DNA of 64,000 nucleotides. Source: Acidobacteriota bacterium. GTDB taxonomy: Bacteria; Acidobacteriota; UBA6911. Positions 1-64,000 of this stretch are shown here, in pieces. The translations under genes were made by a program, and so were the position numbers. A model generated the notes under the pieces. That model was not told the origin of the DNA, made no database searches, and saw only the letters and a list, made by a program, of their open reading frames with translations. Numbering within the stretch: position 1 is the first letter of the stretch; the number at the start of each line of letters is the position of its first letter. The stretch spans positions 1-64,000 of the forward strand of contig JAAYAJ010000031.1 of the NCBI GenBank assembly GCA_012719455.1, written 5' to 3'.

Positions 1-50
1 AGCAAAACGGGGACGGACCAGAGCAAAGCCTTCTGAAATAAGGAGATAGG

Positions 51-614
51 TCAGCCCGCCAGGTGCTCCACGAGGATCCGGATGCCGATGGCGATCAGGA
101 TGAGCCCGCCGACGGCCTCGACCCTTTTTCCCCACAGGGTGCCGATCCGCCGGCCCAGCAGCATTCCCGCCCCGGTGAAGGCCGCGGTCAACACGCCGAT
201 GACAAGGGCGGGGACCAGGATGGGGATGCCGATCAGCGCCAGGGAGAGCCCCACGGCGAGCGCATCGATACTGGTGGCCACCGACAGGATGACCAGGTTC
301 CATCCGCGGGTGGGATCGCGACGCTCGAGTTTTTCCCCGGAACGGTGGAACGCACCCAGGAACATCATCCCCCCGACGAAGGCCAGCAGCCCGAAGGCCA
401 CCCAGTGGTCGAAGGCCGCGATGAAGCGGTAGATGGTGCTCCCGGCCGCCCAGCCGAGGACGGGCATCAGCGCCTGGAAGAGACCGAAGTGAAAGGAGAG
501 GCGGAAGACCTGGCGCCGCCGCATCGGGTTGAGAACGAGCCCGCTGGCGACGGCTACCGCGAAGGCGTCCATGGCAAGCGCCGCGGCCAGCGCCAGGATG
601 CCTATCCATCCCAT
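51..614 (-). CDS. mntP: MntP-type manganese efflux pump
   Basis: Small integral membrane protein of 187 residues, expected to export Mn2+ across the inner membrane. It has about six hydrophobic segments arranged as two related halves. Each half carries the family's acidic signature: MDAFAVAVASG near the N-terminus and SIDALAVGLSLA in the middle, where the Asp residues are the known metal-pathway residues. I start at the ATG at 614 (MGWIGILAL) because it follows a purine-rich GGGAGGGGG; an upstream ATG would add 19 charged residues that do not fit a membrane protein. A sigma70-like promoter lies at 698-727. The leader does not look like a yybP-ykoY manganese riboswitch. The next gene upstream is nikR, so two metal-homeostasis genes sit together, although they are separated by about 350 bases. 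Confidence 0.88.
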   Translation of the reverse strand: MGWIGILALAAALAMDAFAVAVASGLVLNPMRRRQVFRLSFHFGLFQALMPVLGWAAGSTIYRFIAAFDHWVAFGLLAFVGGMMFLGAFHRSGEKLERRDPTRGWNLVILSVATSIDALAVGLSLALIGIPILVPALVIGVLTAAFTGAGMLLGRRIGTLWGKRVEAVGGLILIAIGIRILVEHLAG

Positions 615-671
615 GGGCCGCCCCCTCCCTTTTCCCGCGCGGCTCCCGCGCCGCCGCTCTTCAGCCCGCAC

Positions 672-969
672 CCTCTTTTGGTCAACATGGAATCCCGATT
701 ATAGTCGTACCGGAATGACGCTGTCCAAAAAATGGCGCCCGATCCGAGACCGCTGCGGGGAGGGAGGAGTCGTCCCATGATCGCATCATGCCCTCGACCC
801 TGGCCCGGTTCGGACCGATCCGAGGTTCCACGACAACCCCGCACTCGCCGCCGCGGCAGAGCGGGGGAATATCCTTTCTGTCGGCCACCGGCCCCGAGGG
901 GTGGGGGAGGTGCCCGGCGCCCCGGCGGGGCGGGCTCCGGCCGTTCTATGCCCGGTTGCGGGAGGGGGG
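672..969. other. Intergenic stretch between nikR and mntP
   Basis: About 300 bases without a supportable gene. Apart from the mntP promoter at 698-727 I see GC-rich sequence and no clear terminator with a T-run. Open frames here are shadows of biased composition. Confidence 0.5.
698..727 (-). promoter_or_regulatory. Probable sigma70 promoter of mntP
   Basis: On the minus strand a perfect TATAAT (698-703) is preceded, after about 18 bases, by TGGACA/TTGGAC. Transcription would start near 690, giving a leader of about 75 nt before the mntP ATG at 614. Confidence 0.6.
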
Positions 970-1377
970 TTATTTAGCCGTGCTTGTCAGCACCAGCTTG
1001 CCGTGCTTGACCCCGCGCAGGCTCAGCAGGCGGTCGGAGAATGCCTTCACATCCGTTCCCCGCCCCTTGAGGATGATGACCTCCAGGCAATTGCGATGGT
1101 CGAGGTGCACGTGGGTGGTCGCCAGCACCTGCCCCGTGTAGTCGTGCTGCGCCTCGATCAGCTGCTCGGACAGCTTCGGCTGGTGGTGGTCGTACACCAG
1201 GGTCAGGGTCCCCACCACCTCACGGTTGGAGGCTACCTCCTCCTGCACGAAGTGGTCGCGCACCAGGTCCCGGATCGCCTCCGACCGGTTCTGGTACCCC
1301 TTCTGCTTGATCAGCCGGTCGAACTTTTCCAGCAGCTCCTTTTCGAGCGAAATCCCTGTGCGTATGAGCGAAGACAT
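970..1377 (-). CDS. nikR: Nickel-responsive regulator NikR
   Basis: Ribbon-helix-helix transcription factor of 135 residues, the usual NikR length. The N-terminal 45 residues form the DNA-binding RHH domain (RTGISLEKELLEKFDRLI, then NRSEAIRDLVRDHF). The C-terminal ACT-like domain carries the nickel site as H-x-H and Cys in TTHVHLDHRNCLEV. In studied bacteria Ni-bound NikR represses nickel import genes; no nik operon lies in this window, so its targets are elsewhere. A TAAAAT -10 at 1413-1418 gives a short leader, and AAAGAGAG serves as ribosome binding site. The coding end is followed by the mntP intergenic region on the same strand, so read-through into mntP is possible but not shown. Confidence 0.93.
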   Translation of the reverse strand: MSSLIRTGISLEKELLEKFDRLIKQKGYQNRSEAIRDLVRDHFVQEEVASNREVVGTLTLVYDHHQPKLSEQLIEAQHDYTGQVLATTHVHLDHRNCLEVIILKGRGTDVKAFSDRLLSLRGVKHGKLVLTSTAK

Positions 1378-1742
1378 AGGGCTCTCTTTCTGATCAATGT
1401 TGGTTTGCTCTTATTTTACCCCAAAATCGCGCGGAAGTGGGGATGCGTCGTTATCGATGGGACGCCATGGGGCGAAACGTGGCACGAACAACGCAGGCGT
1501 AACAACCGCTTCAACAAAATCAAGGGGGAACCGGGTTTCTGGTTGTGGCCCCACGCGGAGCCCGAGAGTGAATATGATAAAAAATGTATGCGTTTTCAAT
1601 GGAGGGTCATGCGCGACAATAGGGATGTTGCCGGTTGTGTTGTTCCTGCTCCACCCCGGGTGCGGGCAGGGGATGGAATAGGAACTCCGGATTCTCGCCG
1701 GCGGAGCCGCAGGCTGACGTGGAGACCGTGGGCGGTGCTCAA

Positions 1743-1886
1743 GACGTGCCTTTTCCCCTAGCGACCGATGGGGAGGGGAAGCACTCTCCGGCCGCGGTTG
1801 CCGTGAGGATCCGCGTCCGACACTGGTGGCATGGAGCCGCACTCACTCCAAACCCCGGCCGCAGTGCGGGTCCGGTCGGTACGGAG
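1743..1886. repeat. 144-bp tandem repeat, copy 1
   Basis: First of three head-to-tail units with an exact 144-base period. Starts GACGTGCCTTTTCCCC and ends in GGTCCGGTCGGTACGGAG. Each unit contains a potential hairpin: TTCCCCTC pairs with GAGGGGAA across a loop of about 12 bases (this copy has TA where the others have TC). It is the most diverged copy. Confidence 0.9.
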
Positions 1887-2030
1887 GACGTGCCTTTTCC
1901 CCTCGCGACCGATGGGGAGGGGAAGCACTCTCCAGCCGCGGTTGCCGTGAGGATCCGCGTCCGACACTGGTGGCATGGAGCCGCACCCACTCCAATCTCC
2001 GGCCTCATTGCGGGTCCGGTCGGCACGGAA
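1887..2030. repeat. 144-bp tandem repeat, copy 2
   Basis: Second unit, differing from copy 1 at roughly a dozen positions, mainly in its last third. The hairpin-forming TTCCCCTC / GAGGGGAA pair is intact. Confidence 0.9.
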
Positions 2031-2168
2031 GACGTGCCTTCTCCCCTCGCGACCGATGGGGAGGGGAAGCACTCTCCAGCCGCAGTCGCAGTGAGGATCC
2101 GCGTCCGACACAGGTGGCATGGAGCCGCACCCACTCCAATCTTCGGCCTCATTGCGGGTCCGGTCGGC
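2031..2168. repeat. 144-bp tandem repeat, copy 3 (slightly truncated)
   Basis: Third unit, close to copy 2. Similarity ends at the GGTCCGGTCGGC just before 2170, so the last few bases of the unit are missing. Because the period is 48 codons, all frames stay open across the array and create false ORFs on both strands. Confidence 0.88.
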
Positions 2169-2345
2169 GGAGTTCGAGCCCCTCACGCGCCGGGACGGAG
2201 CCGAATCGGGGAATGGTGGCGGGCGCCGGGCTTCGGGTGGCCGAATTCCCGAATGCTTCATTGACGAGGACGGTTTTTGCCGCCTCCTGGCGCGAAAAAA
2301 GCCCCTCCACCGCCTGCACCCGTTCCCGTCGTTGGCAGAAGGCGC

Positions 2346-2351
2346 TATAAT
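2346..2351 (+). promoter_or_regulatory. -10 element before fumarase
   Basis: Perfect TATAAT, 86 bases before the fumarase ATG. I see no good -35 at the usual distance; TTGGCA at 2332-2337 is too close. Confidence 0.4.
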
Positions 2352-2436
2352 TACTATCACTGTTGGCGGCCGGCGTACGCCCGTGGCACGCTCGGTCGGT
2401 GGGCCGAAGGTCAATTCAGATATGGGGGAGGCACAC

Positions 2437-4050
2437 ATGGCGGAGTTCACATACCAGGAGCCGTTTCCACTCGGACCGGACCAGACGCGCTACCGGCTGC
2501 TCACGAAGGACCACGTCAGCGTGGCGCGCTTCGAGGGGGAGGAGGTCCTCAAGATCGAACCGGAAGCCCTCGCCCTGGTGGCGGCCGAGGCGGTGCGCGA
2601 CGTCTCCTTCCTGCTCCGGGCGGCGCACAACGAGCAGGTGGCCAGGATTCTCGCCGATCCCGAAGCCTCCCCCAACGACCGCGGGGTCGCCGTCGCCATG
2701 CTCCGCAACGCCGAGGTGTCGGCCCGGTTCCAACTCCCCTTCTGCCAGGACACCGGCACGGCCATCATCATCGGGAAGAAGGGGCAGCGGGTCTGGACCG
2801 GCTGCAACGACGAGGAGCTGCTCTCCCGGGGGGTCCATAAGACCTACGCGGAGGAGAGCCTCCGCTACAGCCAGACGGTCCCCCTGGACATGTACCGGGA
2901 GATCAACAGCGGCAACAACCTGCCGGCGCAGATCGATCTCTACGCCGTCGAAGGGGAGGAGTACCGCTTCCTGGTCATCACCAAGGGAGGGGGGAGCGCC
3001 AACAAGACTTACCTGTTCCAGGAGACCAAGGCGCTGCTCAACCCTGACAGCCTCGAAAAGTTCCTGGTGGCTAAGATGAAGACCCTGGGCGCCGCCGCCT
3101 GTCCTCCCTACCACCTGGCCTTCGTCGTCGGCGGCACCAGCGCCGAAAGCACCCTCAAGACGGTCAAGCTGGCCTCCGCCGGCTACCTGGACACCCTCCC
3201 CACCACGGGGAACGAGGGGGGAAGGGCCTTCCGCGACCTGGAGATGGAATCGAAGCTCCAGCGCGCGGCTGAACAGTGCGGCATCGGCGCCCAGTTCGGA
3301 GGAAAGTATTTCGCCCACGACGTGAGGGTCATCCGCCTGCCGCGCCACGGCGCCTCCTGCCCCGTCGGCATGGGGGTCTCCTGCTCGGCCGACCGCAACA
3401 TCAAGGCCAAGATCAATCGGGACGGGGTCTGGCTGGAAGAGCTCGACCGCAACCCGGGCCGGCTGATCCCCGACCGCTACCGCGGCAGCCACGCGCACGG
3501 GGTAGTCAGGATCGACCTCGACCAGCCGATGGAGAAGATCCGCGCCGAGCTGACGAAACACCCGGTGGCCACCCAGCTTTCGCTCAACGGGACGATCATC
3601 GTCGGGCGCGACATCGCGCACGCCAAGTTCAAGGAGCTGCTCGACGCCGGCAAGCCGCTGCCGGATTACCTGAAGAACCACCCTATCTATTACGCCGGCC
3701 CGGCCAAGACCCCCCCCGGGAAGCCCTCCGGCTCCTTCGGCCCCACCACGGCGGGACGGATGGACTCCTACGTGGAGCCGCTGCAGCGGAACGGCGGGTC
3801 GCTGGTCATGATCGCCAAGGGGAACCGGTCGCAGCAGGTGACCGACGCCTGCAAAAAGCACGGCGGCTTCTATCTCGGCTCCATCGGCGGGCCGGCGGCC
3901 CTGCTGGCGGAGGAGAACATCCGCAAGGTCGAATGCATCGACTATCCCGAGCTGGGGATGGAGGCGGTGTGGAGGATCGAGGTGGTGGATTTTCCCGCCT
4001 TCATCCTGGTGGATGACAAGGGGAACGATTTTTACCAGTCCCTGATGTAA
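2437..4050 (+). CDS. fumA: Class I fumarate hydratase (FumA/FumB-like)
   Basis: Oxygen-sensitive [4Fe-4S] fumarase interconverting fumarate and malate in the TCA cycle, cytoplasmic, 537 residues, close to the length of E. coli FumA. Three cysteines sit where the cluster ligands of that family fall: C103 (FCQDTGTA), C222 (AAACPPYH) and C308 ([10 protein letters not shown]). The substrate-loop motif [12 protein letters not shown] and the C-terminal beta-domain ([17 protein letters not shown]) are typical of the single-chain form. The start at 2437 is set by GGGGGAGG five bases upstream; the frame is open further upstream through the repeat array but that is artefact. The esterase starts 28 bases downstream, so the two may be cotranscribed without obvious metabolic linkage. 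Confidence 0.95.
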
Positions 4051-4078
4051 CCGGTCAGCAGGACCGCAAAGGAGAGCC

Positions 4079-5629
4079 ATGAGTCAGAGCGGACAGCCCG
4101 TAGTCGCCCAAACCAGGCAGGGAAAAGTGGAGGGGAGTGTTGAAAACGGACAGCTCGTTTTCCGCGGGATTCCCTACGCGGCCCCCCCGACCGGCCCGCT
4201 GCGGTGGCAGGCGCCCCGTCCGGCGGCGGCCTGGACGGGGATCCGGAGCGCGCGGGAGTTCGGCCCGGTCTCCCCGCAGAACCCCCTCCCCGGGACCGAC
4301 GTGATGGCCGCGCTCTCGGCAGCCGAACCGCAGGACGAGGACTGCCTCTATCTCAACGTCTGGACGCCGGGCCTGGACGACGCGGCGCGCCCGGTCATGG
4401 TCTGGATCCACGGCGGGGCCTTCCTCATCGGCTCGGGTTCCGAAAAGATGTACCGCGACAATACCCTGGTCCCGCGCGGCGACGTCGTGCTGGTGACGCT
4501 CAACTACCGCCTGGGCGCATTCGGTTTCCTGAACCTCCGGGAACTCACCGGGGGGAAGATCCCGGCCACCGGCTGCGAGGGACTGCTGGACCAGGTCGCC
4601 GCCCTGGGCTGGGTGCGGGACAACATCGCCTCCTTCGGCGGGGACCCCGACAACATCACGGTGTTCGGGGAATCGGCCGGCGCCATGAGCATCGGGGACC
4701 TGATGGGAATGCCCGCGGCGCGGGGGTGCTTCGGGAAGGCCATCCTTGAAAGCGGCGGGGCCAACACCGTGGGAACGCTCGAGGACGGGGTCAGCGCCGC
4801 GCGGGAGTTGTGCGGGATCCTGGGGATGACCCGGCCCGACCCCGACGCGCTCCTTGCCCTGTCGACCCGGCGGATTCTCGACGCCCAGCAGCAACTCACC
4901 CTCCTCATGCGCCGGCGGGAGAACCGGCTCACACCGCTGCAGCCGGTGGTGGACGGGGAGGTGCTCCCCGACATCCCGCTCGAGGCGATCCGGAAAGGGT
5001 CCGCCGCCGGGATCCGGACGCTGGCCGGCACCAACCGGGACGAATTCAAGCTCTTCAATTTCATGGACCCGGCCTTCCGCCGCATGGACGAAGCCCTCAT
5101 GCTCCGGAGGCTCCGGGATCTGATCCCCGCAGAGCATGTCGACGGGGTGGTCGCCGCCTACCGCAAGGGGAGGGAGGGGCGGGGGGAAGCGGCCGGTCCC
5201 GGCGATATCCTTACAGCGGTCCAGTCCGACTTCATGTTCCGCATCCCCGTCCTCAGGCTGGTGGAGGCGCAGGGGAGTAATGGGCAGCCCGCCTTCAACT
5301 ACCTATTTAGTTGGGAGTCCCCCGCAATCAAGGGGGCGCTTGGCAGCTGTCACACCCTGGAGATCGGGTTCGTGTTCGGCAACTGCGATCCCTCCTTCTG
5401 CGGCAAGGGACCCGAGGTGGAAGCGCTTTCCCGGAAAATCCGGGACGCCTGGACCGCCTTTGCCCGCACCGGCGATCCCTCCTGCGAATCGCTGGGAACC
5501 TGGCGCCCCTATGGCCCCACCCGTTCAACGATGGTCCTCGACCGCACCTGCCGGATGGAGGAGGCCCTGCGTGAGGAAGAGCGCCGCGCCTGGGACGCTT
5601 TCGAGATGCCCCTGACCAAGCCGATCTGA
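4079..5629 (+). CDS. Carboxylesterase type B, cytoplasmic
   Basis: Alpha/beta-hydrolase of the carboxylesterase/para-nitrobenzyl esterase family, 516 residues. Seen in order: SVENGQLVFRGIPYAAPP near the N-terminus, EDCLYLNVW, oxyanion-hole HGGAF, nucleophile elbow FGESAGAMS with Ser199, and the catalytic-His region CHTLEIGFVFGN with His425. It would hydrolyse carboxylic esters; the natural substrate is not evident. Unlike the two relatives at 24965 and 45325 it has no signal peptide and keeps the classical G-E-S-A-G elbow, whereas they have G-H-S-A-G. The start follows AAAGGAGAG. Confidence 0.92.
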   Translation: MSQSGQPVVAQTRQGKVEGSVENGQLVFRGIPYAAPPTGPLRWQAPRPAAAWTGIRSAREFGPVSPQNPLPGTDVMAALSAAEPQDEDCLYLNVWTPGLDDAARPVMVWIHGGAFLIGSGSEKMYRDNTLVPRGDVVLVTLNYRLGAFGFLNLRELTGGKIPATGCEGLLDQVAALGWVRDNIASFGGDPDNITVFGESAGAMSIGDLMGMPAARGCFGKAILESGGANTVGTLEDGVSAARELCGILGMTRPDPDALLALSTRRILDAQQQLTLLMRRRENRLTPLQPVVDGEVLPDIPLEAIRKGSAAGIRTLAGTNRDEFKLFNFMDPAFRRMDEALMLRRLRDLIPAEHVDGVVAAYRKGREGRGEAAGPGDILTAVQSDFMFRIPVLRLVEAQGSNGQPAFNYLFSWESPAIKGALGSCHTLEIGFVFGNCDPSFCGKGPEVEALSRKIRDAWTAFARTGDPSCESLGTWRPYGPTRSTMVLDRTCRMEEALREEERRAWDAFEMPLTKPI

Positions 5630-5680
5630 CGAGCGGCGGGGCGTTGGGCTGCATCCCCCGGTGTTTCGGAGCCCGTATCC

Positions 5681-5689
5681 TGTTACAAT
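5681..5689 (+). promoter_or_regulatory. Extended -10 promoter, leaderless start of the VWA gene
   Basis: TG-T-TACAAT ends seven bases before the ATG at 5697, so transcription would begin at or within a base or two of the start codon. No Shine-Dalgarno sequence would fit in the mRNA. Confidence 0.55.
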
Positions 5690-5696
5690 TCAGGCA

Positions 5697-6719
5697 ATGG
5701 CAATCAGAGCGTTCCTCCTTTTGCTGCTTTTCGCCCCCCTGGCCCCGCGGACGAGCCCGTCCCAGGGGGAGCCCCCGACCTTTTCGGCCTCCGTCAACCT
5801 GGTGAAGGTGCCGATCAGCGTCTTCGACGTCGACGGGAACATGGTGGACGGCCTGCGGGCGGAGGACTTCCGCCTGTGGGAAGACCGGGCGCCGCAGGAG
5901 ATCCGGAGCTTCGGCCTGGACACCTACCCGGTGTCGGTGGTGCTCCTGATCGACACCAGCCCGAGCAGCCGGAAAGAACTGAAGCGGATCCGGGCGGCGG
6001 CCACCGCTTTCGTCCAGGGGCTCGACACGGGAGACCGGTTTTCCGTCATTTCGTTCGACGACGAGGTGACCCGGATCCTGGACTGGACCGATAGCCGGAA
6101 GAAACTGGACAAGGCCCTGGGGAAGCTGCGCGCGGGGGTGCGCACGGCGCTCTACGACGCCATGTACCTGGCCGCGGCCGAGCAGCTCAAGAATGTCGAC
6201 GGGCGCAAGGCCATCGTCCTCTTCACCGATTGCCTGGACAACCAGAGCCGGGTGGGGTTCGAGGAGGCCGCGCGCGCGATCGCCCGATCCCAGGCGTCCC
6301 TCTACGTGGTCTCGAAGACGGCCATCGTGCGGAAGGAGGCCCGGAGCGAGCGGCGCGTGGTGATCCTCAACGACATCTACCGGCGGCTGTTCGGGGAGGA
6401 CGAGGACTACATCGAGCAGTTCTTCCGGAAAAGGGAAGAGGAGATGACGGGGCTGGCCGAGGAGACCGGGGGGCGCAGCTTCTTTCCGACCGACTACGGC
6501 CAGATCCGGGACGTCTATGCCGGGGTCGCCCGCGAGATGAAAAGCCGCTCCTTCCTGACCTATGTTTCCAACCAGGCGCTGGAACCCGACTCCTACCACC
6601 GGATCGCCGTCGAGTGCCTCAAGCCCGCCGCCCGGGTGGTCTACCGCAAGGGCTATTACCACCTCCCCCGCATGCCGTACAACCCCCGCCTTTCCGCCGG
6701 CTCCTTCCGCGAGCCCTAG
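5697..6719 (+). CDS. Secreted VWFA-related protein of the acidobacterial type
   Basis: Protein of 340 residues with a signal peptide (MAIRAFLLLLLFAPLAP) followed by a short beta-rich segment (FSASVNLVKVPISVFD, then LRAEDFRLWED) and a von Willebrand A domain. The metal-ion-dependent adhesion site D-x-S-x-S is D86-T-S-P-S90. The arrangement matches the family described as the acidobacterial VWFA-related domain, which is strongly expanded in Acidobacteriota. Such proteins are exported and probably mediate protein or matrix binding; no partner is known. The next gene, on the same strand, begins 80 bases downstream with its own -10-like TTACAGT. Confidence 0.88.
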   Translation: MAIRAFLLLLLFAPLAPRTSPSQGEPPTFSASVNLVKVPISVFDVDGNMVDGLRAEDFRLWEDRAPQEIRSFGLDTYPVSVVLLIDTSPSSRKELKRIRAAATAFVQGLDTGDRFSVISFDDEVTRILDWTDSRKKLDKALGKLRAGVRTALYDAMYLAAAEQLKNVDGRKAIVLFTDCLDNQSRVGFEEAARAIARSQASLYVVSKTAIVRKEARSERRVVILNDIYRRLFGEDEDYIEQFFRKREEEMTGLAEETGGRSFFPTDYGQIRDVYAGVAREMKSRSFLTYVSNQALEPDSYHRIAVECLKPAARVVYRKGYYHLPRMPYNPRLSAGSFREP

Positions 6720-6799
6720 CGAGGGGCGATTCCCCCGTTGTCCGACGCTCCGCCGTTTTGTTACAGTACTCTGTTTCGGGCCTTGAGCGGAGGAGGGGG

Positions 6800-7807
6800 A
6801 TGGTGCTGTCCAGGATCTTTCACGCGTGGGAAGTGGCGCTTTCCCGGCGCGACACCAACCGGAAGGTGCGGGAGTTCGAATGGGGACTGGAATTCCTCCC
6901 CGGCGCGCCCGCGGCCGGGGACCCCAAGGCCGCCCTGCTGGAATACGCGCGGCGGGCGGTCGAGGAGAGCGAGCGCTACCATGCCTATGCCCCGGTGCGG
7001 GACTACCGCCTGGACGGGCAACACCTGACCTACCCGAGCCCGCTTGTGAGCCGCTATGAAAGGAACAACACGGTGCACGGGCGGTTCTTCCCCGTCGATT
7101 CCCGCGGGCGGGCGGTGCTGGTGCTTCCGCAGTGGAACGCCGACGCCGAGGGGCACCTCTCGCTCTGCCGGCTGCTCAACGCCTTCGGCCTTTCGGCGCT
7201 GCGCCTGAGCCAGCCTTACCACGACCTGAGGATGCCCGAGGAGCTGGAGCGGGCGGATTACGCCCTTTCGCCGAACCTGGGACGGACGCTGGAGGCCACG
7301 CGGCAGGCGGTCATGGACTGCCGCGCCGCCATCGACTGGCTCGAGCGGCAGGGGTACAGCCGGTTTGCCATCCTGGGGACGAGCCTTGGCTCATGCACCG
7401 CCCTGATCACCAATGCGCACGACTCGAGGATCCGGGTGGCGGTCCAGAACCACGTCTCCCCCTGGTTCGCCGACGTGGTATGGAGGGGGATCTCCACCCG
7501 CCATGTCCTGGAGGGGCTCCGGGGACACATCAGCCTGGAGGATCTGAGAGAGATCTGGATGCCGATCAGCCCCATGGCCTACTTCCCGAAACTACGGGGG
7601 ACCGGGAAGCGCTCCCTGCTCGTACATGCGATGTACGATTACACGTTCCTTCCCGAGTTGTCCGAGATCGTCCTGGGGGAATACCGCCGGCTGGGGCTCG
7701 ATCACTCCACCTTCCGGCTGCGCTGCGGGCACTACACCTCGGGCGTCTTCCCCTTCAACATAGTGCTCGGCCTGGCCATGTGCCGGTATATCCGCGCGAA
7801 CCTGTGA
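6800..7807 (+). CDS. ABHD18-like alpha/beta hydrolase
   Basis: Cytoplasmic serine hydrolase-like protein of 335 residues. The fold is shown by the nucleophile elbow ILGTSLGSC (G-T-S-L-G), an acid position in HAMYDYTFLPE and a His in CGHYTSGVFPFN near the C-terminus. The NHVSPWFADVVWRGIST stretch and overall length match the ABHD18 family of bacterial and eukaryotic proteins, whose substrate I do not know. The start at 6800 is directly preceded by AGGAGGGGG; longer frames upstream overlap the VWA gene and are artefact. A convergent cold-shock gene follows. Confidence 0.82.
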   Translation: MVLSRIFHAWEVALSRRDTNRKVREFEWGLEFLPGAPAAGDPKAALLEYARRAVEESERYHAYAPVRDYRLDGQHLTYPSPLVSRYERNNTVHGRFFPVDSRGRAVLVLPQWNADAEGHLSLCRLLNAFGLSALRLSQPYHDLRMPEELERADYALSPNLGRTLEATRQAVMDCRAAIDWLERQGYSRFAILGTSLGSCTALITNAHDSRIRVAVQNHVSPWFADVVWRGISTRHVLEGLRGHISLEDLREIWMPISPMAYFPKLRGTGKRSLLVHAMYDYTFLPELSEIVLGEYRRLGLDHSTFRLRCGHYTSGVFPFNIVLGLAMCRYIRANL

Positions 7808-7866
7808 ACCCGTTCCCCGCGGCGCCGGCCGTCCCGGGAAAAACCCTGCGACAGTCGGGCGCCCGG

Positions 7867-8079
7867 CTATTCCTCGGCTTTGGTGACGTTTTCCGCCTGC
7901 AGTCCCTTCGGGCCTTCGGTCACCGAGAAACTGACGGGCTCCCCCTCCGTGAGGGTCCTGAATCCGTCCATCTGGATGGCGGTGTGGTGGACGAAGACGT
8001 CGCCGCCGCTGTTTCTCTCGATAAAGCCGTAGCCTTTGGCGTTATTGAACCACTTCACTTTCCCAGTCTCTTTTTCCAT
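7867..8079 (-). CDS. Cold-shock domain protein (CspA family)
   Basis: Seventy-residue single cold-shock domain that binds single-stranded nucleic acid and melts RNA structure. RNP1 is present as KGYGFIE and RNP2 as VFVHH, with the N-terminal [15 protein letters not shown] signature. The gene has a well-formed promoter (8183-8212) and an unusually long 5' leader of about 95 nt, which in known csp genes serves temperature-dependent control of translation and mRNA stability. Which of the csp paralogues it is cannot be said. Confidence 0.95.
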
Positions 8080-8182
8080 GGGAACCCGCTCCTGTCGTTA
8101 TGCATTTTCCCCTGACCGGTCTGACCGCAAAATGAAATTCCGCCGCACCGTCCGGCGGCCGTCTCCCGATCCGGATGCCCCT

Positions 8183-8212
8183 ATACTAAGGATTCAAATC
8201 CGGATATGTCAA
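8183..8212 (-). promoter_or_regulatory. Sigma70 promoter of the cold-shock gene
   Basis: On the minus strand TTGACA (8207-8212), an 18-base spacer containing the palindrome ATCCGGAT, then TAGTAT (8183-8188). Start of transcription is expected near 8175, about 95 nt before the ATG at 8079. Confidence 0.65.
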
Positions 8213-8249
8213 TCGGAACCTCGCGCTTGCGGCCCGCGGGGGCGCGGGG

Positions 8250-8987
8250 CTATACTGAAACGCCCTCGAGGAGGTCCGATTCGGCTTCGGCGACCGAGGG
8301 CGCGGACACCGCCGCCAGGTGATACAGCTCCTTGTCCCCGAACCGGCGCATGGACCGGGCGAATGCTTCCCAAAGCGGGGCCTGGGTGGCGTGGGCCTGA
8401 AACGCCGCGATCTTCCCCTCCACCCAGGGGCCGATCGCCAGCGTGGCCGAGCAGGGGGGCGGGGAGACCGGCGGCCGCTCTGGGAGGGTGAAGGCGGCTG
8501 TCGAGTAATAGAGCTTCTGCGTCCGGTGCGGCTCGAGCCCGGCTTCCAGCTGCTCCGGAAACCGGTCGCGCCGCCCCGCCCAGTGATAGGCCAGGGTCGC
8601 GAACAGGGAAGCCATGGAGTGATCGAGGTGTCCCGTGACCGCCCCTTCCGGGCCCATGGTCAGGATGACGTGGGGGCGGATCGTGCGGATCCGCTCCGTC
8701 AGGTCCCCGACCACGGCCGCGAGGTCGGCACGGACCAGCCCTCCGTCCGGGTAGTCGAGGACCTCGCCATGGTCGACATGGAGGATGCGGCAGGAGGCGG
8801 CGAACTCGGCGCGCCGCAGCGCGGCGAGCTCCTCGTCGGAACGGGCCGGTCCCCGGTGGGTGGCCGCCTGTCCCGGGGTGAGACAGATGACGGAGGTTTC
8901 CACCCCGCGCGCGTGGTAGTGGAGCAGCGCTCCCCCGAAAGCCCCGGCTTCGTCATCCGGGTGAGCGGTTATGGCCATGAGTTTCAT
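8250..8987 (-). CDS. PIG-L/LmbE family deacetylase
   Basis: Zinc-dependent N-deacetylase fold protein of 245 residues. The metal and catalytic motif is AHPDDE near the N-terminus and the third ligand comes from GHLDHSMAS in the middle. Family members remove acetyl groups from N-acetylglucosamine-containing compounds, for example in bacillithiol or mycothiol synthesis, or from antibiotics and lipids; nothing nearby decides which. Two adjacent ATGs exist; the second (8987) is spaced properly from GAGG. The gene is divergent from the permease at 9187 and has no obvious operon partner. Confidence 0.9.
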   Translation of the reverse strand: MKLMAITAHPDDEAGAFGGALLHYHARGVETSVICLTPGQAATHRGPARSDEELAALRRAEFAASCRILHVDHGEVLDYPDGGLVRADLAAVVGDLTERIRTIRPHVILTMGPEGAVTGHLDHSMASLFATLAYHWAGRRDRFPEQLEAGLEPHRTQKLYYSTAAFTLPERPPVSPPPCSATLAIGPWVEGKIAAFQAHATQAPLWEAFARSMRRFGDKELYHLAAVSAPSVAEAESDLLEGVSV

Positions 8988-9186
8988 CATGTCCTCAAGG
9001 TAACGTGCGCGCGCCCCCGCATCAAGAAAAACCCCGGGGCGATGCGCCGCGTAACCGTGCCGGGGCGCGGAGGATCCCCGGGCCGGGATGGTCGTTTCGC
9101 CTCCCGGGCATGAAACATGCGTCCGCCGCGGGCGTATTGCAGAGCATCGACGAACATCAACGCAGGGCGACGAAGGGCGGGAGTGA

Positions 9187-10533
9187 ATGAAAGATCATCG
9201 CTTGGGGTTGTATTCCGGAGTCGGGATGGTGATCGCCAACATGATCGGCGCGGGAGTGTTCCTGAGCACGGGCTACATGGCCCAGGACCTCACCCCCGGG
9301 CAGATCCTGGTGGCCTGGGTTATCGGTGCGCTGCTTGCGCTGTGCGGGGCGCGGGCCTATGCCGGGATCGCCCGGATCGTTCCCCATTCGGGGGGAGAGT
9401 ACCGATTTTTATCCACCCTGGTGCATCCCGCGCTCGGGTACCTGGCCGGGTGGGCGTCCCTGCTGCTCGGGTTTTCCGCGCCGATCGCCATCGACGCCGT
9501 CGCCGCGGGCGCCTTCGCCCACACGCTCGGCGACTGGGTGAACCCGACGCTGTTCGCCGTCGTGTTGATCCTCCTGATGACGGCGGTGCACGCCGTCGGC
9601 CTGCGCTTCTCGGTCACGGCGCAGAACGCCCTGGTGGCGCTCAAGATCCTCCTCGTGGTCGGTTTCATCATCGTCGGCCTGTGGGGCGGGAACAACTCCT
9701 GGCCCACCTGGCGGCCCACGAACCCCTCGGAAGGCTTTCCCCTGGGGGCTTTCATGCAGAACCTCTTCTACATCGCCTTCGCCTTCAGCGGCTGGAACGC
9801 GGCAGTCTACGCCGCCTCCGAATTCCGAAACCCCCGTCGCGACGTACCCCGGGCCCTGCTCCTGGGATGTTCCATCGTCGGGATCCTCTACCTGTTCGTG
9901 AACTGGGTCTTCGTGGCCAACCTCACCCCCGAGCAGTGCCGGGTGGTGAACGACTACGAAACCGCCCGGATTACGCTCGGGCACCTGATCATGCGCAACG
10001 TGGTGGGCGACCTGGGGGCCGCCTGCATGTCGGTGCTCGCGATCATCGCCTTCATCTCGGCCGTCAGCGCGATGACGTTCCTCGGTCCCCGCGTCTATGC
10101 CGCCATGGCCCGGGACGGGTTTCTCCCCGCGGCCCTCAAGGGGAAGGAGGGGCGCCCCCCGGTGGGGGCGGTGATGCTCCAGGGCGCCATCGCCCTCTTC
10201 CTGGTCCTGGCTTACCAGCTCGGGGAAGTGCTCAGCAACGTGGGCGCCATCCTCACCCTGTTTTCGGCGCTGACGGTCTTTTCCCTCTTCTGGGTCCGGT
10301 TCCGCCGCAAGGAGTTTCCCCGGCCGCAGACCGCCGCCCTGGTTGCCGCCCTCATCTATCTCGCCTTTTCCGGGGTGATGCTCTATTTCGGCTTCAGGAG
10401 CTCTCCGACGCTGAACCTCTGGGTCGGTTCGAGCATCCTGGCCGCCCTTGTCGGCTACTTCCTGACCCGCTCCCGGCGGTCGGCCCAAACGGAACGCGAG
10501 GTGACGGAGGAGGCCGCGTCCCCGGACCGATAA
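9187..10533 (+). CDS. APC-superfamily amino-acid permease
   Basis: Inner-membrane transporter of 448 residues with about twelve hydrophobic helices. The first helix carries the APC signature GVGMVIANMIGAGVFLSTG, where the unwound glycine segment binds the substrate's amino and carboxyl groups. SGGEYRFLSTLVHPALGYLAG and the FSGWNAAVYAASEFRNPRRDVPRAL loop are also typical. It most likely imports or exchanges an amino acid or polyamine; specificity cannot be read. The start ATG follows GGGCGGGAG. The next gene begins 88 bases after its stop. Confidence 0.9.
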   Translation: MKDHRLGLYSGVGMVIANMIGAGVFLSTGYMAQDLTPGQILVAWVIGALLALCGARAYAGIARIVPHSGGEYRFLSTLVHPALGYLAGWASLLLGFSAPIAIDAVAAGAFAHTLGDWVNPTLFAVVLILLMTAVHAVGLRFSVTAQNALVALKILLVVGFIIVGLWGGNNSWPTWRPTNPSEGFPLGAFMQNLFYIAFAFSGWNAAVYAASEFRNPRRDVPRALLLGCSIVGILYLFVNWVFVANLTPEQCRVVNDYETARITLGHLIMRNVVGDLGAACMSVLAIIAFISAVSAMTFLGPRVYAAMARDGFLPAALKGKEGRPPVGAVMLQGAIALFLVLAYQLGEVLSNVGAILTLFSALTVFSLFWVRFRRKEFPRPQTAALVAALIYLAFSGVMLYFGFRSSPTLNLWVGSSILAALVGYFLTRSRRSAQTEREVTEEAASPDR

Positions 10534-10621
10534 GCATTATTGCACTTTCCCCGGGGCGGCCGTATGATTGGGGCGGTCGCGGCGGCTGCGCGTGCCGCTC
10601 TTTCAGGCGCCAGGAGGTGTG

Positions 10622-11524
10622 ATGAGTACCATGAACCCGGATCTGCAAAAACCGGCGCACCAGGACAGCGGCCTGGTGCCGGAGGCTGTAAAGCTCGCCC
10701 TTATCCTGATTCTGCTTCTGTCGGTGATTTACCTCTTCTACTCCCATTCCCGGTACCGGCGGACGCAGCAGGCCGAGCTCGCTCAGCTCGGCGCCCGCAT
10801 CGCGGAACTGGAGACGCGCAACAAGGTGGCGGAAGCTTCCCTGACCAGCCGGGTTTCGGAGCTGCAGTCCAGCCTGGAAGAAGCCGTGGGGAGCGCCGAG
10901 GAGACCTTCAAGAAAACCGCGGCCCAGATCCAGGCCGAGGGGAAGAAGACGAAACAGGAACTCTCCCAGGCTCTCGCCACCAAGGCCGAAACCTCGCAGG
11001 TGGAAGCCCGGGTGCAGGCGGTCAAGAGCGAGGCCGAGAGCAGGATCGGCCAGGTCAGCACCGAGGTCGGAGGCGTCAGGACCGAGGTGGGGACCGTGCG
11101 CAGCGACCTGGAAATCACCCGCAGGGACCTGGAGGGAACCCGGCGCCAGCTCGTGGATGTCAAGGATACCCTGAGCGCGGCCGTGGCGAAGAATGCGAGC
11201 GAACTGGCCCAGCTCCGGCTGAAGGGAGAGCACGATTTCTTCGAGTTCACCCTCCCCGACAAGAAAAACCTGGTTAGGGTCGAGGATATCCGCATCCAGC
11301 TGACCCGTACCGACCACAAGAAGGGGAAGTTCAACCTCAAGATCTTCGTGGACGACAGCCAGCTGGAGAAGAAGGACCGCCTCATCAACGAACCGATCCA
11401 GTTCCTGGTGGGTAAGAACCGGATCCGCTACGAGGTAGTGATCAACTGGGTGCAGAAGAACAAGGCGGGCGGGTACCTGAGCATCCCCAAGGACAAGACG
11501 CTCGCTGCGGAACGCCCCCGGTAG
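10622..11524 (+). CDS. Membrane-anchored coiled-coil protein, unknown function
   Basis: I do not recognise a family. The 300-residue protein has a short cytoplasmic N-terminus, one transmembrane helix (AVKLALILILLLSVIYLFY, about residues 21-39), then a long heptad-rich coiled coil to about residue 200 (repeated ELE/VEAR/TEVG elements). The last 100 residues look like a compact beta-rich domain (HDFFEFTLPDKKNLVRVEDI, KFNLKIFVDDSQLEKKD). Topology suggests an envelope structural or scaffolding role, but this is inference. AGGAGGTG precedes the ATG at 10622. A strong bidirectional terminator follows at 11556. Confidence 0.75.
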   Translation: MSTMNPDLQKPAHQDSGLVPEAVKLALILILLLSVIYLFYSHSRYRRTQQAELAQLGARIAELETRNKVAEASLTSRVSELQSSLEEAVGSAEETFKKTAAQIQAEGKKTKQELSQALATKAETSQVEARVQAVKSEAESRIGQVSTEVGGVRTEVGTVRSDLEITRRDLEGTRRQLVDVKDTLSAAVAKNASELAQLRLKGEHDFFEFTLPDKKNLVRVEDIRIQLTRTDHKKGKFNLKIFVDDSQLEKKDRLINEPIQFLVGKNRIRYEVVINWVQKNKAGGYLSIPKDKTLAAERPR

Positions 11525-11555
11525 GACTCTGTTCCACCAGGCACGGGAAAAAAGA

Positions 11556-11583
11556 GAAGGGCGGCCATCAATGGCCGCCCTTC
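11556..11583. terminator. Bidirectional intrinsic terminator
   Basis: A perfect 13-bp palindrome (GAAGGGCGGCCAT, two-base centre, complementary arm) lies between the convergent ends at 11524 and 11606. On the minus strand it is followed by TCTCTTTTTTCCC, a good T-run; on the plus strand by the weaker GTATTT. Confidence 0.85.
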
Positions 11584-11605
11584 GTATTTCAGGGCGCCAC
11601 CGCCT

Positions 11606-13585
11606 TCAGGCCCGGGCCAGGTCCCTCAGAAACAGGAAGAAGAGCTGGGCGTCCTTCAGGAAATTGAGGACCACCCGGTGCGGTCGGGCCAGCAGCCTGA
11701 TCGGCCGGGCGGTGGCCCGCTGCCAGAATTGCCGGAGATCGGACCGGGAATAGGCCAGGCGCTTGGCCATCCCGAAATTCAGGTTGCGCAAGGCCAGCGC
11801 CAGCCGCGACGGCACCCGCAGTTCCGGGAACTGCAACCGGGTGCGTATGTGCGCCAGTTGCAGTTCGGCGGCGCGCAGGTTGCGGTTGAGCTGGCTGCGC
11901 AAGCTCTGGATCTCGGCTACCAGCCGCAGTTCGGCTTCGCTGCGCTTGCGCGTCTGCAGCCACAGCTCCTCCATTTCGAGCGCCAGGGCCAGCCAGCTCC
12001 GGAGCGTGGCGCGGATTTCGCGGCTGCGCCGGAGGAAATGGCGCAGCCGGGATTCCACGACGCACCCGGGCCGGCGGTCGACGCGGTCCTTGAGCCGGAA
12101 GAAGCCGTGCAGCATCGGGTGGCCCCCCTCGATCAGCGTCGAGTTCCGGTACCAGATGAAATTGAAGAAGATGTTTCGGTAATTTTCCGGGTTGGCGCGG
12201 CGGAGCACGTCGCGCATGTAATCGAAGGAATAGAAATTCTTCCAGGCCTCCCGGTAGGAGGCCGCCAGTTCCCCGGGGCGGAAGTTCGGGTGCCGGATCG
12301 TCTCGTGGAACGAATCGTAATCGTTCAGGTCGGGGTGCATCGGCTCCCCGCTGTGCACCATGCGGGCGTGGTCCTGCGACCCGGGAATCGGGGTCAGCAT
12401 GAAAAACGACGCCTGTTCCACCTGCAGTTCGCTTTGCAGGCGCGCCACGTCGGAACGGAGCGACTCCGGGGTGTCGAAGGGGAAGCCGAAGATGTAGGCG
12501 ACGTGGGTAGCCACCCTGGCCCCGTGCCAGGCGGCGATCAGCCGCGCGTAGTCCTGCACGTGGTTCTGGGTCTTTCCGACCGCCTCGAGGTTCCGGGGGT
12601 TGATGCTCTCCATCCCGATGAAGACCTGGGTGCAGCCGGCCCGGGCCGCGAGCGGAATGAAATCGGGGATGCGGTAGGACTGCGTGTCCACCTGGATCAT
12701 GAACTCGATCGGGATCCGCTCTTCCTCCCGCAGCCGGATGAGCGCGAGGAAGATTTCGCGCCAGTGGCGGTTGCGGGCGAAATTGTCGTCGGTGAAAAAA
12801 TAAAAATTGACCCGGTTCCGGGCGTAGTTTTCGCGCAGGGTCCGGATCAGCGCCTCCGGGGAGCGTTCGCGCATCTTCCGCCCCTGGACGCTGATGATGG
12901 AGCAGAAGCTGCAGTTGAAGGGGCAGCCGCGGCTGCAGTCGATGGTCCCGAAGTTGGAAACGATGAATTTCCTGAGGTAGTCCCCGTGGATCATCGGGAT
13001 GGGGCGGTCGTGAAGATCGGGCTTGTGGTCCATGAAGTCGTACAGCGGCCGCAACCGGTCCTCGGCCGCGTCCCGGAGCAGGTCCCCCCAGGTTTCCTCC
13101 ACCTCCCCTTTCACCACGGTCACGCCCAGGTCGAGCAGTTCCTGGATTTCGGGCGACACCCCCTCGAGCATCGCCAGCGTCCCGCTGACATGGAAGCCGC
13201 CGATGAGGACCTGCAACCCCCCGGCGCGGAATTTCCGGGCCAGGTCGGCCGCCCGCGGAAACTGGTTGGACTGCACGCCGGCCAGGGCGATCACGGTCCG
13301 GGTGCGGGGCAGGCGGTGCGACCGGATGATGCGCCGCACGGGGATCTTCTCGACCGTGTCGTCGAACAGCTCCACCTCGATGTCGATGTCCCCGAGCAGG
13401 CGCCGCCCGGCGACGTCGCGGGTGAGGCTGGCCAGGCAGGCCAGGGTGTTGCTCGGCAGCACCCCCCGGAAATGCCGAATGACGTAGCCCTCGTCGTCGT
13501 ACTTCGACGGCTTGACGAGGACGACGCGGAGGGTTTTGCCCGTGGTCCGGGCCGATCTGAAAAGACTTCGGGTCATCTGCCGCAT
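11606..13585 (-). CDS. B12-binding-type radical SAM protein
   Basis: Protein of 659 residues. The first 190 residues resemble the cobalamin-binding Rossmann-like domain of this class (VVLVKPSKYDDEGYV, LIGGFHVSGT) but without an evident D-x-H-x-x-G motif. The radical SAM core follows with the cluster motif C-P-F-N-C-S-F-C after GTIDCSRG. A long arginine-rich helical C-terminus (about 180 residues) is not typical and could form a coiled coil. BchE- and HpnR-like relatives carry out cyclisations or methylations; the product here is unknown. The ATG at 13585 is chosen over an upstream TTG. A TATTAT -10 at 13596-13601 is so close that the mRNA would have almost no leader. Confidence 0.85.
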   Translation of the reverse strand: MRQMTRSLFRSARTTGKTLRVVLVKPSKYDDEGYVIRHFRGVLPSNTLACLASLTRDVAGRRLLGDIDIEVELFDDTVEKIPVRRIIRSHRLPRTRTVIALAGVQSNQFPRAADLARKFRAGGLQVLIGGFHVSGTLAMLEGVSPEIQELLDLGVTVVKGEVEETWGDLLRDAAEDRLRPLYDFMDHKPDLHDRPIPMIHGDYLRKFIVSNFGTIDCSRGCPFNCSFCSIISVQGRKMRERSPEALIRTLRENYARNRVNFYFFTDDNFARNRHWREIFLALIRLREEERIPIEFMIQVDTQSYRIPDFIPLAARAGCTQVFIGMESINPRNLEAVGKTQNHVQDYARLIAAWHGARVATHVAYIFGFPFDTPESLRSDVARLQSELQVEQASFFMLTPIPGSQDHARMVHSGEPMHPDLNDYDSFHETIRHPNFRPGELAASYREAWKNFYSFDYMRDVLRRANPENYRNIFFNFIWYRNSTLIEGGHPMLHGFFRLKDRVDRRPGCVVESRLRHFLRRSREIRATLRSWLALALEMEELWLQTRKRSEAELRLVAEIQSLRSQLNRNLRAAELQLAHIRTRLQFPELRVPSRLALALRNLNFGMAKRLAYSRSDLRQFWQRATARPIRLLARPHRVVLNFLKDAQLFFLFLRDLARA

Positions 13586-13688
13586 CCTGTTCAAAATAAT
13601 ACCCGGTGATTTTAGGGGCTTGAAAAGGGATGTGCAATGCTCCGGGGGCTCCTTTTACAGAGCTTTTACACAAGGGGATTGCCGCACC

Positions 13689-13711
13689 GGCGGGCGTCGG
13701 GGGCGCCCGCC
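13689..13711 (-). terminator. Hairpin after the Gfo/Idh-like gene
   Basis: Eight-bp perfect stem GGCGGGCG / CGCCCGCC with a seven-base loop, 11 bases beyond the stop at 13722 on the minus strand. No T-run follows, so termination strength is uncertain. Confidence 0.4.
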
Positions 13712-13721
13712 GTCCCGGGTT

Positions 13722-14819
13722 TCAGTGGTTGAAAATCCAGGTGGGGAATGGTTTTGTCGAGGCGGAGAACAACGAGAGCTTGCGGGCTTGGGCCGCGCTC
13801 GCGTCCGTCGTGCCGATGTTCATGTGCTTGCCGGTCGCAAGGGAGCGGTAGGCGGTCTCGATGACGCGCACGGAGGCGAGTTCATCCTCGGAGGAGATCT
13901 CCGGGATCTCTTCCCCCGAAATCACGTCGACAAAATGATTCAGTTGCACGCCGAGGGCCTTCTGGGTGCTGTACCCTTGGCCGAAGTGGATCCAGTCGGA
14001 CGCCCCGGTGGGGCGGTAAAACGACTTATGCCAGCCGATGCACATGTTCCCCTGGGTGCCGTAGATGCGGAAGTAGTCGTCGCCGTTGTTCTTGAGCGAC
14101 CAGCTCAGGTGCAGGGTGCCGATAATGCCCGGTTCGGTGCTCAATTCCAGCCGCACGGTGTCCTCCACGTCCCTGGACTGGACCCGGCGCCCCTCCTCCG
14201 CCCGGAGCGCCTGGATGGGGCCGAACAGGTATCGTACGGCATCGACGCCCTGGGGACCGCCGTCCATGAGCACTCCCCCCCCGCTGATTTCGGGCCGGAC
14301 GTTCCAGCGCGAAGTCATGTCGACCGTTTCACGGAAATCCCCCTCGAATTCGAGCACGTGGCCGAGGATGCCGGCCTGGATCAGCCCCTTTGCCTGGATG
14401 ACGTCGGCCACGAAGCGGAATTTGGATCCCATCATGAGGGTGGCTCCGCACCCGCGTGCCGTCTCCTGCATCTTCACGGCCGACTCCAGGTCGAGCGCCA
14501 GCGGCGGTTCGCAGAGGGTGTGGATCCGGTTGCCGAGAAGGCTCGTGGCGATTTCCGTGTGGCTGGTCGGGGGAGTGCAGATCACCGCCCCATCGGCCGG
14601 GTGGCCGGCGGCCAGGTACTCTTCCACCGAACCGAAGGACTTGCACCGGAAGGAATGCCGGAACGCCTCGGCCGCCTCGGCGTTGGGATCGATGACGGCC
14701 TCGAGAGTCATGCGCGGGTGGTTGTGGATCACCGTTGCGTAGCAATGGCCCGTCCGACCGCATCCTACCAGCACGAATTTAAAGGGTTTAGCCCATTTCT
14801 TGAAAACATCTGCCCGCAA
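13722..14819 (-). CDS. Gfo/Idh/MocA-fold oxidoreductase, catalytic residues missing
   Basis: Protein of 365 residues with the N-terminal NAD(P)-binding Rossmann domain (KFVLVGCGRTGHCYA) and the C-terminal alpha/beta domain of the dehydrogenase family acting on sugars and inositols. The family's catalytic lysine normally sits in a C/V-E-K-P motif; here the same place reads LCEPPLAL, so Lys is replaced by Pro. The second motif, normally D-x-G-x-H-x-x-D, reads MDGGPQGVDAVRYL, with His replaced by Gln. It may therefore bind NAD(P) without acting as a dehydrogenase. A CATAAT extended -10 at 14894-14899 (minus strand) precedes a leader of about 68 nt. Confidence 0.85.
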   Translation of the reverse strand: MRADVFKKWAKPFKFVLVGCGRTGHCYATVIHNHPRMTLEAVIDPNAEAAEAFRHSFRCKSFGSVEEYLAAGHPADGAVICTPPTSHTEIATSLLGNRIHTLCEPPLALDLESAVKMQETARGCGATLMMGSKFRFVADVIQAKGLIQAGILGHVLEFEGDFRETVDMTSRWNVRPEISGGGVLMDGGPQGVDAVRYLFGPIQALRAEEGRRVQSRDVEDTVRLELSTEPGIIGTLHLSWSLKNNGDDYFRIYGTQGNMCIGWHKSFYRPTGASDWIHFGQGYSTQKALGVQLNHFVDVISGEEIPEISSEDELASVRVIETAYRSLATGKHMNIGTTDASAAQARKLSLFSASTKPFPTWIFNH

Positions 14820-15004
14820 GACACCCTCGCTTTTCCACTGCAGCCCGCATGCGTACGCGGTTCTCTCATGATATCGGCATCCTGGCGTTCGGCATTATGG
14901 CAAAATGACCCGGCCGGGATGGAATTCCGCCGCCCGAAAGCGTTTTCCGTACGACGGGAAATGGCCGGGTATGTTGCTGATAGAATTAGTTTTGCTGAAT
15001 TGAT

Positions 15005-15409
15005 CTATTCTTCGACGATGTAGGCGACGTGCTCCTTGCGCAGCAGGAAGCGGGGGCCCCGGGCCGACAGCCCGATGCTGAAGCAGTCCCTGTCGTAGTA
15101 GCGGATGCGGCCGCGGAATTTTTCCCCGTCCGTGAGCACCACCGTGACCTTGGCGTGCGATTCGACCAGCCCCTTGAGGTAGGCCGCCTCCTCCCCGGTG
15201 CTGCCGGGGTGGACCAGTTCCTCGATATCCCCGGGCAGGCTGTTCGGCAGTTTGTTGGGATGGGGCGCGGGATGGGGCCGGTACGGGCGCCGGGGGTGAT
15301 GGGGCGCGTGGTCGGCCCCCGCGCCGTGCGGCTGTCCATGCGGCCGCCCATGCGCCCGCCTGTGCGGGTTCCTCCTCTGCCTGTGATGATGCCCGTCCGA
15401 AAAAGTCAT
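15005..15409 (-). CDS. Hfq-like Sm-fold protein with His-rich N-terminal tail
   Basis: Protein of 134 residues. Residues 72-134 look like an Hfq/LSm domain: an N-terminal helix (EEAAYLKGLVESH), beta strands VTVVLTDGEKFRGRIRYYDRDCFSIGL, and the last strands LLRKEHVAYIVEE, matching the Hfq pattern ending in K-H-A-I-S. Hfq is the hexameric RNA chaperone for small RNAs. The first 50 residues are extremely rich in His, Arg and Pro and look disordered; ordinary Hfq carries its disordered tail at the C-terminus. No in-frame ATG exists between the tail and the domain. Function in RNA binding is likely, a metal-binding role of the tail is speculation. Confidence 0.75.
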   Translation of the reverse strand: MTFSDGHHHRQRRNPHRRAHGRPHGQPHGAGADHAPHHPRRPYRPHPAPHPNKLPNSLPGDIEELVHPGSTGEEAAYLKGLVESHAKVTVVLTDGEKFRGRIRYYDRDCFSIGLSARGPRFLLRKEHVAYIVEE

Positions 15410-15530
15410 GGTAGACCCGCCGCTCGATCCGCCACCGCTTCGGGGGTCGAGGCTGGTGGGGCGGACGGCGCCACGATAGCAGAGCCGGTTTTACAGCGAA
15501 ACAAAATTCCTCTATGCCCCTCCGCCGGCG

Positions 15531-16046
15531 TCAGGGTTGGCTGTCGGCGAGGAAGCGCTCTATGTTTTTCCGGAGCCGCGCGACCTCGGCCGGGCTGAGC
15601 CAGGGATTGGACAGGTGGCGGATCACCTCCTCCTCCGTCATCCCCAGCCGCATCCCCTCCGCCACGGCGACTGCGTACCCCTCGATCTCCGTGGGGCGGT
15701 CGACGTAGTGCAGGTCGTGATCCCACAATTCCTCCCCCTCGTAGAACTGGCGCAGGTGGGTCAGTTCGTGCGCCAGGTCGAGGTAGAGGTCGAGCCCGCT
15801 CCCGGAACGGTAATAAGATTCGAACAGGGCGATGGCCGGCATCTGGACGTCCACGAAGCAGAACCCCTCCTCCGGCCGGATGTCGACCCGCGCCCGGTCG
15901 AGCAGCGGGCCGAGGGGCGTGGCCGGCGTTTCGATCCGGCGCACGACCGGGCTCTCCTCGAACCTCGGCAGCAGCTTGCGATAGGGGTGGGGGCCGGATG
16001 CCAGGTCGCGGACCACTCGGGCGTATTCGGGCAGCTCGATCTTCAT
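15531..16046 (-). CDS. Small zincin-like metallopeptidase domain protein
   Basis: Protein of 171 residues with a single H-E-x-x-H motif (LAHELTHLRQF) and downstream acidic residues in DRPTEIEGYAVAVAEGM that could supply the third zinc ligand. No signal peptide, so it would be cytoplasmic. I do not know a characterised homologue; the size suggests a minimal gluzincin-like protein. I start at the ATG at 16046, which lies six bases after an extended -10 element on the same strand, so the mRNA appears leaderless. The gene is divergent from the L7Ae-like gene with only 95 bases between the two ATGs. Confidence 0.72.
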   Translation of the reverse strand: MKIELPEYARVVRDLASGPHPYRKLLPRFEESPVVRRIETPATPLGPLLDRARVDIRPEEGFCFVDVQMPAIALFESYYRSGSGLDLYLDLAHELTHLRQFYEGEELWDHDLHYVDRPTEIEGYAVAVAEGMRLGMTEEEVIRHLSNPWLSPAEVARLRKNIERFLADSQP

Positions 16047-16052
16047 GTTCCG

Positions 16053-16061
16053 ATTGTGCCA
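16053..16061 (-). promoter_or_regulatory. Extended -10 promoter, leaderless start of the zincin gene
   Basis: On the minus strand TG-G-CACAAT ends six bases before the ATG at 16046. Confidence 0.5.
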
Positions 16062-16126
16062 GATTCCGCGCTTTACTTCGAGCCCAACCGGCGACCCCGG
16101 GGAGTGCGGCGGTTCCGGGCGCGCAA

Positions 16127-16135
16127 TGGTACAAT
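16127..16135 (+). promoter_or_regulatory. Extended -10 promoter, leaderless start of the L7Ae-like gene
   Basis: TG-G-TACAAT ends six bases before the ATG at 16142, mirroring the divergent promoter at 16053-16061. Confidence 0.55.
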
Positions 16136-16141
16136 CGGGCC

Positions 16142-16468
16142 ATGACAAAAAAGCGAGTCGTGGCTTCGCCGGAGGCCCTGTTCGGTTTCGCGGTGCGCGC
16201 ACGCATTCTCTTGTTCGGCCGGGACAATATCATGCGCGCCCGGGGGCGGCTCCACTTCGTTCTGATCACCGGGGACCTCTCCGCCAACAGCCGCGACGAG
16301 ATCCTCGAGGACTTCCGACACTACCCGGTTGTCGCCTGCTACACCTCCGCGGAACTCGAAAAAATGCTGGGGGTGCGCAACACCAAGGTCGTGGGTTTCC
16401 GGAAATCGACCCTGGCGCAGTCGATCTACCTGGCGCTCAAGGAGCACCGGGTCAACTCCCCGTCATGA
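16142..16468 (+). CDS. L7Ae/YlxQ-like RNA-binding protein
   Basis: Protein of 108 residues resembling the L7Ae/L30e/S12e fold as found in bacterial YlxQ: FGFAVRARILLFGRDNIMRA, then LHFVLITGDLSANSRDEIL, a variable loop, and AELEKMLGVRNTKVVGF. These proteins bind kink-turn RNA or ribosomal components. Here it is not next to nusA-infB, the usual place of ylxQ, but overlaps the pseudouridine-synthase-like gene by four bases (ATGA), which suggests a joint role in RNA modification or ribosome assembly. No ribosome binding site; the promoter lies so close that the mRNA is predicted leaderless. Confidence 0.75.
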   Translation: MTKKRVVASPEALFGFAVRARILLFGRDNIMRARGRLHFVLITGDLSANSRDEILEDFRHYPVVACYTSAELEKMLGVRNTKVVGFRKSTLAQSIYLALKEHRVNSPS

Positions 16469-17367
16469 GCGCCGGAAACCGGGGGTACGAATACCGCCTG
16501 CGCCTGGGCCCCGACGCCGCCGGCGTCCCGCTCCTCGAATATCTCGCGCGTCGCTACCCTGGAACCGCTGAAAGCGACTGGCTCGACCGCATCGGCGCGG
16601 GCAGGGTCCTCCTCGACGGCGTCCCGGTCGCCAGCGACACCCTCCTCGCGCCGGGGCGGGAGCTGACCTGGTCGCGCCCGCCGTGGAAGGAACCCCGGGT
16701 GCCGCTCGACTATGCCATTCTCCACCTGGACGCGCACCTGCTCGCCGTGGCCAAGCCTGCGGGGCTCCCGACGATGCCCGGGGGAGGCCTCTTCATGGAG
16801 CATACCCTGCTCGCCCTCGTGCGCCGGCGCTTCCCCCATGCGAACCCGCTTCACCGCCTGGGACGGGGGACCTCGGGGGTGGTGCTCTTCGCCCTGACGA
16901 AGGAGGCGTTTGCCCGCGTCTCCTCCCTATGGGGGGGCGGGCGCACCCTCAAGCTCTACCGCGCCCTGGCCTCGAGCCTGCCCGACAGGGACATGTTCGA
17001 GATCGACGTCCCGATCGGCCCCGTCCCCCACGCGCTGCTGGGCACCGTCCATGCCGCGCACCCGGCGGGGAAACGGGCCCACAGCCGGGTCCGGGTCCTC
17101 GAGCGCCGCGCCGGCGCCGCGCTGGTCGAGGTCGAGATCACCACCGGCCGCCCGCACCAGATCCGCATCCACCTGGCCGCGGCCGGCCACCCGCTCGTGG
17201 GCGACCCCCTGTACGGCCCCGGCGGCGTCCCCCCCGCGGGCTGCCGCGCCCTTCCCGGCGACCTCGGCTACCATCTCCACCACCAGACGCTGGCCTTCCC
17301 CCACCCCGCCGACGCCCGCCCCATAGAAATCACCTGCGCCCCGCCCCCCCTGCTCCGCACAAGCTGA
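16465..17367 (+). CDS. RluA-like pseudouridine synthase, variant active site
   Basis: Protein of 300 residues. An S4-like N-terminus (LDRIGAGRVLLDGVPV) precedes an RluA-type catalytic domain with AVAKPAGLPTMPGG and the conserved C-terminal GRPHQIRIHLAAAGHPLVGDPLYG. In RluA enzymes the catalytic Asp sits in H-R-L-D-x-x-T-S-G; here the motif is HRLGRGTSG, with Gly at that position. I recall the same G-R-G variant in cyanobacterial and plant RluA relatives, so it may be a lineage variant rather than an error. Its role would be isomerisation of uridine in rRNA or tRNA if active. Translationally coupled to the upstream L7Ae-like gene. Confidence 0.85.
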   Translation: MSAGNRGYEYRLRLGPDAAGVPLLEYLARRYPGTAESDWLDRIGAGRVLLDGVPVASDTLLAPGRELTWSRPPWKEPRVPLDYAILHLDAHLLAVAKPAGLPTMPGGGLFMEHTLLALVRRRFPHANPLHRLGRGTSGVVLFALTKEAFARVSSLWGGGRTLKLYRALASSLPDRDMFEIDVPIGPVPHALLGTVHAAHPAGKRAHSRVRVLERRAGAALVEVEITTGRPHQIRIHLAAAGHPLVGDPLYGPGGVPPAGCRALPGDLGYHLHHQTLAFPHPADARPIEITCAPPPLLRTS

Positions 17368-17626
17368 CCCTCCCCATTTCCCCAATCCCCCCAGTTCCCC
17401 AATCGCCCCAGTCCTACTCCCCCATCCCCCTCCCCTCCATTCCCCCCCCTAGCCCTGCCCTCCCCCGGCCCGGCCTTTCCCCCGGCTCCGCTTTCTCCTT
17501 GCAAACCCCGCCCCGATCCCCTATCTTTTTCTATCGTGGAACAGGCGCGCCCCGAGCCCCGTGCCCGGAGCCGCCCGACCGACGCCGATTGCCTCCAGCG
17601 GCAGTCGAGTGCCGCAGCAAAAGCGT
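17368..17626. other. Cytosine-rich intergenic tract before tRNA-Ala
   Basis: No gene. From 17365 to about 17490 the plus strand is almost purely pyrimidine with many runs of four to eight C, partly as a degenerate repeat of CCCCAAT and CCCCAGT words; the minus strand is correspondingly rich in G-runs. The tRNA promoter follows at 17499-17527. Confidence 0.6.
17499..17527 (+). promoter_or_regulatory. Sigma70 promoter of tRNA-Ala
   Basis: TTGCAA (17499-17504), spacer of exactly 17 bases, TATCTT (17522-17527). Start expected near 17534, about 90 nt before the mature tRNA 5' end. Confidence 0.55.
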
Positions 17627-17702
17627 GGGGCTGTAGCTCAGCTGGGAGAGTGCCTGACTGGCAGTCAGGAGGTCAGGGGTTCGATCCCCCTCAGCTCCAC
17701 CA
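17627..17702 (+). tRNA. tRNA-Ala, anticodon GGC
   Basis: Complete 76-nt cloverleaf with encoded CCA. Acceptor GGGGCTG pairs with CAGCTCC and includes the G3-U70 pair that identifies alanine tRNAs. The anticodon arm is CCTGA-CTGGCAG-TCAGG, giving anticodon GGC, which reads GCC. The T arm carries GGTTCGATCC. A T-run follows immediately after the CCA and could end the transcript. It marks the left border of a less GC-rich segment. Confidence 0.97.
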
Positions 17703-17853
17703 TTTTTATTCGGCTTACATTAAAAATCCCTGAAAACCCGGGTAAGTAGCATGTAGGCGGCAGAGGCTCCGCCGAGTTCTGCTTGTCTATGAGGGCTCGA
17801 TGGTTCTCTGAGCGGCGCTGAAGAAATATTGTTTCAAGCACTACAATAAGTTG

Positions 17854-17883
17854 TTGACAACTTCTGCTCTGCCCCAATATATT
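17854..17883 (+). promoter_or_regulatory. Sigma70 promoter of the riboswitch-nrdDG transcript
   Basis: Consensus TTGACA (17854-17859), 18-base spacer, TATATT (17878-17883). The predicted start near 17890 coincides with the beginning of the cobalamin riboswitch. Confidence 0.7.
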
Positions 17884-17889
17884 GTGCGT

Positions 17890-18055
17890 GCTGTTGGTTA
17901 TTAAAGGGAACCCGGTGAAAGTCCGGGACTGCCCCGCAGCGGTAAACAGGAACGAACGCCGTCAATCAAGCACTGGCTTTTTTAGCTGGGAAGCGGCGGC
18001 AAGTAGGTTTCAGCCACATGCCTGTAAGTCCGAAGACCTGCCGATAGCGGAGAAG
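17890..18055 (+). promoter_or_regulatory. Cobalamin riboswitch upstream of nrdDG
   Basis: Contains the conserved B12-box core: AAAGGGAACCCGGTGAAAGT, then CCGGGACTGCCCCGCAGCGG, GTAA, and the 3' part GCCACATGCCTG, AGTCCGAAGACCTGCC. Coenzyme B12 binding normally shuts off the downstream gene. Placed before a class III ribonucleotide reductase, it would repress this B12-independent enzyme when B12 allows a class II enzyme to work; that class II gene is predicted elsewhere in the genome. About 195 nt separate the aptamer from the nrdD ATG. A hairpin GCGGAA...TTCCGC near 18149-18170 may take part in expression control. Confidence 0.92.
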
Positions 18056-18249
18056 TGATAGCAGTAAATACCAGTTGCCGAGGGGCGGCTCGGGAGTCTT
18101 CATGTTGCATTCTCTCCCCAAGCTGAAAATCGCACATTTCTACTGAAGCGGAAATCGGGTTTTCTTCCGCCCCGCAGACTGTTTTGCAGATACATGGATG
18201 CAGGAACATCTATGCCTTCTGCGCGCGGACTTTAGGAGGAGAGACTCAA

Positions 18250-20391
18250 ATGTCCCATGGCCTGATGACAGTTGTGAATACTACCGAGCAACCCCTGGTT
18301 CGATTCGAGCAAATTCGTAAGCGTGACGGTCGGCTTGTCCCTTTCGACAGTCGGAAAATCACCCGGGCGATCCTGAAAGCGGGCAACGCCACCGGAGAGT
18401 TCTCGGAAAAAACGGCGCAATCCCTCACTGCCCGGGTCCTGGCCGTCGCGCAGTGCGTGCTGCAGCCGTCAATTCCGACCGTTGAGAATATTCAGGACCT
18501 CGTTGAAGAGACTCTGCTGGCTTCTCCTTTTAAAAAGACGGCGAAGGCATACATCCTCTATCGTGACCAGCACGCCCGTATCCGCGAAATGGTGCAGCAG
18601 GCGGACCTGGACCTGATCGACCAATACTTGAATCGATCCGATTGGAAGATCAAGGAAAACAGCAATATGGCCTATTCGCTGCAAGGCCTGAACAACTACA
18701 TCGCCGGCCACGTCAGCGAGGTTTATTGGCTTAACAAGATTTATCCTGCGGAAGTGCGGGAAGCGCACCTGGGCGGCAGCCTGCACCTGCACGATCTCGG
18801 GCTTCTGTCTGTTTATTGCGTGGGATGGGACTTGCAGGATTTGCTGAGGTCCGGGTTTTGCGGAGTGCCTGGAAAGGCGGCCAGCCGCCCGGCGCGTCAT
18901 TTCCGTGCGATCCTGGGACAGATCGTCAATTTCTTTTACACGCTGCAGGGGGAAGCGGCCGGGGCGCAGGCGTTCTCCAATTTCGATACCCTGTTGGCCC
19001 CGTTCATCCGCGCCGACGGACTCGATGAGCGCGAGGTCAAGCAGGCGCTCCAGGAGTTCCTGTTTAACGTCAACGTGCCCACGCGCGTAGGTTTCCAGAC
19101 GCCGTTTTCAAACGTGACTCTTGATCTGCAACCGCCGCAGCATTTGGCGAATCAACCCGTAATAATCGGCGGCGAACCGCAGGAGATGTGTTACGGAGAA
19201 TTCCAGGATGAAATGAATGTCTTTAACCGGGCGTTTTTGGAAATCCTGACGGAAGGGGACGCAAACGGCAGGGTGTTCACTTTCCCGATTCCGACTTACA
19301 GCATTACGAAGGACTTTGATTGGGATAATCCTGGGTTGGCCCCGCTGTGGGAGGCCACGGCAAAATACGGGATTCCTTACTTCGCAAATTTCGTAAACTC
19401 CGACATGTCGCCCGAGGACGCCCGCTCCATGTGCTGCCGGCTGCGCCTGGACACCAGGGTGCTGGAACGGCGCGGCGGCGGCCTCTTCGGCGCCAATCCC
19501 CTCACCGGGTCTATTGGAGTTGTGACGATCAATATGCCGCGGATCGGCTACCTGGCGGAAAGCGAATCGGAATTCATGGAGCAACTGGGGTCTCTCATGA
19601 AGATCGCCCGGACAAGCCTCGAAATCAAGCGCAAGGTGCTCGAGCAGCTTACCGATCAGGATTTGTATCCCTATACGCGTTTCTATCTGCGCGATATCCG
19701 CAAGCGGTTGGGCTGTTACTGGAAAAACCACTTTTCCACCATCGGGCTCGTGGGCATGAACGAAGCCTGTCTTAACTTGCTGGGAAAGGATATCGGATCC
19801 CGGGAAGGACGGGCCTTTTCCTGCCGCGTGCTCGACTTTATGCGCGGGCAACTCGGCGAGTTCCAGGACGAAACGGGGAATCTCTACAACCTGGAAGCCA
19901 CGCCCGCGGAGGGAACGAGCTATCGGCTGGCCCGCATGGATGTCAAGCTCTATCCCGAGATCCAGTCCGCCCGCGCGTCGGCCGACGACGAACCCTTCTA
20001 TACCAATTCCACCCAGCTGCCGGTCAATTATTCCGAAGATATTTTCGAGGTTATGGATTTGCAGGATGAATTGCAATCCCGCTATACGGGAGGAACCGTG
20101 CAGCACATATTCCTGGGAGAGGCCGTGCCCGATCCCAACGCCGTGAAGCAGTTCGTGCGTGCGATATGCACAAAATACCGCCTCCCCTATTTCACGATTA
20201 CCCCTTCGTTTTCAATTTGCGCGGAGCATGGTTACCTCAAGGGGGCCACTCCCCGGTGTCCTCATTGCCAAAAAGACACCGAAGTGTATTCGCGCGTCGT
20301 CGGGTATCTGCGGCCCGTAAACCAATGGAACGCCGGCAAGCAGACGGAATTTGCCATGCGCCGGACCTTTCACATCGAGGCGGCCAGATGA
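18250..20391 (+). CDS. nrdD: Anaerobic (class III) ribonucleoside-triphosphate reductase
   Basis: Glycyl-radical enzyme making dNTPs without oxygen or B12, 713 residues. An ATP-cone regulatory domain fills about the first 95 residues (IRKRDGRLVPFDSRKITRAI). The catalytic barrel follows, then a zinc-binding Cys pair set (CAEHG and CPHC) and the glycyl-radical loop SRVVGYLRPVNQW with Gly685. The start at 18250 follows AGGAGGAG; a longer frame upstream lies in the leader. The gene overlaps nrdG by four bases. Cobalamin-riboswitch control fits its role as the B12-independent alternative reductase. Confidence 0.96.
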   Translation: MSHGLMTVVNTTEQPLVRFEQIRKRDGRLVPFDSRKITRAILKAGNATGEFSEKTAQSLTARVLAVAQCVLQPSIPTVENIQDLVEETLLASPFKKTAKAYILYRDQHARIREMVQQADLDLIDQYLNRSDWKIKENSNMAYSLQGLNNYIAGHVSEVYWLNKIYPAEVREAHLGGSLHLHDLGLLSVYCVGWDLQDLLRSGFCGVPGKAASRPARHFRAILGQIVNFFYTLQGEAAGAQAFSNFDTLLAPFIRADGLDEREVKQALQEFLFNVNVPTRVGFQTPFSNVTLDLQPPQHLANQPVIIGGEPQEMCYGEFQDEMNVFNRAFLEILTEGDANGRVFTFPIPTYSITKDFDWDNPGLAPLWEATAKYGIPYFANFVNSDMSPEDARSMCCRLRLDTRVLERRGGGLFGANPLTGSIGVVTINMPRIGYLAESESEFMEQLGSLMKIARTSLEIKRKVLEQLTDQDLYPYTRFYLRDIRKRLGCYWKNHFSTIGLVGMNEACLNLLGKDIGSREGRAFSCRVLDFMRGQLGEFQDETGNLYNLEATPAEGTSYRLARMDVKLYPEIQSARASADDEPFYTNSTQLPVNYSEDIFEVMDLQDELQSRYTGGTVQHIFLGEAVPDPNAVKQFVRAICTKYRLPYFTITPSFSICAEHGYLKGATPRCPHCQKDTEVYSRVVGYLRPVNQWNAGKQTEFAMRRTFHIEAAR

Positions 20392-21002
20392 ACATCGGCG
20401 GGTTTCAATCATGCAGCCTGTGCGATTTCCCGGGAAGGGTCGCCGCCATTGTCTTTCTTCAAGGGTGCAACTTCCGCTGCCCCTACTGCCACAACCAAAG
20501 CCTGCTCCCGGCGATTGTGCCGGTGGAGCGGCTGGTGCCGCGGTCGGAGGTCATTGACAGGCTTCACCAACGCAAGGATGTCCTGAACGGAGTGGTGCTG
20601 TGCGGAGGCGAGCCTACTCTGCAGGAGGATCTGCCGGAATTCGCCGAGGAAATCCATCGGATGGGGTACGCCGTCAAGCTGGACACAAACGGCAGTCGTC
20701 CGCGCATGATCGAGAGACTGCTGGCGGCGAACCTGCTGAGTTATGTCGCCATGGATATCAAAGCGCCCTGGCGAAAGTATGAAACTCTGTCCGGGACGAA
20801 GGTGGCGATTGACGACTTGAAAGCCAGCGTCCGATTGTTGACCGAAAGCGGAATCGCACATGAATTCCGGACGACGTTTGCAAGGAGCTTGCTCTCGCAG
20901 GCGGACATCGAGGGAATCGAGGATTTGCTTCCAGCCGGGGCCCGTTACCGCGTCCAGGAAGAAACGGTAAGGACGCAGAGTATCCGGGCGCAGAACCGAT
21001 AG
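20388..21002 (+). CDS. nrdG: Anaerobic ribonucleotide reductase activating protein (radical SAM)
   Basis: Radical SAM activase of 204 residues that installs the glycyl radical on NrdD. The cluster motif is C-N-F-R-C-P-Y-C in VFLQGCNFRCPYCHNQ, followed by the SAM-binding GGEPTLQ. The sequence type (GFQSCSLCDFPG at the N-terminus) resembles the group often annotated as NrdG-like anaerobic activases rather than short E. coli NrdG. ATGA overlap with nrdD shows translational coupling. Confidence 0.93.
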   Translation: MNIGGFQSCSLCDFPGRVAAIVFLQGCNFRCPYCHNQSLLPAIVPVERLVPRSEVIDRLHQRKDVLNGVVLCGGEPTLQEDLPEFAEEIHRMGYAVKLDTNGSRPRMIERLLAANLLSYVAMDIKAPWRKYETLSGTKVAIDDLKASVRLLTESGIAHEFRTTFARSLLSQADIEGIEDLLPAGARYRVQEETVRTQSIRAQNR

Positions 21003-21127
21003 CAGGCCGCCGATTTTTCCGGCTGGCCGCAACCTCCTGCGCGCGTCCGGGGGGATAATCCCGGTGGTGCAATCCGGGATGAAAATGGCGACTTCTCTGC
21101 CTCCCGCCGAGTGAGAAAAGTAATTCA

Positions 21128-21155
21128 TTGACATTTTTAGAGCGGCGGTGATACT
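21128..21155 (+). promoter_or_regulatory. Sigma70 promoter of the cobamide operon
   Basis: Perfect TTGACA (21128-21133), 16-base spacer, GATACT (21150-21155). It places the transcript start just before the second cobalamin riboswitch, so this operon is transcribed separately from nrdDG. Confidence 0.6.
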
Positions 21156-21159
21156 TGAT

Positions 21160-21292
21160 CGGCGATTTTGGCAGGGAATTCGGTGAGAATCCGAGACTAT
21201 ACCCGTAACTGTGTTTAGACGCCGTATAAAGGCGATCTATCAGTCAGAACGCGAATGCCTCCGGGATCAGGGGCGCCAAACGGTCTTCGCAA
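21160..21292 (+). promoter_or_regulatory. Cobalamin riboswitch upstream of the nitrilase-cbiR-cblS operon
   Basis: Core elements in order: GGCAGGGAATTCGGTGAGAA, TCCGAGACTATACCC, GTAACTGTG, a variable arm (GCCGTATAAAGGC), then CAGTCAGAACGCGAATGCC. The terminal GCC pairs with the initial GGC as in known B12 aptamers. It should lower expression when adenosylcobalamin is abundant. About 85 nt lie between the aptamer and the first ATG. Confidence 0.9.
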
Positions 21293-21376
21293 GCCCGCAA
21301 AAGGCACAACCTCAGCCCTGCAATGATATTTGTCGAGCACATTTGTGTTTCCTATTTGGAATCCATGGAGACGGGA

Positions 21377-22927
21377 ATGGAACAACTGAAGATCGGCCTG
21401 GTTCACCTGAATGTTCGTTACAATGAGCCGGAGCACAATTTAAGAAATATGACAGCGCTCAATCGCGAGGCTGCCGAGGCCGGCGCAAAGATCATTGTCA
21501 ACACGGAACTGGGCATATCCGGCTACAGCTACCGGTCCCGCGATGAAATTGCGGGAGCGGTTCAAGCAAGCGATGGGGCCATGATCCGGAAGCTAGCCGC
21601 AATTGCATCCGATTGTGGAGTCTACATTGTTGTAGGCTACGCCGAACATGATTCCGCAACGGGAATTTATTATAACGCGGCCACGGCCCTCTCTCCCAAG
21701 GGCGAAATCGTATGCCACTATCGAAAGACCTCGGCCGAGGTGCGCTGGGCATGCCCGGGGATTCCTCAACAGCAAAACACATTCGAGACTCCCTGGGGAC
21801 GGGCGGGAATTCTGGTTTGTTCTGATACCTATTTTGGAGCGGTCACCCGCATGACGGCTCTCCGAGGGGCGGATATCATCCTGGTGCCGGCCAATTGGCC
21901 GTCCGATCCATTGGACCCGGCGGAACTCTGGCAATCCAGGGCTTATGAAAACGGGGTTTACCTTGCCGCCTGCAATCGGTGCGGGCGCGACCGCAACATG
22001 GAATTTCGCAATTCACAATCTTGCTGTTTCAATCCATCCGGAGAAGTCCTGGTGCAGGAAGGCAGTGAGGACTCCAAAATATTCTATGCCGTCCTGCCGC
22101 TGCATAACGGGAAGCTCTCCAGCCTTGCGAAGGAACGGCTCCAATCGAGAACCCCTCGACTCTATACGCCGATGTATCTCGATATGCGCTACGCCGAAGA
22201 TCTCACCTCCTATTATGATCTTCCCAAGCCCGTGGAACGCGAATTGATCGCCGCGGTGCTGCCCCCCGACCAAGTATTTTCTCCTTCGGCCATTGAAGGC
22301 ATTCTCGGCGATGAAATCCCGAGGGTGGATGCGCGCCTTCTGGTATTACCCGCCGGCAAAGTCCGTTCGATCGCCGAAGCGGAGAAGGTCCTCCTTTCCG
22401 TTGCGTCCCGCCATAACATGGACGTGTGCGCCGGATTTGAGGACGGTTTGAACAAAAACGACCCGATCATGATACTGGCCGATTCCGCGGGCCGCATTAC
22501 CCGTCATCGCCTGCCGGCTGGAAAGGGGGCCGATGACAGGCCCTGTATTGCAGACATTGCCGGCACCCGGGTTCTTCTTGCATGCTCCGGGGAACTGATG
22601 CACTCCGAGCTCGCCCTGGCGGCCGCCAAGCTCGGCTGCGATGTCGTCGTATCATCCACAGGGAATGATCTTCATGATCAAATGAGCCGGGTGATCGCCG
22701 CTCGGAGCATTGAGCAACTCTATGTTGCGGTGGCTGGCAAAAACAAAGCATTTATCTGCGAACCGCCTGAAAGCCATTACCGGTGGAAGGAAGTCGGCGT
22801 TCAGGGCGGCGGATCCTGTTCGATGAAACTGGATCCGGCAAAGAGCAGGAAAAAGAGTTTTTATGATCGGCTCGACTACGACCTTCTTCTCCGCAGCGAC
22901 GGATGCGAAATGGAACGGATCAACTGA
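21377..22927 (+). CDS. Two-domain nitrilase-superfamily protein, cobalamin-regulated
   Basis: Protein of 516 residues. The first 260 residues form a complete carbon-nitrogen hydrolase domain with the Glu-Lys-Cys triad: E44 (IIVNTELGISGY), K117 (VCHYRKTSAEVRW) and C148 (GILVCSDTYFG). Residues about 288-490 look like a second, degenerate copy: a Cys is kept in RVLLACSGELMHSE (C403) but the Glu and Lys positions (LLVLPAGK, TRHRLPAG) are lost. Family members hydrolyse or transfer non-peptide amide bonds. It heads a B12-riboswitch operon with CbiR-like and CblS genes, so a corrinoid amide is an attractive substrate, but this is inference. Start chosen at 21377, after GGAGACGGG; 21365 is possible. 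Cytoplasmic. Confidence 0.8.
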   Translation: MEQLKIGLVHLNVRYNEPEHNLRNMTALNREAAEAGAKIIVNTELGISGYSYRSRDEIAGAVQASDGAMIRKLAAIASDCGVYIVVGYAEHDSATGIYYNAATALSPKGEIVCHYRKTSAEVRWACPGIPQQQNTFETPWGRAGILVCSDTYFGAVTRMTALRGADIILVPANWPSDPLDPAELWQSRAYENGVYLAACNRCGRDRNMEFRNSQSCCFNPSGEVLVQEGSEDSKIFYAVLPLHNGKLSSLAKERLQSRTPRLYTPMYLDMRYAEDLTSYYDLPKPVERELIAAVLPPDQVFSPSAIEGILGDEIPRVDARLLVLPAGKVRSIAEAEKVLLSVASRHNMDVCAGFEDGLNKNDPIMILADSAGRITRHRLPAGKGADDRPCIADIAGTRVLLACSGELMHSELALAAAKLGCDVVVSSTGNDLHDQMSRVIAARSIEQLYVAVAGKNKAFICEPPESHYRWKEVGVQGGGSCSMKLDPAKSRKKSFYDRLDYDLLLRSDGCEMERIN

Positions 22928-22962
22928 GACGACGAATTAGCGCAATGAAGAGGTGCCCTTGT

Positions 22963-23964
22963 ATGCGGTTCGCGTTGAATTTCAGTACTCATCCTGGAGA
23001 TCTGGAGATCATCGGCCATGATTGGAACAATGCCCGAAGGATCCTGGAAGGTGAGGGGTTTGATGGATTCGAATTGTATCCCGTGGGAGAGCATGCATGG
23101 GAGTTGATCCCCGAAGGATTGATTATCGGATTGCATCTGCGTTTTTTCCCAATTCTCAGGCCGTTTTGGATTGGGGACAAGCGGCGCTTGTTGGAAATAT
23201 TTGGAGACGAAGAAACGGTTGCCGCGTTTTACGGTGGGCCGACGCGGGAATCCTTGGTAGCGGTTTATTGCAGGCAGTTGGCTCTTGCCGCACAGCTTGG
23301 ATGCGAGTATGTCGTCTTCCACTTGGCGCAGAGCGAATTTGATTACATATACAATTGGCGATTCCCGTGGAATTGGCGCGAAACCATTGATATATGCGCG
23401 GAGTTGATAACGGAGGCCCTGGCCGATTCCCCGTTCACAGGAGAATTGCTCCTGGAAAACTTATGGTGGCCGGGCAGCTTCAGGGCCGTTCATCCTGAAG
23501 AAATCGATTATGCGCTGTCGCGTATCGCCTATCCCCGGACAGGAGTCGTTCTCGATACGGGGCATCTTCTGAATACCAACCAGGAGATCGTTTCAGAAGC
23601 GGACGGAATCGAATTCCTGATTCGTGCGGTTGAATCACTGGGAGAAGCGCGAAAGGCCATCCGCGGCGTTCATCTGACAAGAAGCCTTTCGGCGGAATAT
23701 GTAACCAAAACTTTTCAAGCCTCCCCTCCTTCCCTGTCCCGGGGAACTTTTTGGGACCGTTACCATCAGGCAATCGAGCATGTGAACCTGATAGACCAAC
23801 ACGATCCTTTCGAGGATCCGGCGATTGCCGGCCTTTTTGATGTAATCGATCCCGCCTACGTGACGTACGAATTTGGGTATGCGTCGCGCGGGGAATGGTT
23901 GGACAAGATCTTCCGCCAGCGAAATGCCATGGCCGGGGTGCATCGCGGCGTGAAGGAGGAATAA
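22963..23964 (+). CDS. cbiR: CbiR-like TIM-barrel protein (cobamide remodelling)
   Basis: Protein of 333 residues of the xylose isomerase-like/AP endonuclease 2 TIM-barrel superfamily. Likely metal ligands appear at strand ends: H120 (VVFHLAQ), E165 (LLLENLW), D198 and H201 (VVLDTGHLL), H237 (IRGVHLTRS). CbiR of Akkermansia belongs to this superfamily and hydrolyses the phosphoribosyl bond of the cobamide nucleotide loop, releasing alpha-ribazole. I assign that role mainly from context: a cobalamin riboswitch upstream and CblS directly downstream (stop and start overlap by one base). The ATG at 22963 follows AGAGGTG; 22945 is the alternative. If context misleads, it would be a sugar-phosphate isomerase-like protein. 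Confidence 0.7.
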   Translation: MRFALNFSTHPGDLEIIGHDWNNARRILEGEGFDGFELYPVGEHAWELIPEGLIIGLHLRFFPILRPFWIGDKRRLLEIFGDEETVAAFYGGPTRESLVAVYCRQLALAAQLGCEYVVFHLAQSEFDYIYNWRFPWNWRETIDICAELITEALADSPFTGELLLENLWWPGSFRAVHPEEIDYALSRIAYPRTGVVLDTGHLLNTNQEIVSEADGIEFLIRAVESLGEARKAIRGVHLTRSLSAEYVTKTFQASPPSLSRGTFWDRYHQAIEHVNLIDQHDPFEDPAIAGLFDVIDPAYVTYEFGYASRGEWLDKIFRQRNAMAGVHRGVKEE

Positions 23965-24695
23965 TGGCCGCGTTGGTGCAGACGGCGCGCGACATCCTGG
24001 TATACCGGCAAAAGGAGGGCTTCCTTACGGTTGCCGCCGACAGCCTGGGCGGCTTTGGAATGAAGCCGGGCGATGCAATTCAAGTGGCGCCTGAATTGTG
24101 TGGACGCATGACTGTGCGCGTCTGCCTGATGGAGACGCTGGCGGTAGGTGCGATTCCTTTCTCGGTGACGGCGTTGACATGCAATGAGCGTGAACCGACG
24201 GGAGCGCGGATATTGTCCGGAATACAAGCTGAGCTTGCCGATTCCGGATATCCGGATCTTTCATGGGGCGGAAGCACGGAGGACAATGTGGCCACCAACA
24301 TGACGGCGATAGGAATCACGCTTCTTGGAGAATGCAGGCGGCTTTCATGGCGACTTGCTCAACCCGGAGACGACGTGTATTTGCTGGGCAAACCGGCTGT
24401 CGGCGAAGAAGTGCTGGCGAACCTGGCCGCATTGCCGACTCCCCGGCAGATTCGTCAGTTGCGCGAGAATGCATGCGTAGGCGATGTGATTCCCTGCGGG
24501 TCCCGCGGGATTGCCTGGGAGCTGCACGTTTTGGAGGAAGAGACGGGATTGCACACGAGATTGACACCCGGTTTTGATGATTCCATCCTGGGGGAAAGCG
24601 CCGGACCTGCGACTTGCGCCATTTTCACCTCAAGCAAGGCGCTGGAGGGCTTTTCCGGATCGGTGGAAAAATTGGGCTCCCTGGTTCGAATGTGA
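23964..24695 (+). CDS. cblS: CblS-type alpha-ribazole kinase (PurM/AIR-synthase fold)
   Basis: Protein of 243 residues of the AIR synthase-related fold. The N-terminal pattern RDILVYRQKEGFLTVAADS, GGFGMKPGDAIQVAPELCGR and CNEREPTGARILSGIQAEL, then GGSTEDNVATNMTAIGITLLG, matches the CblS proteins known in Firmicutes. There CblS phosphorylates alpha-ribazole, the lower-ligand nucleoside, so it can be joined again to a corrinoid. AAGGAGGA precedes the ATG, which shares a base with the preceding stop (TAATG). Together with CbiR this would recapture the nucleoside released from scavenged cobamides. It is shorter than SelD or ThiL and lacks their N-terminal motifs. Confidence 0.82.
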   Translation: MAALVQTARDILVYRQKEGFLTVAADSLGGFGMKPGDAIQVAPELCGRMTVRVCLMETLAVGAIPFSVTALTCNEREPTGARILSGIQAELADSGYPDLSWGGSTEDNVATNMTAIGITLLGECRRLSWRLAQPGDDVYLLGKPAVGEEVLANLAALPTPRQIRQLRENACVGDVIPCGSRGIAWELHVLEEETGLHTRLTPGFDDSILGESAGPATCAIFTSSKALEGFSGSVEKLGSLVRM

Positions 24696-24964
24696 AGCAG
24701 GCGGGCGGCTGGCCGGCTTCCCGTGCATGCATTCGAGGGATACCTGTGCCGGCTGTATCCCTATGTCCCCACGAGGCTGGGCGGGCCAAGCAACTTTTCT
24801 GTAAATTCACTCTTCCTGCGTGACCGGGCCACGACCTCCAGTTATCTTCCAATAATAGATGCATCACAAATAGTATCCGCGTTTATAATCCGCGCGTCTG
24901 ATGATACATTTGGGCTGGAGTCTGTCTGGAATGGCCTATGGCGGCGCCCGGAGTGGAGGCGGAG
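24696..24964. other. Intergenic stretch after cblS
   Basis: No gene. AT-richer than the surroundings in its second half. A perfect TATAAT at 24884-24889 is the probable -10 of the esterase downstream, without a recognisable -35. I looked for a repeat of the tRNA-Ala 3' end that could mark an integration site and found none longer than seven bases. Confidence 0.5.
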
Positions 24965-26545
24965 ATGAAGAGAGCTTTGATCGCAGTTTTTCTGGCGGGC
25001 GTTTTCGCGCCCTTGGCATTTTCCCGGATTCAAGCGGTAAAGGTGACCGGCGGGGAAGTGCAGGGTGTCGTCACCGAGGGCGTTTCAATATACAAAGGGA
25101 TTCCGTTTGCAGCGCCCCCGGTGGGCGATTTGCGATGGAAGGCGCCTGCGCCGGTGCAGTCCTGGCCCGGCGTTAAAAAGGCTGATGCTTTCGGGCCCGC
25201 CTGCATGCAGGCCAGCGGTGGAATGGGGAACACCGGTCCGGTCAGCGAAGACTGCCTGTACCTCAACGTGTGGACACCGGCAAAAGGGGCGGGCGAAAAG
25301 GTGCCGGTGATTGTCTGGATTTACGGAGGGGGCTACAGCGGCGGCTCGACCAGCACTCCCATGTACGACGGAATGGGCTTCGCCCAAAAAGGAGTCGTCC
25401 TGGTAAGCGTTGCCTATCGAGTCGGGCCTTTCGGATTCTTTGCACACCCCGAGCTCAGCCGGGAAAGCGGCGCAGGATCGGGGAATTACGGGCTCGAGGA
25501 CATGATCGCGGGACTGAAATGGGTGAAGGAAAATATCGCCCGGTTCGGAGGCGATCCTTCCAATGTGACCCTTTTCGGTCACTCGGCCGGCGGCATGGCC
25601 GTCAGCATCCTGGCCGCCTCCCCGGCCGCCAAGGGCCTTTTCCACCGGGTGATCTCCATGAGCGGGGGATCGTTCGCTCCGCTGCAGACTTCGAGCCGGA
25701 ACGGCACCGGCATGGGCTTGGGGATCTCGTCTCTCAAGATGGCGGAAGCGATAGGGGAAGAATTCGTGAAGAAATCAGGAGCCGCCGATATCAAGGGGGC
25801 GCGCGCGTTGAGCGCGGAGGAGATCCAGAAAAACCTCGCGGGCGGGATGGGGGGAATCGGCAGGTTCAAGCCTGTAGCCGACGGGCACATTGTCCCGAAC
25901 GACCTCTACTCGCTGTATCAGGCCGGCCGCTTCAATGACACGCCAATCCTGGTCGGCAATACTTCGGATGAAGCCGCGTCGTTCGTCGGGCGCGGGAATG
26001 TCACGGGCGCGCAATTTGAGAAACAGATCAGGTCGCAATACGGGCCCCATGCCGACGCCATCCTGAGCGTGTATCCCCATTCGACGGACGCGGAAGCTGC
26101 GAAGGCGTCGAGGGGAATCATGAGCGAGAGCACCTTTACCTGGAACACCTGGATTTGGGCCCTGCTCCAGTCTCGGCATGGAAAAGGCAAAGCCTTCCAA
26201 TACCTTTTCGATTACCATCCAACATCGCCCGATGGCGGGTCCGGCCATGGCAGTGACGTTTCGTATGCGTTCCGGACTCTTGGCGGAGGACGTGGAGACG
26301 CGCCCAAAGCGGAGGATTTGAAGCTCTCCGATATCATCAGCTCTTATTGGGTCAACTTCGCCAAGTGGGGCGATCCAAACGGACCCGGCCTCCCTGCGTG
26401 GCCCGCTTTCGCAGAAAACGACCAGGAAGTGATGGTTTTCGATGCGGCCCCCGGCGCCAGGCCGCTGCCTAATCTGGACAAGTTGAAAGTGTTCGATGCT
26501 TATATCGCCTGGCTCAGAGAAGAGATAAAGAAAACCGGTCAATAG
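24965..26545 (+). CDS. Secreted carboxylesterase type B (paralogue 1)
   Basis: Esterase of 526 residues with a cleavable signal peptide (MKRALIAVFLAGVFAPLAFS). Carboxylesterase landmarks: SIYKGIPFAAPPVGDLRWKAP, EDCLYLNVWTPAK, oxyanion YGGGYSGG, nucleophile elbow FGHSAGGMA with Ser207, and catalytic-His region GHGSDVSYAF. The elbow reads G-H-S-A-G rather than G-E-S-A-G. The start follows GGAGGCGGAG. The gene is closely related to that at 45325-46863 over its whole length, with Ser207 at the same number. Extracytoplasmic ester hydrolysis is likely; substrate unknown. Convergent with the first PHB-depolymerase-like gene. Confidence 0.92.
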   Translation: MKRALIAVFLAGVFAPLAFSRIQAVKVTGGEVQGVVTEGVSIYKGIPFAAPPVGDLRWKAPAPVQSWPGVKKADAFGPACMQASGGMGNTGPVSEDCLYLNVWTPAKGAGEKVPVIVWIYGGGYSGGSTSTPMYDGMGFAQKGVVLVSVAYRVGPFGFFAHPELSRESGAGSGNYGLEDMIAGLKWVKENIARFGGDPSNVTLFGHSAGGMAVSILAASPAAKGLFHRVISMSGGSFAPLQTSSRNGTGMGLGISSLKMAEAIGEEFVKKSGAADIKGARALSAEEIQKNLAGGMGGIGRFKPVADGHIVPNDLYSLYQAGRFNDTPILVGNTSDEAASFVGRGNVTGAQFEKQIRSQYGPHADAILSVYPHSTDAEAAKASRGIMSESTFTWNTWIWALLQSRHGKGKAFQYLFDYHPTSPDGGSGHGSDVSYAFRTLGGGRGDAPKAEDLKLSDIISSYWVNFAKWGDPNGPGLPAWPAFAENDQEVMVFDAAPGARPLPNLDKLKVFDAYIAWLREEIKKTGQ

Positions 26546-26584
26546 CCCGCACGGGTGTGGCGCCTGCGGTTGCCGGCGAAACAA

Positions 26585-26625
26585 CGCCGCCGGCCGGCGA
26601 GGTCATCCCCTTCCGGCCGGCGGCG
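26585..26625. terminator. Convergent-gene hairpin
   Basis: A perfect 13-bp stem (CGCCGCCGGCCGG and its complement) with a 15-base loop lies between the convergent gene ends at 26545 and 26672. No long T-run on either side. Confidence 0.6.
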
Positions 26626-26671
26626 TACGCCCGCCTCGCCTCGTATCGAAACTCCCCTTCTTCCCGTGCGC

Positions 26672-28567
26672 TTACCTGGCGTACGGGTGATACTCGATCA
26701 CCCCGGTCTTCTGGTCGCGCGAGAACCGGGACAGGTAGTCCCACGCTATCCTGGCGTACTGGGGATACAGGGCATGAATCAGATTCGCCGTGTAGTTGAG
26801 GGCCACCATGGGGACCCCCTGCCCGTTATGCAGGTACCATAGGAAGTTTTTGTGTTCGTCGTTCAACAGGGTCTCGGACCAGGCGTCGGCCTGAAACCCG
26901 CACTTCGGGTACGCGGCGAAGTCAAAGCGGACCGGGCTCATCTTGTTGAAACGCAGGAACGTATTCATCAGCACCTGGGAATTGTCCGAAAGGCTGCCGT
27001 CCTCGGGGTTGATGTTGGGCGCCAGGTCGTAGGCGCTGGTCATGTACATGAACGGCAGGTCCGTTTCCTCGAACCGCTTCGCCATGTCGTCGGTGAACGT
27101 GAACATCGCGCCGGCCATGTCGACAACGGCGGCCAGCAAGCGGGGGTGGCTGGTCGAGAGGGTGAGGGTGGCCCCGCCGCCCATCGAATAGCCGGACGCA
27201 TAGACGCGGGAAGCGTCGATCGCGGGATAGGTCTTCATCATGTATTCGGCCAGCGCGGCCAGCGATTGTCCAAGAACGCGCTGATCGGAATAGAGGCTCT
27301 GGTGTTCCGGCGCCACCACTATAAACCTTTCCCGGCACACCATCTCCAGCCAGCCGACCTCTTCTACAAAGGCCTGCGGATCATCGCCGCCGCCATGGAG
27401 GGCGATCACGAGGGGAACGGTGCCGGGAGCGACCCTGTTCTGGAGAACCTCGCGGGGAACATACTCGTACCAGGTCTGCAGGTACTCGCCGGCCGCGCTT
27501 TTGATGCTCGAGAACCGGTCTTCCTGGTGTGCTGTCACGGAAACGCCGTCCCGCGTCACCCCATCGGTGATAACGTTCCGCGGGGCCAGGGAGTAAGGCG
27601 CCTGGTCGAAGTTATATCCCTGGAAGGGGGTGCCGGCGCTGTGCAGCCCCTGTTTGACGGCGGGGATGCGCATCGTCCGGGAGAACATCCCGTCATACGC
27701 CTTTTTGATGATGGCGGCCGTGTCGGGATTGGGTCCCCTGTGGACGACCACCTGTTGCAGCGGCAAGGCCTGGTTGAAGTGGGTGGTGGTCCCGGCCTCC
27801 CCCTTGACGGCGTCGGTTTTGTTCGCGCCCTTGTACGCGGCTTCGACGGCCGCGGTGGGGTTCACGAGGTAGACGGGCAGAACGGCGGCCACCTTGTGGA
27901 CCTCTTCCATCCTGCCGTTGATCAGCAGGGCGCCGGCGATGCGGCTCGCGTAGTCGAAGGTGCCGGCGATGTAGTTGTTGAAGAAGGAGGCGCCGCCGTC
28001 GATGCCGATGGCGTAGAGGAAGCCGAACCCGCCGAAATAGGCGCCGTCGGCCCAGGTCGTGACGGTGTTGCCCGATCTTACCGATTCCCCCAGCGACAGC
28101 ATCGCCGTCTGGAGAGCGTAGTAGTGCTTCTGGTCGGCGGCGGTGAAGCCGGCCCGGGGATCGGACGGGGTGACGAGTACCACGCTCCCGATCGCCGCGT
28201 CGATGATGTCGGTCAGGCCGAGCTGTTTCAGGAAGGCAAGCGCCGCGTCCTTGTTCGGGAATGCCTTCTCGGCAAAGACCAGGATGTTGGTGTTGGAGCG
28301 GAGGGCGCGCCCGCTCCACAGGTTCGCCGACCGGTATACGTAGGTGGTTTTCGAGGGATAGCCGTCGAGCACGGGATGGGACTTGAAGACCCCGGATCCT
28401 TGTGCGGAGGCCGCGGCAGGACCGCTCACGCGAGCCTCTTCCAGCGTCTCGAAAGTGGCCCGGTTCCCCAGCCGGTTGGAGTAGTCAAGCCCGAAGGCGC
28501 CGGAGGCGAGGGCCAGGCCCGCCGCGAGGGCGAGCGCCAGAGTCAGGGGGGATTGGATCTTCAGCAC
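26672..28567 (-). CDS. Secreted PHB-depolymerase-like esterase, paralogue A
   Basis: Protein of 631 residues with a signal peptide (SPLTLALALAAGLALASGAFG). The N-terminal part, about 340 residues, is unknown but shared with three neighbours: ATFETLEEARVSGP, YVYRSANLWSG, NTNILVFAEKAFPNKDAA, GSVVLVTPSDPRAGF, FNQALPLQQVVV. The C-terminal part is an alpha/beta hydrolase like polyhydroxybutyrate depolymerases: oxyanion HGGGDDP, nucleophile YASGYSMGGGA with Ser461, and the conserved tail MVALNYTANLIHALYPQYARIAWDYLSRFSRD. It should cut ester bonds of an extracellular polymer or conjugate; the substrate is unknown. It is divergent from the other three copies, from which it is separated by 430 bases. 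Confidence 0.85.
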   Translation of the reverse strand: MLKIQSPLTLALALAAGLALASGAFGLDYSNRLGNRATFETLEEARVSGPAAASAQGSGVFKSHPVLDGYPSKTTYVYRSANLWSGRALRSNTNILVFAEKAFPNKDAALAFLKQLGLTDIIDAAIGSVVLVTPSDPRAGFTAADQKHYYALQTAMLSLGESVRSGNTVTTWADGAYFGGFGFLYAIGIDGGASFFNNYIAGTFDYASRIAGALLINGRMEEVHKVAAVLPVYLVNPTAAVEAAYKGANKTDAVKGEAGTTTHFNQALPLQQVVVHRGPNPDTAAIIKKAYDGMFSRTMRIPAVKQGLHSAGTPFQGYNFDQAPYSLAPRNVITDGVTRDGVSVTAHQEDRFSSIKSAAGEYLQTWYEYVPREVLQNRVAPGTVPLVIALHGGGDDPQAFVEEVGWLEMVCRERFIVVAPEHQSLYSDQRVLGQSLAALAEYMMKTYPAIDASRVYASGYSMGGGATLTLSTSHPRLLAAVVDMAGAMFTFTDDMAKRFEETDLPFMYMTSAYDLAPNINPEDGSLSDNSQVLMNTFLRFNKMSPVRFDFAAYPKCGFQADAWSETLLNDEHKNFLWYLHNGQGVPMVALNYTANLIHALYPQYARIAWDYLSRFSRDQKTGVIEYHPYAR

Positions 28568-28997
28568 GGGTCAACCTCCGTTTCTTGCCGGCGCGGTTGC
28601 CGGCGGCGTTTCGGCAGGGTTGTTCGAGAGAACGACAGAATGCCGGACCCTGTCCATTACCGGTATCGGTGCGATCATACCGCAGGCGCGGGCCGGTTGG
28701 ATGGGAAATATCGGCGGGTTCCTCCCGCCGTGATTCGCCCGGGCTTGGTGCGGCGGTACGGTTTCCGCGCCGGTCACCCCTTTCCGGGCCATGGTAGCGG
28801 GCCGGTGAAAAGGTGTTCCGAAAAGTGGCGGCCGCGTGGTAGATTGGGTCGTCAAAGATCCGCTTTGCCGGCATACAAATTTATTGGATTCAAGCAGTTA
28901 TACACACCAAGGGGCCCCCGGTCCCCCTTCTTCGCCGGCGTTCGGGGATGTGGCGGACGGCCCCGGGTCGGCGGGGCGGGGCGAAAGGAAACGCACA
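28568..28997. other. Divergent intergenic region between esterase paralogues A and B
   Basis: 430 bases without a supportable gene. On the minus strand a TATGAT (28674-28679) could be the -10 of paralogue A. On the plus strand the AT-rich stretch near 28870-28910 is the likely promoter area of paralogue B, but I cannot place a convincing -35/-10 pair. No direct or inverted repeat was obvious that would suggest an operator. Confidence 0.4.
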
Positions 28998-30905
28998 ATG
29001 AAACCTGGAAAGGCCTGCCTGTTTCCCATTCTCTTTCTCCTTTTCGGCGGCGTCGCGTCGGCGGGGAAGTACCGGCAGCATTTCGGCAACGAAGCGAGCT
29101 TTGAAACCCTCGAGGAAGCCCGCCTCAACGCCCCCGCCCTGCTCGCGGAATGGACCGGCCGTACCTATGTGCCCGATCCCGCCATGGATGCCTATCCGGC
29201 CGGCACCACCTTCGTGTACCGCTCCGCCAGGATGTTCACCGACCTGAGCGCGGCCGCCCGGATGAACACGAACATCCTGGTCTATACGGACAGGTCGTTC
29301 GCAAACAGGGACGCGGCGCTCGCCTTCCTCGAGGAGCTCGGCCTGACCGGCATCATCGGGAAGGCCTACGGCAGCGTGGTGCTGGTTACGCCCATCGACA
29401 AGGAAAAGGGGTTCGGCCTCGCGGACCAGACCGCGTATTACCAGCTGCAGTCCGCCATGTGCAACGTCGGTTACTCCCGGCGGGCCGAGGGGAAGCTGAA
29501 CCATTACGCCGACAGCGCCTGGTACGGCGGCGTGACCTATCGCTACCTGGTCGGCCTGGACGGCGGGGCCACGTTCATCAATAACTACGTAGCCGGCACC
29601 TTCGACTACATCACCCGCATCGCCGGCCTGCTCCTGGTCGGCGGGAACATGGAGCGTATCCGGGAAGTGGCCTCTTTTGTCCCCGCCTATCTCGTGAACG
29701 CGCCCGGGGCCGTCGTCGCGAAATACCGGGCGGCCAACGCGACGGATGCCTGGGGAACGCAGGGGGACCTGAATTACTATTTCAACCAGGCCCGGCCGCT
29801 TCAGAGGGTGATCGTGGCTTCCGGGAACGACCGGGATGTTCGGTCCATCGTCCGGGACGCCTATGATCGGCTCTTTACCAAGGCGATGCGGGTTCCCGTC
29901 GCCAAGGCGAACCTCCACACGGCGTCCACTCCCTACGCGGACTATAACTTCAACGCCGCGCCCTACTCTCTGGGGGCGCGCAACGCCATCACGGATGGAG
30001 TGACGGCGGACAAGGTCCACGTGGTCGAGCGCCAGGAGGAGCGCTTCAAGGATATGGCGGCGCCGTCCGGAGAATACCTGGACACCTGGTACGAACTGCT
30101 CCCCGAGGAGGTAAAGAACAACACGGCGCCAAGACATTCCATTCCGCTCGTCCTGGCCAATCACGGCGGCGGTGACGATCCCCTGCAGTATCTGGATGAA
30201 ATCGGCCTGGTCCAACTGGCGGGCGAAAAGCGGATCGCCGTCGTCGCCCCCTTCCATTCGAACGTGACCGGTATTCTGAGCGAGGTCCTGCCGGAACTGG
30301 TCCGGTATATGCTGGACGCCTACCCCGCGCTTGACCCGTCGCGGGTGTATTGTACCGGGTACTCCATGGGCGGCCGGGCCGCCATGGCGGCGCTCAGCGG
30401 GGACGCCGGGGTCTTTGCCGCCGCCGTTGCACAAGGCGCGGTGACCTACCTGGCGACGGAGGAGCAGGAAAAACAGTATGCCGACATCGATATCCCGATC
30501 CTCTTCACGACCTCCACCTACGATTTTCACATGGACGAGGCCACGCTCGTCCTGCGCCTGAGCTACTATTTCGGCATGAAGGCCGTCACTTTCGACTATA
30601 CGACGCTGATCAACCAGTACCTCGGGTACAACGGGATGGAACCGGTCCGGTTCGACTTCGCCGCCCATCCCATGAGCGGATTCAAGGGGGATACGTACGA
30701 AAGGGTGATGCTGAACAACGAGTATGCCACCCATACCTGGATGATCCACAACCGCGACGGCGTTCCCATGGTGGGGTTGAACGTCACCGAGTTTCTGCCC
30801 CACGGCCTCTACCAGGAGTACGCCGGCATCTTCTGGAACTTCGCGAAGCACTACTCGAGAAACCTGGAAACCGGCGAGGTCGTATACAACCCCTTCGTGG
30901 AGTAG
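28998..30905 (+). CDS. Secreted PHB-depolymerase-like esterase, paralogue B
   Basis: Protein of 635 residues with signal peptide MKPGKACLFPILFLLFGGVASA. It has the same two-part plan as paralogue A: N-terminal unknown region (ASFETLEEARLNAP, YRSARMFTDLSAAARMNTN, GSVVLVTPIDKEKGFGLADQ) and C-terminal hydrolase with HGGGDDP, nucleophile CTGYSMGGRA (Ser456) and FLPHGLYQEYAGIFWNFAKHYSRN. The start codon at 28998 follows GAAAGGAAA; the frame is open upstream but the signal peptide fixes the start. Most similar to paralogue D. First gene of a likely three-gene operon B-C-D, with 89 and 28 bases between genes. Confidence 0.86.
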   Translation: MKPGKACLFPILFLLFGGVASAGKYRQHFGNEASFETLEEARLNAPALLAEWTGRTYVPDPAMDAYPAGTTFVYRSARMFTDLSAAARMNTNILVYTDRSFANRDAALAFLEELGLTGIIGKAYGSVVLVTPIDKEKGFGLADQTAYYQLQSAMCNVGYSRRAEGKLNHYADSAWYGGVTYRYLVGLDGGATFINNYVAGTFDYITRIAGLLLVGGNMERIREVASFVPAYLVNAPGAVVAKYRAANATDAWGTQGDLNYYFNQARPLQRVIVASGNDRDVRSIVRDAYDRLFTKAMRVPVAKANLHTASTPYADYNFNAAPYSLGARNAITDGVTADKVHVVERQEERFKDMAAPSGEYLDTWYELLPEEVKNNTAPRHSIPLVLANHGGGDDPLQYLDEIGLVQLAGEKRIAVVAPFHSNVTGILSEVLPELVRYMLDAYPALDPSRVYCTGYSMGGRAAMAALSGDAGVFAAAVAQGAVTYLATEEQEKQYADIDIPILFTTSTYDFHMDEATLVLRLSYYFGMKAVTFDYTTLINQYLGYNGMEPVRFDFAAHPMSGFKGDTYERVMLNNEYATHTWMIHNRDGVPMVGLNVTEFLPHGLYQEYAGIFWNFAKHYSRNLETGEVVYNPFVE

Positions 30906-30994
30906 TCCCGGGTTAAGGCGTGGGAGCGGTTCGGGAACCGCTAACCGGCGCCTGTTTCACGGCGGCGGAGCCGCCGCGGAAGGAGAGGGAGATC

Positions 30995-32983
30995 GTGAAA
31001 AAATCCGTTGCCGGAGGCACCGCGCTGTTTGCCGCAATTTTCCTGGCGGCGGGCATGTTCCGCCTGGCGGGGGCCGAGGCCCCGTACTCCTACATGAACT
31101 ACCACAACCGGCAAAACAACGGGGCGACGTTCGAGGCGCTTGAAGAGGCGCGCCGGAGCGGGCCCCGGGCGGTGGCGTCCCTGTATGGAAACGGGGGAAA
31201 ACGGTTCGCGCCGCATCCCGCGCTCGAACACTTCCCTGCGGGAAGCGTGTACGTGTATCGTTCCGCGAACCTGTACGGGGGACAAACCGCCGCCCGGAAC
31301 AATACGGCCGTGGTGGTTTTTTCCGAACGCCGCTTCCAGGGAAAAGAAGAGGCGCTTCGCTTCCTGACGGACCTGGGGTTGACCCGGCAAATAGATGCGG
31401 TGACGGGAAGCATCATTCTCGTGACGCCGGCCGATCCCGGCGCCGGCTTTACCCGGACCGATCTGAAGAACTATTACACGCTGCACGGCGTTCTCTTTAC
31501 GCAGAACGCATCGCGGCGGACCAACAAGGAAATTGTTTACTACTCCGACGCCGAATACTGCGGCGCTCACGGCAAGGTGTATTTTATCGGCATCGAAGGG
31601 GGTGCGACTTTCATCAACAACCTGGTCGCGCCGGGCCGGCATGACGTCATCGGCCTCTGTGCCGGCCTGATGCTGGTCGGGGGCAAGATGGACGCGGCGG
31701 CGAAGGTCGCCACGCATGTTCCCGTTTACCTTCTCAACGGCTCCCCGGCGGCCGTGGAGCAATACCGCAAGGTCAACGGGACGGACGCCTACCGCGTCGT
31801 CGACGGCGTCGAGGAGTTCTACAACCGGCTGGTTCCGCTGCGGCGGGTGATGGCGGCCACCGATCCGCAGCCGGAGCTTTCCGCCCACGTCGCGGACGCT
31901 TTCCACGACCTTTTTCTCCAGGCCCAGCGGGTGTCCGTGGTCCGCTCCCGGGCGCAGGAGGCGACGAACACGCCGCCGTACCTGAACTACGTCGCGGCGC
32001 CCGACATCACCCGCTATGCGCTGTGCCCTCGCAACGCCATCGTCGATGGTGTCACGGCCAGGGGCCGGCTTCACGTCTCCTTTCACCGGGAGGAGAGGTT
32101 TGGCGACCTGAAGACCAGGTACGATCAGTATCTGCAGAGCTGGTATGAATTCATTCCGCAGGACGTCCTGGATGGGACGGCGGCCCGGGGGAGCGTCCCC
32201 GTGATCCTGGCGCTGCATGGAACGGGGGACGACCCCCTGATGTTCGTCGATGAAATCGGCCTGCTGGAAGTCGCCGGACGGGAGAAGGCGGCCGTGATCG
32301 CTCCTTTCGAGGAGGAACTGGTCGTGGTGCATGAGGGGGCGCGGGTTGTCATGGGGGTGCCGGTCTCCGAGGGGATTTTGACCAAAGCCCTGCCGCGGCT
32401 GATCGCCCACGTGCTGGAAAAATATCCGGCGCTGGACGCCTCCCGGGTATACGCCGCCGGATATTCCCTCGGCGGCGGCGCCACCTACCGGGCCATGTAT
32501 GGCGGCATGGAACAAATCGCGGCCGCCGTCCCCATGGCGGGGATGCACGACGACATGTTTTATCACAGTACGCCGGATGAGGACGCGCGGCTGCGGGAGA
32601 TCGGGATGCCCGTCATGATTCTGACCTCGACCTTCGACCTGGGTTTCAACCAGGAGGAAGGCCGGCTGACCGACAACACGCTCAAACTGCTGCGCGACTT
32701 TGCCCGGCTGAACCGGGTCCCGCTGGCGGACGTTGGCGATTTTTCGGCGCACCCGATGATCGGCTATCGGGCCGACCGGATGGAGGTGAGCACGCTGGCG
32801 GGGGAGTGGCGCACCTTCCTGTGGTCCTTCAACAACGACGAGGGGGTCCCGATCCTGGGCTTGTCGTGCACCGAAAACTTGACGCACTCGCTGTATCCCT
32901 ACTACGGCGAGATCGCCTGGAACTTCATGAAGCGTTTCGCCCGCGAATCCAAAACCGGGAAATTGCTCTATGCGCCTGAATGA
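30995..32983 (+). CDS. Secreted PHB-depolymerase-like esterase, paralogue C (GTG start)
   Basis: Protein of 662 residues beginning with GTG at 30995, which lies after AAGGAGAGGGA and gives a clean signal peptide (KKSVAGGTALFAAIFLAAG). It is the most diverged member: the oxyanion loop is HGTGDDP and the nucleophile elbow AAGYSLGGGA (Ser491). The shared N-terminal features remain (ATFEALEEARRSGP, YVYRSANLYGG, GSIILVTPADPGAGF, RYALCPRNAIVDGVT), as does the tail NLTHSLYPYYGEIAWNFMKRFARE. Middle gene of the B-C-D cluster. The divergence suggests a different ester specificity from B and D. Confidence 0.85.
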   Translation: MKKSVAGGTALFAAIFLAAGMFRLAGAEAPYSYMNYHNRQNNGATFEALEEARRSGPRAVASLYGNGGKRFAPHPALEHFPAGSVYVYRSANLYGGQTAARNNTAVVVFSERRFQGKEEALRFLTDLGLTRQIDAVTGSIILVTPADPGAGFTRTDLKNYYTLHGVLFTQNASRRTNKEIVYYSDAEYCGAHGKVYFIGIEGGATFINNLVAPGRHDVIGLCAGLMLVGGKMDAAAKVATHVPVYLLNGSPAAVEQYRKVNGTDAYRVVDGVEEFYNRLVPLRRVMAATDPQPELSAHVADAFHDLFLQAQRVSVVRSRAQEATNTPPYLNYVAAPDITRYALCPRNAIVDGVTARGRLHVSFHREERFGDLKTRYDQYLQSWYEFIPQDVLDGTAARGSVPVILALHGTGDDPLMFVDEIGLLEVAGREKAAVIAPFEEELVVVHEGARVVMGVPVSEGILTKALPRLIAHVLEKYPALDASRVYAAGYSLGGGATYRAMYGGMEQIAAAVPMAGMHDDMFYHSTPDEDARLREIGMPVMILTSTFDLGFNQEEGRLTDNTLKLLRDFARLNRVPLADVGDFSAHPMIGYRADRMEVSTLAGEWRTFLWSFNNDEGVPILGLSCTENLTHSLYPYYGEIAWNFMKRFARESKTGKLLYAPE

Positions 32984-33011
32984 ACGCAAAGCCCGCAGGA
33001 AAGGAAAAGCC

Positions 33012-34931
33012 ATGACCGTGACCGTTTTCCGCCGTGCAATGATCTTCTGCCTGCTGATCCTGGGCGCTTCCCCGGCGCGGGGCTATCAGCAGCACTTCAT
33101 CCGCGAGGCGAGTTTTGAAACCCTGGAGGAAGCGCACCGCAACGGCCCCGCCCGCCTGGCGGAAATGACCGGACGCATGTACGCGGCGGATCCCGCCCTG
33201 GATCGCTATCCGGCCGGTACGACCTATGTCTACCGCTCCGCCCGCATGTATACCAGCCTGAGCGCGGCCTTCCGGATGAACACCAACATCCTTGTGTATA
33301 CCGACAAGGAGTTGAACGGGAAAGAGGAGGCGCTGGCGTACCTCGAGGCCCTGGGCTTGACGGACATCATCGATGAGGCCTTCGGCAGCGTCGTGCTTGT
33401 GACGCCCATCGACAAGGCGAGGGGCTTCGGTGCGGCGGACCAGTACGCGTACCTGCAGCTGCAATCCGCGATGTGCAACCTGGGATTCTCCGTTCAGAAT
33501 CGGGACACGGGGGCGCGGTACTATGCCGACAATGCTTACTTTGGAGGATTGACCAACCGCTACCTGATCGGCCTGGACGGCGGCGCCGATTTTATTTGCG
33601 ACTATGTCGCCAACACGCTGGACTACGTCGGGCGCATCGCGGGCATGCTCCTGGTCAATCCGTCGATGAACGAGGCCGTTGACGTGGCGGCCGTCGTACC
33701 CGTGTACCTGGTCGGCGGCACGGATACGACATTCGCCCGGTTTCAGGCGGTCAACGGGGCCTATGCTTACGAGAAGACCCTGGACAAGACCGTGTTTTTC
33801 AACCAGCAATTCCCCCTGAGAAAAGTCGTCGTTTCCGGGGCCGGCGGCGATGACCCGAGCCGTTATGTCCGGGACGCGTACTATTCCCTGTTTATCAAGA
33901 CCATGCGCGTTCCGGTCGTGAAGGGGGGGCTTTTTGTAGCGGCCAACGAGTTCAGCAAATACAATTTCAACCAGGCCCCCTACTCGCTGTCGGCCCGCAA
34001 TGCGGTCCTCGATGGAGTCACTCCCGACGGCATCCATGTCGTTGAACACCGGGAGGACCGTTTTTCGGGTATCCGGGCCAAAAACGGCGAATACCTGAAG
34101 ACCTGGTATGAATTCCTGCCCGAAGAGGTGATCGACGGCAGTGCGGCAAAACACAGCATTCCGCTGATCCTGTGCAACCACGGCGGCGGCGACGATCCCG
34201 TACAGGCGGCCGACGAAACCGGGTGGATCGCGCTGGCGGGAAGCGAACGGCTGGCACTGGTGGCGCCCCGTTACGCCAGCGACATACCGGGCAGTTCGAT
34301 CTTTGATGGATCCCCCTTTGACGTGAACGGCCGGTCCCTGCCCGCCCTGGTGGAGTACATGCTGGAAGCCTACCCGGCGTTGGACCCCGCCCGCGTCTAT
34401 GTCACCGGCTATTCCATGGGCGGCGCGGCGACGGTGGAGGTGATCGAGCGTGCGCCCCGGCTGTTTGCCGCCGCGGTCCCCATGGCCGCCGGAACCCCGT
34501 GGGGCATTTACGCACCGACGGCGGAAGAGGCCGCCGTCTTCGAAAAAGTCGATGTGCCGGTGATGTTCACCACTTCGGAATTCGACCTGCCGGGCGCCGT
34601 CGATCAGCAGGAGAATATCCTCGGTGAAGGATACCGGGAATGCATTGAACGGTTCGTCTCTTTCAATGAAGTCGAACGGATCGACTTTGATTTCAAATCC
34701 TATCCCGTGGTCGGCTTCCGTGCCGACAGGATCGTCAATCGCATCCTGAACGATGAATATGAAAACACCACCTGGTACCTGAACAACAAGGAGGGAATTC
34801 CCATGGTAGCGGTCAACTATACAAAATTGCTGCCCCATGGACTGTATCCCGAATACGGCATGCTGGCGTGGTCCTTCATGAAGCGTTATTCCCGGGATCT
34901 TGATGACGGAAAAGTAGTTTATAGGCGCTGA
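33012..34931 (+). CDS. Secreted PHB-depolymerase-like esterase, paralogue D
   Basis: Protein of 639 residues, signal peptide within the first 27 residues (TVFRRAMIFCLLILGASPARG). Same architecture as paralogue B and closest to it: ASFETLEEAHRNGPARLAEM, YRSARMYTSLSAAFRMNTN, GSVVLVTPIDKARGFGAADQ, then the hydrolase with HGGGDDP, VTGYSMGGAA (Ser468) and LLPHGLYPEYGMLAWSFMKRYSRD. The ATG at 33012 lies after GAAAGGAAAAG, 28 bases beyond the stop of paralogue C. Probably cotranscribed with B and C. Confidence 0.86.
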   Translation: MTVTVFRRAMIFCLLILGASPARGYQQHFIREASFETLEEAHRNGPARLAEMTGRMYAADPALDRYPAGTTYVYRSARMYTSLSAAFRMNTNILVYTDKELNGKEEALAYLEALGLTDIIDEAFGSVVLVTPIDKARGFGAADQYAYLQLQSAMCNLGFSVQNRDTGARYYADNAYFGGLTNRYLIGLDGGADFICDYVANTLDYVGRIAGMLLVNPSMNEAVDVAAVVPVYLVGGTDTTFARFQAVNGAYAYEKTLDKTVFFNQQFPLRKVVVSGAGGDDPSRYVRDAYYSLFIKTMRVPVVKGGLFVAANEFSKYNFNQAPYSLSARNAVLDGVTPDGIHVVEHREDRFSGIRAKNGEYLKTWYEFLPEEVIDGSAAKHSIPLILCNHGGGDDPVQAADETGWIALAGSERLALVAPRYASDIPGSSIFDGSPFDVNGRSLPALVEYMLEAYPALDPARVYVTGYSMGGAATVEVIERAPRLFAAAVPMAAGTPWGIYAPTAEEAAVFEKVDVPVMFTTSEFDLPGAVDQQENILGEGYRECIERFVSFNEVERIDFDFKSYPVVGFRADRIVNRILNDEYENTTWYLNNKEGIPMVAVNYTKLLPHGLYPEYGMLAWSFMKRYSRDLDDGKVVYRR

Positions 34932-34977
34932 ACCGGCATATGGCCATTCGCGGTTGTATCAGGATGCGGTGAAGACG

Positions 34978-37623
34978 ATGGAACGGGGCCCTGCCTGGAA
35001 ACAGGGAAACGTGTGGGACGTCCCTATTTTAATTACGGCGACGCGGCGGCTGGCGCGCACGCTCGGGCAGGATTACGCCGCGGCGCAGCAGGCGGCGGGC
35101 CGGGAGGCGTGGGAATCGCCGCGGATCGTGACCTGGCCCGAGTGGGTCGAGGAGTTGTGGGGGCGACTGCTCATGGCGCGCGACGACGCGCCGGTGGTGC
35201 TGCGGGGCTGGCAGGAGCAGGCGCTCTGGGAACGGGTCGTGCGCGCCGCCGCCGGGGCCGCCGGGCTGCTCGAGCCGCGCAGCGCGGCCATGACCGCGCA
35301 GGAGGCGTGGCGCCTGGCCGGGGAATGGCGCCTCGACATCGCCGCGTTCCGGCGCACGGGGAACGAGGACGCGCGCGCCTTCGCCGGCTGGGCCGGCCGC
35401 TTCGCCGCGATCTGCCGGGAGGAAGGGTGGCTCGACCGGACGCGGCTGACCGACGTGGTGAAGGAGGGGCTGGGACGGCTGCGCCTCCCCCCCGCGGTGG
35501 TGCTCACGGGGTTTGATGACTACCCGCCGCAGCAGCTCGAATTCCTGGACGCGCTGGCCGCCGCCGGCTGCACCGTCACCCAAAGTGCCGCGGAGCCGCC
35601 GGAAACCGGCGCCGGGGCCCTGCTCGTCCCCTTTCCCGACCCAGACCGGGAGATCGAGGCGGCCGCGCGCTGGGCGCGGGCGCTGCTGGAAAGGGGGGCG
35701 GCGGGGCGGATCGGCGTGGTCGTCAACGGCCTGGCCGAACGCCGGGACCGGGTGGAGCGCATCTTCCGCGGCGTCCTGGAACCCGCGGCCCTCGTCGAGG
35801 GGGACGCCCGGCCGTCGTCGTTCAACCTGTCCGCCGGGCGCCCGCTTTCGGCATGGCCCCTCGTCAGGAGCGCGCTCGACCTCCTGGGGCTGACCCCGGG
35901 GGACAACGCGTGGAGCGATATCAGCCGGATGCTGCTCACCCCGTACCTCGCGGGGTCCGACCGGGAGCGGGGCGCGCGGGCGGCGTTCGACCGGGGCCTT
36001 CGCCGCCGGGGGAGCTTCCTGATCGCGGGCTCGAGCCTGCCGACGCTGTGCGGGCGAGCGGGATGCGCGGTGCTCGAGCGGCTTCTGCGCAGGTGGCTGG
36101 CGGCGTACGGCGCCGCGGCGCCGCGGCGGACCGCGGACGAATGGAGCCGTCACTTTTCCTCGCTGCTCGAGGCCTTCGGCTGGCCGGGCGAACGCCCCCT
36201 GGACAGCCTGGAGTTCCAGGTGTTCGAAGCCTGGAGCGGACTGCTGTCCGACTTCGCCGCCACGGGCCTGACCGGGGGGGCGATGGAGCGGGGGGAGGCC
36301 GTCGCCGCCCTCGGGCGCATGGCCGGCGGCCGCATGTTCCAGCCGGAGACGGAAGGGGCGCCGGTGCAGGTGCTCGGCCTGCTCGAGGCTTCCGGGCTTT
36401 TCTTCGACCACCTCTGGGTCGCCGGGCTGCACGACGGCGCCTGGCCGGGGCCCGCGAACCCGAACCCGTTCCTCCCGATCGGCCTGCAGAAGGAAAAGGG
36501 GGTGCCCCGCTGTTCGCCCGAGCGGGAGCTGGAATTCGCAATGCGGGTCACCCGGCGCCTCCTCGGGAGCGCGGCCGAACCGGTCCTGTCCCATCCCCTG
36601 CGGGAAGGGGACCGTGAACTGGGGCCCAGCCCGCTCGTTGCCGGGGTGCGGCGCGCCGCACCGGGAGAAATCGAGCGCTGGGACGGTCCCCCGGTGGAAG
36701 AGGTCATCCGCGCTGCGCGCCTTGTCGAAACCCTCGTTGACGAAACGGCGCCGGCGCTCGGCGAGCAAGCCAGGCAGCGGGGGGGGACGCGGGTGTTTCA
36801 GCTCCAGTCCGCGTGCCCGTTCCGCGCCTTTGCCCAGCTGCGGCTGGGGGCGGAGGAACTCGATTCCCCGCTCCCCGGGCTCGACCCCGCGGCGCGGGGC
36901 ACCCTCGTGCACGCCGTGCTCGAGGAGACCTGGAGGGAACTGAAAACCCACGCCGCGCTCTGCTCCCGCCCCGACATCGACGAGGTCGTGGCCCGCTCGG
37001 TCGAGCGCGCGCTCGAGCGGTTTGAGCGCGATCGCCCTCTTCCAGCCGGGTTCGCCGCGCTGGAACGGCAGCGGCTGCGCCGGCTGGCCGCGGAATGGCT
37101 CGAGGTCGACCGGGAGCGGGAACCCTTCGAAGTCATCGAACCCGAGGAGGAAAAGTTCGCCGAGACGGGGGGCGTCCGCTTTCGGGTCAAGATCGACCGG
37201 GTGGACCGGCTGGCCGACGGGCGCGAAATGATCGTCGACTACAAGACCGGGATCACCTCCCCCCGGTCCTGGGAGTCGGATCGCCCCGAGGAACCGCAGC
37301 TGCCGCTGTACGGCACCATTCACGAAAAGCCCCTGGCCGGGATCCTCTACGCCCGGGTCAGGACGGGGGACCTGCGCTTTGTCGGCCTGGTCGACGGCGA
37401 CGTGTCCCTTCCGGGCTGCGAGCGGGTCGAACTCGGCGCGCAGGTCGACCGCTGGCGCGCGGTCCTTGCCAGGATCGGCGGCGAATTCCGGGAGGGGCGG
37501 GCGGAGGTGGATCCCAGGGACGGCGACCGGACCTGCCGCCACTGCCCGCTCCCCTCCCTCTGCCGCGTTTCCGAATGCCCGGCCGCCGGCCCGAGGCTTG
37601 ACGACGGGGAGGCAGACCGATGA
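34978..37623 (+). CDS. AddB-like nuclease subunit (PD-(D/E)XK, Fe-S)
   Basis: Protein of about 881 residues, likely the partner of the helicase-nuclease encoded next. The N-terminal two thirds look like an inactivated helicase scaffold (ITATRRLARTLGQDYAAAQ, VAGLHDGAWPGPANPNPF). The C-terminal nuclease domain has RGTLVHAVLEETW, the catalytic MIVDYKTG, and Cys ligands for a [4Fe-4S] cluster: one in QSACPFRAFAQ and three in CRHCPLPSLC, as in AddB and Cas4. It resembles the group annotated as probable DNA repair proteins found beside UvrD-type helicases. Role: end resection of double-strand breaks, inferred from family. Start uncertain (ATG 34978, GTG 34969 or TTG 34954). Very GC-rich. Overlaps the next gene by four bases. 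Confidence 0.83.
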   Translation: MERGPAWKQGNVWDVPILITATRRLARTLGQDYAAAQQAAGREAWESPRIVTWPEWVEELWGRLLMARDDAPVVLRGWQEQALWERVVRAAAGAAGLLEPRSAAMTAQEAWRLAGEWRLDIAAFRRTGNEDARAFAGWAGRFAAICREEGWLDRTRLTDVVKEGLGRLRLPPAVVLTGFDDYPPQQLEFLDALAAAGCTVTQSAAEPPETGAGALLVPFPDPDREIEAAARWARALLERGAAGRIGVVVNGLAERRDRVERIFRGVLEPAALVEGDARPSSFNLSAGRPLSAWPLVRSALDLLGLTPGDNAWSDISRMLLTPYLAGSDRERGARAAFDRGLRRRGSFLIAGSSLPTLCGRAGCAVLERLLRRWLAAYGAAAPRRTADEWSRHFSSLLEAFGWPGERPLDSLEFQVFEAWSGLLSDFAATGLTGGAMERGEAVAALGRMAGGRMFQPETEGAPVQVLGLLEASGLFFDHLWVAGLHDGAWPGPANPNPFLPIGLQKEKGVPRCSPERELEFAMRVTRRLLGSAAEPVLSHPLREGDRELGPSPLVAGVRRAAPGEIERWDGPPVEEVIRAARLVETLVDETAPALGEQARQRGGTRVFQLQSACPFRAFAQLRLGAEELDSPLPGLDPAARGTLVHAVLEETWRELKTHAALCSRPDIDEVVARSVERALERFERDRPLPAGFAALERQRLRRLAAEWLEVDREREPFEVIEPEEEKFAETGGVRFRVKIDRVDRLADGREMIVDYKTGITSPRSWESDRPEEPQLPLYGTIHEKPLAGILYARVRTGDLRFVGLVDGDVSLPGCERVELGAQVDRWRAVLARIGGEFREGRAEVDPRDGDRTCRHCPLPSLCRVSECPAAGPRLDDGEADR

Positions 37624-40600
37624 CGGGTCCCCGGAAGGAAAGCCCCGACAGCGGAAAGAGAAGGCTCGCTCTCGACCCGGCCCGTTCGTTCATCGTACAG
37701 TCTCCCGCGGGGTCGGGAAAGACGGAACTTCTGATCCAGCGGTACCTGGCGCTGCTCGGGGTGGTGGACCGGCCCGAGGCCGTGAGCGCCATCACCTTCA
37801 CCCGCAAGGCCGCCGGGGAGATGGGGCGGCGCGTCATGGACGCCCTCGCCGCGGCCGCCGGGGAGCGTCCCGACGAGGGGCACCGGGCCCTTACCTGGGA
37901 CCTGGCCCGGCGGGTGCGCGCCAACAGCGGGAAGCGGGGATGGCGGCTCGAACAAAACCCCGGGCGGCTCAGGATCCAGACGATCGACGCCCTCTGCGCC
38001 TCGATCGTGAGGCGGCTGCCGTGGCTCTCCCGCATGGGGGGGGCGCCCGCCGTCGTCGAGGACGCCGGGGAGCTGTACCGGGAAGCGGCGCGGGCGACGC
38101 TCGACATGCTCGAGGGGGAGCAGTGCGCGGAGGAGGTCGCCACCCTGCTCCGCCACGTGGACAACGATCGCCAGGTCCTCGAGCGCCTGCTCACCGGCAT
38201 GCTCGCGCGGCGGGACCAGTGGCTGCGCCACATCGACGCGGCCGACCCGGAGAAGAGCCGGGCCGCGCTGGAGCGTTCGCTGGAGAACGTGGCACTCGAC
38301 GCCGTCGCGGCCGCTCAAAGGGCGGTCCCGGACCGCCTGGTCGCCGAGATGGCCGCGATCGCCGCCGAGGCGGCGCTCCACCTCGAGGAGGCGGGGAGGG
38401 AGGGCCCCGTCCGGGCGTGCGCGGCCTTGGCCGGTCCTCCCGGAGCGGACCGTCTCGACGCCTGGCTCGGAATGGCCGACATGCTGCTCACCAAGGGGGG
38501 GACCTGGCGAAAGAGCCTCACCGTCGCAAACGGGTTTCCCCCGGGGGACAAGCCGCTGAAGGAGCGCTGCGGCGGGTTGATCGGGACCCTTTCGGCAAGC
38601 GAGGGGGCGCGGCGGGCCCTGGACGAACTCCGCCATCTCCCCGACCGCCGTTTTTCGGAAGGGCAGTGGCGGATCCTGTCGTCGGTCGTGAAGCTGCTGC
38701 CGGTGGCGGTCGCGCGGCTCGACGCCATTTTCCGCGCCCGCGGGGAGGCTGATTTCGTCGAGATCGCGATCGCCGCCCGGCGGTCGCTCGCGTCGTCCTC
38801 GTATGCCGATGACAACCCCGATCTCCGCGTCGAGCATATCCTGATCGACGAGTTCCAGGACACCTCCGTCAGCCAGCACGCGCTCCTGGCGGCGCTGACG
38901 GCCGGGTGGGAGCCGGGCGACGGGCGGACGGTCTTCGCCGTGGGCGACCCGATGCAGTCGATCTACCGCTTCCGCGAGGCGGAAGTGGGGCTGTTTCTCA
39001 AGACCCGCCGCGACGGCATCGGCGCCGTCCCGATGGAGCCGATCACGCTCGAGGCCAATTTCCGGTCGGTGGCGGGAGTGGTCGGGTGGGTGAACGACAC
39101 CTTTCCCGGCGTCATGCCGGAGGAGGAGGAGATCCCCACCGGCGCGATACCGTTCAGCCCCTCCATCGCGATGCGCGGGGCGGGGGAGGGTCCCGCCGTC
39201 ACCCTGCATCCGTTTATCGGTCGGGACGACGAAGCGGAGGCCGCCCGGGTGGTGGAGATCGTCCGGTCGGCCCGGGACCGGGGGAAAAAGGCCGCGATCC
39301 TGGTCCGTTCCCGTCCCCACCTGGCGTCGATCCTCCCCGCCCTGGAGGAGGCCGGACTGGGATTCCGGGCGGTGGAGATCGAGCCGCTGGCGGGCGTGAG
39401 CGTCATCCGGGACCTCACGGCCCTGACCCGGGCGCTGCTGCACCCGGCCGACCGCGTCGCGTGGCTGGCGGTGCTGCGCGCCCCCTGGTGCGGGATGACG
39501 CTCGGGGAGCTCTGCGCCGTTGTTGGGGACGATCTCGAAACGGCGGTCTGGGACCTGGCGCGCGGCGAGGGGGTGGAGGAAGCGCTCGGCGCCGGAGGGC
39601 GCGCGCGCCTTGCGCGCGTGGTCGCGGTGCTCGAGCGCGCCCTCGCTCGGCGTTCGGCGTCGCTGCGCGCCCGGGTCGAGGGGGCGTGGCTCGCGCTCGG
39701 CGGGCCGGCGTGTGTCTCCGCCCCGGAAGAGATCGAAAACGCCGGGGTCTTCTTCGACCTGCTCGAGGAGATGGACGATGGCGGCGCCCTCGACCTGGAG
39801 CGGTTCGAGCGGCGCATCGGGGATCTCTACGCCCGGCCCGACGCCGGGGCGGACGACCTGCTCGAGATCCTGACCATCCACAAGGCGAAGGGGCTCGAGT
39901 TCGACGTGGTCGTCGTGCCGGGCCTGGGCCGGCCGCCGAACCGGGACGAAGCGCGCCTGATGCTGTGGCTGGAGCGCCCCCGCTACGCCGGTGCGCAGGC
40001 GGACCTGCTGTTGGCCGCACTCGGAGCCACCGGCGCCGAGCGCGACCGGACCTACGATTACCTCCGGCGGATCGAAAGCCTGAAGTCGGAGCACGAGACG
40101 GGGCGCCTGCTCTACGTCGCCGCCACCCGGGCCCGGTCGGAACTCCACCTGCTGGGGCATGCCGGGTACCGGACCGGGGAGAAGGGGATCGAATTGAGGG
40201 AGCCGGCCTCGGGGTCGCTCCTCGGGTGCCTCTGGGCGGCCGCGCGGGAAACGTTCCAGGAGGCCGCGGCGGGCTGGGCGCCGGCGGACGTCGACGGCGG
40301 GCCGCAGCTGTCGGCGGAACGGGTCCCCCGGAGGATCCGCCGCCTGGCTCCCGGTTGGGCCCTCCCCCCCCTTCCGGCGGGGATGAAAGGGGCGGTCGGG
40401 GAGCCTGGGGGGGCGGGGGAAGAGCAGGTGAGCTTTCACTGGGTCACGGACACGCTGCGCCACGTAGGCACCGTCGTGCACCAGGCGCTCAGGCGGATGG
40501 CCGAAGAAGGGGGGTGGACGGAGGACATCGTCAGGCGCCGCGTGCCCTCCTTCCGTTCCGCCCTCGCCTCCCTGGGCGTGCCGCGGGAGGAATGCACGGC

Positions 40601-40961
40601 GGCGGCGCACCGGGTGGCCGACGCCCTGGTGCGGGCGCTCGGGGACGAGCGCGGGAAGTGGTTGCTCGGGGCGCACGACCTTGCGGCGTGCGAATACGAA
40701 CTCAGCGGGGTCGTCGAAGGGAGGGTGGTCGGCGCGCGCATCGACCGGACCTTCGTCGACGAAGAGGGCACGCGCTGGGTGGTCGATTACAAATCCAGCC
40801 TGCACGAAGGCGCCGGGCTCGACGCTTTCCTCGACAACGAGTGCGCCCGCTACCGCGGGCAGCTGGAACGGTACCGGGTGCTGTTCAGGATGCTGGAGGA
40901 GCGGCCGGTGCGCACGGCCCTCTACTTCCCCCTCCTGGGCGCCTGGCGCGAAGTCGACTGA
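37620..40961 (+). CDS. AddA-like UvrD/REP helicase-nuclease
   Basis: Superfamily I helicase of 1113 residues with a C-terminal nuclease domain. Motifs: Walker A VQSPAGSGKTELLIQ, motif Ia AITFTRKAAGEM, Walker B ILIDEFQDTSVSQH, motif III GDPMQSIYRFREAE, motif V ILTIHKAKGLEFDVVVVPG, motif VI LLYVAATRARSELHLLG. The PD-(D/E)XK nuclease motif near the C-terminus is WVVDYKSS, preceded by GTVVHQALRRM. It would unwind and cut DNA from double-strand ends together with the AddB-like protein, producing 3' tails for RecA. ATGA overlap gives translational coupling with the upstream gene. Confidence 0.9.
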   Translation: MTGPRKESPDSGKRRLALDPARSFIVQSPAGSGKTELLIQRYLALLGVVDRPEAVSAITFTRKAAGEMGRRVMDALAAAAGERPDEGHRALTWDLARRVRANSGKRGWRLEQNPGRLRIQTIDALCASIVRRLPWLSRMGGAPAVVEDAGELYREAARATLDMLEGEQCAEEVATLLRHVDNDRQVLERLLTGMLARRDQWLRHIDAADPEKSRAALERSLENVALDAVAAAQRAVPDRLVAEMAAIAAEAALHLEEAGREGPVRACAALAGPPGADRLDAWLGMADMLLTKGGTWRKSLTVANGFPPGDKPLKERCGGLIGTLSASEGARRALDELRHLPDRRFSEGQWRILSSVVKLLPVAVARLDAIFRARGEADFVEIAIAARRSLASSSYADDNPDLRVEHILIDEFQDTSVSQHALLAALTAGWEPGDGRTVFAVGDPMQSIYRFREAEVGLFLKTRRDGIGAVPMEPITLEANFRSVAGVVGWVNDTFPGVMPEEEEIPTGAIPFSPSIAMRGAGEGPAVTLHPFIGRDDEAEAARVVEIVRSARDRGKKAAILVRSRPHLASILPALEEAGLGFRAVEIEPLAGVSVIRDLTALTRALLHPADRVAWLAVLRAPWCGMTLGELCAVVGDDLETAVWDLARGEGVEEALGAGGRARLARVVAVLERALARRSASLRARVEGAWLALGGPACVSAPEEIENAGVFFDLLEEMDDGGALDLERFERRIGDLYARPDAGADDLLEILTIHKAKGLEFDVVVVPGLGRPPNRDEARLMLWLERPRYAGAQADLLLAALGATGAERDRTYDYLRRIESLKSEHETGRLLYVAATRARSELHLLGHAGYRTGEKGIELREPASGSLLGCLWAAARETFQEAAAGWAPADVDGGPQLSAERVPRRIRRLAPGWALPPLPAGMKGAVGEPGGAGEEQVSFHWVTDTLRHVGTVVHQALRRMAEEGGWTEDIVRRRVPSFRSALASLGVPREECTAAAHRVADALVRALGDERGKWLLGAHDLAACEYELSGVVEGRVVGARIDRTFVDEEGTRWVVDYKSSLHEGAGLDAFLDNECARYRGQLERYRVLFRMLEERPVRTALYFPLLGAWREVD

Positions 40962-40980
40962 AACAAGTGGATTCGGCAGG

Positions 40981-41032
40981 GCACGGCAGGAACGGAAACC
41001 CGGCGTTTTCGCTCAGTTTCCGTTCCCCGTGC
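40981..41032. terminator. Long imperfect hairpin between convergent genes
   Basis: GCACGG, two-base bulge, GGAACGGAAAC, a 16-base loop, GTTTCCGTTCC, CCGTGC: a 17-bp stem between the stops at 40961 and 41055. Probably a bidirectional terminator; no strong T-run. Confidence 0.6.
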
Positions 41033-41054
41033 TCCGCTTTGCCGCAGTCGGCGA

Positions 41055-41639
41055 TCAGGACTGAACGCTTTGCAGGATCTCCCGGCCGAAGGCCATGCAG
41101 TCGGCGCGTTTCAGGTTGTCGTTGTCGGGATAAGAGCTGATCATGACGCGCTGCGCCGGCGCGACCAGTTCCTTGGTCACCCTCCCCGGAAACACCTTTC
41201 CGGGCACCTTGCCGGCCGGGCAGAGTTTCGCCAGGATATTGTCGATGTAATTGGTGTGTTCCTGCGGTCCCGGGGGCACTCCGCGGTTGTTGGCGGCCGC
41301 GAAAAACCCGCGCACCTTGCCCTTAAGGACGGCCTGGTTCTCCTTCAGGTATTTCTCCATCTGGGGGTGGATGGTGAAACTCCTGATGGAGCTGCCCACG
41401 ACGATGTGATCGAACCCGCTCAGGTCGGGATTCTCCCGGACATCGAAAACGTCGGCGATCCCGCCCATCCCTTCCGATATCCACACCGCGGCGTCACGCG
41501 AGGTCCCGCACCAGGTGGCATACAGAACCGCCCATTTTTTGTCCGAAGGATTGGGGTAATACTTCAGAGCCCATGCCTTGGGGACGACCGAAAGGAACGC
41601 CCCGGCCAACCCGAATTTCAAAAAAGTTTTCCTGTCCAT
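41055..41639 (-). CDS. Tat-exported flavodoxin-like protein
   Basis: Protein of 194 residues. The N-terminus MDRKTFLKFGLAGAFLSVV is a twin-arginine-like signal with R-K instead of R-R. The rest resembles the flavodoxin-fold group that includes HemG-type protoporphyrinogen dehydrogenases: VLYATWCGTSRDAAVWISEGM replaces the usual T-x-T-G-x-T phosphate loop, and HIVVGSSIRSFTIHPQMEKYL is typical. It probably binds FMN and serves in periplasmic electron transfer. AGGAGGTG lies six bases before the ATG at 41639. The loop contains a Cys, which is unusual. Same strand as the flavin oxidoreductase upstream, 102 bases away. Confidence 0.75.
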   Translation of the reverse strand: MDRKTFLKFGLAGAFLSVVPKAWALKYYPNPSDKKWAVLYATWCGTSRDAAVWISEGMGGIADVFDVRENPDLSGFDHIVVGSSIRSFTIHPQMEKYLKENQAVLKGKVRGFFAAANNRGVPPGPQEHTNYIDNILAKLCPAGKVPGKVFPGRVTKELVAPAQRVMISSYPDNDNLKRADCMAFGREILQSVQS

Positions 41640-41741
41640 CGAGGACACCTCCTGATAGCTGTTGCCGTGATTTTCCCGGTGCTGCGCGCCGTAGCGGACA
41701 TTATGCCAGAACCGCCCGGCTATGGAAACCGCAACGGGACC

Positions 41742-43823
41742 TTATATGGCGCGACCGATACGGGAACCGTCCCCGATGGCGTCGATGATCAGGGCGGGGT
41801 TGCCGCAGTCGCCGATCCGGTGGATCTCGGGCGCGGTCCCTTGCAGGCTCGCGGCAAGCCCGGGATCCGGCTCCATGGCAAGGGCCGGCAGGATGGTGTC
41901 GGCCGCCAGCGTTTTTTCCCGCCCCTCCCTGGTGGTGATCGTCAGCCCCTGGTCGGTGATCTCCCCGTATTGGACGCCCGACAGCATGGACACTCCCTTG
42001 CGCTCCAGCCACCAGAGCAGGCGGAACTTGTAATTCTCGACCACCCCGGCGCCCATCGTCCCGGCCGTGTCCACGACGGTCACCCGCCTGCCGCGCCTGG
42101 TCAGAAACAGGGCCAGCTGGAGGCCGTGGATGCCGCCGCCGATGATGACCACCCTTTTGCCGATCGGCATCCACAACTTCGTGGCCCACAGGAGCAGCCT
42201 GGGGCCGGCGAACCTCAGGTACGTCCTCAGCCTGCGGTTCAGGGCGGCGGGCCGGACCACGTTCCGCCCGTCAACGCCGGGAATATCCGGAACGGAGTAC
42301 CGGCCTCCGGTGGCCAGCAGGAGCACATCCGGCTTGACCTGCTCGACCAGCGCCCTGTCGACCTCCCTGCCGCGAATGATCCTGACGCCCAGCCTGGCGA
42401 CCTGGGTCTCGAGGTAGCGCACCAGGGCCGGCAGGTCTTCGATGTCGAGCCCCTTGATCATGGCGGCTATGGGCATGGACCCTCCCAGCCGCCGTTCCTT
42501 CTCGTACAGCGTAACCTCGTGTCCCCGCAAAGCCGCCACCCGGGCCGCCTCCAATCCCGCCGGTCCGCCGCCGGCCACCATGACCTTTTTCTTTTTGAGC
42601 GCCGGCTTGATCTCGAATTCCCGCTCCCTGGTCAGGGCGGCGTTGACGCGGCAACAGGACTTCCCCTCGACGGGATGCGTATGGATGGCTTCGATGCAGG
42701 AGAGACAGCGGGTGCACGGGGCGATATCCTCCATTCTTCCCGCGGCGACCTTGTTGGGGAATTCGGGGTCGGCCAGCAGGCTCCGGGTCATGCCGATGAA
42801 GTCCGCCTGGCCCCGGCGCAGGATTCTCTCCCCCATTTCGGCGTCGATGCCAGCGGTGGCGATGACCGGGATGGAAACCGCCTTCCTAACCGCTGCCGAC
42901 AGCGGCACCCAGAAGCCGGCCCCGGCCCGGCGGCCATCGAGCCCTTCGGGCAGGGGGTCCGGGGCTTCCGGGTAGCACACCGTTTCGGGCCAGTTGATCA
43001 GGCGGTAGACCGGGCCGAAACCGTCGGCCTTGGGATGGAGGTTGTCGGCGCCGGCCGCTTCGAATATCCGCCCGAATTCCCGCCCCTCCGCGGGAGTGAT
43101 GCCGTCGTCGACCCCGTATTCGGCGGCATTGTACAGGACGCCGATAGGGAAGTCCTTCCCCAGGCGGCGCTTCATCTCCTTCAGGATTTCCACCGTGAAC
43201 CGGGCCCGGTTTTCCAGGCTCTGGGGGCCGTAATGGTCCCGGCGCCGGTTCCAGTGGCGCGACATGAAGGTATTGCCCAGGTGCTGGGTGCCGCAGTGGA
43301 TCTCCAGGTGGTCGACCCCGGCCCGTTGGTAACGCGTTGCCGCCTTGACGAACTTTTCCTGGATCTCCCCAATTTCGGCGATCGTCGCCTCGGTGGTTTC
43401 GTCGCTCCATTTTTCATACACCTCCTCCCTCATCACCGAGGCCGCTATGGGGGGGCGCCCGGAAAGGGAGGCGGGGCACCAGGGGCCGGCATGCATCATC
43501 TGCACGGATAACCGGCACCCGTGTTTGTGGACGGCGTCGGCCAGTTTGCGGAAGCCCGCGATGTATTCGTCGGCGTCGATGCGCAACCCGTCGGCCATCC
43601 TCGCGCCCATGGGGTAGTCCAGGTAGGCGTTCCACAAAATGATCATGCCCGCGCCGCCCCGGGCCACCGCTTCGATGTAGTCGATGGTCTTCTGGTTCAT
43701 GTGGGGATCGCGGGGGTCGTGGGTGTTCATCTCCGCGGCGGTCTTGACGATTCGGTTCTTGATCCGCAGTTTCCCGATATTGCAGGGTGAAAACAGCTTC
43801 TCAAACCGGGCCTTTCCGCTCAT
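41742..43823 (-). CDS. FadH/Old Yellow Enzyme-type NADH:flavin oxidoreductase
   Basis: Protein of 693 residues joining an FMN-binding TIM barrel (about residues 1-360: LFSPCNIGKLRIKNRIVKTAAEM, VQMMHAGPW, GVDHLEIHCGTQHLGNTF), a Cys cluster for [4Fe-4S] (CTRCLSCIEAIHTH, then SCCRVN) and an FAD/NAD-binding region (KVMVAGGGPAGLEAARVAALRG, then VVIIGGGIHGLQLALFL). This is the plan of 2,4-dienoyl-CoA reductase and of related anaerobic enoate or steroid-type reductases. The substrate cannot be told. ATG at 43823 after AAGGAGAAGG. The neighbouring flavodoxin-like protein may be its redox partner, which is inference. Confidence 0.9.
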   Translation of the reverse strand: MSGKARFEKLFSPCNIGKLRIKNRIVKTAAEMNTHDPRDPHMNQKTIDYIEAVARGGAGMIILWNAYLDYPMGARMADGLRIDADEYIAGFRKLADAVHKHGCRLSVQMMHAGPWCPASLSGRPPIAASVMREEVYEKWSDETTEATIAEIGEIQEKFVKAATRYQRAGVDHLEIHCGTQHLGNTFMSRHWNRRRDHYGPQSLENRARFTVEILKEMKRRLGKDFPIGVLYNAAEYGVDDGITPAEGREFGRIFEAAGADNLHPKADGFGPVYRLINWPETVCYPEAPDPLPEGLDGRRAGAGFWVPLSAAVRKAVSIPVIATAGIDAEMGERILRRGQADFIGMTRSLLADPEFPNKVAAGRMEDIAPCTRCLSCIEAIHTHPVEGKSCCRVNAALTREREFEIKPALKKKKVMVAGGGPAGLEAARVAALRGHEVTLYEKERRLGGSMPIAAMIKGLDIEDLPALVRYLETQVARLGVRIIRGREVDRALVEQVKPDVLLLATGGRYSVPDIPGVDGRNVVRPAALNRRLRTYLRFAGPRLLLWATKLWMPIGKRVVIIGGGIHGLQLALFLTRRGRRVTVVDTAGTMGAGVVENYKFRLLWWLERKGVSMLSGVQYGEITDQGLTITTREGREKTLAADTILPALAMEPDPGLAASLQGTAPEIHRIGDCGNPALIIDAIGDGSRIGRAI

Positions 43824-44009
43824 GATCCCTTCTCCTTGTGGCCTGTGTCGCCGGCCCCACCCCCTGAAACCACGCTCCGGGACCCCTCCCTGCATGCCGG
43901 GGAATCAGGATTGAGCTTCAGGAAAACATCGTCGACATAGTAGACTGCGCCTATCGAATGAACCCGTTTCATTATTGCAAAGAACCACCCGGAAAGCTGA
44001 GAGAAAACC

Positions 44010-44402
44010 ATGACCCGTGAAGAATTTGACGTGTACCTGGAAAAATTCAACGGCAGGGATTACCAGGGATTTCTCGAGTATTTCGCCGACACCTTCGAAA
44101 TGGTCCATGTCGGCGGTTCCCTCAAATCCCGGGAGGCGGTGAGGAAGTTCTACGATTTTCTTCACGCCTATATCAAGGAAAGCGTTATCGTCGACCGCTT
44201 CGTTTCGGACGAACACACCATCGCGCTCGAAGCCAGGGTGCGGATCGAGGGAGTGAGGGAATTGACGCCGGAAACGGTCGCCGCTTCGGACTACCCGAGG
44301 CTCAAGCCGCTGGCCGTCGGGCAGTCGGCCGTGATCCCGCAGTTCATTCATTACCATCTCGAGAAAGGCAAGTTCGTAAAAGTCGTTTGTGCGGAACTCT
44401 AG
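44010..44402 (+). CDS. NTF2/SnoaL-like protein
   Basis: Protein of 130 residues with the cone-shaped NTF2-like fold pattern: N-terminal helices (REEFDVYLEKFNGRDYQGFLEYFADTFEM), a strand-rich middle, a helix (SREAVRKFYDFLHAYI) and closing strands ending HYHLEKGKFVKVVCAEL. Members are small isomerases, dehydratases or ligand-binding proteins. No signal peptide. Catalytic residues are not obvious. It is divergent from the FadH-like gene and may work with it, since SnoaL-like proteins often neighbour flavin-dependent degradative enzymes. Confidence 0.78.
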   Translation: MTREEFDVYLEKFNGRDYQGFLEYFADTFEMVHVGGSLKSREAVRKFYDFLHAYIKESVIVDRFVSDEHTIALEARVRIEGVRELTPETVAASDYPRLKPLAVGQSAVIPQFIHYHLEKGKFVKVVCAEL

Positions 44403-44574
44403 TGCCATTATTGCGCCGGGAACACAACCCCGGTTCCGGTCCCGGTGACAAGGTTGTAGCCATGAGATAGACAATACGCCCAGGAAAGTTTTTTGTGGTG
44501 ATGCCATTTGGGAAACGTGTGGTCCGTCCCCGTTTGGGTTGTGATATCCTATGGGCCATTGGAGGAGGAGGTGT

Positions 44575-45216
44575 ATGAAACTTCTGGCGATCAACGGCAG
44601 TCCGAGAAAGCGGTGGAACACGGCGACCCTGCTCGAAAAAGCGCTCGAGGGGGCGGCATCGCGGGGGGCGGAAACGGAACTGGTCCATCTCTACGATATC
44701 GATTTCAAGGGGTGCGTGAGCTGCTTCGCGTGCAAGACCCTGGGTGGGGCGAGCTACGGGCGCTGCGTGGTCGAGGACGGGCTGAAGCGGGTGCTCGATG
44801 AAGTCACGCGGGTGGACGCGGTGCTCGTGGGGTCGCCCGTTTACCTCGGGTCGGTCACGGGAGAGACGCAGTCGTTCCTGGAACGGCTGATTTTCCCCTA
44901 CCTGGCCTACACCGATCCCCCGACAACGCTCTTCCCCAAAAAGATCCGCACCGGGTTCATCTACACCCTGGGCGCCGGCGAAGAAAGGGTGCGGGAGGGG
45001 GCCATGGAGGCGAACTCCACCAGCCACAAGTTCCTGCTCGAGGTTGTGTTCGGGAGCGCGCGGGCGCTTTGGTGCTGCGACACCTGGCAGTTCGAGGACT
45101 ACTCGAAGGTCTACGCCCCGCGTTTCGATGTCGCGAAGAAGGCCCGGCGCCGGGAGGAGGTTTTCCCCGAGGACTGCCGCCGGGCGTTTGACCTGGGGGC
45201 CGAATTGGTGTCCTGA
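44575..45216 (+). CDS. NADPH-dependent FMN reductase / iron-sulfur flavoprotein-like
   Basis: Flavodoxin-fold protein of 213 residues: FMN phosphate loop LLAINGSPRKRWNTATLLEKAL, then a Cys motif GCVSCFACKTLGG with a further GRCVVEDGL, then VLVGSPVYLGSVTGETQSFLERL. The C-x2-C-x2-C pattern is that of iron-sulfur flavoproteins, which carry FMN plus a [4Fe-4S] cluster in anaerobes. Likely function is electron transfer or quinone/nitro reduction. The ATG follows GGAGGAGGTGT, one of the strongest ribosome binding sites here. Confidence 0.88.
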   Translation: MKLLAINGSPRKRWNTATLLEKALEGAASRGAETELVHLYDIDFKGCVSCFACKTLGGASYGRCVVEDGLKRVLDEVTRVDAVLVGSPVYLGSVTGETQSFLERLIFPYLAYTDPPTTLFPKKIRTGFIYTLGAGEERVREGAMEANSTSHKFLLEVVFGSARALWCCDTWQFEDYSKVYAPRFDVAKKARRREEVFPEDCRRAFDLGAELVS

Positions 45217-45324
45217 TCCGGGTGCCGGAGGGCTTTCGGGCTTTCGGTGGCGGGAGTTTTTTGGGGACGTGGGGGATAACAGCGGATTGCGTTCGGGATT
45301 TTCGAGACTCATAGGGAGGTGGGA

Positions 45325-46863
45325 ATGAAGAAGATCTGGATCACCCTTTTTCTGGTCGGCGCGTGCGCGCAACTTGCGTTTTCACAGATTAAAACGGCCA
45401 AGGTGACGGGCGGGGAGGTCGAGGGTGTCGTCGCCGACGGACTCTCGGTCTTCAAGGGGATTCCTTTTGCCGCGCCCCCGGTAGGGGAGCTGCGCTGGAA
45501 GGCGCCCGCGCCGGTGGCCCCCTGGACCGGGGTCAAGAAGACGGACGCGTTCGCCGACGCCTGCATGCAGCCGCCCAACTCGCAGGGGAACACCGCCCCG
45601 GTCAGTGAGGACTGCCTCTACCTGAACGTCTGGACGCCCGCCAAAAAGGGGGGTGACAAGCTTCCGGTGATCGTCTGGATCCACGGGGGGGGCTTCAGCG
45701 GCGGGTCGACCAGCATTCCCATGTACGACGGGACGGGCTTGGCCAAAAAAGGGGTGGTCCTGGTCAGTGTCGCCTACCGTGTAGGTCCGTTCGGATTCCT
45801 TGCGCACCCGGAACTCAGCCGGGAAAGCGGCAGGGGGTCGGGGAACTACGGTCTCGAGGACATGATCGCGGGGCTCCGGTGGGTGAAGGAAAACATCGCC
45901 CGCTTCGGGGGGGACCCGGGTAACGTTACCCTCTTCGGCCACTCGGCCGGCGGAATGGCGGTCAACCAGCTGGCGGCTTCCCCGGTGACCAAGGGGATGT
46001 TCCACCGCGTCATCTGCATGAGCGGCGGGTCGTTCGCTCCGCTGCAGACCTCCGCGCAGGGGGGGGTGGGAATGGGCATCCCCGCGCTCGAGCTTGCGGA
46101 ATCGTCGGGCAAGGCCCTGCTCGAGAAGCTGGGAGTCGCCGATATCCGCGCCGCGCGCGCCCTCGGCGCCGAGGAGATCCAGAAGAACGCGGAGGGGAGG
46201 TTCCGGCCGGTGGCCGACGGGCACGTGATCCCGAGCGATCTCTATACGATCTACCAGGCCCGCCGCTTCAACGACACCCCGATCCTCCTGGGCTTCACCT
46301 CCGATGAACTGGGATCGTTCGGCGGCCGCGGGGGGATTACCGCCGCTCAATTCGAGCAACAGGTCCGCTCGCAGTACGGGCCTGTCGCCGAGACGATTTT
46401 AGGCGTGTACGCGCATGGCACGGACGCCGAGGCGACGAGAGCTTCCAAGGACCTGTCGCGCGACAGCATGTTCGGATGGAGCACCTGGACGTGGTCGCGG
46501 CTCCAGTCTGAAAAGGGGAAGGGGAAAGCGTTCCAGTACTATTTTGATTACCACGAGCCCACCGTCGAAGGGGCGGGGCACGGCGCCGATGTTCCGTATG
46601 CATTCCAGACCCTGGCGCCCGGGCCGAACAGGACCCCCAAGCCCGAGGATCTGAAACTCGCCGATATGATGAGTTCCTATTGGGTCAACTTCGCGAAGAA
46701 TGGGGACCCGAACGGGCCCGGTTTGCCCCAATGGCCCGCTTTTGCGGAGCGGGATCAGAAGGCGATGGTGTTCGATGGGACGCCCGGCGCCCGGCCGGTC
46801 CCGAATCTGGACAAGTTGAAGGCCCTTGACGCGTATTTCTCCCGGCTCAGGGAGGCGAAGTAA
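45325..46863 (+). CDS. Secreted carboxylesterase type B (paralogue 2)
   Basis: Esterase of 512 residues with signal peptide KKIWITLFLVGACAQLAFS. Landmarks are nearly those of the gene at 24965: VFKGIPFAAPPVGELRWKAP, EDCLYLNVWTPAKK, HGGGFSGG, FGHSAGGMA with Ser207, GHGADVPYAF. It differs from paralogue 1 in having the usual H in the oxyanion HGGG motif and a shorter segment before the glycine-rich loop. The two clearly arose by duplication, about 20 kb apart, and keep similar neighbours in the sense of other secreted esterases. ATG at 45325 after AGGGAGGTGGG; a GTG six bases upstream is the alternative. Confidence 0.92.
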   Translation: MKKIWITLFLVGACAQLAFSQIKTAKVTGGEVEGVVADGLSVFKGIPFAAPPVGELRWKAPAPVAPWTGVKKTDAFADACMQPPNSQGNTAPVSEDCLYLNVWTPAKKGGDKLPVIVWIHGGGFSGGSTSIPMYDGTGLAKKGVVLVSVAYRVGPFGFLAHPELSRESGRGSGNYGLEDMIAGLRWVKENIARFGGDPGNVTLFGHSAGGMAVNQLAASPVTKGMFHRVICMSGGSFAPLQTSAQGGVGMGIPALELAESSGKALLEKLGVADIRAARALGAEEIQKNAEGRFRPVADGHVIPSDLYTIYQARRFNDTPILLGFTSDELGSFGGRGGITAAQFEQQVRSQYGPVAETILGVYAHGTDAEATRASKDLSRDSMFGWSTWTWSRLQSEKGKGKAFQYYFDYHEPTVEGAGHGADVPYAFQTLAPGPNRTPKPEDLKLADMMSSYWVNFAKNGDPNGPGLPQWPAFAERDQKAMVFDGTPGARPVPNLDKLKALDAYFSRLREAK

Positions 46864-46875
46864 CCTTCGGGCGAC

Positions 46876-46915
46876 GGGGCGGGTCCAGGGCCTTGCGGCC
46901 CGCCGGACCCGCCCC
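46876..46915. terminator. Convergent-gene hairpin
   Basis: Eleven-bp stem GGGGCGGGTCC / GGACCCGCCCC enclosing a second small stem GGGCC / GGCCC, between the stops at 46863 and 46974. Confidence 0.65.
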
Positions 46916-46973
46916 TCATCCAATCCCGTACCGCTCCGGCTCGACGTGCGGCATAGGTTCTAAGAAATCCCGC

Positions 46974-47822
46974 CTATCGCGCCGTTTCGGGTATGGCGTT
47001 GGGGGGCGGATCGATCACGATCGGTTTGCCGGTGAGGTTCACGCTGATCGTGTGGATCCAGCGGTAGCGCCCGTTCACCAGCCGGAACAGGTGTGAATCG
47101 GGCATCCCATCCTTGCTGTCGCCGAAACGGCAGAAGACGTTGATCGCCCCCATCTCCTCGTCGACGACGTAGGTGCGGTTGACGACGAACATCTCTCCGA
47201 GCGGCGCGGGGATCTGGCAGGTGTCCCGGGGCTCGTTCTTGGGGTTGGTGTAGGCTCCCCCCTCGAGCCGGGCGCACGGCGTCCCCCAGGGGGGACGGAT
47301 CCCCTTGTCTAGGAAGACGAAATCGAAATACTGGTTCCCGGCGTCGACCAGGGCCTGGCGGCTGACCCGGTCATCGGGCGCGAGCACCGGCCAGTCTTCG
47401 GCTTTCGAATACTTCAGGTAATCCGCGGCATTGAACAGCCAGTCATCCTCGTCGCTGACGAGGCTGTCGATCTCGGTGATCTTGCCGTTCTTGACCGCCA
47501 GGCGGGTGCCCAGCACGTAGGGGTGCCCCCCCTCGGTGATGATCACCTCGGTGAAGGTCTTGCAGCGCGGGACATCGTAGATGCTGATGGTGTGCGCGAT
47601 CGGCAGCGCCGTATTCCACAGCCCCTTTTCCCCGGTGATGGGGATCATGTTTTCCTGGAACTTCGCCTTGGCGTCCAGCGACATCTTGGAGATGTCGCCC
47701 GAGGCCTGGGCGGCGAGATAGCTCTCGACCGCCGCCTGGAGCATCGGCCGGGTGCATTCCTGCGCGTAAACCGCGGTGGAGCCGGCGAGCAGGACCGCCA
47801 GGCTGATCAGTGCACGGATCAT
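46974..47822 (-). CDS. Secreted protein of unknown function (possibly NTF2-like)
   Basis: Protein of 282 residues with a signal peptide (MIRALISLAVLLAGSTAVYA). I do not recognise a characterised family. Residues 35-120 begin like an NTF2-like domain (MLQAAVESYLAAQASGDISKMSLDAKAKFQENM) and the C-terminus ends in strands (SHLFRLVNGRYRWIHTISVNL) that also fit that fold, so it may be two such domains. Four Cys residues in the exported part could form disulfides. ATG at 47822 after AAAGGAGG. Divergent from the Tat flavoprotein gene by about 240 bases. Confidence 0.7.
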   Translation of the reverse strand: MIRALISLAVLLAGSTAVYAQECTRPMLQAAVESYLAAQASGDISKMSLDAKAKFQENMIPITGEKGLWNTALPIAHTISIYDVPRCKTFTEVIITEGGHPYVLGTRLAVKNGKITEIDSLVSDEDDWLFNAADYLKYSKAEDWPVLAPDDRVSRQALVDAGNQYFDFVFLDKGIRPPWGTPCARLEGGAYTNPKNEPRDTCQIPAPLGEMFVVNRTYVVDEEMGAINVFCRFGDSKDGMPDSHLFRLVNGRYRWIHTISVNLTGKPIVIDPPPNAIPETAR

Positions 47823-48061
47823 GGAACCTCCTTTGGATTCACTCGAAATCGGGATCTGGAAACAATCCTGCGGCCCGGCGCCCGCGGGGATGCGATCCCG
47901 GGGGAGGCCCTCTGCGATTGCTTTCAAAGATAAAAGGTCGACGGCGGCATTTTTGCGTAAACGGCCGGAAAAAGCAATCTCCTCCGCGTCCCCGCTTTTC
48001 CCGCTTGTGCCGGGGCCGAATATTACCTATAAGTCTTTACAAACCATGGGAGGGCGTCATC

Positions 48062-49693
48062 TTGAGAGCAAAGCAGACCGCAGGGGCGCAGCCGAGCCGC
48101 AGGACATTTCTCCGTAACGCCGCCGCGGGGGCGGCTGTTTTCACCGGGATGCTCCGGGGCCGGCCGGTGGCCGCCGGGCCGGCCGTGCAGGCCGTCCTTT
48201 CACCGGGGCAGGCGTTCGAGACCGATGTTCTCGTGGTCGGGGCGGGAACGGCGGGGCTCGCCGCCGCGGTCTCGGCCGCCGAGACCGGGGTCCGGGTGAC
48301 CCTCATCGACAAGGCGGCGACCTTCACCGCCCTCGGGGGGGACAACACCGCCATCGGCAGCCGGCTGCAGAAGCGGCTCGGCATCGAGATCGACATCGAC
48401 GAGGTGGTCGCCGCCCTGATGCGCTGGGGGGGGAACAAGCCCGACGCGCGCCTGATCCGGCTCTGGGCCGTCCACTGCGGCCGGGTCATGGACTGGATGC
48501 TCGACATGACCGACGCCGCCGGGCTGCGGGCCGGGCTCTGGATCCCGACCGAACTGGACGCGAGCGCCGCCCGCATCGACGCCTGGCCGCGCCCGACCGG
48601 GTTCCCCGCCGGGTGGGACTACCGCGCCGAAGCGACGGTGGAATATCCTACGGCGCACCGGTGGAACGAGGGGGCCCACCAGCGGATGCTGCTGGAGGTG
48701 CTGGAGAAAAACGCCCGGAGCCGCGGCGCCGCGATCTTCTACGAAACCCGCGCCGCCGAGCTGCTCGCCGGCGCCGGGGGGCGGGTCACCGGTGTCCTGG
48801 CCGAAACGGGAGCGGGCGACTACGTCCAGATCCGGGCGCACAAAGCGGTCGTGCTCACCACCGGCGATTACGGGAGCAACCCGGAGATGATGCGGCAATA
48901 CTGTCCCCAGGCGGCCGAGCTCGCGGCTTCCCGGGCCAACCTCAAGCGCGTGCTCGGCGTGGCGCACAATACCGGGGACGGGCACCGCATGGCGATGCGG
49001 ATGGGGGCGGTCATGGAACTGGCGCCGCACGCCCCGATGGCCCACATGTTCCACGTCATGGGGACCGACGCCTTCCTGCGCGTCAACCGGTACGGCGACC
49101 GGTACGAAAACGAGGACGTGGACACCCAGAGCCTGGCCAACCAGTGCGTGCAGCAAGGGGGATACTGGGTCGTGTTCGACGCCGGCTGGCCGGAGGACGT
49201 GGCGAAGATGGGCCTGGGCTTCCGGCGCATCTGGCGGCCCGACGAAGGGACCCGGCGGCGCTTCGAGTCACAGCTGAAATCGGGCCAGGTCATCCAGGCG
49301 GCGTCGATCGCGGAACTGGCGGCGAAGATGAAGGTGCCCGGGGAGCGCTTCCGGGCGACGGTCGAGCGCTACAACGCCCTCGCACGCGAGGGACGGGACC
49401 TCGATTTCGGCAAGAGGGCCGACCGGCTGACGCGGGTCGACCGGGCGCCGTATTACGCGGGGTGGAGCGACACCCCCGATTTTCTGGCGGTCATGGGCGG
49501 GCTGGTCGTCAACCCGCGCCTGCAGCCCCTGGACGACCGGGGGCGGCCGATAGCGGGCCTCTACCTGGCCGGTAACACCGTGGGCCGGCGCTTCGCCAAC
49601 GACTATCCCGTCATCCTCCCCGGCCTCAGCCACAGCATGGCCTGGACCCACGGCTACCTCGCCGGCCAATGGGCCGCCGGGGAGAAGGCCTAG
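48062..49693 (+). CDS. Tat-exported FAD-dependent dehydrogenase (fumarate reductase/ketosteroid dehydrogenase fold)
   Basis: Flavoprotein of 543 residues. The N-terminus has a true twin-arginine signal (PSRRTFLRNAAAGAAVFTG). The FAD-binding site is DVLVVGAGTAGLAAAVSAAETG. Motifs KAVVLTTGDYGSN, RVLGVAHNTGDGHRMAMRMGA and the C-terminal LYLAGNTVGRRFANDYPVILPGLSHSMAWTHGYLAG match the family of flavocytochrome fumarate reductases and 3-ketosteroid 1-dehydrogenases. No ATG is available; I use TTG at 48062, which has GGGAGGG seven bases upstream and places the Tat signal at the N-terminus. Probably periplasmic; substrate unknown. Confidence 0.85.
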   Translation: MRAKQTAGAQPSRRTFLRNAAAGAAVFTGMLRGRPVAAGPAVQAVLSPGQAFETDVLVVGAGTAGLAAAVSAAETGVRVTLIDKAATFTALGGDNTAIGSRLQKRLGIEIDIDEVVAALMRWGGNKPDARLIRLWAVHCGRVMDWMLDMTDAAGLRAGLWIPTELDASAARIDAWPRPTGFPAGWDYRAEATVEYPTAHRWNEGAHQRMLLEVLEKNARSRGAAIFYETRAAELLAGAGGRVTGVLAETGAGDYVQIRAHKAVVLTTGDYGSNPEMMRQYCPQAAELAASRANLKRVLGVAHNTGDGHRMAMRMGAVMELAPHAPMAHMFHVMGTDAFLRVNRYGDRYENEDVDTQSLANQCVQQGGYWVVFDAGWPEDVAKMGLGFRRIWRPDEGTRRRFESQLKSGQVIQAASIAELAAKMKVPGERFRATVERYNALAREGRDLDFGKRADRLTRVDRAPYYAGWSDTPDFLAVMGGLVVNPRLQPLDDRGRPIAGLYLAGNTVGRRFANDYPVILPGLSHSMAWTHGYLAGQWAAGEKA

Positions 49694-49742
49694 CGGGAGC
49701 GGACCGCCGGTCGTTCGGCCCTGCGGGAACGGAGGCGGCTTG

Positions 49743-49751
49743 TGCCATAAT
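49743..49751 (+). promoter_or_regulatory. Extended -10 promoter, leaderless start of ywbE
   Basis: TG-C-CATAAT ends six bases before the ATG at 49758. Confidence 0.5.
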
Positions 49752-49757
49752 GCAGGC

Positions 49758-49955
49758 ATGGACGGCGCACGACGGTCCCAGGTCCAGGTTGGAATGACGG
49801 TCCGGGTGGTGGAAAAGCGGAACCAGCGGAGCGGAGAGCTCACGGAGGGGATCGTGCGGAGAATCCTCACCCGGTCGCCCACCCACCCCCACGGGATCAA
49901 GGTGATGCTCGACGGCGGCGTCGTCGGACGGGTCAAGGAGATCGTCCGGTTTTGA
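49758..49955 (+). CDS. ywbE: YwbE family protein
   Basis: Small protein of 65 residues. The pattern VGMTVRVVEKRNQRSGELTEGIVRRILTRSPTHPHGIKVML, then GVVGRVKEIV, is that of the YwbE family, widespread and of unknown function; the SH3-like beta pattern suggests RNA or protein binding. There is no ribosome binding site, and an extended -10 element lies six bases upstream, so the mRNA should be leaderless. The next gene begins 15 bases after its stop with its own GGGAGAAG. Confidence 0.93.
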   Translation: MDGARRSQVQVGMTVRVVEKRNQRSGELTEGIVRRILTRSPTHPHGIKVMLDGGVVGRVKEIVRF

Positions 49956-49970
49956 GACGGGAGAAGCGAT

Positions 49971-50789
49971 ATGGCGGATGCGGCTGAAATCGTGGTTGAG
50001 CGGGACGCGGTCTACGCCGAGGTCGGGCGGCCGCTGCGCTGGAACGTCTTCCGGCCCGCCGCGGCGGTCGCCGGCGCGCCGGGCATCCTCGTCTATCACG
50101 GCGGGGGGTGGCGGGTGGGCGACCGGGCGAATATGACCGCCGCCTGCGAGGCCTTCGCCCGCCGGGGCTGGGTGGCGATCGCGCCCGAATACCGGCTGCT
50201 TGGCGAGGCCCCCTGGCCGGCGCCCCTGGACGACACGCGCGCCGCCATCCGTGCCGCGCGGGAGCAAGCGGGCGCGCTTGGGATCGCCGCCGACCGCGTC
50301 TTCCTGGCCGGCTATTCGGCGGGGGCGCACCTGGCGTTGCTGGCGGCGAGCGGGAGTGAGGACCCGGCCCAGGGCCCTTGCGCCGATCGGCCCGGAACGG
50401 TCGCCGGGGTCGCCGCCTTTTTCGTCCCCGCCGTCATCCCGGAGACGCAGGGGAGTGCGCTCGGCATCACGGGCCCCTGCGCCGCCGCGGCGCTCGACCT
50501 CCGGACCCACGCCGGCCGCCTCCCCCCCGTCATCCTCTTCTGCGGCGACGGCGATTCCATGACCCCGCCGGAGCTCTCCCTGGAACTCTACCAGGCCATC
50601 CGCCGGGCGGGGGGTACGGCCGACCTGCGCCTGTACGCGGACCTGGTCCACGAATTCGTCTCGCTCCCCGGGATGATGGAGGCCACCGTCGATGACGCGG
50701 CCGCCTTCTTCACCCGCACGGTCCTTTGCAAGGCGGAGTTCGACGCCGCGCTCGAGCGCCTGCGCCGGTGGTGGGAGGGCGTCGGGTAA
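49971..50789 (+). CDS. Alpha/beta-hydrolase esterase/lipase
   Basis: Cytoplasmic serine hydrolase of 272 residues of the hormone-sensitive lipase-like/BD-FAE type: oxyanion VYHGGGWRVGD, APEYRL, nucleophile AGYSAGAHLALL, acid in FCGDGDSMTPP, His in LVHEFVSLPGM. Acts on small carboxylic esters. Likely cotranscribed with ywbE because only 15 bases separate them. The C-terminal 25 residues form an extra Arg/Trp-rich helix (FDAALERLRRWW). Confidence 0.88.
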   Translation: MADAAEIVVERDAVYAEVGRPLRWNVFRPAAAVAGAPGILVYHGGGWRVGDRANMTAACEAFARRGWVAIAPEYRLLGEAPWPAPLDDTRAAIRAAREQAGALGIAADRVFLAGYSAGAHLALLAASGSEDPAQGPCADRPGTVAGVAAFFVPAVIPETQGSALGITGPCAAAALDLRTHAGRLPPVILFCGDGDSMTPPELSLELYQAIRRAGGTADLRLYADLVHEFVSLPGMMEATVDDAAAFFTRTVLCKAEFDAALERLRRWWEGVG

Positions 50790-50826
50790 GGGAGCGCCCG
50801 CGATCACAATGCGGGAGGGGCCTCGT

Positions 50827-50846
50827 GGTACGGATACAAACGTACC
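50827..50846. terminator. Small hairpin between convergent genes
   Basis: GGTACG / CGTACC, six-bp stem with an eight-base loop, between the stops at 50789 and 50867. No T-run, weak evidence. Confidence 0.3.
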
Positions 50847-50866
50847 CGGCGGCGGCGCGAGGGCGT

Positions 50867-52048
50867 TTACACCGAACGGGCGGCGATCCAGGCGACGGAG
50901 ACATAGGTCCCGATCGCGCTTCCCAGGTTGGCGAGCGCCACCACCAGCAGGATGCGCGTGACCGGGTTGAGCCAGAAGCCGCGCACGCTGGCGATCGCGT
51001 TGGGGAGGTCTTCGAGATCGCTCACCTTCGGTTTTTTCAGCAGCGCCTGGACGATGCCGGCCACCCAGCCCGCGGCGGTCAGCGGGTCGAGGCTGGTCAG
51101 GGGGGCGGCCACGAAGGCGGTCAGGATAGTCAGCGGGTGGGCCAGGGCCAGCGCGGCTCCGAGTGCGGCAAGGGTGCCGTGGACGACGACCCAGATCCCG
51201 ATGTTCTCCATTCCGTGCTGGGTCCCCCGGCCGAAGCTCGCGGCGATCAGCGCCAGTATGGCGATCGGCACCCCCCACTTTAAAATAGTGGCCCAGGTCG
51301 ATTTCGGGGGGAGTTCCGACAGCGGCCCCAGGTCGTGGGGCTCATGCACCTGCCGCGCGATCCCCGGCACGTGCCCGGCTCCCACGATGGCGACGATGTC
51401 GACGCCGGGCGCATTGCGGATCTTCTCGGCGAGATAGGTGTCCCGCTCCTCGATCAACCTCCGCTTGATCTCGGGGAAAGTGGCGGCGAATTCGGACATC
51501 ACGACTTCGAACTGGTCCTTCTTCTTGAGGGATTCGATCATCTCGCCGTCGATCTCTTCCCCTCCCAGCACGCCCATGGCCACGTGGGAGAAGAGCTTGA
51601 TCTTGTTCCAGAAGCCGAGGTATCCCCAGACGCGCTTGAGGGTGATCTCTATGGCACGGTCGGCCAGGACCAGCTCGGCCCCCGTCTCCCGGGCCATTTC
51701 GATCCCCTTGAGCATCTCCGCCCCCGGCTGGAGCCCGAGCTTGTTGCCCAGCCGCCGGTAGAAGCTGGTCAGGATCAGCTGGGCCAGGAGGAAGACGGAC
51801 TTTTTCTGCCGCACGACCTGGAAAATGTCCATCTTGGCCCAGTTGTCGGCCTGGGTCATGGCTTGGTAGCGCCCCGGGCACAGCTCTACGCAGATGGTGT
51901 CCGGTTTGACCCGTTCGACCGTCGCGGCGACATCCTCGACGCTCTCCCTGGAGAGGTGCGCCGTGCCGACGAGGTAGAGGTTCTTTTCCCCCACCCTCAC
52001 GTGGGTGACGGTTTCCGGCAGATCGATGGTTTCGGTCATGTTTGACAT
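50867..52048 (-). CDS. TraB/PrgY-family membrane protein
   Basis: Protein of 393 residues. The N-terminal 230 residues form the TraB/Tiki-like domain: LYLVGTAHLSRESVEDVAATV with the G-x-x-H motif, PDTICVELCPGRYQAM, and IVAIVGAGHVPGI with the second G-x-x-H. Three or four transmembrane helices follow (ATILKWGVPIAILALIA, VVVHGTLAALGAALALA, ILLVVALANLGSAIGTYVSVAWIAA). PrgY of enterococcal plasmids blocks pheromone activity, and animal Tiki is a metalloprotease, so a membrane-bound metalloprotease role is plausible. Start at 52048 or 52039; no clear ribosome binding site helps. Confidence 0.88.
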   Translation of the reverse strand: MSNMTETIDLPETVTHVRVGEKNLYLVGTAHLSRESVEDVAATVERVKPDTICVELCPGRYQAMTQADNWAKMDIFQVVRQKKSVFLLAQLILTSFYRRLGNKLGLQPGAEMLKGIEMARETGAELVLADRAIEITLKRVWGYLGFWNKIKLFSHVAMGVLGGEEIDGEMIESLKKKDQFEVVMSEFAATFPEIKRRLIEERDTYLAEKIRNAPGVDIVAIVGAGHVPGIARQVHEPHDLGPLSELPPKSTWATILKWGVPIAILALIAASFGRGTQHGMENIGIWVVVHGTLAALGAALALAHPLTILTAFVAAPLTSLDPLTAAGWVAGIVQALLKKPKVSDLEDLPNAIASVRGFWLNPVTRILLVVALANLGSAIGTYVSVAWIAARSV

Positions 52049-52095
52049 GGGGACAATCACCAGCGCCCCGTTTGCCCTTCCTGTTCCAAGTAACA

Positions 52096-52123
52096 AAAGG
52101 GGACACCGGTGACTGTCCCCTTT
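52096..52123. repeat. REP-like palindrome in a divergent promoter region
   Basis: Perfect ten-bp stem AAAGGGGACA / TGTCCCCTTT with an eight-base loop. Words of the GGGGACA type are common in repetitive extragenic palindromes of many bacteria. It lies just upstream of a TATAAT at 52134-52139 that may serve the FAD gene. Confidence 0.45.
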
Positions 52124-52133
52124 CGCCCTGAAA

Positions 52134-52139
52134 TATAAT
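52134..52139 (+). promoter_or_regulatory. -10 element before the FAD oxidoreductase
   Basis: Perfect TATAAT, 119 bases before the ATG at 52259; the -35 position would fall inside the palindrome at 52096-52123. Confidence 0.4.
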
Positions 52140-52258
52140 GGGCGGGGGGCGTTCTGTCACCCTCAAAAATCCCCGGACGGATTCCGTTGCCCTTCCGGGC
52201 CCCGGTTGTCGTAATATGGGCGTATCCGTCAATCGACCGTACACAAAGGGGGACCAGA

Positions 52259-53683
52259 ATGAACGCCGTATCCACCCGGAAAACCGTCACCGAACCGGCC
52301 CGCGAAATCGAGATCAGCAGGGAGGCCGACGTCGTTGTCGTGGGCGGGGGGCCCGGGGGGATCGGGGCGGCGCTGGCCGCGGCCCGCAGCGGGGCGGACA
52401 CCGTGCTCGTGGAACGGTACGGCTACCTGGGGGGGATGGCCACGGGAGGGCTGGTCACCATCATCCCGAACCTCAGCACCATCGACGGTGAGCAGCAGAT
52501 CGCCGGCATCTGCCAGGAGGTGATCGACCGGGTGGACGCGCGCGGGGCGGCCGATTTCCCGAAGAAGGAGGACTGGGGCTCCACGGACCCGAAACTGGTG
52601 CGGCACTACGTCGACGCCAATCTCGCCTTCTTCTACATCCGCCGCGACCTCAACCTGGGAAAGGACCGGGTGCTCTACACCGTCGTGGTCGATCCCGAAA
52701 TATTGAAATGCGAGCTGAACAACATGATGGAAGAGGCGGGGGTGACGCTCTGCCTCCACTCCTGGGGCACCCGACCCATCATGGACGGAAACCGGGTGCG
52801 GGGGGTCTTTGTGGAAAACAAGTCGGGGCGGCAGGCGATCACGGCCAGGGTCGTCATCGACTGCACCGGGGACGGGGACCTGCTCAGGCCCGCCGGGGCC
52901 GAGTGCGACGACCGCATGGTGCCGGGGCTTCGGATCTCTTTCTTCGCCTTTCCCTTCTGGATCGGCAACGTGCGCATGGACCGGCTGGAGCAATTCCGCG
53001 CCGCGGAACCGGACCGATACGCCGGGCTGATGGAGGAACTGGGCCGGCTGGGCGGCGCGAACTTCTACATCAAGGATCTCGTGCCGAACCACGAAGGGGT
53101 CGCCTGGTTCTACCCCTTCCACCCGTCGCTGCGGCAGGCCGACATCGGCGAGATCAACCGGGTCGAACTCGAAGGCAGGAAGAAGATGCTCCTGTCATAC
53201 GATTTTTACCGGAAGCACGTGCCGGGCTTCGAGCAGAGCTACATCTCGCTCAGCTCCATGCAGCTCGGGATCCAGGGGGGGCAGCGGGTCGTGGGGGAGT
53301 ACGTGTGCACCGAACGCGACATCTCCTCCGACGAGGTTTTCGAGGACACCATCGCCGTCTTCCCGAACAACGACACGGGGGAGATCTCGGCCCGGCACCC
53401 GAGCGTGTGTATTCCCTACCGCGCCCTGGTTCCGAAAGGGGTCGAGGGGCTGCTCGTGGCCTGCCGGGCCTTTTCCTCCGAGTATCCCTTCAACGAGCAT
53501 TTCAACCTCATCCCCCACTGCATCGCCATGGGGCAGGCGGCCGGAACCGCGGCCGCGCTGGCGGTACGGGAGGGGACCGAACCCCGCGGGGTCGATGTCG
53601 TCCTGCTCCAGAAGCGGCTGCTCGCCCAGGGCGTCATCCTCCCCGGCGGGATCGGGAGCCTGCGCCGACCCGACAGCTGTTGA
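52259..53683 (+). CDS. FAD-dependent oxidoreductase (FAD_oxidored type)
   Basis: Flavoprotein of 474 residues with dinucleotide-binding motif ADVVVVGGGPGGIGAALAAARSG, followed by VLVERYGYLGGMATGG, ATARVVIDCTGDGDL-like segment (VVIDCTGDGDLLRPAGAE) and C-terminal GLLVACRAFSSEYPFNEHFN with IAMGQAAGTAAAL. This is the family of FAD-dependent proteins with the Y-L-G-G-x-x-T motif. No signal peptide. Substrate unknown; relatives are often found in sugar or aromatic degradation loci. AAAGGGGGA precedes the ATG. Its 3' end is seven bases from that of the selenoprotein gene, tail to tail. Confidence 0.87.
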   Translation: MNAVSTRKTVTEPAREIEISREADVVVVGGGPGGIGAALAAARSGADTVLVERYGYLGGMATGGLVTIIPNLSTIDGEQQIAGICQEVIDRVDARGAADFPKKEDWGSTDPKLVRHYVDANLAFFYIRRDLNLGKDRVLYTVVVDPEILKCELNNMMEEAGVTLCLHSWGTRPIMDGNRVRGVFVENKSGRQAITARVVIDCTGDGDLLRPAGAECDDRMVPGLRISFFAFPFWIGNVRMDRLEQFRAAEPDRYAGLMEELGRLGGANFYIKDLVPNHEGVAWFYPFHPSLRQADIGEINRVELEGRKKMLLSYDFYRKHVPGFEQSYISLSSMQLGIQGGQRVVGEYVCTERDISSDEVFEDTIAVFPNNDTGEISARHPSVCIPYRALVPKGVEGLLVACRAFSSEYPFNEHFNLIPHCIAMGQAAGTAAALAVREGTEPRGVDVVLLQKRLLAQGVILPGGIGSLRRPDSC

Positions 53684-53690
53684 GCGCGGC

Positions 53691-55433
53691 CTAACGCCAT
53701 TCGTCGATCGACACCCCTCTCCCTCCCATGAAATCGGTGAGGAACCACACGCTCGCGGTTTCACCCCCCGCCACCACCGTGCGGATGTTGCGCGCGTTGG
53801 GGAGGTGCTTGATCAGCGTCTCCCCCGGGACTTTCAGCCAGGTGGCGTAGGGTTCGAGCCCCTGCCGTCCCAGGGGGGCCATCATGCCGGAGGTGATCGA
53901 GTTGGCCCAGTAGGTGGCCGCGGGCACTTCCGAGTTTTTGGACAGCCACTCCCCCAGCGCCCCCTTGCTGGCAAACCCCTGGGTGTCCCTGAGTTGCCGG
54001 GCGACCGAAGGGTCCATGATGAGGGTGGCCGAGCCGGTGGCCGCCAGCACGCGGGTGAAATCGCGCATCAGCAGCTGCGGGGCGTAGTGTTCCACGACCG
54101 AGCCGGAGCAGTTGACGAAGTTCCAGCCCGAGAAGATCGTCAGCACGCTGGCCTCGGGCGGGTGCCCGTTCTCGACGTGGACCGGCTTCCACCCTTCGGG
54201 GAGCGCCTCCTCGTTTTCGGCCAGGGTCAGGTTGTTGTAGCGCAGCGGGTTGCCGAGGGAGGAGAATCCGGTCTCCCCCTCCTTGTACCCCTGGATGATG
54301 TTGTGGATCAGGTTCATGCTGCGGCCGATGACGCTGTTCGCCTCCGCCGTCGGGCTGAGGACCCCGATGCCGGAGTTCATCCCGATCTCCTTGCGGATGG
54401 GGCCGTTCAGGAGGACCATGCTGGCGTTGGAGGTAGTGGAGTCCATGTAGGGCACCTGGCTCGCCAGGGCCAGGATGACGGGGAGGTATTCAGGCTTGGC
54501 CCCCGCCATGACGGCGATGATGGCCACCTTCTCCACGGTGAAGGGGCGGGAGGTCCCGAAGGTGCCGGCGTCCTTCTTCACCAGTTCATCGGGCCGGTGG
54601 CTGGTCCCCTTGAGCATGGCCTGCACCCTCTCCTCCGTCGGGAGGATGACGGGGTTGAAATCGGTCCACCCGCGGTCCTTGAAGAGGCGCTGCAGGTTGT
54701 CCTCGGTGTCGGGGGGGAGGAACCTGGGCTCCGCGACCGCCTCGGGCGGTGTTCCCGATACCTGTTCCTCCGCGGTCAGGGGCGCGGTCAGCGCATCGAT
54801 GATGGCGGGCATGAGGCTCTTGCCGCTGACGCGGTCCTTCCCCAGGAGCCACTCCCCCAGCTTGTTTTCAGGCAGGCCCGAAAAGGGGTAGGGGACCCCC
54901 ACGAAGCGCAGCGGCATGCCGGTGCTGTATTTCTGGTGGGGGCCGGTGCCGAAGGAGACGATGTTTTCGTTCGAAAGCGAAACGGTGGGAATGCCGTACT
55001 CTCTTTCCAGGGTCATGCCGAAGCGGCTCACGGCCGCCAGGCACCCCCATCAACCGGCCACGCCGAGGATCACCCCCCCGGCCCGGCTGGCGGCGATCTC
55101 CTTCCAGAGCGCCGGGTCGTCGGAGACGTAGCTCCCGTTCTTGAGGCGGCGGATGATTTTGACGCCGGGCATGTTGGCGCCGAACCACCGCTCCATCTCC
55201 TCGAGCACCGGGGTGCGCCCGAGCCCCTCGTAATTCATGTCCACCAGGTAGACGGTTTTCCCTTCCAGGGTGCCGGCGCGCGGCGCCAGCGGCACCCGCG
55301 GGGCGAGCTTTTCGGTGACGGCCGGGTTGAGAACCGTGATGAGAGGTTTCGCGGAGTCCTCGGCCCGCGCCGGAACGCCGGCCAGGACGGTTCCCGCCAG
55401 CAGCACGAGGGTGACCAGGCTTGTGGATGACAT
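53691..55433 (-). CDS. Predicted UGSC-like selenoprotein with in-frame TGA (Sec128)
   Basis: One reading frame of 581 codons interrupted only by TGA at 55050-55052. Read as selenocysteine, it gives a 580-residue exported protein: signal peptide (TSLVTLVLLAGTVLAGVPARA), a domain LAPRAGTLEGKTVYLVDMNY, then GGVILGVAGUWGCLAAVSRF with Sec128 and Cys131 as a U-x-x-C redox pair, followed by LEREYGIPTVSLSNE. This layout resembles the UGSC family of bacterial selenoproteins, though the motif here is U-W-G-C. A SECIS-like hairpin lies just downstream (55016-55043). The part from about residue 150 on contains conserved-looking segments without a family I can name (KVAIIAVMAGAKPEYLPVILAL, GWNFVNCSGSVV). 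GGAGGAG precedes the ATG at 55433. Selenocysteine genes are not in the window; without them it would be a nonsense allele. Confidence 0.75.
55016..55043 (-). promoter_or_regulatory. Candidate bacterial SECIS element
   Basis: In the mRNA after the TGA: lower stem TGCC/GGCA, a small asymmetric internal loop, perfect upper stem GCGGC/GCCGC, and apical loop CGTGA. The loop G is 19 nt after the TGA, inside the 16-37 nt window required of bacterial SECIS elements, which also ask for a G among the first loop bases. Confidence 0.65.
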
Positions 55434-55583
55434 CTTCTCCTCCGATGAAAGTTCGAACCAGTGGTTCGATTCTAGCACGGCGGCGGGAGAATTCCCGCCG
55501 AAGAAACCGGGGCGGCCCGCGTGGTTTTGTGTGATAATTCGGACATGCCGGCCGACGGCGGCCGGTTATGCCCGGAGGGAGCC

Positions 55584-56330
55584 ATGGTACAGGAAGGAAC
55601 GAAACCGAAAAGGAAATGGCCGGTGCGGCTGGCGTTGTGGGTCGTCCTGATCGTGGCCGCGGCCGCGGGCGGGGTTTATGTCGCCGACCGGCTGCTGGTG
55701 GCGCCCCGGCGCGCGCTCGAGCGGCAGATCGAGGACCAGCAGCTCGAGATTGCGCGGCTGGGGGAGCGGAACCAGCAACTCGAGACCTACCTCAGGCTCC
55801 TCCGCTTCACCGAGCGGCGGGCGCGCATCGAAGTCCTGGACCAGCGGTTCGACGGGGCCGGGGTGCCGGTCTCCACCGTCCGGTTCACCGAGATCGACGG
55901 GGCTGGAAACCCGGTCACGGTGGCCCGGGAATTCACGCTCGCCGGGCGGGAAGTCTTCATCGATACCATGACCATCCGGTTCGAGGACCATTTTGTGGAG
56001 CAGGGGGACCCGCTCAAGGGGCGGGCCCTGATGCTGTTCCGGAGGATTTTCACGAGCGGTATGCGGCCGGAAGATGGGCACGTGTTGGATCGGCATGGGC
56101 TGCCGCCCGAGGTCTACGCCGAACGCAACGCCGCCTCCGACTTCGAGAAACAACTGTGGGCGAGGTTCTGGCAACTGGCCGGTGACGAGGAACTGGCGGC
56201 CCGGTTCGGGGTGCGCGCCATCCACGGGGACGCCCCTTACACCCGGCTGGAGCCGGGCCGGGTCTATCACGTGACGCTGCGGTCCACGGGGGAGGTCAGT
56301 ATCACCCCGGGTTCGAGACTGGTCGGTTAG
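55584..56330 (+). CDS. Membrane-anchored coiled-coil protein, unknown function
   Basis: Protein of 248 residues not recognised as a named family. A basic N-terminus (QEGTKPKRKWPVR) precedes one transmembrane helix (LALWVVLIVAAAAGGVYVADRLL), then a coiled coil (APRRALERQIEDQQLEIARLGERNQQLETYL) and a soluble beta-rich domain of about 150 residues beginning RRARIEVLDQRF. It is probably exposed to the periplasm. The start at 55584 has GGAGGGAG; an alternative ATG at 55545 lies exactly six bases after an extended -10 (TG-T-GATAAT, 55530-55538) and would be leaderless. The 3' end overlaps the convergent thioesterase gene by 29 bases. Confidence 0.75.
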   Translation: MVQEGTKPKRKWPVRLALWVVLIVAAAAGGVYVADRLLVAPRRALERQIEDQQLEIARLGERNQQLETYLRLLRFTERRARIEVLDQRFDGAGVPVSTVRFTEIDGAGNPVTVAREFTLAGREVFIDTMTIRFEDHFVEQGDPLKGRALMLFRRIFTSGMRPEDGHVLDRHGLPPEVYAERNAASDFEKQLWARFWQLAGDEELAARFGVRAIHGDAPYTRLEPGRVYHVTLRSTGEVSITPGSRLVG

Positions 56331-56787
56331 CCGGCCTGTACATGGTTTCCGGGAGGCGTACGCCCACGACCCTGCCCCGGACGCACTCCACCCCGCCGGC
56401 CAGGATGCGCACGGAGACCACCGCCTTGCGCCCCTTCAATTCCTCGATCTTTCCGCGGATTTCCAGCTCGACGCCGATCGGGGTGGGGCGCAGGTAATGT
56501 ACTTCGAGCGAGGCGGTGACGAAGCGCTCGATCCCTTCTTCGGGCCGGGCTCGGGAGGCGGCGTCCGTGGCGACGGCCATGGCATGGCAATCGACGAGCG
56601 AGGCCAGCAGCCCGCCGTAGACGAAGCCGGGCATGGAGGTGTGCCCCGGCTCCGGCCGGAAGCGCGCCACCATTTCGTCCTCCTCCCGGCGGCTCTTAAT
56701 TTGCAGTCCCCCGGGATTGAGCCGCCCGCATCCGTAGCAGTGGCTCATGTCGTCGGGATAGTCGTCCTGGACGGCGCGCCGGTTCAT
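56302..56787 (-). CDS. PaaI/HotDog-fold thioesterase
   Basis: Protein of 161 residues. N-terminal zinc-ribbon-like CYGCGRLNPGGLQI, then the PaaI signature GHTSMPGFVYGGLLASLVDCHAMAVA and VHYLRPTPIGVELEIRGKIEEL. Such enzymes hydrolyse acyl-CoA thioesters as tetramers; the G-F-x-x-G-G-x-x-A-x-x-D helix carries the active-site Asp. ATG at 56787 overlaps the stop of the DUF4126 gene by four bases, so both are made from one mRNA. Confidence 0.9.
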   Translation of the reverse strand: MNRRAVQDDYPDDMSHCYGCGRLNPGGLQIKSRREEDEMVARFRPEPGHTSMPGFVYGGLLASLVDCHAMAVATDAASRARPEEGIERFVTASLEVHYLRPTPIGVELEIRGKIEELKGRKAVVSVRILAGGVECVRGRVVGVRLPETMYRPANRPVSNPG

Positions 56788-57359
56788 GCCGCGATCTTTC
56801 TCCGGAAGAGCTTCCGGCCGAAAACGATTGCCAGGATTACGGCTCCGGCCAGGAACAGGGCCGCGATGATCACGGGGATGAAGAACGACAGGATGGAGGA
56901 GCCGAAGGCGGTCGCGTGTTCCCCCGTGGCCACCACCGGGTTGCCTATTCCCGCGGTCTTCGCCGTGGAGGCCAGCCGGGCGAGCACGGTGCCGCCCTGG
57001 ACCGTGGCCGCCATGCCGCCGCCGACGATGAATCCCGTTGTCCATTTGAGCAGGTTGTTGTCGATCGGCAGCACCGACGTCAGCAGCAGCGTGCCGGCTC
57101 CCAAGGCCATGGGGGTGGCGATGGCATCGAGCAGGTTGTCGACCACCGGGACGTAGTAGGCGATGATTTCCAGCACGGTGGCGGTGCCGAAACAGACGAT
57201 GGCGGGCCACCCGGCCAGCCATTCGAACCCCTCGTGGACGGGGAGGAATCCCAGGTGGGCGCCGATGGCGGCGGCCAGCATCGGCACGAACACCCTGAAA
57301 CCGGCGCTGGCGGCCAGGCCGATTCCCAAAGCTACAGCCGTAATCGTTTCTTTGTCCAT
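56784..57359 (-). CDS. DUF4126 family membrane protein
   Basis: Protein of 191 residues with five or six hydrophobic segments. The GLAASAGFRVFVPMLAAAIGAHLG start, the central VVDNLLDAIATPMALGAGTLL and GGGMAATVQGGTVLARLAST match the DUF4126 family, function unknown. I start at MDKETITAVALG (57359). A TACTAT -10 (57367-57372) seven bases upstream implies a leaderless mRNA; MVGMDKE at 57368 is the longer alternative. First gene of a two-gene unit with the thioesterase. Confidence 0.85.
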   Translation of the reverse strand: MDKETITAVALGIGLAASAGFRVFVPMLAAAIGAHLGFLPVHEGFEWLAGWPAIVCFGTATVLEIIAYYVPVVDNLLDAIATPMALGAGTLLLTSVLPIDNNLLKWTTGFIVGGGMAATVQGGTVLARLASTAKTAGIGNPVVATGEHATAFGSSILSFFIPVIIAALFLAGAVILAIVFGRKLFRRKIAA

Positions 57360-57423
57360 GCCGACCATAGTACGCTTTCCGGATCCAATAGGAAAGACGG
57401 CCGGCCGCCCGGAATCCCGGGGC

Positions 57424-57457
57424 AAAAAAAAGGGAGGGCCGCAACCGCGGCCCTCCC
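57424..57457 (-). terminator. Strong intrinsic terminator of the OmpA-like gene
   Basis: On the minus strand GGGAGGGCCGC, loop of four, GCGGCCCTCCC, followed directly by eight T. It lies 26 bases beyond the stop at 57483. Confidence 0.93.
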
Positions 57458-57482
57458 CGTCCTGCATGTCGGCCCGGACAGG

Positions 57483-58733
57483 CTACTTCTTTTCGTAGTA
57501 CTCCGTCTGGGCGTTGAACGTGGCCTCGATCCGGCGGTTCTGGGCCCGCCCTTCGGCCGTATCGTTCGAGGCGACCGGTTTTTCCTCGCCGTAGCCCTTC
57601 GTCGCCAGGCGGTCGGGACTGATGCCGAAGTTCTCGACCAGGTAGTTCTTGACGCTGTCAGCGCGTCTCTGCGACAACCCCATGTTGTACTTGGCCGCGC
57701 CGACGCTGTCGGTGTGACCTTCGATCACGGTCGACGTCTGCGGGTACTTGTTCATGAAGTCGGCCACTTCCTTCAGCCGCTCCCGGTATTCCGGCTTGAT
57801 GTCCGTCTTGTCGGTGTCGAACTGGATGTCCAGGGTCTTGGAGACCTTTTTCTGGATCAGGATCGGGCACCCGTCGGGAGTGACCTTGAGGTCTTTCGGC
57901 GTGTCGGGGCACTTGTCGAGGTAGTCGTAGACGCCGTCACCGTCGGTGTCGAAGGGGCAGCCGTTGCTGTCGACCTTCACCCCCGCCGGGGTGTTCGGGC
58001 ACTTGTCGAGGTAATCGTAGACGCCGTCACCATCGGTGTCCAGGGGACAGCCGTCGCTGTCGACCTTCACCCCCGCCGGGGTGTTCGGGCACTTGTCCTT
58101 GCTGTCGACCACGCCGTCATTGTCGCTGTCGGGCTCGGGCTCGGGCGCCGGTGGCGGGGCGGGCGCAGGTGCGGGCGCCGGCGCCGGGGCCGGCTTCTGC
58201 TTGCCGCCGAGGAGGAACTCGACGCCCATGGTGACCATCAGGTTTTCATTGAACGGCTTGGTGGGAAGGACGCGGCGGAAATCCGCCCTCAGGGCGATGT
58301 TTTCCGTGAGGAAGCCCTTGATCCCGGCCCCGAAATTGGGGGCCACCCGGGCGTGACGGTCCGTCGTCGGCCCGTTGAGCCAGAACCAGCCGATGCCGCC
58401 GGCGACATAAGGGACGAGGCGCTGATTGGGCGCGAGGTGAAACACCGCGTCCTGACGCAGCATGTACCCGTCCAAGGCTTCGCCGCCGGGTTTCGGCGTC
58501 GCCCTGAGGTAGTTGAAAGATCCTTCCAGGCCGAACACCTTCGTGGCGTTGTAGCCGAATCCGAGCCCTCCGGTCGGGGCGTGGTCGAGCGGCTCGCCGT
58601 CCTCGAAGAAATATCCCCCCGCCTGTGGAGTCAGGGAAAAAGAACCTTCACGGATCTGGGCGGAACCCAGGCCGGGGAATCCCAACAACAGGCCGAGAAC
58701 CCCCGCGCTGAACCAAGACAACTGCTTTTTCAT
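57483..58733 (-). CDS. OmpA/OprF-like outer-membrane protein with calcium-type repeats
   Basis: Protein of 416 residues. Signal peptide (MKKQLSWFSAGVLGLLLGFPGLGSA), an eight-stranded-barrel-like N-terminal half (residues about 27-205), a Pro-Ala linker (APAPAPAPAPAPPPAPEPEP), three thrombospondin type 3-like repeats (DSDNDGVVDSKDKCPNTPAG and DTDGDGVYDYLDKCPNTPAG units) and a C-terminal OmpA peptidoglycan-binding domain (LDIQFDTDKTDIKP, VIEGHTDSVGAAKYNMGLSQRRADSV, NRRIEATF). It anchors the outer membrane to the wall, possibly with calcium-stabilised repeats. AAAAGGAGAAG precedes the ATG. It ends in a strong terminator at 57424-57457. Confidence 0.95.
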   Translation of the reverse strand: MKKQLSWFSAGVLGLLLGFPGLGSAQIREGSFSLTPQAGGYFFEDGEPLDHAPTGGLGFGYNATKVFGLEGSFNYLRATPKPGGEALDGYMLRQDAVFHLAPNQRLVPYVAGGIGWFWLNGPTTDRHARVAPNFGAGIKGFLTENIALRADFRRVLPTKPFNENLMVTMGVEFLLGGKQKPAPAPAPAPAPAPPPAPEPEPDSDNDGVVDSKDKCPNTPAGVKVDSDGCPLDTDGDGVYDYLDKCPNTPAGVKVDSNGCPFDTDGDGVYDYLDKCPDTPKDLKVTPDGCPILIQKKVSKTLDIQFDTDKTDIKPEYRERLKEVADFMNKYPQTSTVIEGHTDSVGAAKYNMGLSQRRADSVKNYLVENFGISPDRLATKGYGEEKPVASNDTAEGRAQNRRIEATFNAQTEYYEKK

Positions 58734-58822
58734 ATCTTCTCCTTTTCGTGCGACTTCTTGACTCTGTCCGGCGCAAGCAGCGGGCCGGCCTTGCCCTGTA
58801 CATATTTTTGCTAAAACCACTA

Positions 58823-58831
58823 TGTTACACT
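58823..58831 (+). promoter_or_regulatory. Extended -10 candidate before the cupin-GRE operon
   Basis: TG-T-TACACT; transcription from here would give a leader of about 175 nt before the cupin ATG at 59013. No -35 at the usual place. The region 58734-59012 otherwise holds nothing I can call. Confidence 0.3.
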
Positions 58832-59012
58832 TATCGGCCCCGCTGTCAAAGCTTCAAAGAAAAAGCCTTTGCAGAAAAAATCCCTTTCCCGGGGTGTCCG
58901 TCGACCGCCCGGATCCCGATCCGATTGACAAGGGGCGGCACATGGAATTTAATGATTCCAAGACGCGCGTCGGCGCCGGGGGCGCGGCGCCCATTCAAAG
59001 AAGGAGTCCCGC

Positions 59013-59474
59013 ATGTCAGAAGGAAAGACCAGGCCGAAAGCCGTTTTTTCCACCAACGTGAAGTTGCCGCCGGGCGTTCACGATTTTGAAGGAGACGGTC
59101 CAGCGGGAGAGCCGGCCGCCGGGCCCGACCCCATTCACCGGGTCATCTACATGGACGACCGGGTGGTTCCCGGTTCGTTCTACGTGGAGGCGGTATGGGT
59201 GACCGGGTCGGTGCCGACGGTTCATCCCGTGCACCGTCACGATAACGATGAAATCCTGGGCTTCGTGGGGAGCGACATGGCGAACCCTTCCGAACTGGGA
59301 GCCGAGATCGATCTCATCGTCGACGGGGTCAAGACGACGATCACCAAGACCTGTTTCGTGCATATCCCCGCGGGATTGGAACACGGGGGGCTCTGTTTCC
59401 GGAAGATTGACCGGCCGGTTTTCCAGATCGCCATGCTGCGGCAGGACAAGTTCGAAAGCGAGCCGCCCACCTAA
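59013..59474 (+). CDS. Cupin-domain protein next to a glycyl-radical enzyme
   Basis: Protein of 153 residues with one cupin barrel: metal-binding motif 1 is VHPVHRHDNDEILGFVG (two His and a Glu), motif 2 is FVHIPAGLEHGGLCF. No signal peptide. AGAAGGAG precedes the ATG. The gene lies 33 bases before the glycyl-radical activase, so it probably belongs to the same operon. It may bind or isomerise a substrate or product of the radical enzyme; no characterised homologue comes to mind. Confidence 0.8.
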   Translation: MSEGKTRPKAVFSTNVKLPPGVHDFEGDGPAGEPAAGPDPIHRVIYMDDRVVPGSFYVEAVWVTGSVPTVHPVHRHDNDEILGFVGSDMANPSELGAEIDLIVDGVKTTITKTCFVHIPAGLEHGGLCFRKIDRPVFQIAMLRQDKFESEPPT

Positions 59475-59507
59475 GCCGGCCGCGATGGAAAGGCCTGCGG
59501 CGCGCGT

Positions 59508-60443
59508 ATGGATATAACCGGCGAAAACAATCCGGCCCGGACGGCCGTCATCGTCAATATCCAGGGTTTCTCCCTCCACGACGGTCCGGGGATCCGCACG
59601 GTCGTTTTTTTCAAGGGGTGCCCGCTCTCCTGCCGATGGTGCGCCAACCCCGAGACCCTCTCGGCCGAGCCCCAGGTCGGATTCCTCGAAACCCTCTGCG
59701 CCGGCTGCGGCGGATGCGCCGCCGCATGTCCGAACGGCGCCATCCGCACCGGGGAAGGGGACCACCGCGTCGATTATGCCCGCTGCACCGGCTGCGGGGT
59801 TTGCGTGGAGGCCTGCCCGGACGGCGCCCTGGTCCGCTACGGCGAGCGGATGACGGTGGCGGAGGTGTGGGACGAGGTCCGGCGCGACCGGATCTTTTAC
59901 CGGAGTTCGGGAGGAGGGGTCACCGCCTCGGGCGGGGAGCCCCTGCTGCGGGCCGGTTTCGTGCGGGAGCTTTTCGAACTCTGCCGGGAAGGGGGGATCG
60001 ACACCTGCATCGAAACCTGCGGCTACGCGAGCCGCGAGGCGCTCGGGGAAGTTCTTTCCGTCACCGACCATTTCCTCTTCGACCTGAAACTGATTGACCC
60101 GGCCCGCCACCGCGCCCATACCGGCAGGGAAAACGGACCGATCCTGGAAAACGCCCGCCTGCTCGCAAAGAGCGGGGCCGACGTCCTCTTCCGCCAGCCG
60201 GTGATTCCCGGCCTGAACGATTCCCCGGACGACATCGAGGCCACCGCGGCCTTCCTGTCCGGCCTGGGGCTCGAGACCCCCCGCCTGGAGCTGATGCCTT
60301 ACCATAAGTTGGGCCAGAGCAAATACCGGGCGCTTGGTATAAAATACCCGATGGACGAGCTCGGCCCCGACGGGCACGAGCGGGCCGAGCAGGTACAAAA
60401 GGCTTACCTGGACCGCGGCATCCACTGCACGGTTTCGAGGTGA
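59508..60443 (+). CDS. Glycyl-radical enzyme activating protein
   Basis: Radical SAM activase of 311 residues. The SAM cluster is C-P-L-S-C-R-W-C (FFKGCPLSCRWCANPE), followed by two ferredoxin-type [4Fe-4S] motifs, CAGCGGCAAACP and CTGCGVCVEACP, which mark the longer activases of glycerol dehydratase, 4-hydroxyphenylacetate decarboxylase and arylalkylsuccinate synthase type rather than PflA. TASGGEPLLRAGFV is the SAM-binding GGE region. It installs the glycyl radical on the enzyme encoded next; the genes touch or overlap. Confidence 0.93.
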   Translation: MDITGENNPARTAVIVNIQGFSLHDGPGIRTVVFFKGCPLSCRWCANPETLSAEPQVGFLETLCAGCGGCAAACPNGAIRTGEGDHRVDYARCTGCGVCVEACPDGALVRYGERMTVAEVWDEVRRDRIFYRSSGGGVTASGGEPLLRAGFVRELFELCREGGIDTCIETCGYASREALGEVLSVTDHFLFDLKLIDPARHRAHTGRENGPILENARLLAKSGADVLFRQPVIPGLNDSPDDIEATAAFLSGLGLETPRLELMPYHKLGQSKYRALGIKYPMDELGPDGHERAEQVQKAYLDRGIHCTVSR

Positions 60444-60463
60444 GCACGCGATCGGAGACTGAC

Positions 60464-62908
60464 ATGGTGGAAATCGACAGGCAACTGCTGGAGCGGATCG
60501 ACGCGCTCACGCTCGGGGAGAGCGTGCGCGCCTGGAAACGGGCCATGAAGGAGGCCGGCTGGAAGCTCTTCGCCGACCGGGAAAAATGGACCGTCGAGTC
60601 CTGGCGGGAGACCGTCGGGATGGACCTGGAGCTGCGGCGTGCCCTCCTTTTCCGAAAGATCGTGGAGAACGTCGAGATCCGGATCCAGGACTATGACCTG
60701 CTCGCGGGCCGGCTGACGCCCGCCGTCATCGGCTGCGCCACTTCCATCGACGTCTGCGGCGACTACATTCCGGGGATCTGGAAGGACGGCGAGGAACTGC
60801 GGATCACGATGGACGCCAATGTCGGCCTGGACCGGGAGAGCGTCGAAATCCTGCGCGCGAGCGCCAGGGAGTTCCGGGGTCGCACGGCGCCGGAGATGAC
60901 GTACAAGGCGTGGGAAGCGGTGGTCGGGGAGTGGATCCGGGACGCCGAGGCCGCCAAGCTGAAGGATCCGACCCTGGATACCGGGATCTTCGGGCAGACC
61001 ACCTCGGTGCTGATGTGGGAAAAGATCCTCCGCGAGGGGCTCGGGGGGATCATCCGCGAGGCCCGGGCGCACATCGACGACTTCGTCGAAAAGCGGGGGA
61101 CCGACATCGACCGGCTCTACTTCTGGCAGGCGGCCGTCATCGTCTGCGAGGGGGCGATCCGGCACGCGCGCCGGTACGCGGCCCTGGCCAGGGAGATGGC
61201 CGCGGCCGAAACGCGCCCGGGGCGCCGGGAGGAACTGCTCCGGATGGCCGAAGCGTGCGAGCGGGTGCCCGAGCACCCGGCGCGGACGTTCCACGAGGCG
61301 CTGCAGTCGATGGCCCTCGTCGGCGTCTGCAAGAACTACGAGCACCCGATGCACAACAACCCCCAGTGGGGGCGCGCCGACCAGTACCTGTACCCCTACT
61401 TCATCCGGGATGTCGGGAGCGGGACCATTTCACTCGAGAAGGCGTCCGACCTGCTCGCCGAACTCATCGGGCGCTGGGGGACGCAGACTTTCGTCTCCTC
61501 CGAAAGCTCGATGGAGTCGCACCAGATCAATTTCGGGATCAACAACGTCATGGTCGGCGGGATGGACGTTGCGGGGCGCGACTGTTCAAACGAATTGAGC
61601 TACCTGTTGCTCCACGTCGTCGGGTTGCTCGGGCTCTCCTCCCCGACGCTGGGGCTGCGCTGGAACCGCGGCACCCCCGATTGGATGATGGACAAGGCGA
61701 TCCGGACGAACATGGCCACCAAGGGGGGCATCCCCCTGTTCGAAAACGACGAGGTGGTCATCGCACGCTTTGTCGAGGACGGGATCCCGCTCGAGGAGGC
61801 GGTGGAGTGGTGCGGCCTGGGCTGCGTCTACCCCTGCCTGCCCTCCAGGGCCGAGCACTACGGGTCCGAGGGGGTGGCCGCCTGCAACCTGGCCGCCATG
61901 CTCCACCTCGTGCTGCACGACGGCGTGGACTGCAACGGCCGCCGCACCGGGATCGCGACCGGGGACCCGCGCGATTTCGGGAGCTTCGAGGAACTGTACG
62001 ACGCCCTGCTCCGGCAGCACGAGTTCATCACCCACCGCGTCTTCTGGCTGGCCGCCATCGCCCGGAAGGAGCAGGCGAAGTACATGCGGCTGCCGTTCCT
62101 CTCGGCCGTGGGGGTGCAGAGCTGCATGGACCTGGGGCAGGACCTGCTCATCCCCGACCCCGCCACGAGCATTTATGGGATCAGCGACCGCGCCATCATC
62201 GACGTGGCCGATTCCCTGATGGCGGTGAAGACGCTGGTGTTCGACAGCCGCACCCTCACCATGGCGGAACTGCTCGAGGCCCTCGACGGAAACTTCGAGG
62301 GGGCTCGGGGGGAGGAGATCCGGCGCCTCTGCCTGGCCGCGCCCAAGTTCGGCAACGACATCGAGGAGGTGGACCTGCTGGCCCGGCGCCTGAGCGAGGA
62401 CTCCTACCGCATCATTCGCGCCTACGACAACTCCCCCTTCCGCCCCTACATGGTCGCGCGGGAAGGGCTGGCGTGGCACTACTTCGGCGGGCTCGGCGTG
62501 GGCGCCCTCCCCAACGGCCGCAAGGCGTTCGAACCGCTCAACGACGGTTCCCTCTCGCCGATGAGGGGGGCCGACCGGAAGGGGCCGACGGCCGTGCTCC
62601 GCTCAGCGCTCACGGCCGGGTTCAAGGAATCCCATGCCTCGGTGCTGAACCAGAAGTTCACCGCCTCGATGCTGCGCAGCGAAGAGAGCGTGGGGAAGCT
62701 GGTGGCCTATACCAACGCCTTCATGGCGGAGGGGGGGACGCACATCCAGTACAACATGGTGGACACGGACGCGCTCAGGGACGCCAAGGCGCACCCCGAA
62801 AAATACCCGGACCTGGTGGTCCGGATCGGGGGGTTCAGCGCCTATTTCACCCAGCTGTCCCCCGACATCCAGGACGACGTCATCAACCGGAGCGAACACA
62901 GCCTATAG
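60464..62908 (+). CDS. Glycyl-radical enzyme of unknown substrate
   Basis: Protein of 814 residues of the pyruvate formate-lyase-like superfamily. The glycyl-radical loop is LVVRIGGFSAYFTQLSP with Gly790 near the C-terminus. The active-site Cys lies in WCGLGCVYPCLPS (Cys454, with a second Cys at 458). Diol dehydratases, CutC and decarboxylases carry G-C-V-E here, with Glu as base; the Tyr in place of Glu argues against those activities. Other residues (YGSEGVAACNLAAMLHL, SPMRGADRKGPTAVLRSA) are generic for the family. The ATG at 60464 follows GGAG; a GTG at 60440 would overlap the activase stop by four bases. Substrate undetermined. Confidence 0.88.
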   Translation: MVEIDRQLLERIDALTLGESVRAWKRAMKEAGWKLFADREKWTVESWRETVGMDLELRRALLFRKIVENVEIRIQDYDLLAGRLTPAVIGCATSIDVCGDYIPGIWKDGEELRITMDANVGLDRESVEILRASAREFRGRTAPEMTYKAWEAVVGEWIRDAEAAKLKDPTLDTGIFGQTTSVLMWEKILREGLGGIIREARAHIDDFVEKRGTDIDRLYFWQAAVIVCEGAIRHARRYAALAREMAAAETRPGRREELLRMAEACERVPEHPARTFHEALQSMALVGVCKNYEHPMHNNPQWGRADQYLYPYFIRDVGSGTISLEKASDLLAELIGRWGTQTFVSSESSMESHQINFGINNVMVGGMDVAGRDCSNELSYLLLHVVGLLGLSSPTLGLRWNRGTPDWMMDKAIRTNMATKGGIPLFENDEVVIARFVEDGIPLEEAVEWCGLGCVYPCLPSRAEHYGSEGVAACNLAAMLHLVLHDGVDCNGRRTGIATGDPRDFGSFEELYDALLRQHEFITHRVFWLAAIARKEQAKYMRLPFLSAVGVQSCMDLGQDLLIPDPATSIYGISDRAIIDVADSLMAVKTLVFDSRTLTMAELLEALDGNFEGARGEEIRRLCLAAPKFGNDIEEVDLLARRLSEDSYRIIRAYDNSPFRPYMVAREGLAWHYFGGLGVGALPNGRKAFEPLNDGSLSPMRGADRKGPTAVLRSALTAGFKESHASVLNQKFTASMLRSEESVGKLVAYTNAFMAEGGTHIQYNMVDTDALRDAKAHPEKYPDLVVRIGGFSAYFTQLSPDIQDDVINRSEHSL

Positions 62909-63189
62909 GCGGCCCGATCCGCCGCGCGCCCTTCCAAGACCGTGCCGTTGACGTCCAGGACGGCGTCCTCGGTGAAGTATTCCGAAAGGTCGTGGCCGCT
63001 CCCCGAGGTCAGGTCGACGTGTTATCCCGTGACCAGGTCCTCGATCAGGATGCGGTCGAGCAGGGTGGCCGCCGTCACCCTGCCGTCCTTGGCTGGCGCC
63101 GCCGCAACCGGCAACAGCACGGCCGCCGCCAGGGCCAGGACCGCCCATCCCTTGCTCGTTCCCGCGGTGTTTTTCTCAGCCTTTGTCGT
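62890..63189 (-). pseudogene. Decayed gene for a secreted SnoaL/NTF2-like protein
   Basis: In one minus-strand frame the remnant of an exported small protein is readable: GWAVLALAAAVLLPVAAAPA (signal peptide), then GRVTAATLLDRILIEDLVTG, a TAA stop (63022-63024, codon 56), then HVDLTSGSGHDLSEYFTED and AVLDVNGTVLEGRAADRAAY. The start position after AAGGAGAC reads ACG (63189) instead of ATG, and the sequence runs into the 3' end of the glycyl-radical enzyme gene without its C-terminal half. Three lesions together argue for a pseudogene. TAA excludes selenocysteine. It was probably truncated when the present neighbours came together. Confidence 0.6.
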
Positions 63190-63219
63190 GTCTCCTTGTT
63201 TCAGGTTCAGGGTCGGCGC

Positions 63220-64000
63220 TCAGATCCTGCGGGCGCTGACGACTGATGGAATCCCCTCCATGAGCTTCAGCGCCTGTTCGAGGTGCTTCACGTCGCGGAC
63301 CTCCAGGGTGAAATGCAGCCGGACGTTCGGTTGTCGCGCCACGGTGTGGACGGCGGTGACGTTGATCGATTCCCGGGTCAGAACCTCGGTGATGTCCCGC
63401 AGCAGCCCGGTCCGGTCCTCGCATTCCACCGAGACGTCGACGGGGTAGGAGGGGGAACGGGAGTTCCGGGGCGAGGTCTCCCCCCAGGCGGCCTCGATCA
63501 CCCGCTCCGGGTTCAGCCGGGCCATCCCCGCGAAGTTGGCGCAGCAGGCGCGGTGGATGGAGATCCCCTTGCCGCGGGTGACGTAGCCCTTGATCGGGTC
63601 GGGGGGGGCGGGCTTGCAACAGCGCCCCAGCTGCGTCAGCAGCTTGTCCATGCCGACGACGAGGATGCCCTCCCCCCTCCCTCCCGATTTGCTCTTGCGC
63701 GGCACGAACTCCGGGTCGGGTTCCGTCGGCGCTTCCGCCGGGCGCAACGCCTGCTGCAGGGCGCGCGGACCGAGCTCCCCGCGGCCGGCGGCGAGGAACA
63801 TCGCCTCGGCCCCCGGGTAGCCCAACCGATCGGCCAGCGCCTCGATGTTGGCCTGCGTCGCCCCCTCGCGCTGCAGTTCGCGCTGCACGAAGGCGCGCCC
63901 TTCGGCGAGGGTCTGCGATTCGTCAAGCGCGGTGAAGTACTGCTTGACCTTCTGGCGGGCCCGGGAGGTCCGGAGGTAGCCGAGCTGGGGGTTGAGCCAG
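63220..64000 (-). CDS. RelA/SpoT (p)ppGpp synthetase/hydrolase, C-terminal part
   Basis: The gene runs off the right edge; its last 260 codons are present. From the edge inwards: the helical region after TGS (WLNPQLGYLRTSRARQKVKQYF), a linker, the zinc-finger/CC domain (QLGRCCKPAPPDPIKGYVTRGKGISIHRACC) and the C-terminal ACT domain (YPVDVSVECEDRTGLLRDITEVLTRESINVTAVHTVA). These are the regulatory domains of long RelA/SpoT homologues that bind the ribosome and control the stringent response. Whether this is a bifunctional Rel cannot be seen because the catalytic half is outside. Confidence 0.95.
   Translation of the reverse strand, partial: WLNPQLGYLRTSRARQKVKQYFTALDESQTLAEGRAFVQRELQREGATQANIEALADRLGYPGAEAMFLAAGRGELGPRALQQALRPAEAPTEPDPEFVPRKSKSGGRGEGILVVGMDKLLTQLGRCCKPAPPDPIKGYVTRGKGISIHRACCANFAGMARLNPERVIEAAWGETSPRNSRSPSYPVDVSVECEDRTGLLRDITEVLTRESINVTAVHTVARQPNVRLHFTLEVRDVKHLEQALKLMEGIPSVVSARRI

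Follow-up and report, generated by a model that had tools for sequence, protein, structure and literature searches.

The DNA stretch analysed here (64,000 nucleotides, hereafter the window) carries an operon in which a cobalamin aptamer is followed by a nitrilase (gene 1), a TIM-barrel protein of the AP endonuclease 2 superfamily (gene 2) and CblS (gene 3) (Table 1). The operon probably lets the bacterium dismantle foreign B12-type molecules and reuse their parts. For the enzyme families of genes 1 and 2, no role in B12 metabolism had been described before, so the operon points to undescribed B12 recycling steps.

Table 1 Positions of the operon features and of the neighbouring riboswitch in the window
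Feature	Position	Strand	Remarks
Neighbouring strong cobalamin riboswitch, ahead of nrdD-nrdG	17878..18059	+	RF00174 96.1 bits
Cobalamin aptamer, short divergent subtype	21129..21276	+	RF00174 25.0 bits, E 1.9e-4
Gene 1, two-domain nitrilase-superfamily amidase	21377..22927	+	516 aa; active N-terminal, degenerate C-terminal domain
Gene 2, metal-dependent TIM-barrel hydrolase (predicted), corrinoid-linked AP_endonuc_2 family	22963..23964	+	PF01261 43 bits
Gene 3, CblS, alpha-ribazole kinase (predicted activity)	23964..24695	+	243 aa; full-length CblS homology

Operon organization and cobalamin riboswitches

The three genes are tightly spaced, as the initial annotation had stated. Its one-base overlap between genes 2 and 3 stands, with a single base common to the TAA stop (23962-23964) and the ATG (23964-23966), but the gap between genes 1 and 2 is 35 bases and not 36. 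Translation of gene 1 most likely begins at 21377, with GGAGACGG upstream (in-frame alternatives, 21323 and 21365), and for gene 2 the start at 22963, where the homologues begin (MRxLLNFSTHPGD), is favoured over 22945. Behind the corrinoid aptamer, gene 1 comes first and is followed by two corrinoid-linked genes.

The aptamer scores below the Rfam gathering score of RF00174 (31.5) and is missed at the default threshold, yet its earlier identification proved sound, since the match is above chance. The alignment spans model positions 1-189 and includes the B12 box and the core GGAA...CGGUG...AAUCCG...ACUGU. Another short aptamer of the same genome (C9:45634, 27.9 bits), which heads a TonB/BtuF/BtuC operon, is 75% identical to it, with z = 14.6 against shuffles. 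Behind the strong riboswitch at 17878, both NrdD and NrdG2 scored over their model cut-offs. A promoter had also been placed ahead of the operon. TTGACA-16-GATACT does occur at 21128-21155, but it is not supported as a sigma-70 promoter: the three such sites compare with 2.5 expected by chance, and this one runs into the 5' part of the aptamer.

Gene 3 belongs to the CblS family

At the family level gene 3 is CblS, in agreement with the initial annotation, and its alpha-ribazole kinase activity is predicted from this homology. It is 30-35% identical over its full length to the CblS proteins of the cob operons of Listeria, Lactobacillus and Cytobacillus and has motifs in common with known CblS. 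Its homologues sit in CblT-CblS-CobS-CobC operons, one of which is named on the plasmid of match H6 (PMC6722938), and in Listeria at the head of cobU-cobS-cobC. Assignment to ThiL or SelD was ruled out by scores (22.7 bits against the ThiL model TIGR01379, cut-off 184) and neighbourhoods. Compared with the known CblS operons of Listeria and Lactobacillus, the operon in the window has no gene for the CblT transporter. Its genome also encodes CobT as well as CblS, whereas Lactobacillus coryniformis has CblS and lacks CobT (PMC5064896). CblS was found in none of the 395 other genomes of the phylum and gene 2 in none of about 100 relatives, and over these two sets of genomes the exact trio of nitrilase, gene 2 and CblS was found in the window genome only.

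Gene 2 as a predicted second CbiR-like family

CbiR converts a cobamide to cobinamide phosphate and an alpha-riboside. The family (NF041277) is known as a cobamide remodelling phosphodiesterase from Akkermansia muciniphila (PMC7733943). Gene 2 resembles it in several respects: both are TIM barrels of the AP endonuclease 2 superfamily with conserved metal-binding His/Asp/Glu residues, and genes for corrinoid uptake and salvage accompany both families. Gene 2 differs in being about 50 residues longer and in standing often beside CbiZ or CobA. The earlier description of gene 2 as CbiR-type therefore holds for the superfamily, the metal ligands and the corrinoid gene context, but not for membership of the CbiR family itself, which was ruled out by model score and tree. 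Gene 2 reached 19.7 bits against the CbiR model (cut-off 105), and none of 11 scanned members of its family scored better than E 5e-4. In a superfamily tree with four CbiR sequences from sources other than A. muciniphila, the gene 2 family formed one clade apart from CbiR (support 100/99, recovered in 100% of bootstrap trees).

Profile libraries see the gene 2 family only as a sugar-isomerase-like TIM barrel, and a sugar isomerase or epimerase with no tie to corrinoid chemistry would fit both the xylose-isomerase-like superfamily and the position outside the CbiR clade. However, the closest fold match of the AF2 model (pLDDT 91.4) is endonuclease IV, and nine metal positions of the endonuclease IV type (H64, H126, E171, D204, H207, H243, D284, H286 and E309, numbered from 22945), compared with a smaller set in the isomerases, are invariant in 17 family members wherever these are covered. 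Together with the corrinoid context described below, this makes an isomerase or epimerase very improbable.

The family occurs in at least Desulfobacterota, Fusobacteriota, Firmicutes and the phylum of the window. Although its members were collected by sequence alone, corrinoid genes adjoin 11 of the 18 loci, including BtuB riboswitch operons, CbiZ, CobN/ChlID, CobQ, cbi genes and NrdJ (Table 2); five members (L013, L014 and L025-L027) have no corrinoid gene within the flanks read. On this neighbourhood evidence, the gene 2 family is probably a second CbiR-like family.

Table 2 Corrinoid gene neighbourhoods of gene 2 family members
Locus	Gene order or neighbours
L083, L085	riboswitch > BtuB > gene 2
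L081	riboswitch > BtuB > BtuD > CobA > gene 2 > BtuF > BtuC
L021	CobN > ChlID > ChlI > ABC > CbiZ > gene 2
L082	as L021, but with CobA
L022	gene 2 beside CobQ and BtuB riboswitch
L023	gene 2 beside cbiG/cbiD/cobM/cobJ/cobB
L024	CobN > rSAM > ChlI > ChlD > gene 2
L079	gene 2 > NrdJ

The frequent company of CbiZ allows another order of events, in which CbiZ cuts the f-amide and thereby releases alpha-ribazole-phospho-aminopropanol, whose phosphodiester gene 2 hydrolyses, and CblS receives the alpha-ribazole, so that the operon would serve lower-ligand recapture and not the start of remodelling. CbiZ adjoins gene 2 in L021 and L080 and lies one gene away in L082, the window genome has CbiZ, and CblS is directly downstream of gene 2. 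However, L081, L083 and L085 have gene 2 after BtuB or CobA, and the stretch read at these loci contains no CbiZ; we regard this order as possible but not the one to be preferred.

Gene 1 and its link to corrinoid genes

Gene 1 matches CN_hydrolase (PF00795) with 133 bits, the sole family found in it; the CbiZ model PF01955 gave no match. Its Glu-Lys-Cys triad is intact when aligned with 3ivz (ntELgisGY, yRKtsae and ilvCsDtyF), and its second domain is related to the first (hhalign probability 99.9%). A single-sequence structure model (pLDDT 41.7) was left out of the evidence.

The closest relative found, 43% identical, is encoded on a Desulfobacterota contig (L080) in the order CbiZ > gene 2 > BtuF > BtuC > radical SAM > nitrilase. 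Co-occurrence of the nitrilase with corrinoid genes was thus seen in one other phylum, and this operon supports gene 1 as a corrinoid-linked nitrilase, though not as a substitute for CbiZ; outside the window genome the link is found on this one contig, where the homologue is cut short. The genomes of L020 and L021 also encode nitrilases, which were rejected as orthologues, the best two being 30-33% identical over one domain and lying in non-corrinoid neighbourhoods. No homologue was found in viral contigs, and a literature search for nitrilase and cobalamin riboswitch gave nothing relevant.

A different role is suggested by some 110 relatives on plasmids, which are about 30% identical to gene 1. 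The four Proteobacterial relatives read closely lie beside urea or short-chain-amide ABC transporters, two of them with formamidase. Hydrolases of urt-type operons (Rhizobium, Agrobacterium and Klebsiella) are likewise about 30% identical and have two domains with the second degenerate; unlike gene 1, they occur in a small-amide or urea transport setting without corrinoid genes. Gene 1 could accordingly be a small-amide or nitrogen-scavenging amidase that was brought under B12 control and leaves corrinoids untouched. Its closest relative in a purely corrinoid operon and its own place between a corrinoid aptamer and two corrinoid-linked genes count against this, and we consider it rather unlikely.

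The initial annotation had proposed that gene 1 stands in for CbiZ and yields cobyric acid by hydrolysing the aminopropanol amide of cobinamide (phosphate), in a complete remodelling module without CbiZ. CbiZ (PF01955) is a riboswitch-controlled amidase of corrinoid remodelling, gene 1 is also amidase-type and behind a riboswitch, and both its intact triad and the joint operon of its homologue with gene 2 in L080 would agree with such a role. However, the CbiZ fold is unrelated to nitrilase, and CbiZ is present besides gene 1 and not replaced by it. The window genome encodes CbiZ (206.6 bits) in a second riboswitch operon, BtuF-BtuD-rSAM-CbiZ, and the L080 operon contains it as well; the module without CbiZ is therefore wrong, as is the idea of an organism without CbiZ. 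Since both places already have CbiZ for the aminopropanol-amide step, this role is improbable.

The gene set of the L080 operon is present in the window genome, divided over two riboswitch-led loci, and CobU, CobS, CobT, CbiB, CobD and CobQ are encoded elsewhere in this genome. A genome of the same genus has a true CbiR, in riboswitch-BtuB-CobU-CbiR-CobT-CobS.

Proposed function of the operon

Reasoning from homology and gene context, we favour, with moderate confidence, a salvage and remodelling operon that is repressed by corrinoid: cleavage of the nucleotide loop would fall to gene 2, recapture of alpha-ribazole to CblS and hydrolysis of an amide to gene 1. When corrinoid is low, the riboswitch would permit expression, and gene 2, as a metal-dependent phosphodiesterase, would cut the loop of imported cobamides and so separate an alpha-riboside from cobinamide (phosphate). 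Alpha-ribazole would be phosphorylated by CblS to alpha-ribazole phosphate, and CobU and CobS could then assemble the preferred cobamide. The amide hydrolysed by gene 1, a nitrilase-type amidase, may belong to the corrinoid or to a product formed during remodelling, and gene 1 would work beside the CbiZ of the second riboswitch operon and not in its place. Several points count against the remodelling operon. A loop cutter and a recapture kinase in one operon could drive a futile cycle. The trio was found in one genome only, gene 1 has its corrinoid link elsewhere on one contig, its other two-domain relatives are in urea/amide operons, and the five gene 2 family members named above lack corrinoid genes in the flanks read.

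A bolder reading, which we put forward tentatively, makes gene 2 the founding member of another family of phosphodiesterases for the cobamide loop, separate in origin from CbiR within the same superfamily and a partner of CbiZ. In this reading gene 1 would be the first nitrilase specific to corrinoids and would take off an amide that all known remodelling enzymes leave in place, acting within a larger module to which a radical SAM/SPASM protein and a CobN/ChlID-type chelatase also belong.

The range of cobamides that a microbe can use depends on its ability to swap the lower ligand. Known bacterial remodelling enzymes are CbiZ, CbiR and certain CobS proteins (PMC7733943). If gene 2 represents a distinct metal-dependent family, the predicted set of remodelling bacteria would grow, and new chemistry would enter the cobamide pathway with a nitrilase linked to corrinoid operons.

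Results

As the initial annotation described, a cobalamin aptamer followed by three tandem genes occupies 21128-24695 on the + strand (Table), and this observation stands except for the proposed promoter, which was not above chance. The aptamer gave E = 1.9e-4 when 501 bases were searched and E = 2.6e-4 against the whole genome. Another short aptamer of this genome (C9:45634) adds to the case that it is real, as the two are 75% identical (z = 14.6); against the four strong aptamers of the genome, z was at most 2.1. Genes 2 and 3 overlap by one base. Immediately 5' of this operon, 17878-21002 carries a strong cobalamin riboswitch (96 bits) followed by nrdD and nrdG, which encode the B12-independent anaerobic ribonucleotide reductase, and this is a textbook B12 switch of isozymes.

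Table. Aptamers, gene starts and gene orders in the window, the window organism's own genome and the loci of gene-2 relatives
Locus	Feature or gene order	Position	Strand	Remark
Window	Cobalamin aptamer	21129-21276	+	RF00174 25.0 bits, below the curated cut-off of 31.5 bits
Window	Gene 1 start	21377	+	Most plausible
Window	Gene 2 start	22963	+	Most plausible; in riboswitch operon
Window	Gene 3 start	23964	+	Most plausible
Own genome, L007	Strong riboswitch, BtuF, BtuD, radical SAM, CbiZ			CbiZ 206.6 bits
Own genome, L007	Short aptamer, two TonB receptors, two cytochrome-c-assembly-like genes, BtuF- and BtuC-like genes	C9:45634		27.9 bits
L083, L085	Riboswitch, BtuB, gene 2
L081	Riboswitch, BtuB, BtuD, CobA, gene 2, BtuF, BtuC
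L021	CobN, ChlID, ChlI, ABC, ABC, CbiZ, gene 2			CbiZ and gene 2 overlap by 4 bases
L082	Order of L021 with CobA inserted
L080	CbiZ, gene 2, BtuF, BtuC, radical SAM, nitrilase
L022	Gene 2 divergent from CobQ			BtuB riboswitch nearby
L023	Gene 2 convergent with cbiG			Beside cbiD, cobM, cobJ, cobB
L024	CobN, rSAM, ChlI, ChlD, gene 2
L079	Gene 2, NrdJ
L007	Radical SAM/SPASM protein	4869-5885
L080	Radical SAM/SPASM protein	843-1856
L024	Radical SAM/SPASM protein	3870-4940

Gene 2 falls in AP_endonuc_2 (43 bits), and it had been assigned to the CbiR type. This membership did not hold, as the CbiR model (NF041277) gave 19.7 bits against a cut-off of 105. Seventeen relatives were gathered by sequence alone (2 PLSDB records, 8 GTDB contigs and 7 from the 395 genomes searched in the phylum of the Desulfobulbaceae locus), and a maximum-likelihood tree was built from the family together with four true CbiR proteins and 14 further members of the superfamily. 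In it the gene-2 family formed a single clade (support 100/99, present in all bootstrap trees), separate from both groups; the order of the deeper forks was not resolved because the branches are long. Although gene 2 and CbiR share a superfamily, gene 2 is thus best described as CbiR-like but not CbiR. Its structure model, built with nine members as input (pLDDT 91.4), matched endonuclease IV structures best, in agreement with the profile search. H64, H126, E171, D204, H207, H243, D284, H286 and E309 (numbered from 22945) are invariant in the family wherever covered. Together they have the composition of the endonuclease IV three-metal site, which makes cleavage of a phosphate ester more likely than isomerisation of a sugar; the correspondence comes from alignment and motif for the central part and is putative for H64, D284, H286 and E309.

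Corrinoid genes adjoin gene 2 in 11 of the 18 loci, the window included (Table). None was seen beside it in L013, L014 and L025-L027, and contig ends cut its neighbourhood in L020 and L084. The L013 and L014 records (Fusobacterium vincentii and Acetoanaerobium; 2-3 Mb) are evidently chromosomes within the plasmid collection. CobN and ChlI/ChlD-type chelatase subunits share an operon with gene 2 at three loci (L021, L082, L024), two of which also include CbiZ and an ABC transporter. In three phyla, operons with CbiZ, BtuFC or CobN also encode a radical SAM/SPASM protein of ~340 aa.

Gene 3 is CblS, as proposed. Its closest plasmid-collection proteins (30-41% identity) have CblT, an ECF S component, on one side and CobS on the other in Levilactobacillus and Lactiplantibacillus, stand first in cobU-cobS-cobC in Listeria, and lie 3' of CblT in a cobU/cobS/adenosyltransferase operon in Cytobacillus; for one match, a publication about its plasmid names the operon CblT-CblS-CobS-CobC (PMC6722938). 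ThiL was rejected (22.7 bits against a cut-off of 184). The Listeria record (L017, 2-3 Mb) is evidently also a chromosome. CblS was not found in the 395 other genomes of the window organism's phylum.

In the organism's own genome, the riboswitches of the two L007 operons (C9:36000-55000) are divergent. Another riboswitch precedes CobU, a fused CobD-CobQ (threonine-phosphate decarboxylase and cobyric acid synthase; 848 aa, L008:914-3460) and CbiB, a fourth precedes BtuF-BtuC-BtuD-BtuB, and CobT adjoins CobS. All gene kinds of the L080 operon, on a Desulfobacterota contig, are therefore present, split over two loci that are each under corrinoid aptamers. The genome has no CbiR above cut-off and carries gene 2 instead; only 2 of 396 genomes of the phylum have true CbiR above this cut-off, one of them of the same genus (riboswitch, BtuB, CobU, CbiR, CobT, CobS). 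Genome G061 has three separate CbiR genes (L063, L064, L065), all above the family cut-off, and in L065 tandem cobalamin aptamers (905-1039 and 1080-1267) lie 5' of CobQ and CbiR.

Discussion

The operon probably serves cobamide remodelling or salvage with CblS, and this part of the earlier interpretation was retained. CbiR membership was not retained, nor was the idea of a module lacking CbiZ, which the genome encodes in a riboswitch-led operon. A loop cutter beside CbiZ is not odd, because Mok et al. (PMC7733943) also record CbiZ in nearly 20% of the taxa that have a CbiR homologue.

The role of gene 1 was weighed from both sides. Its N-terminal domain belongs to the nitrilase superfamily (133 bits) with an intact Glu-Lys-Cys triad, and a degenerate repeat of this domain makes up its C-terminal half. 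The nearest two-domain plasmid-collection proteins are ~30% identical, and of the five loci read, four lie in urea- or amide-type ABC transport operons (Rhizobium, Agrobacterium, Klebsiella; formamidase in two), which is evidence against a corrinoid role, and at the fifth, in Priestia, no partner gene stands out. The L080 nitrilase, truncated where the contig stops, shares 43% identity with gene 1 over 281 residues, with RWACPGxPxQxNxF, CSDTYxG and ANWPxxxLDPxELWQxRA in common; it directly follows the radical SAM gene, ends overlapping, in a CbiZ-gene2-BtuFC operon, which argues for a corrinoid role. A CbiZ-like activity is unlikely because CbiZ is present in both genomes where gene 1 was found.

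From operon, homology and genome content, scarce corrinoid would release the riboswitch, gene 2 would probably cut the nucleotide loop of imported cobamide, CblS would convert alpha-ribazole to alpha-ribazole phosphate, and CobU and CobS would rebuild the preferred cobamide. In the leading alternative, CbiZ comes first and gene 2 acts on what it releases. With gene 2 as loop cutter, CbiZ would take off the aminopropanol arm when needed, CbiB with CobD would put it back, and gene 1 may hydrolyse some amide within the process. The gene-2 family is new as an AP-endonuclease-2 family that is linked to corrinoids and separate from CbiR, and gene 1 and its L080 counterpart tie a nitrilase to corrinoid remodelling operons for the first time, by a link that is thin but specific.

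Follow-up and report, generated by a model that had tools for sequence, protein, structure and literature searches.

A tandem nitrilase with an apparently active and an apparently dead domain, linked to cobalamin riboswitches and corrinoid genes

The stretch of DNA analysed here (the window) comprises 64,000 nucleotides of a contig from an Acidobacteriota bacterium, in which a strong cobalamin riboswitch is followed by nrdD, nrdG2, a nitrilase gene, a TIM barrel gene and an AIRS-like gene (Table 1). The nitrilase (P0001) is a 516-aa protein encoded by the open frame 21377-22927 (+); related loci, genomes and contigs are cited below by L, G and C numbers. The riboswitch before nrdD fits a switch to the B12-free reductase under B12 scarcity. 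A second, atypical element lies 100 bases before the nitrilase start codon and scores below the gathering score of 31.5; its E value was obtained from a search of 601 bases, and the element was recovered in a search of the whole genome as well. The true start of nrdG2 is probably inside the listed frame, near 20388, and that of the AIRS-like gene is probably at 23964. CobN, CbiZ and the type of radical SAM enzyme found in the orthologue loci are absent from this operon. Farther along the window, positions 26672-34931 hold a local gene family expansion of four long frames in a row (631-689 aa, all on the plus strand save one on the minus) with GYSMGG or GYSLGG hydrolase-like motifs.

Table 1. 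Coordinates of the features at the nitrilase locus, with the supporting matches.
Feature	Coordinates	Strand	Details
Cobalamin riboswitch upstream of nrdD	17878..18059	+	RF00174 96.1 bits (gathering 31.5), E 1.1e-22
nrdD, anaerobic class III ribonucleotide reductase, B12-independent	18184..20391	+	PF13597 6.1e-193, ATP-cone 6.4e-25
nrdG2, NrdD-activating radical SAM protein	20166..21002	+	NCBIfam TIGR02495 197.7 bits, cut-off 131.15
Atypical cobalamin riboswitch-like element directly upstream of nitrilase	21129..21276	+	RF00174 25.0 bits, E 2.3e-4
Nitrilase domain 1, residues 1-269	21377..22183	+	Active-type carbon-nitrogen hydrolase, E44, K117, E121, C148
Nitrilase domain 2, residues 270-516	22184..22924	+	Pseudo-nitrilase fold; catalytic Glu, Lys and Cys absent
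AP_endonuc_2-family TIM barrel, operon partner	22903..23964	+	PF01261 5.9e-11
AIR-synthase/ThiL-like protein	23895..24695	+	PF00586 2.6e-4, just under cut-off; TIGR01379 22.4 bits against 184

The TIM barrel is a true partner of the nitrilase. It accompanies the nitrilase in four loci (the window, L031:1795-2814, L034:3153-4112 and L101:4038-5003) at 46-53% identity, and the window copy aligns with its L031 counterpart at 46% identity over 333 aa and without gaps. The gene was found in three of 13 nitrilase genomes, always in the nitrilase locus, and in the L101 locus also. By the account of Mok et al. 2020 (PMC7733943), CbiR is a cobamide-remodelling phosphodiesterase of the AP endonuclease 2 superfamily, to which the barrel also belongs. 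Identification of the barrel as CbiR was rejected, with 19.6 bits against NF041277 (19.3 in other searches) and a cut-off of 105; a comparably weak match to this model was found in 11 of 14 control genomes. For the AIRS-like protein, an alpha-ribazole-kinase-like role may be conjectured.

Two nitrilase folds follow one another in P0001, as a preliminary description of the locus had proposed. The CN_hydrolase model PF00795 covers residues 6-242 (1.3e-38, 133.3 bits, cut-off 23.2), and the second half was assigned by fold comparison, given below. An AlphaFold2 model of the full chain was obtained with pLDDT 88.7 and pTM 0.90, the latter value suggesting a fixed packing of the two predicted halves. 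Domain 1 adopts the alpha-beta-beta-alpha nitrilase fold in this model, and its best structural match was 6ypa, a PH0642-type amidase (VIA-align Z 33.7, 28% identity over 253 residues). By sequence, the nearest solved chains are archaeal amidases and nitrilases; by structure, amidases of archaea and bacteria matched domain 1 best. Domain 1 has its fold and catalytic set in common with PH0642 and the P. abyssi nitrilase (1j31, 6ypa, 3ivz), which unlike P0001 carry a single domain per chain and no dead partner domain. Enzymes of this family hydrolyse amides (or nitriles) via an acyl-enzyme. In a comparison of vanin-1 (7slv, 4cyy) with model residues 1-447 by VIA-align, the last aligned residue was 445-447 in the model and 461-480 in vanin-1; from these end points, the C-terminal domain of vanin may partly superpose on domain 2.

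The positions given earlier for E44, K117, C148 and C403 were confirmed in the translated frame, and the E44-K117-C148 triad attributed to the first domain is conserved across the family: in an alignment of 27 sequences, E44 and K117 are present in all 27 and C148 in 26. E121, the usual fourth catalytic residue beyond the triad, is likewise present in 26 of the 27, the sole exception being an Asp in L037. The one departure from C148 is a Gly in L040 (Desulfobulbus elongatus; L040:1008-2522), where a riboswitch still lies upstream; this substitution fits poorly with an essential hydrolase, unless the copy has decayed or was wrongly sequenced.

Sequence comparison was of little use for domain 2. 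No Pfam model matched the second half of the window protein, and a weak CN_hydrolase match to the second half was obtained in two of 12 family members (0.0075 at best). Domain 2 alone reached an E value of 0.26 at best against nitrilase chains, and profile-profile comparison of the second half with the first gave E 2.5e-4 at a probability of 43%. Because sequence searches with domain 2 alone were too weak, folds were compared. Residues 270-516 modelled alone with AlphaFold2 (pLDDT 83.5, pTM 0.82) gave nitrilase-superfamily amidases as top matches (6ypa, VIA-align Z 20.8, rmsd 3.9 A, 210 residues, 18% identity), and Foldseek matched the same model to nitrilase and amidase structures at 1.2e-11. 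Absence of a family from these match lists does not exclude it. The confident model of the second half thus matches nitrilases best rather than an unrelated fold, in agreement with the earlier proposal that this half repeats the nitrilase fold.

The catalytic residues of domain 2 were read from 26 of the 27 sequences, L101 being cut by a contig end, with the exception of the Lys column, which was taken from a smaller alignment of 12. Loss of the Glu and Lys, as previously described, was borne out (Glu in 0 of 26 sequences, Lys in 0 of 12). The same description had C403 as a retained catalytic Cys, and this assignment does not stand. In both the profile alignment and a MAFFT alignment of all nitrilase halves, C148 pairs with S404 and C403 pairs with V147, so that C403 is one residue out of register. 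Cys occupies the C403 column in two of 26 sequences (the window and L035) and the S404 column in none, and conservation of the second Cys among homologues, which had been put forward as a check, is therefore limited to those two. All 26 readable orthologues have the same dead second half, with neither Glu nor Cys at the catalytic columns. Four other residues (E411, K418, G420 and D422) are invariant in 26 of 26, from which we conclude that domain 2 is maintained. As judged from its sequence, domain 2 is a degenerate nitrilase copy, predicted to be incapable of catalysis, and the earlier claim of a catalytic and a pseudo-catalytic nitrilase in one chain is supported.

Members of the nitrilase superfamily normally pair as identical subunits. 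The pairing within one chain had been called unusual on this account, a term that needs qualifying, since tandems are also found among plasmid-borne proteins annotated as nitrilase-related carbon-nitrogen hydrolases in Rhizobium, Agrobacterium, Klebsiella/Raoultella and Priestia (e.g. WP_011649204.1) and in one genome of the window's class. The latter encodes a different tandem nitrilase of 538 aa with a dead second half (L023:1222-2838, -). Five such outside tandems were aligned, and all five show Glu, Lys and Cys in domain 1 together with a defective domain 2. The plasmid tandems resemble P0001 in having two nitrilase domains, the first with a full triad and the second defective; unlike P0001, their domain 2 keeps the Glu, has the Lys in three of four aligned and carries Gly in place of Cys. 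Domain 2 of the L023 protein is without Glu, Lys and Cys. Proteobacterial plasmid tandems occur in a urea-type transporter/ANTAR context, in contrast to the corrinoid context of the P0001 family, and a phylogenetic tree separates the plasmid and L023 tandems from the corrinoid-linked family, with the deep forks left open. As all five outside tandems have a defective second half, the combination of an active and a dead nitrilase looks like a recurrent design, on a small sample of five examples outside the family.

Relatives of P0001 were not found in scans with a single sequence, and the first search of the window's phylum, at 1e-40, returned the window's own gene only; the family became visible once the orthologue in G339 had supplied a second row of the profile. 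With this two-row profile, 12 loci were found in Chlorobium, Desulfobacterota and Holophagaceae, of which 11 are essentially full-length and one (L042) lies near a contig end. The family was then found in 18 of 395 genomes of the phylum to which the host of L036 belongs, 15 of the 18 being new. The family looks rare in the phylum of the window: among 396 genomes searched at 1e-45 it was found in the window's genome and G339 only, and nine other genomes of the window's genus gave no full-length match at 1e-15. Matches in phage collections covered half of the query or less and were in unannotated records. Orthologues flagged for TGA (in G402 and G775) were considered as candidates for selenocysteine, which was rejected since the frames of L037 and L103 are open throughout and the flagged TGA is the terminal stop.

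In the trees, domain 1 of the family forms one clade and domain 2 another (100/100), with branching orders that are broadly alike in both halves (window with L031, L037 with L041, L034 with L035). The matching orders indicate that the halves travelled together and that their fusion predates the spread of the family. The window protein and its Chlorobium relative cluster together at a support of 100/99 in domain 1 and 96/74 in domain 2, which together with the patchy distribution suggests lateral transfer of the tandem gene.

Involvement of corrinoids, which had been raised as a possible substrate in the preliminary description, is supported by the two riboswitch matches in the window and by the corrinoid genes around the orthologues. 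Linkage was present in two sets of loci, of 12 and 15 members, that had been gathered separately. The radical SAM gene occurs in nine and eight of these, respectively (17 of 27 in all), CobN in five and nine (14 of 27), CbiZ in four and six (10 of 27), CobO in seven and one, and BtuC in four of each, one of those in the second set being a fragment; TonB receptors are frequent. The radical SAM enzyme is SPASM-like, with peptide maturases (PapB, for example) giving its highest scores, though far under the cut-off. In L037, L098, L105 and L041 the ATPase and radical SAM genes enclose the nitrilase, together with cbiZ in L105. A cobalamin riboswitch at gathering score was found in seven of the 12 and five of the 15 loci (12/27), and in L091, L096 and L104 it lies 118-181 bases upstream of the nitrilase. 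Ten and eight riboswitch elements were observed in the two sets where approximately 0.44 and 0.59 would be expected from genome density, the expectation being a Poisson sum that assumes independence of the elements, relies on rounded genome sizes and carries the density found in the first 13 genomes over to the second set. This density was taken from 109 matches (two below the cut-off) in approximately 41 Mb, in a search that scored part of the candidates. At least one corrinoid marker or riboswitch is present in 24 of the 27 loci and none in L033, L093 and L102; such absences are uncertain because several loci are short or lie at contig ends. As a separate observation, contig C155 of G339, which carries the tandem nitrilase and CobN, also encodes a fusion of a NifH domain with a nitrogenase-component-1-like domain (L025:1-1788, -); cbiZ, TonB receptors and a cobalamin riboswitch lie a few kb away from it. 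It is conceivable that this fusion is nitrogenase-like and acts in tetrapyrrole or corrinoid chemistry.

Further corrinoid genes are present elsewhere in the genome of the window. On contig C9, a cobalamin riboswitch precedes a btuF homologue (46% identity), btuC (60%), an ABC ATPase gene, the radical SAM gene (39%) and cbiZ, which follow in this order on one strand and form an operon of the kind that houses the nitrilase in L037, L098, L105 and L041. The nitrilase of this genome is separate, on contig C4, under its own B12-type riboswitch elements. Seven of the 11 genomes without a radical SAM gene in the nitrilase locus, that of the window included, carry one elsewhere. CobS was found in all 13 nitrilase genomes, CbiR over the cut-off at other loci in four of them, and CbiZ over the cut-off in 12, the window's own included, the last being a count without a baseline for the phyla.

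We consider P0001 somewhat likelier than otherwise to be a tandem nitrilase of a corrinoid (vitamin B12) uptake or salvage regulon, composed of an active domain 1 and a degenerate partner domain 2; its placement in corrinoid salvage follows from gene linkage, and the partner role of domain 2 is one that we infer. Scarce cobalamin would turn on expression through the riboswitch element or elements observed upstream. By the mechanism of the family, C148 would attack the amide carbonyl, with E44 acting as the base; K117 would stabilise the tetrahedral intermediate, E121 would have a positioning role, and the acyl-enzyme would then be hydrolysed, the direction of the reaction likewise being that expected of the family. 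Domain 2 would most likely serve as an in-chain partner subunit that stands in for the second member of the usual homodimer and shapes the pocket. The substrate would most likely be an imported corrinoid or a fragment of one, cut at an amide bond other than that of CbiZ. More specifically, and tentatively enough that it may well prove wrong, the protein can be pictured as a corrinoid amidohydrolase of cobamide salvage, working alongside CobN, CbiZ and the SPASM-like radical SAM enzyme. Its target would be an amide at the corrin periphery or in an unusual (e.g. metal-free) corrinoid, and its pseudo-catalytic half would cradle a substrate much larger than any that known nitrilases accept.

Other readings were weighed against the same evidence. 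CbiZ (adenosylcobinamide amidohydrolase, PF01955) is the known amide hydrolase of corrinoid salvage and belongs to a Pfam family separate from the nitrilase. Amide hydrolysis and a neighbourhood of BtuFCD and riboswitches would suit a nitrilase that stands in for CbiZ and cuts the cobyric acid-aminopropanol amide of imported cobamides, but a substitute should replace CbiZ rather than accompany it, and the co-occurrence of the two in 12 of 13 genomes, with CbiZ present in 10 of the 27 nitrilase loci, largely refutes this very improbable reading. It is doubtful, too, that the nitrilase and the radical SAM enzyme together produce or modify a peptide or other small compound, for instance a chelator that binds cobalt and is taken up by the TonB/FecBCD-like transporter, instead of acting on the corrinoid; the frequency of the radical SAM gene within and outside the loci, its sub-cut-off resemblance to peptide maturases and the frequent TonB receptors are in keeping with such a product, whereas the adjoining CbiZ and CobN point to corrinoid chemistry and no recurrent small precursor gene was found in the clusters common to at least three loci, among frames of at least 110 aa. 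The Nit1C cluster, in which the Nit6803 nitrilase occurs with radical SAM and AIR-synthase-like genes, has the same types of nitrilase neighbour as the P0001 family; P0001 itself scores 18.4 bits against a cut-off of 502.6 for Nit6803 (TIGR04048), and the AIRS protein 14.7 against 321.3.

An ordinary, broad-specificity amidase that scavenges nitrogen and has come by chance to lie in a B12-regulated operon would account for the resemblance of domain 1 to a standard amidase, and other tandem nitrilases do adjoin urea-type transporters; this is nevertheless unlikely, with corrinoid markers or riboswitches recurring in 24 of 27 loci across Chlorobium, Desulfobacterota and Holophagaceae. There is very little chance, finally, that the tandem is an accident of fusion in which domain 2 decays without function. 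Domain 2 does evolve faster (mean column identity 43% versus 64% in domain 1), yet it is kept in all 26 readable members, with four invariant residues and a complete predicted fold.

No published description of a corrinoid-linked tandem nitrilase was found in the open-licence literature, and the P0001 family is a new corrinoid-linked form within the known nitrilase superfamily. It is a clean natural example of an enzyme joined to its own dead copy, an architecture shared with other nitrilase groups in which different catalytic residues were lost, and it opens the role of the partner subunit in the superfamily to direct test. The interest of the family lies in a strong corrinoid linkage, present in both sets of loci, without a known reaction for it to fill. 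If the favoured reading is correct, a conserved, B12-regulated, amide-cutting enzyme would be added to corrinoid salvage in anaerobic bacteria, and a salvage step or substrate not yet named would be implied, as the steps of CbiZ, CbiR and CobS do not require it.
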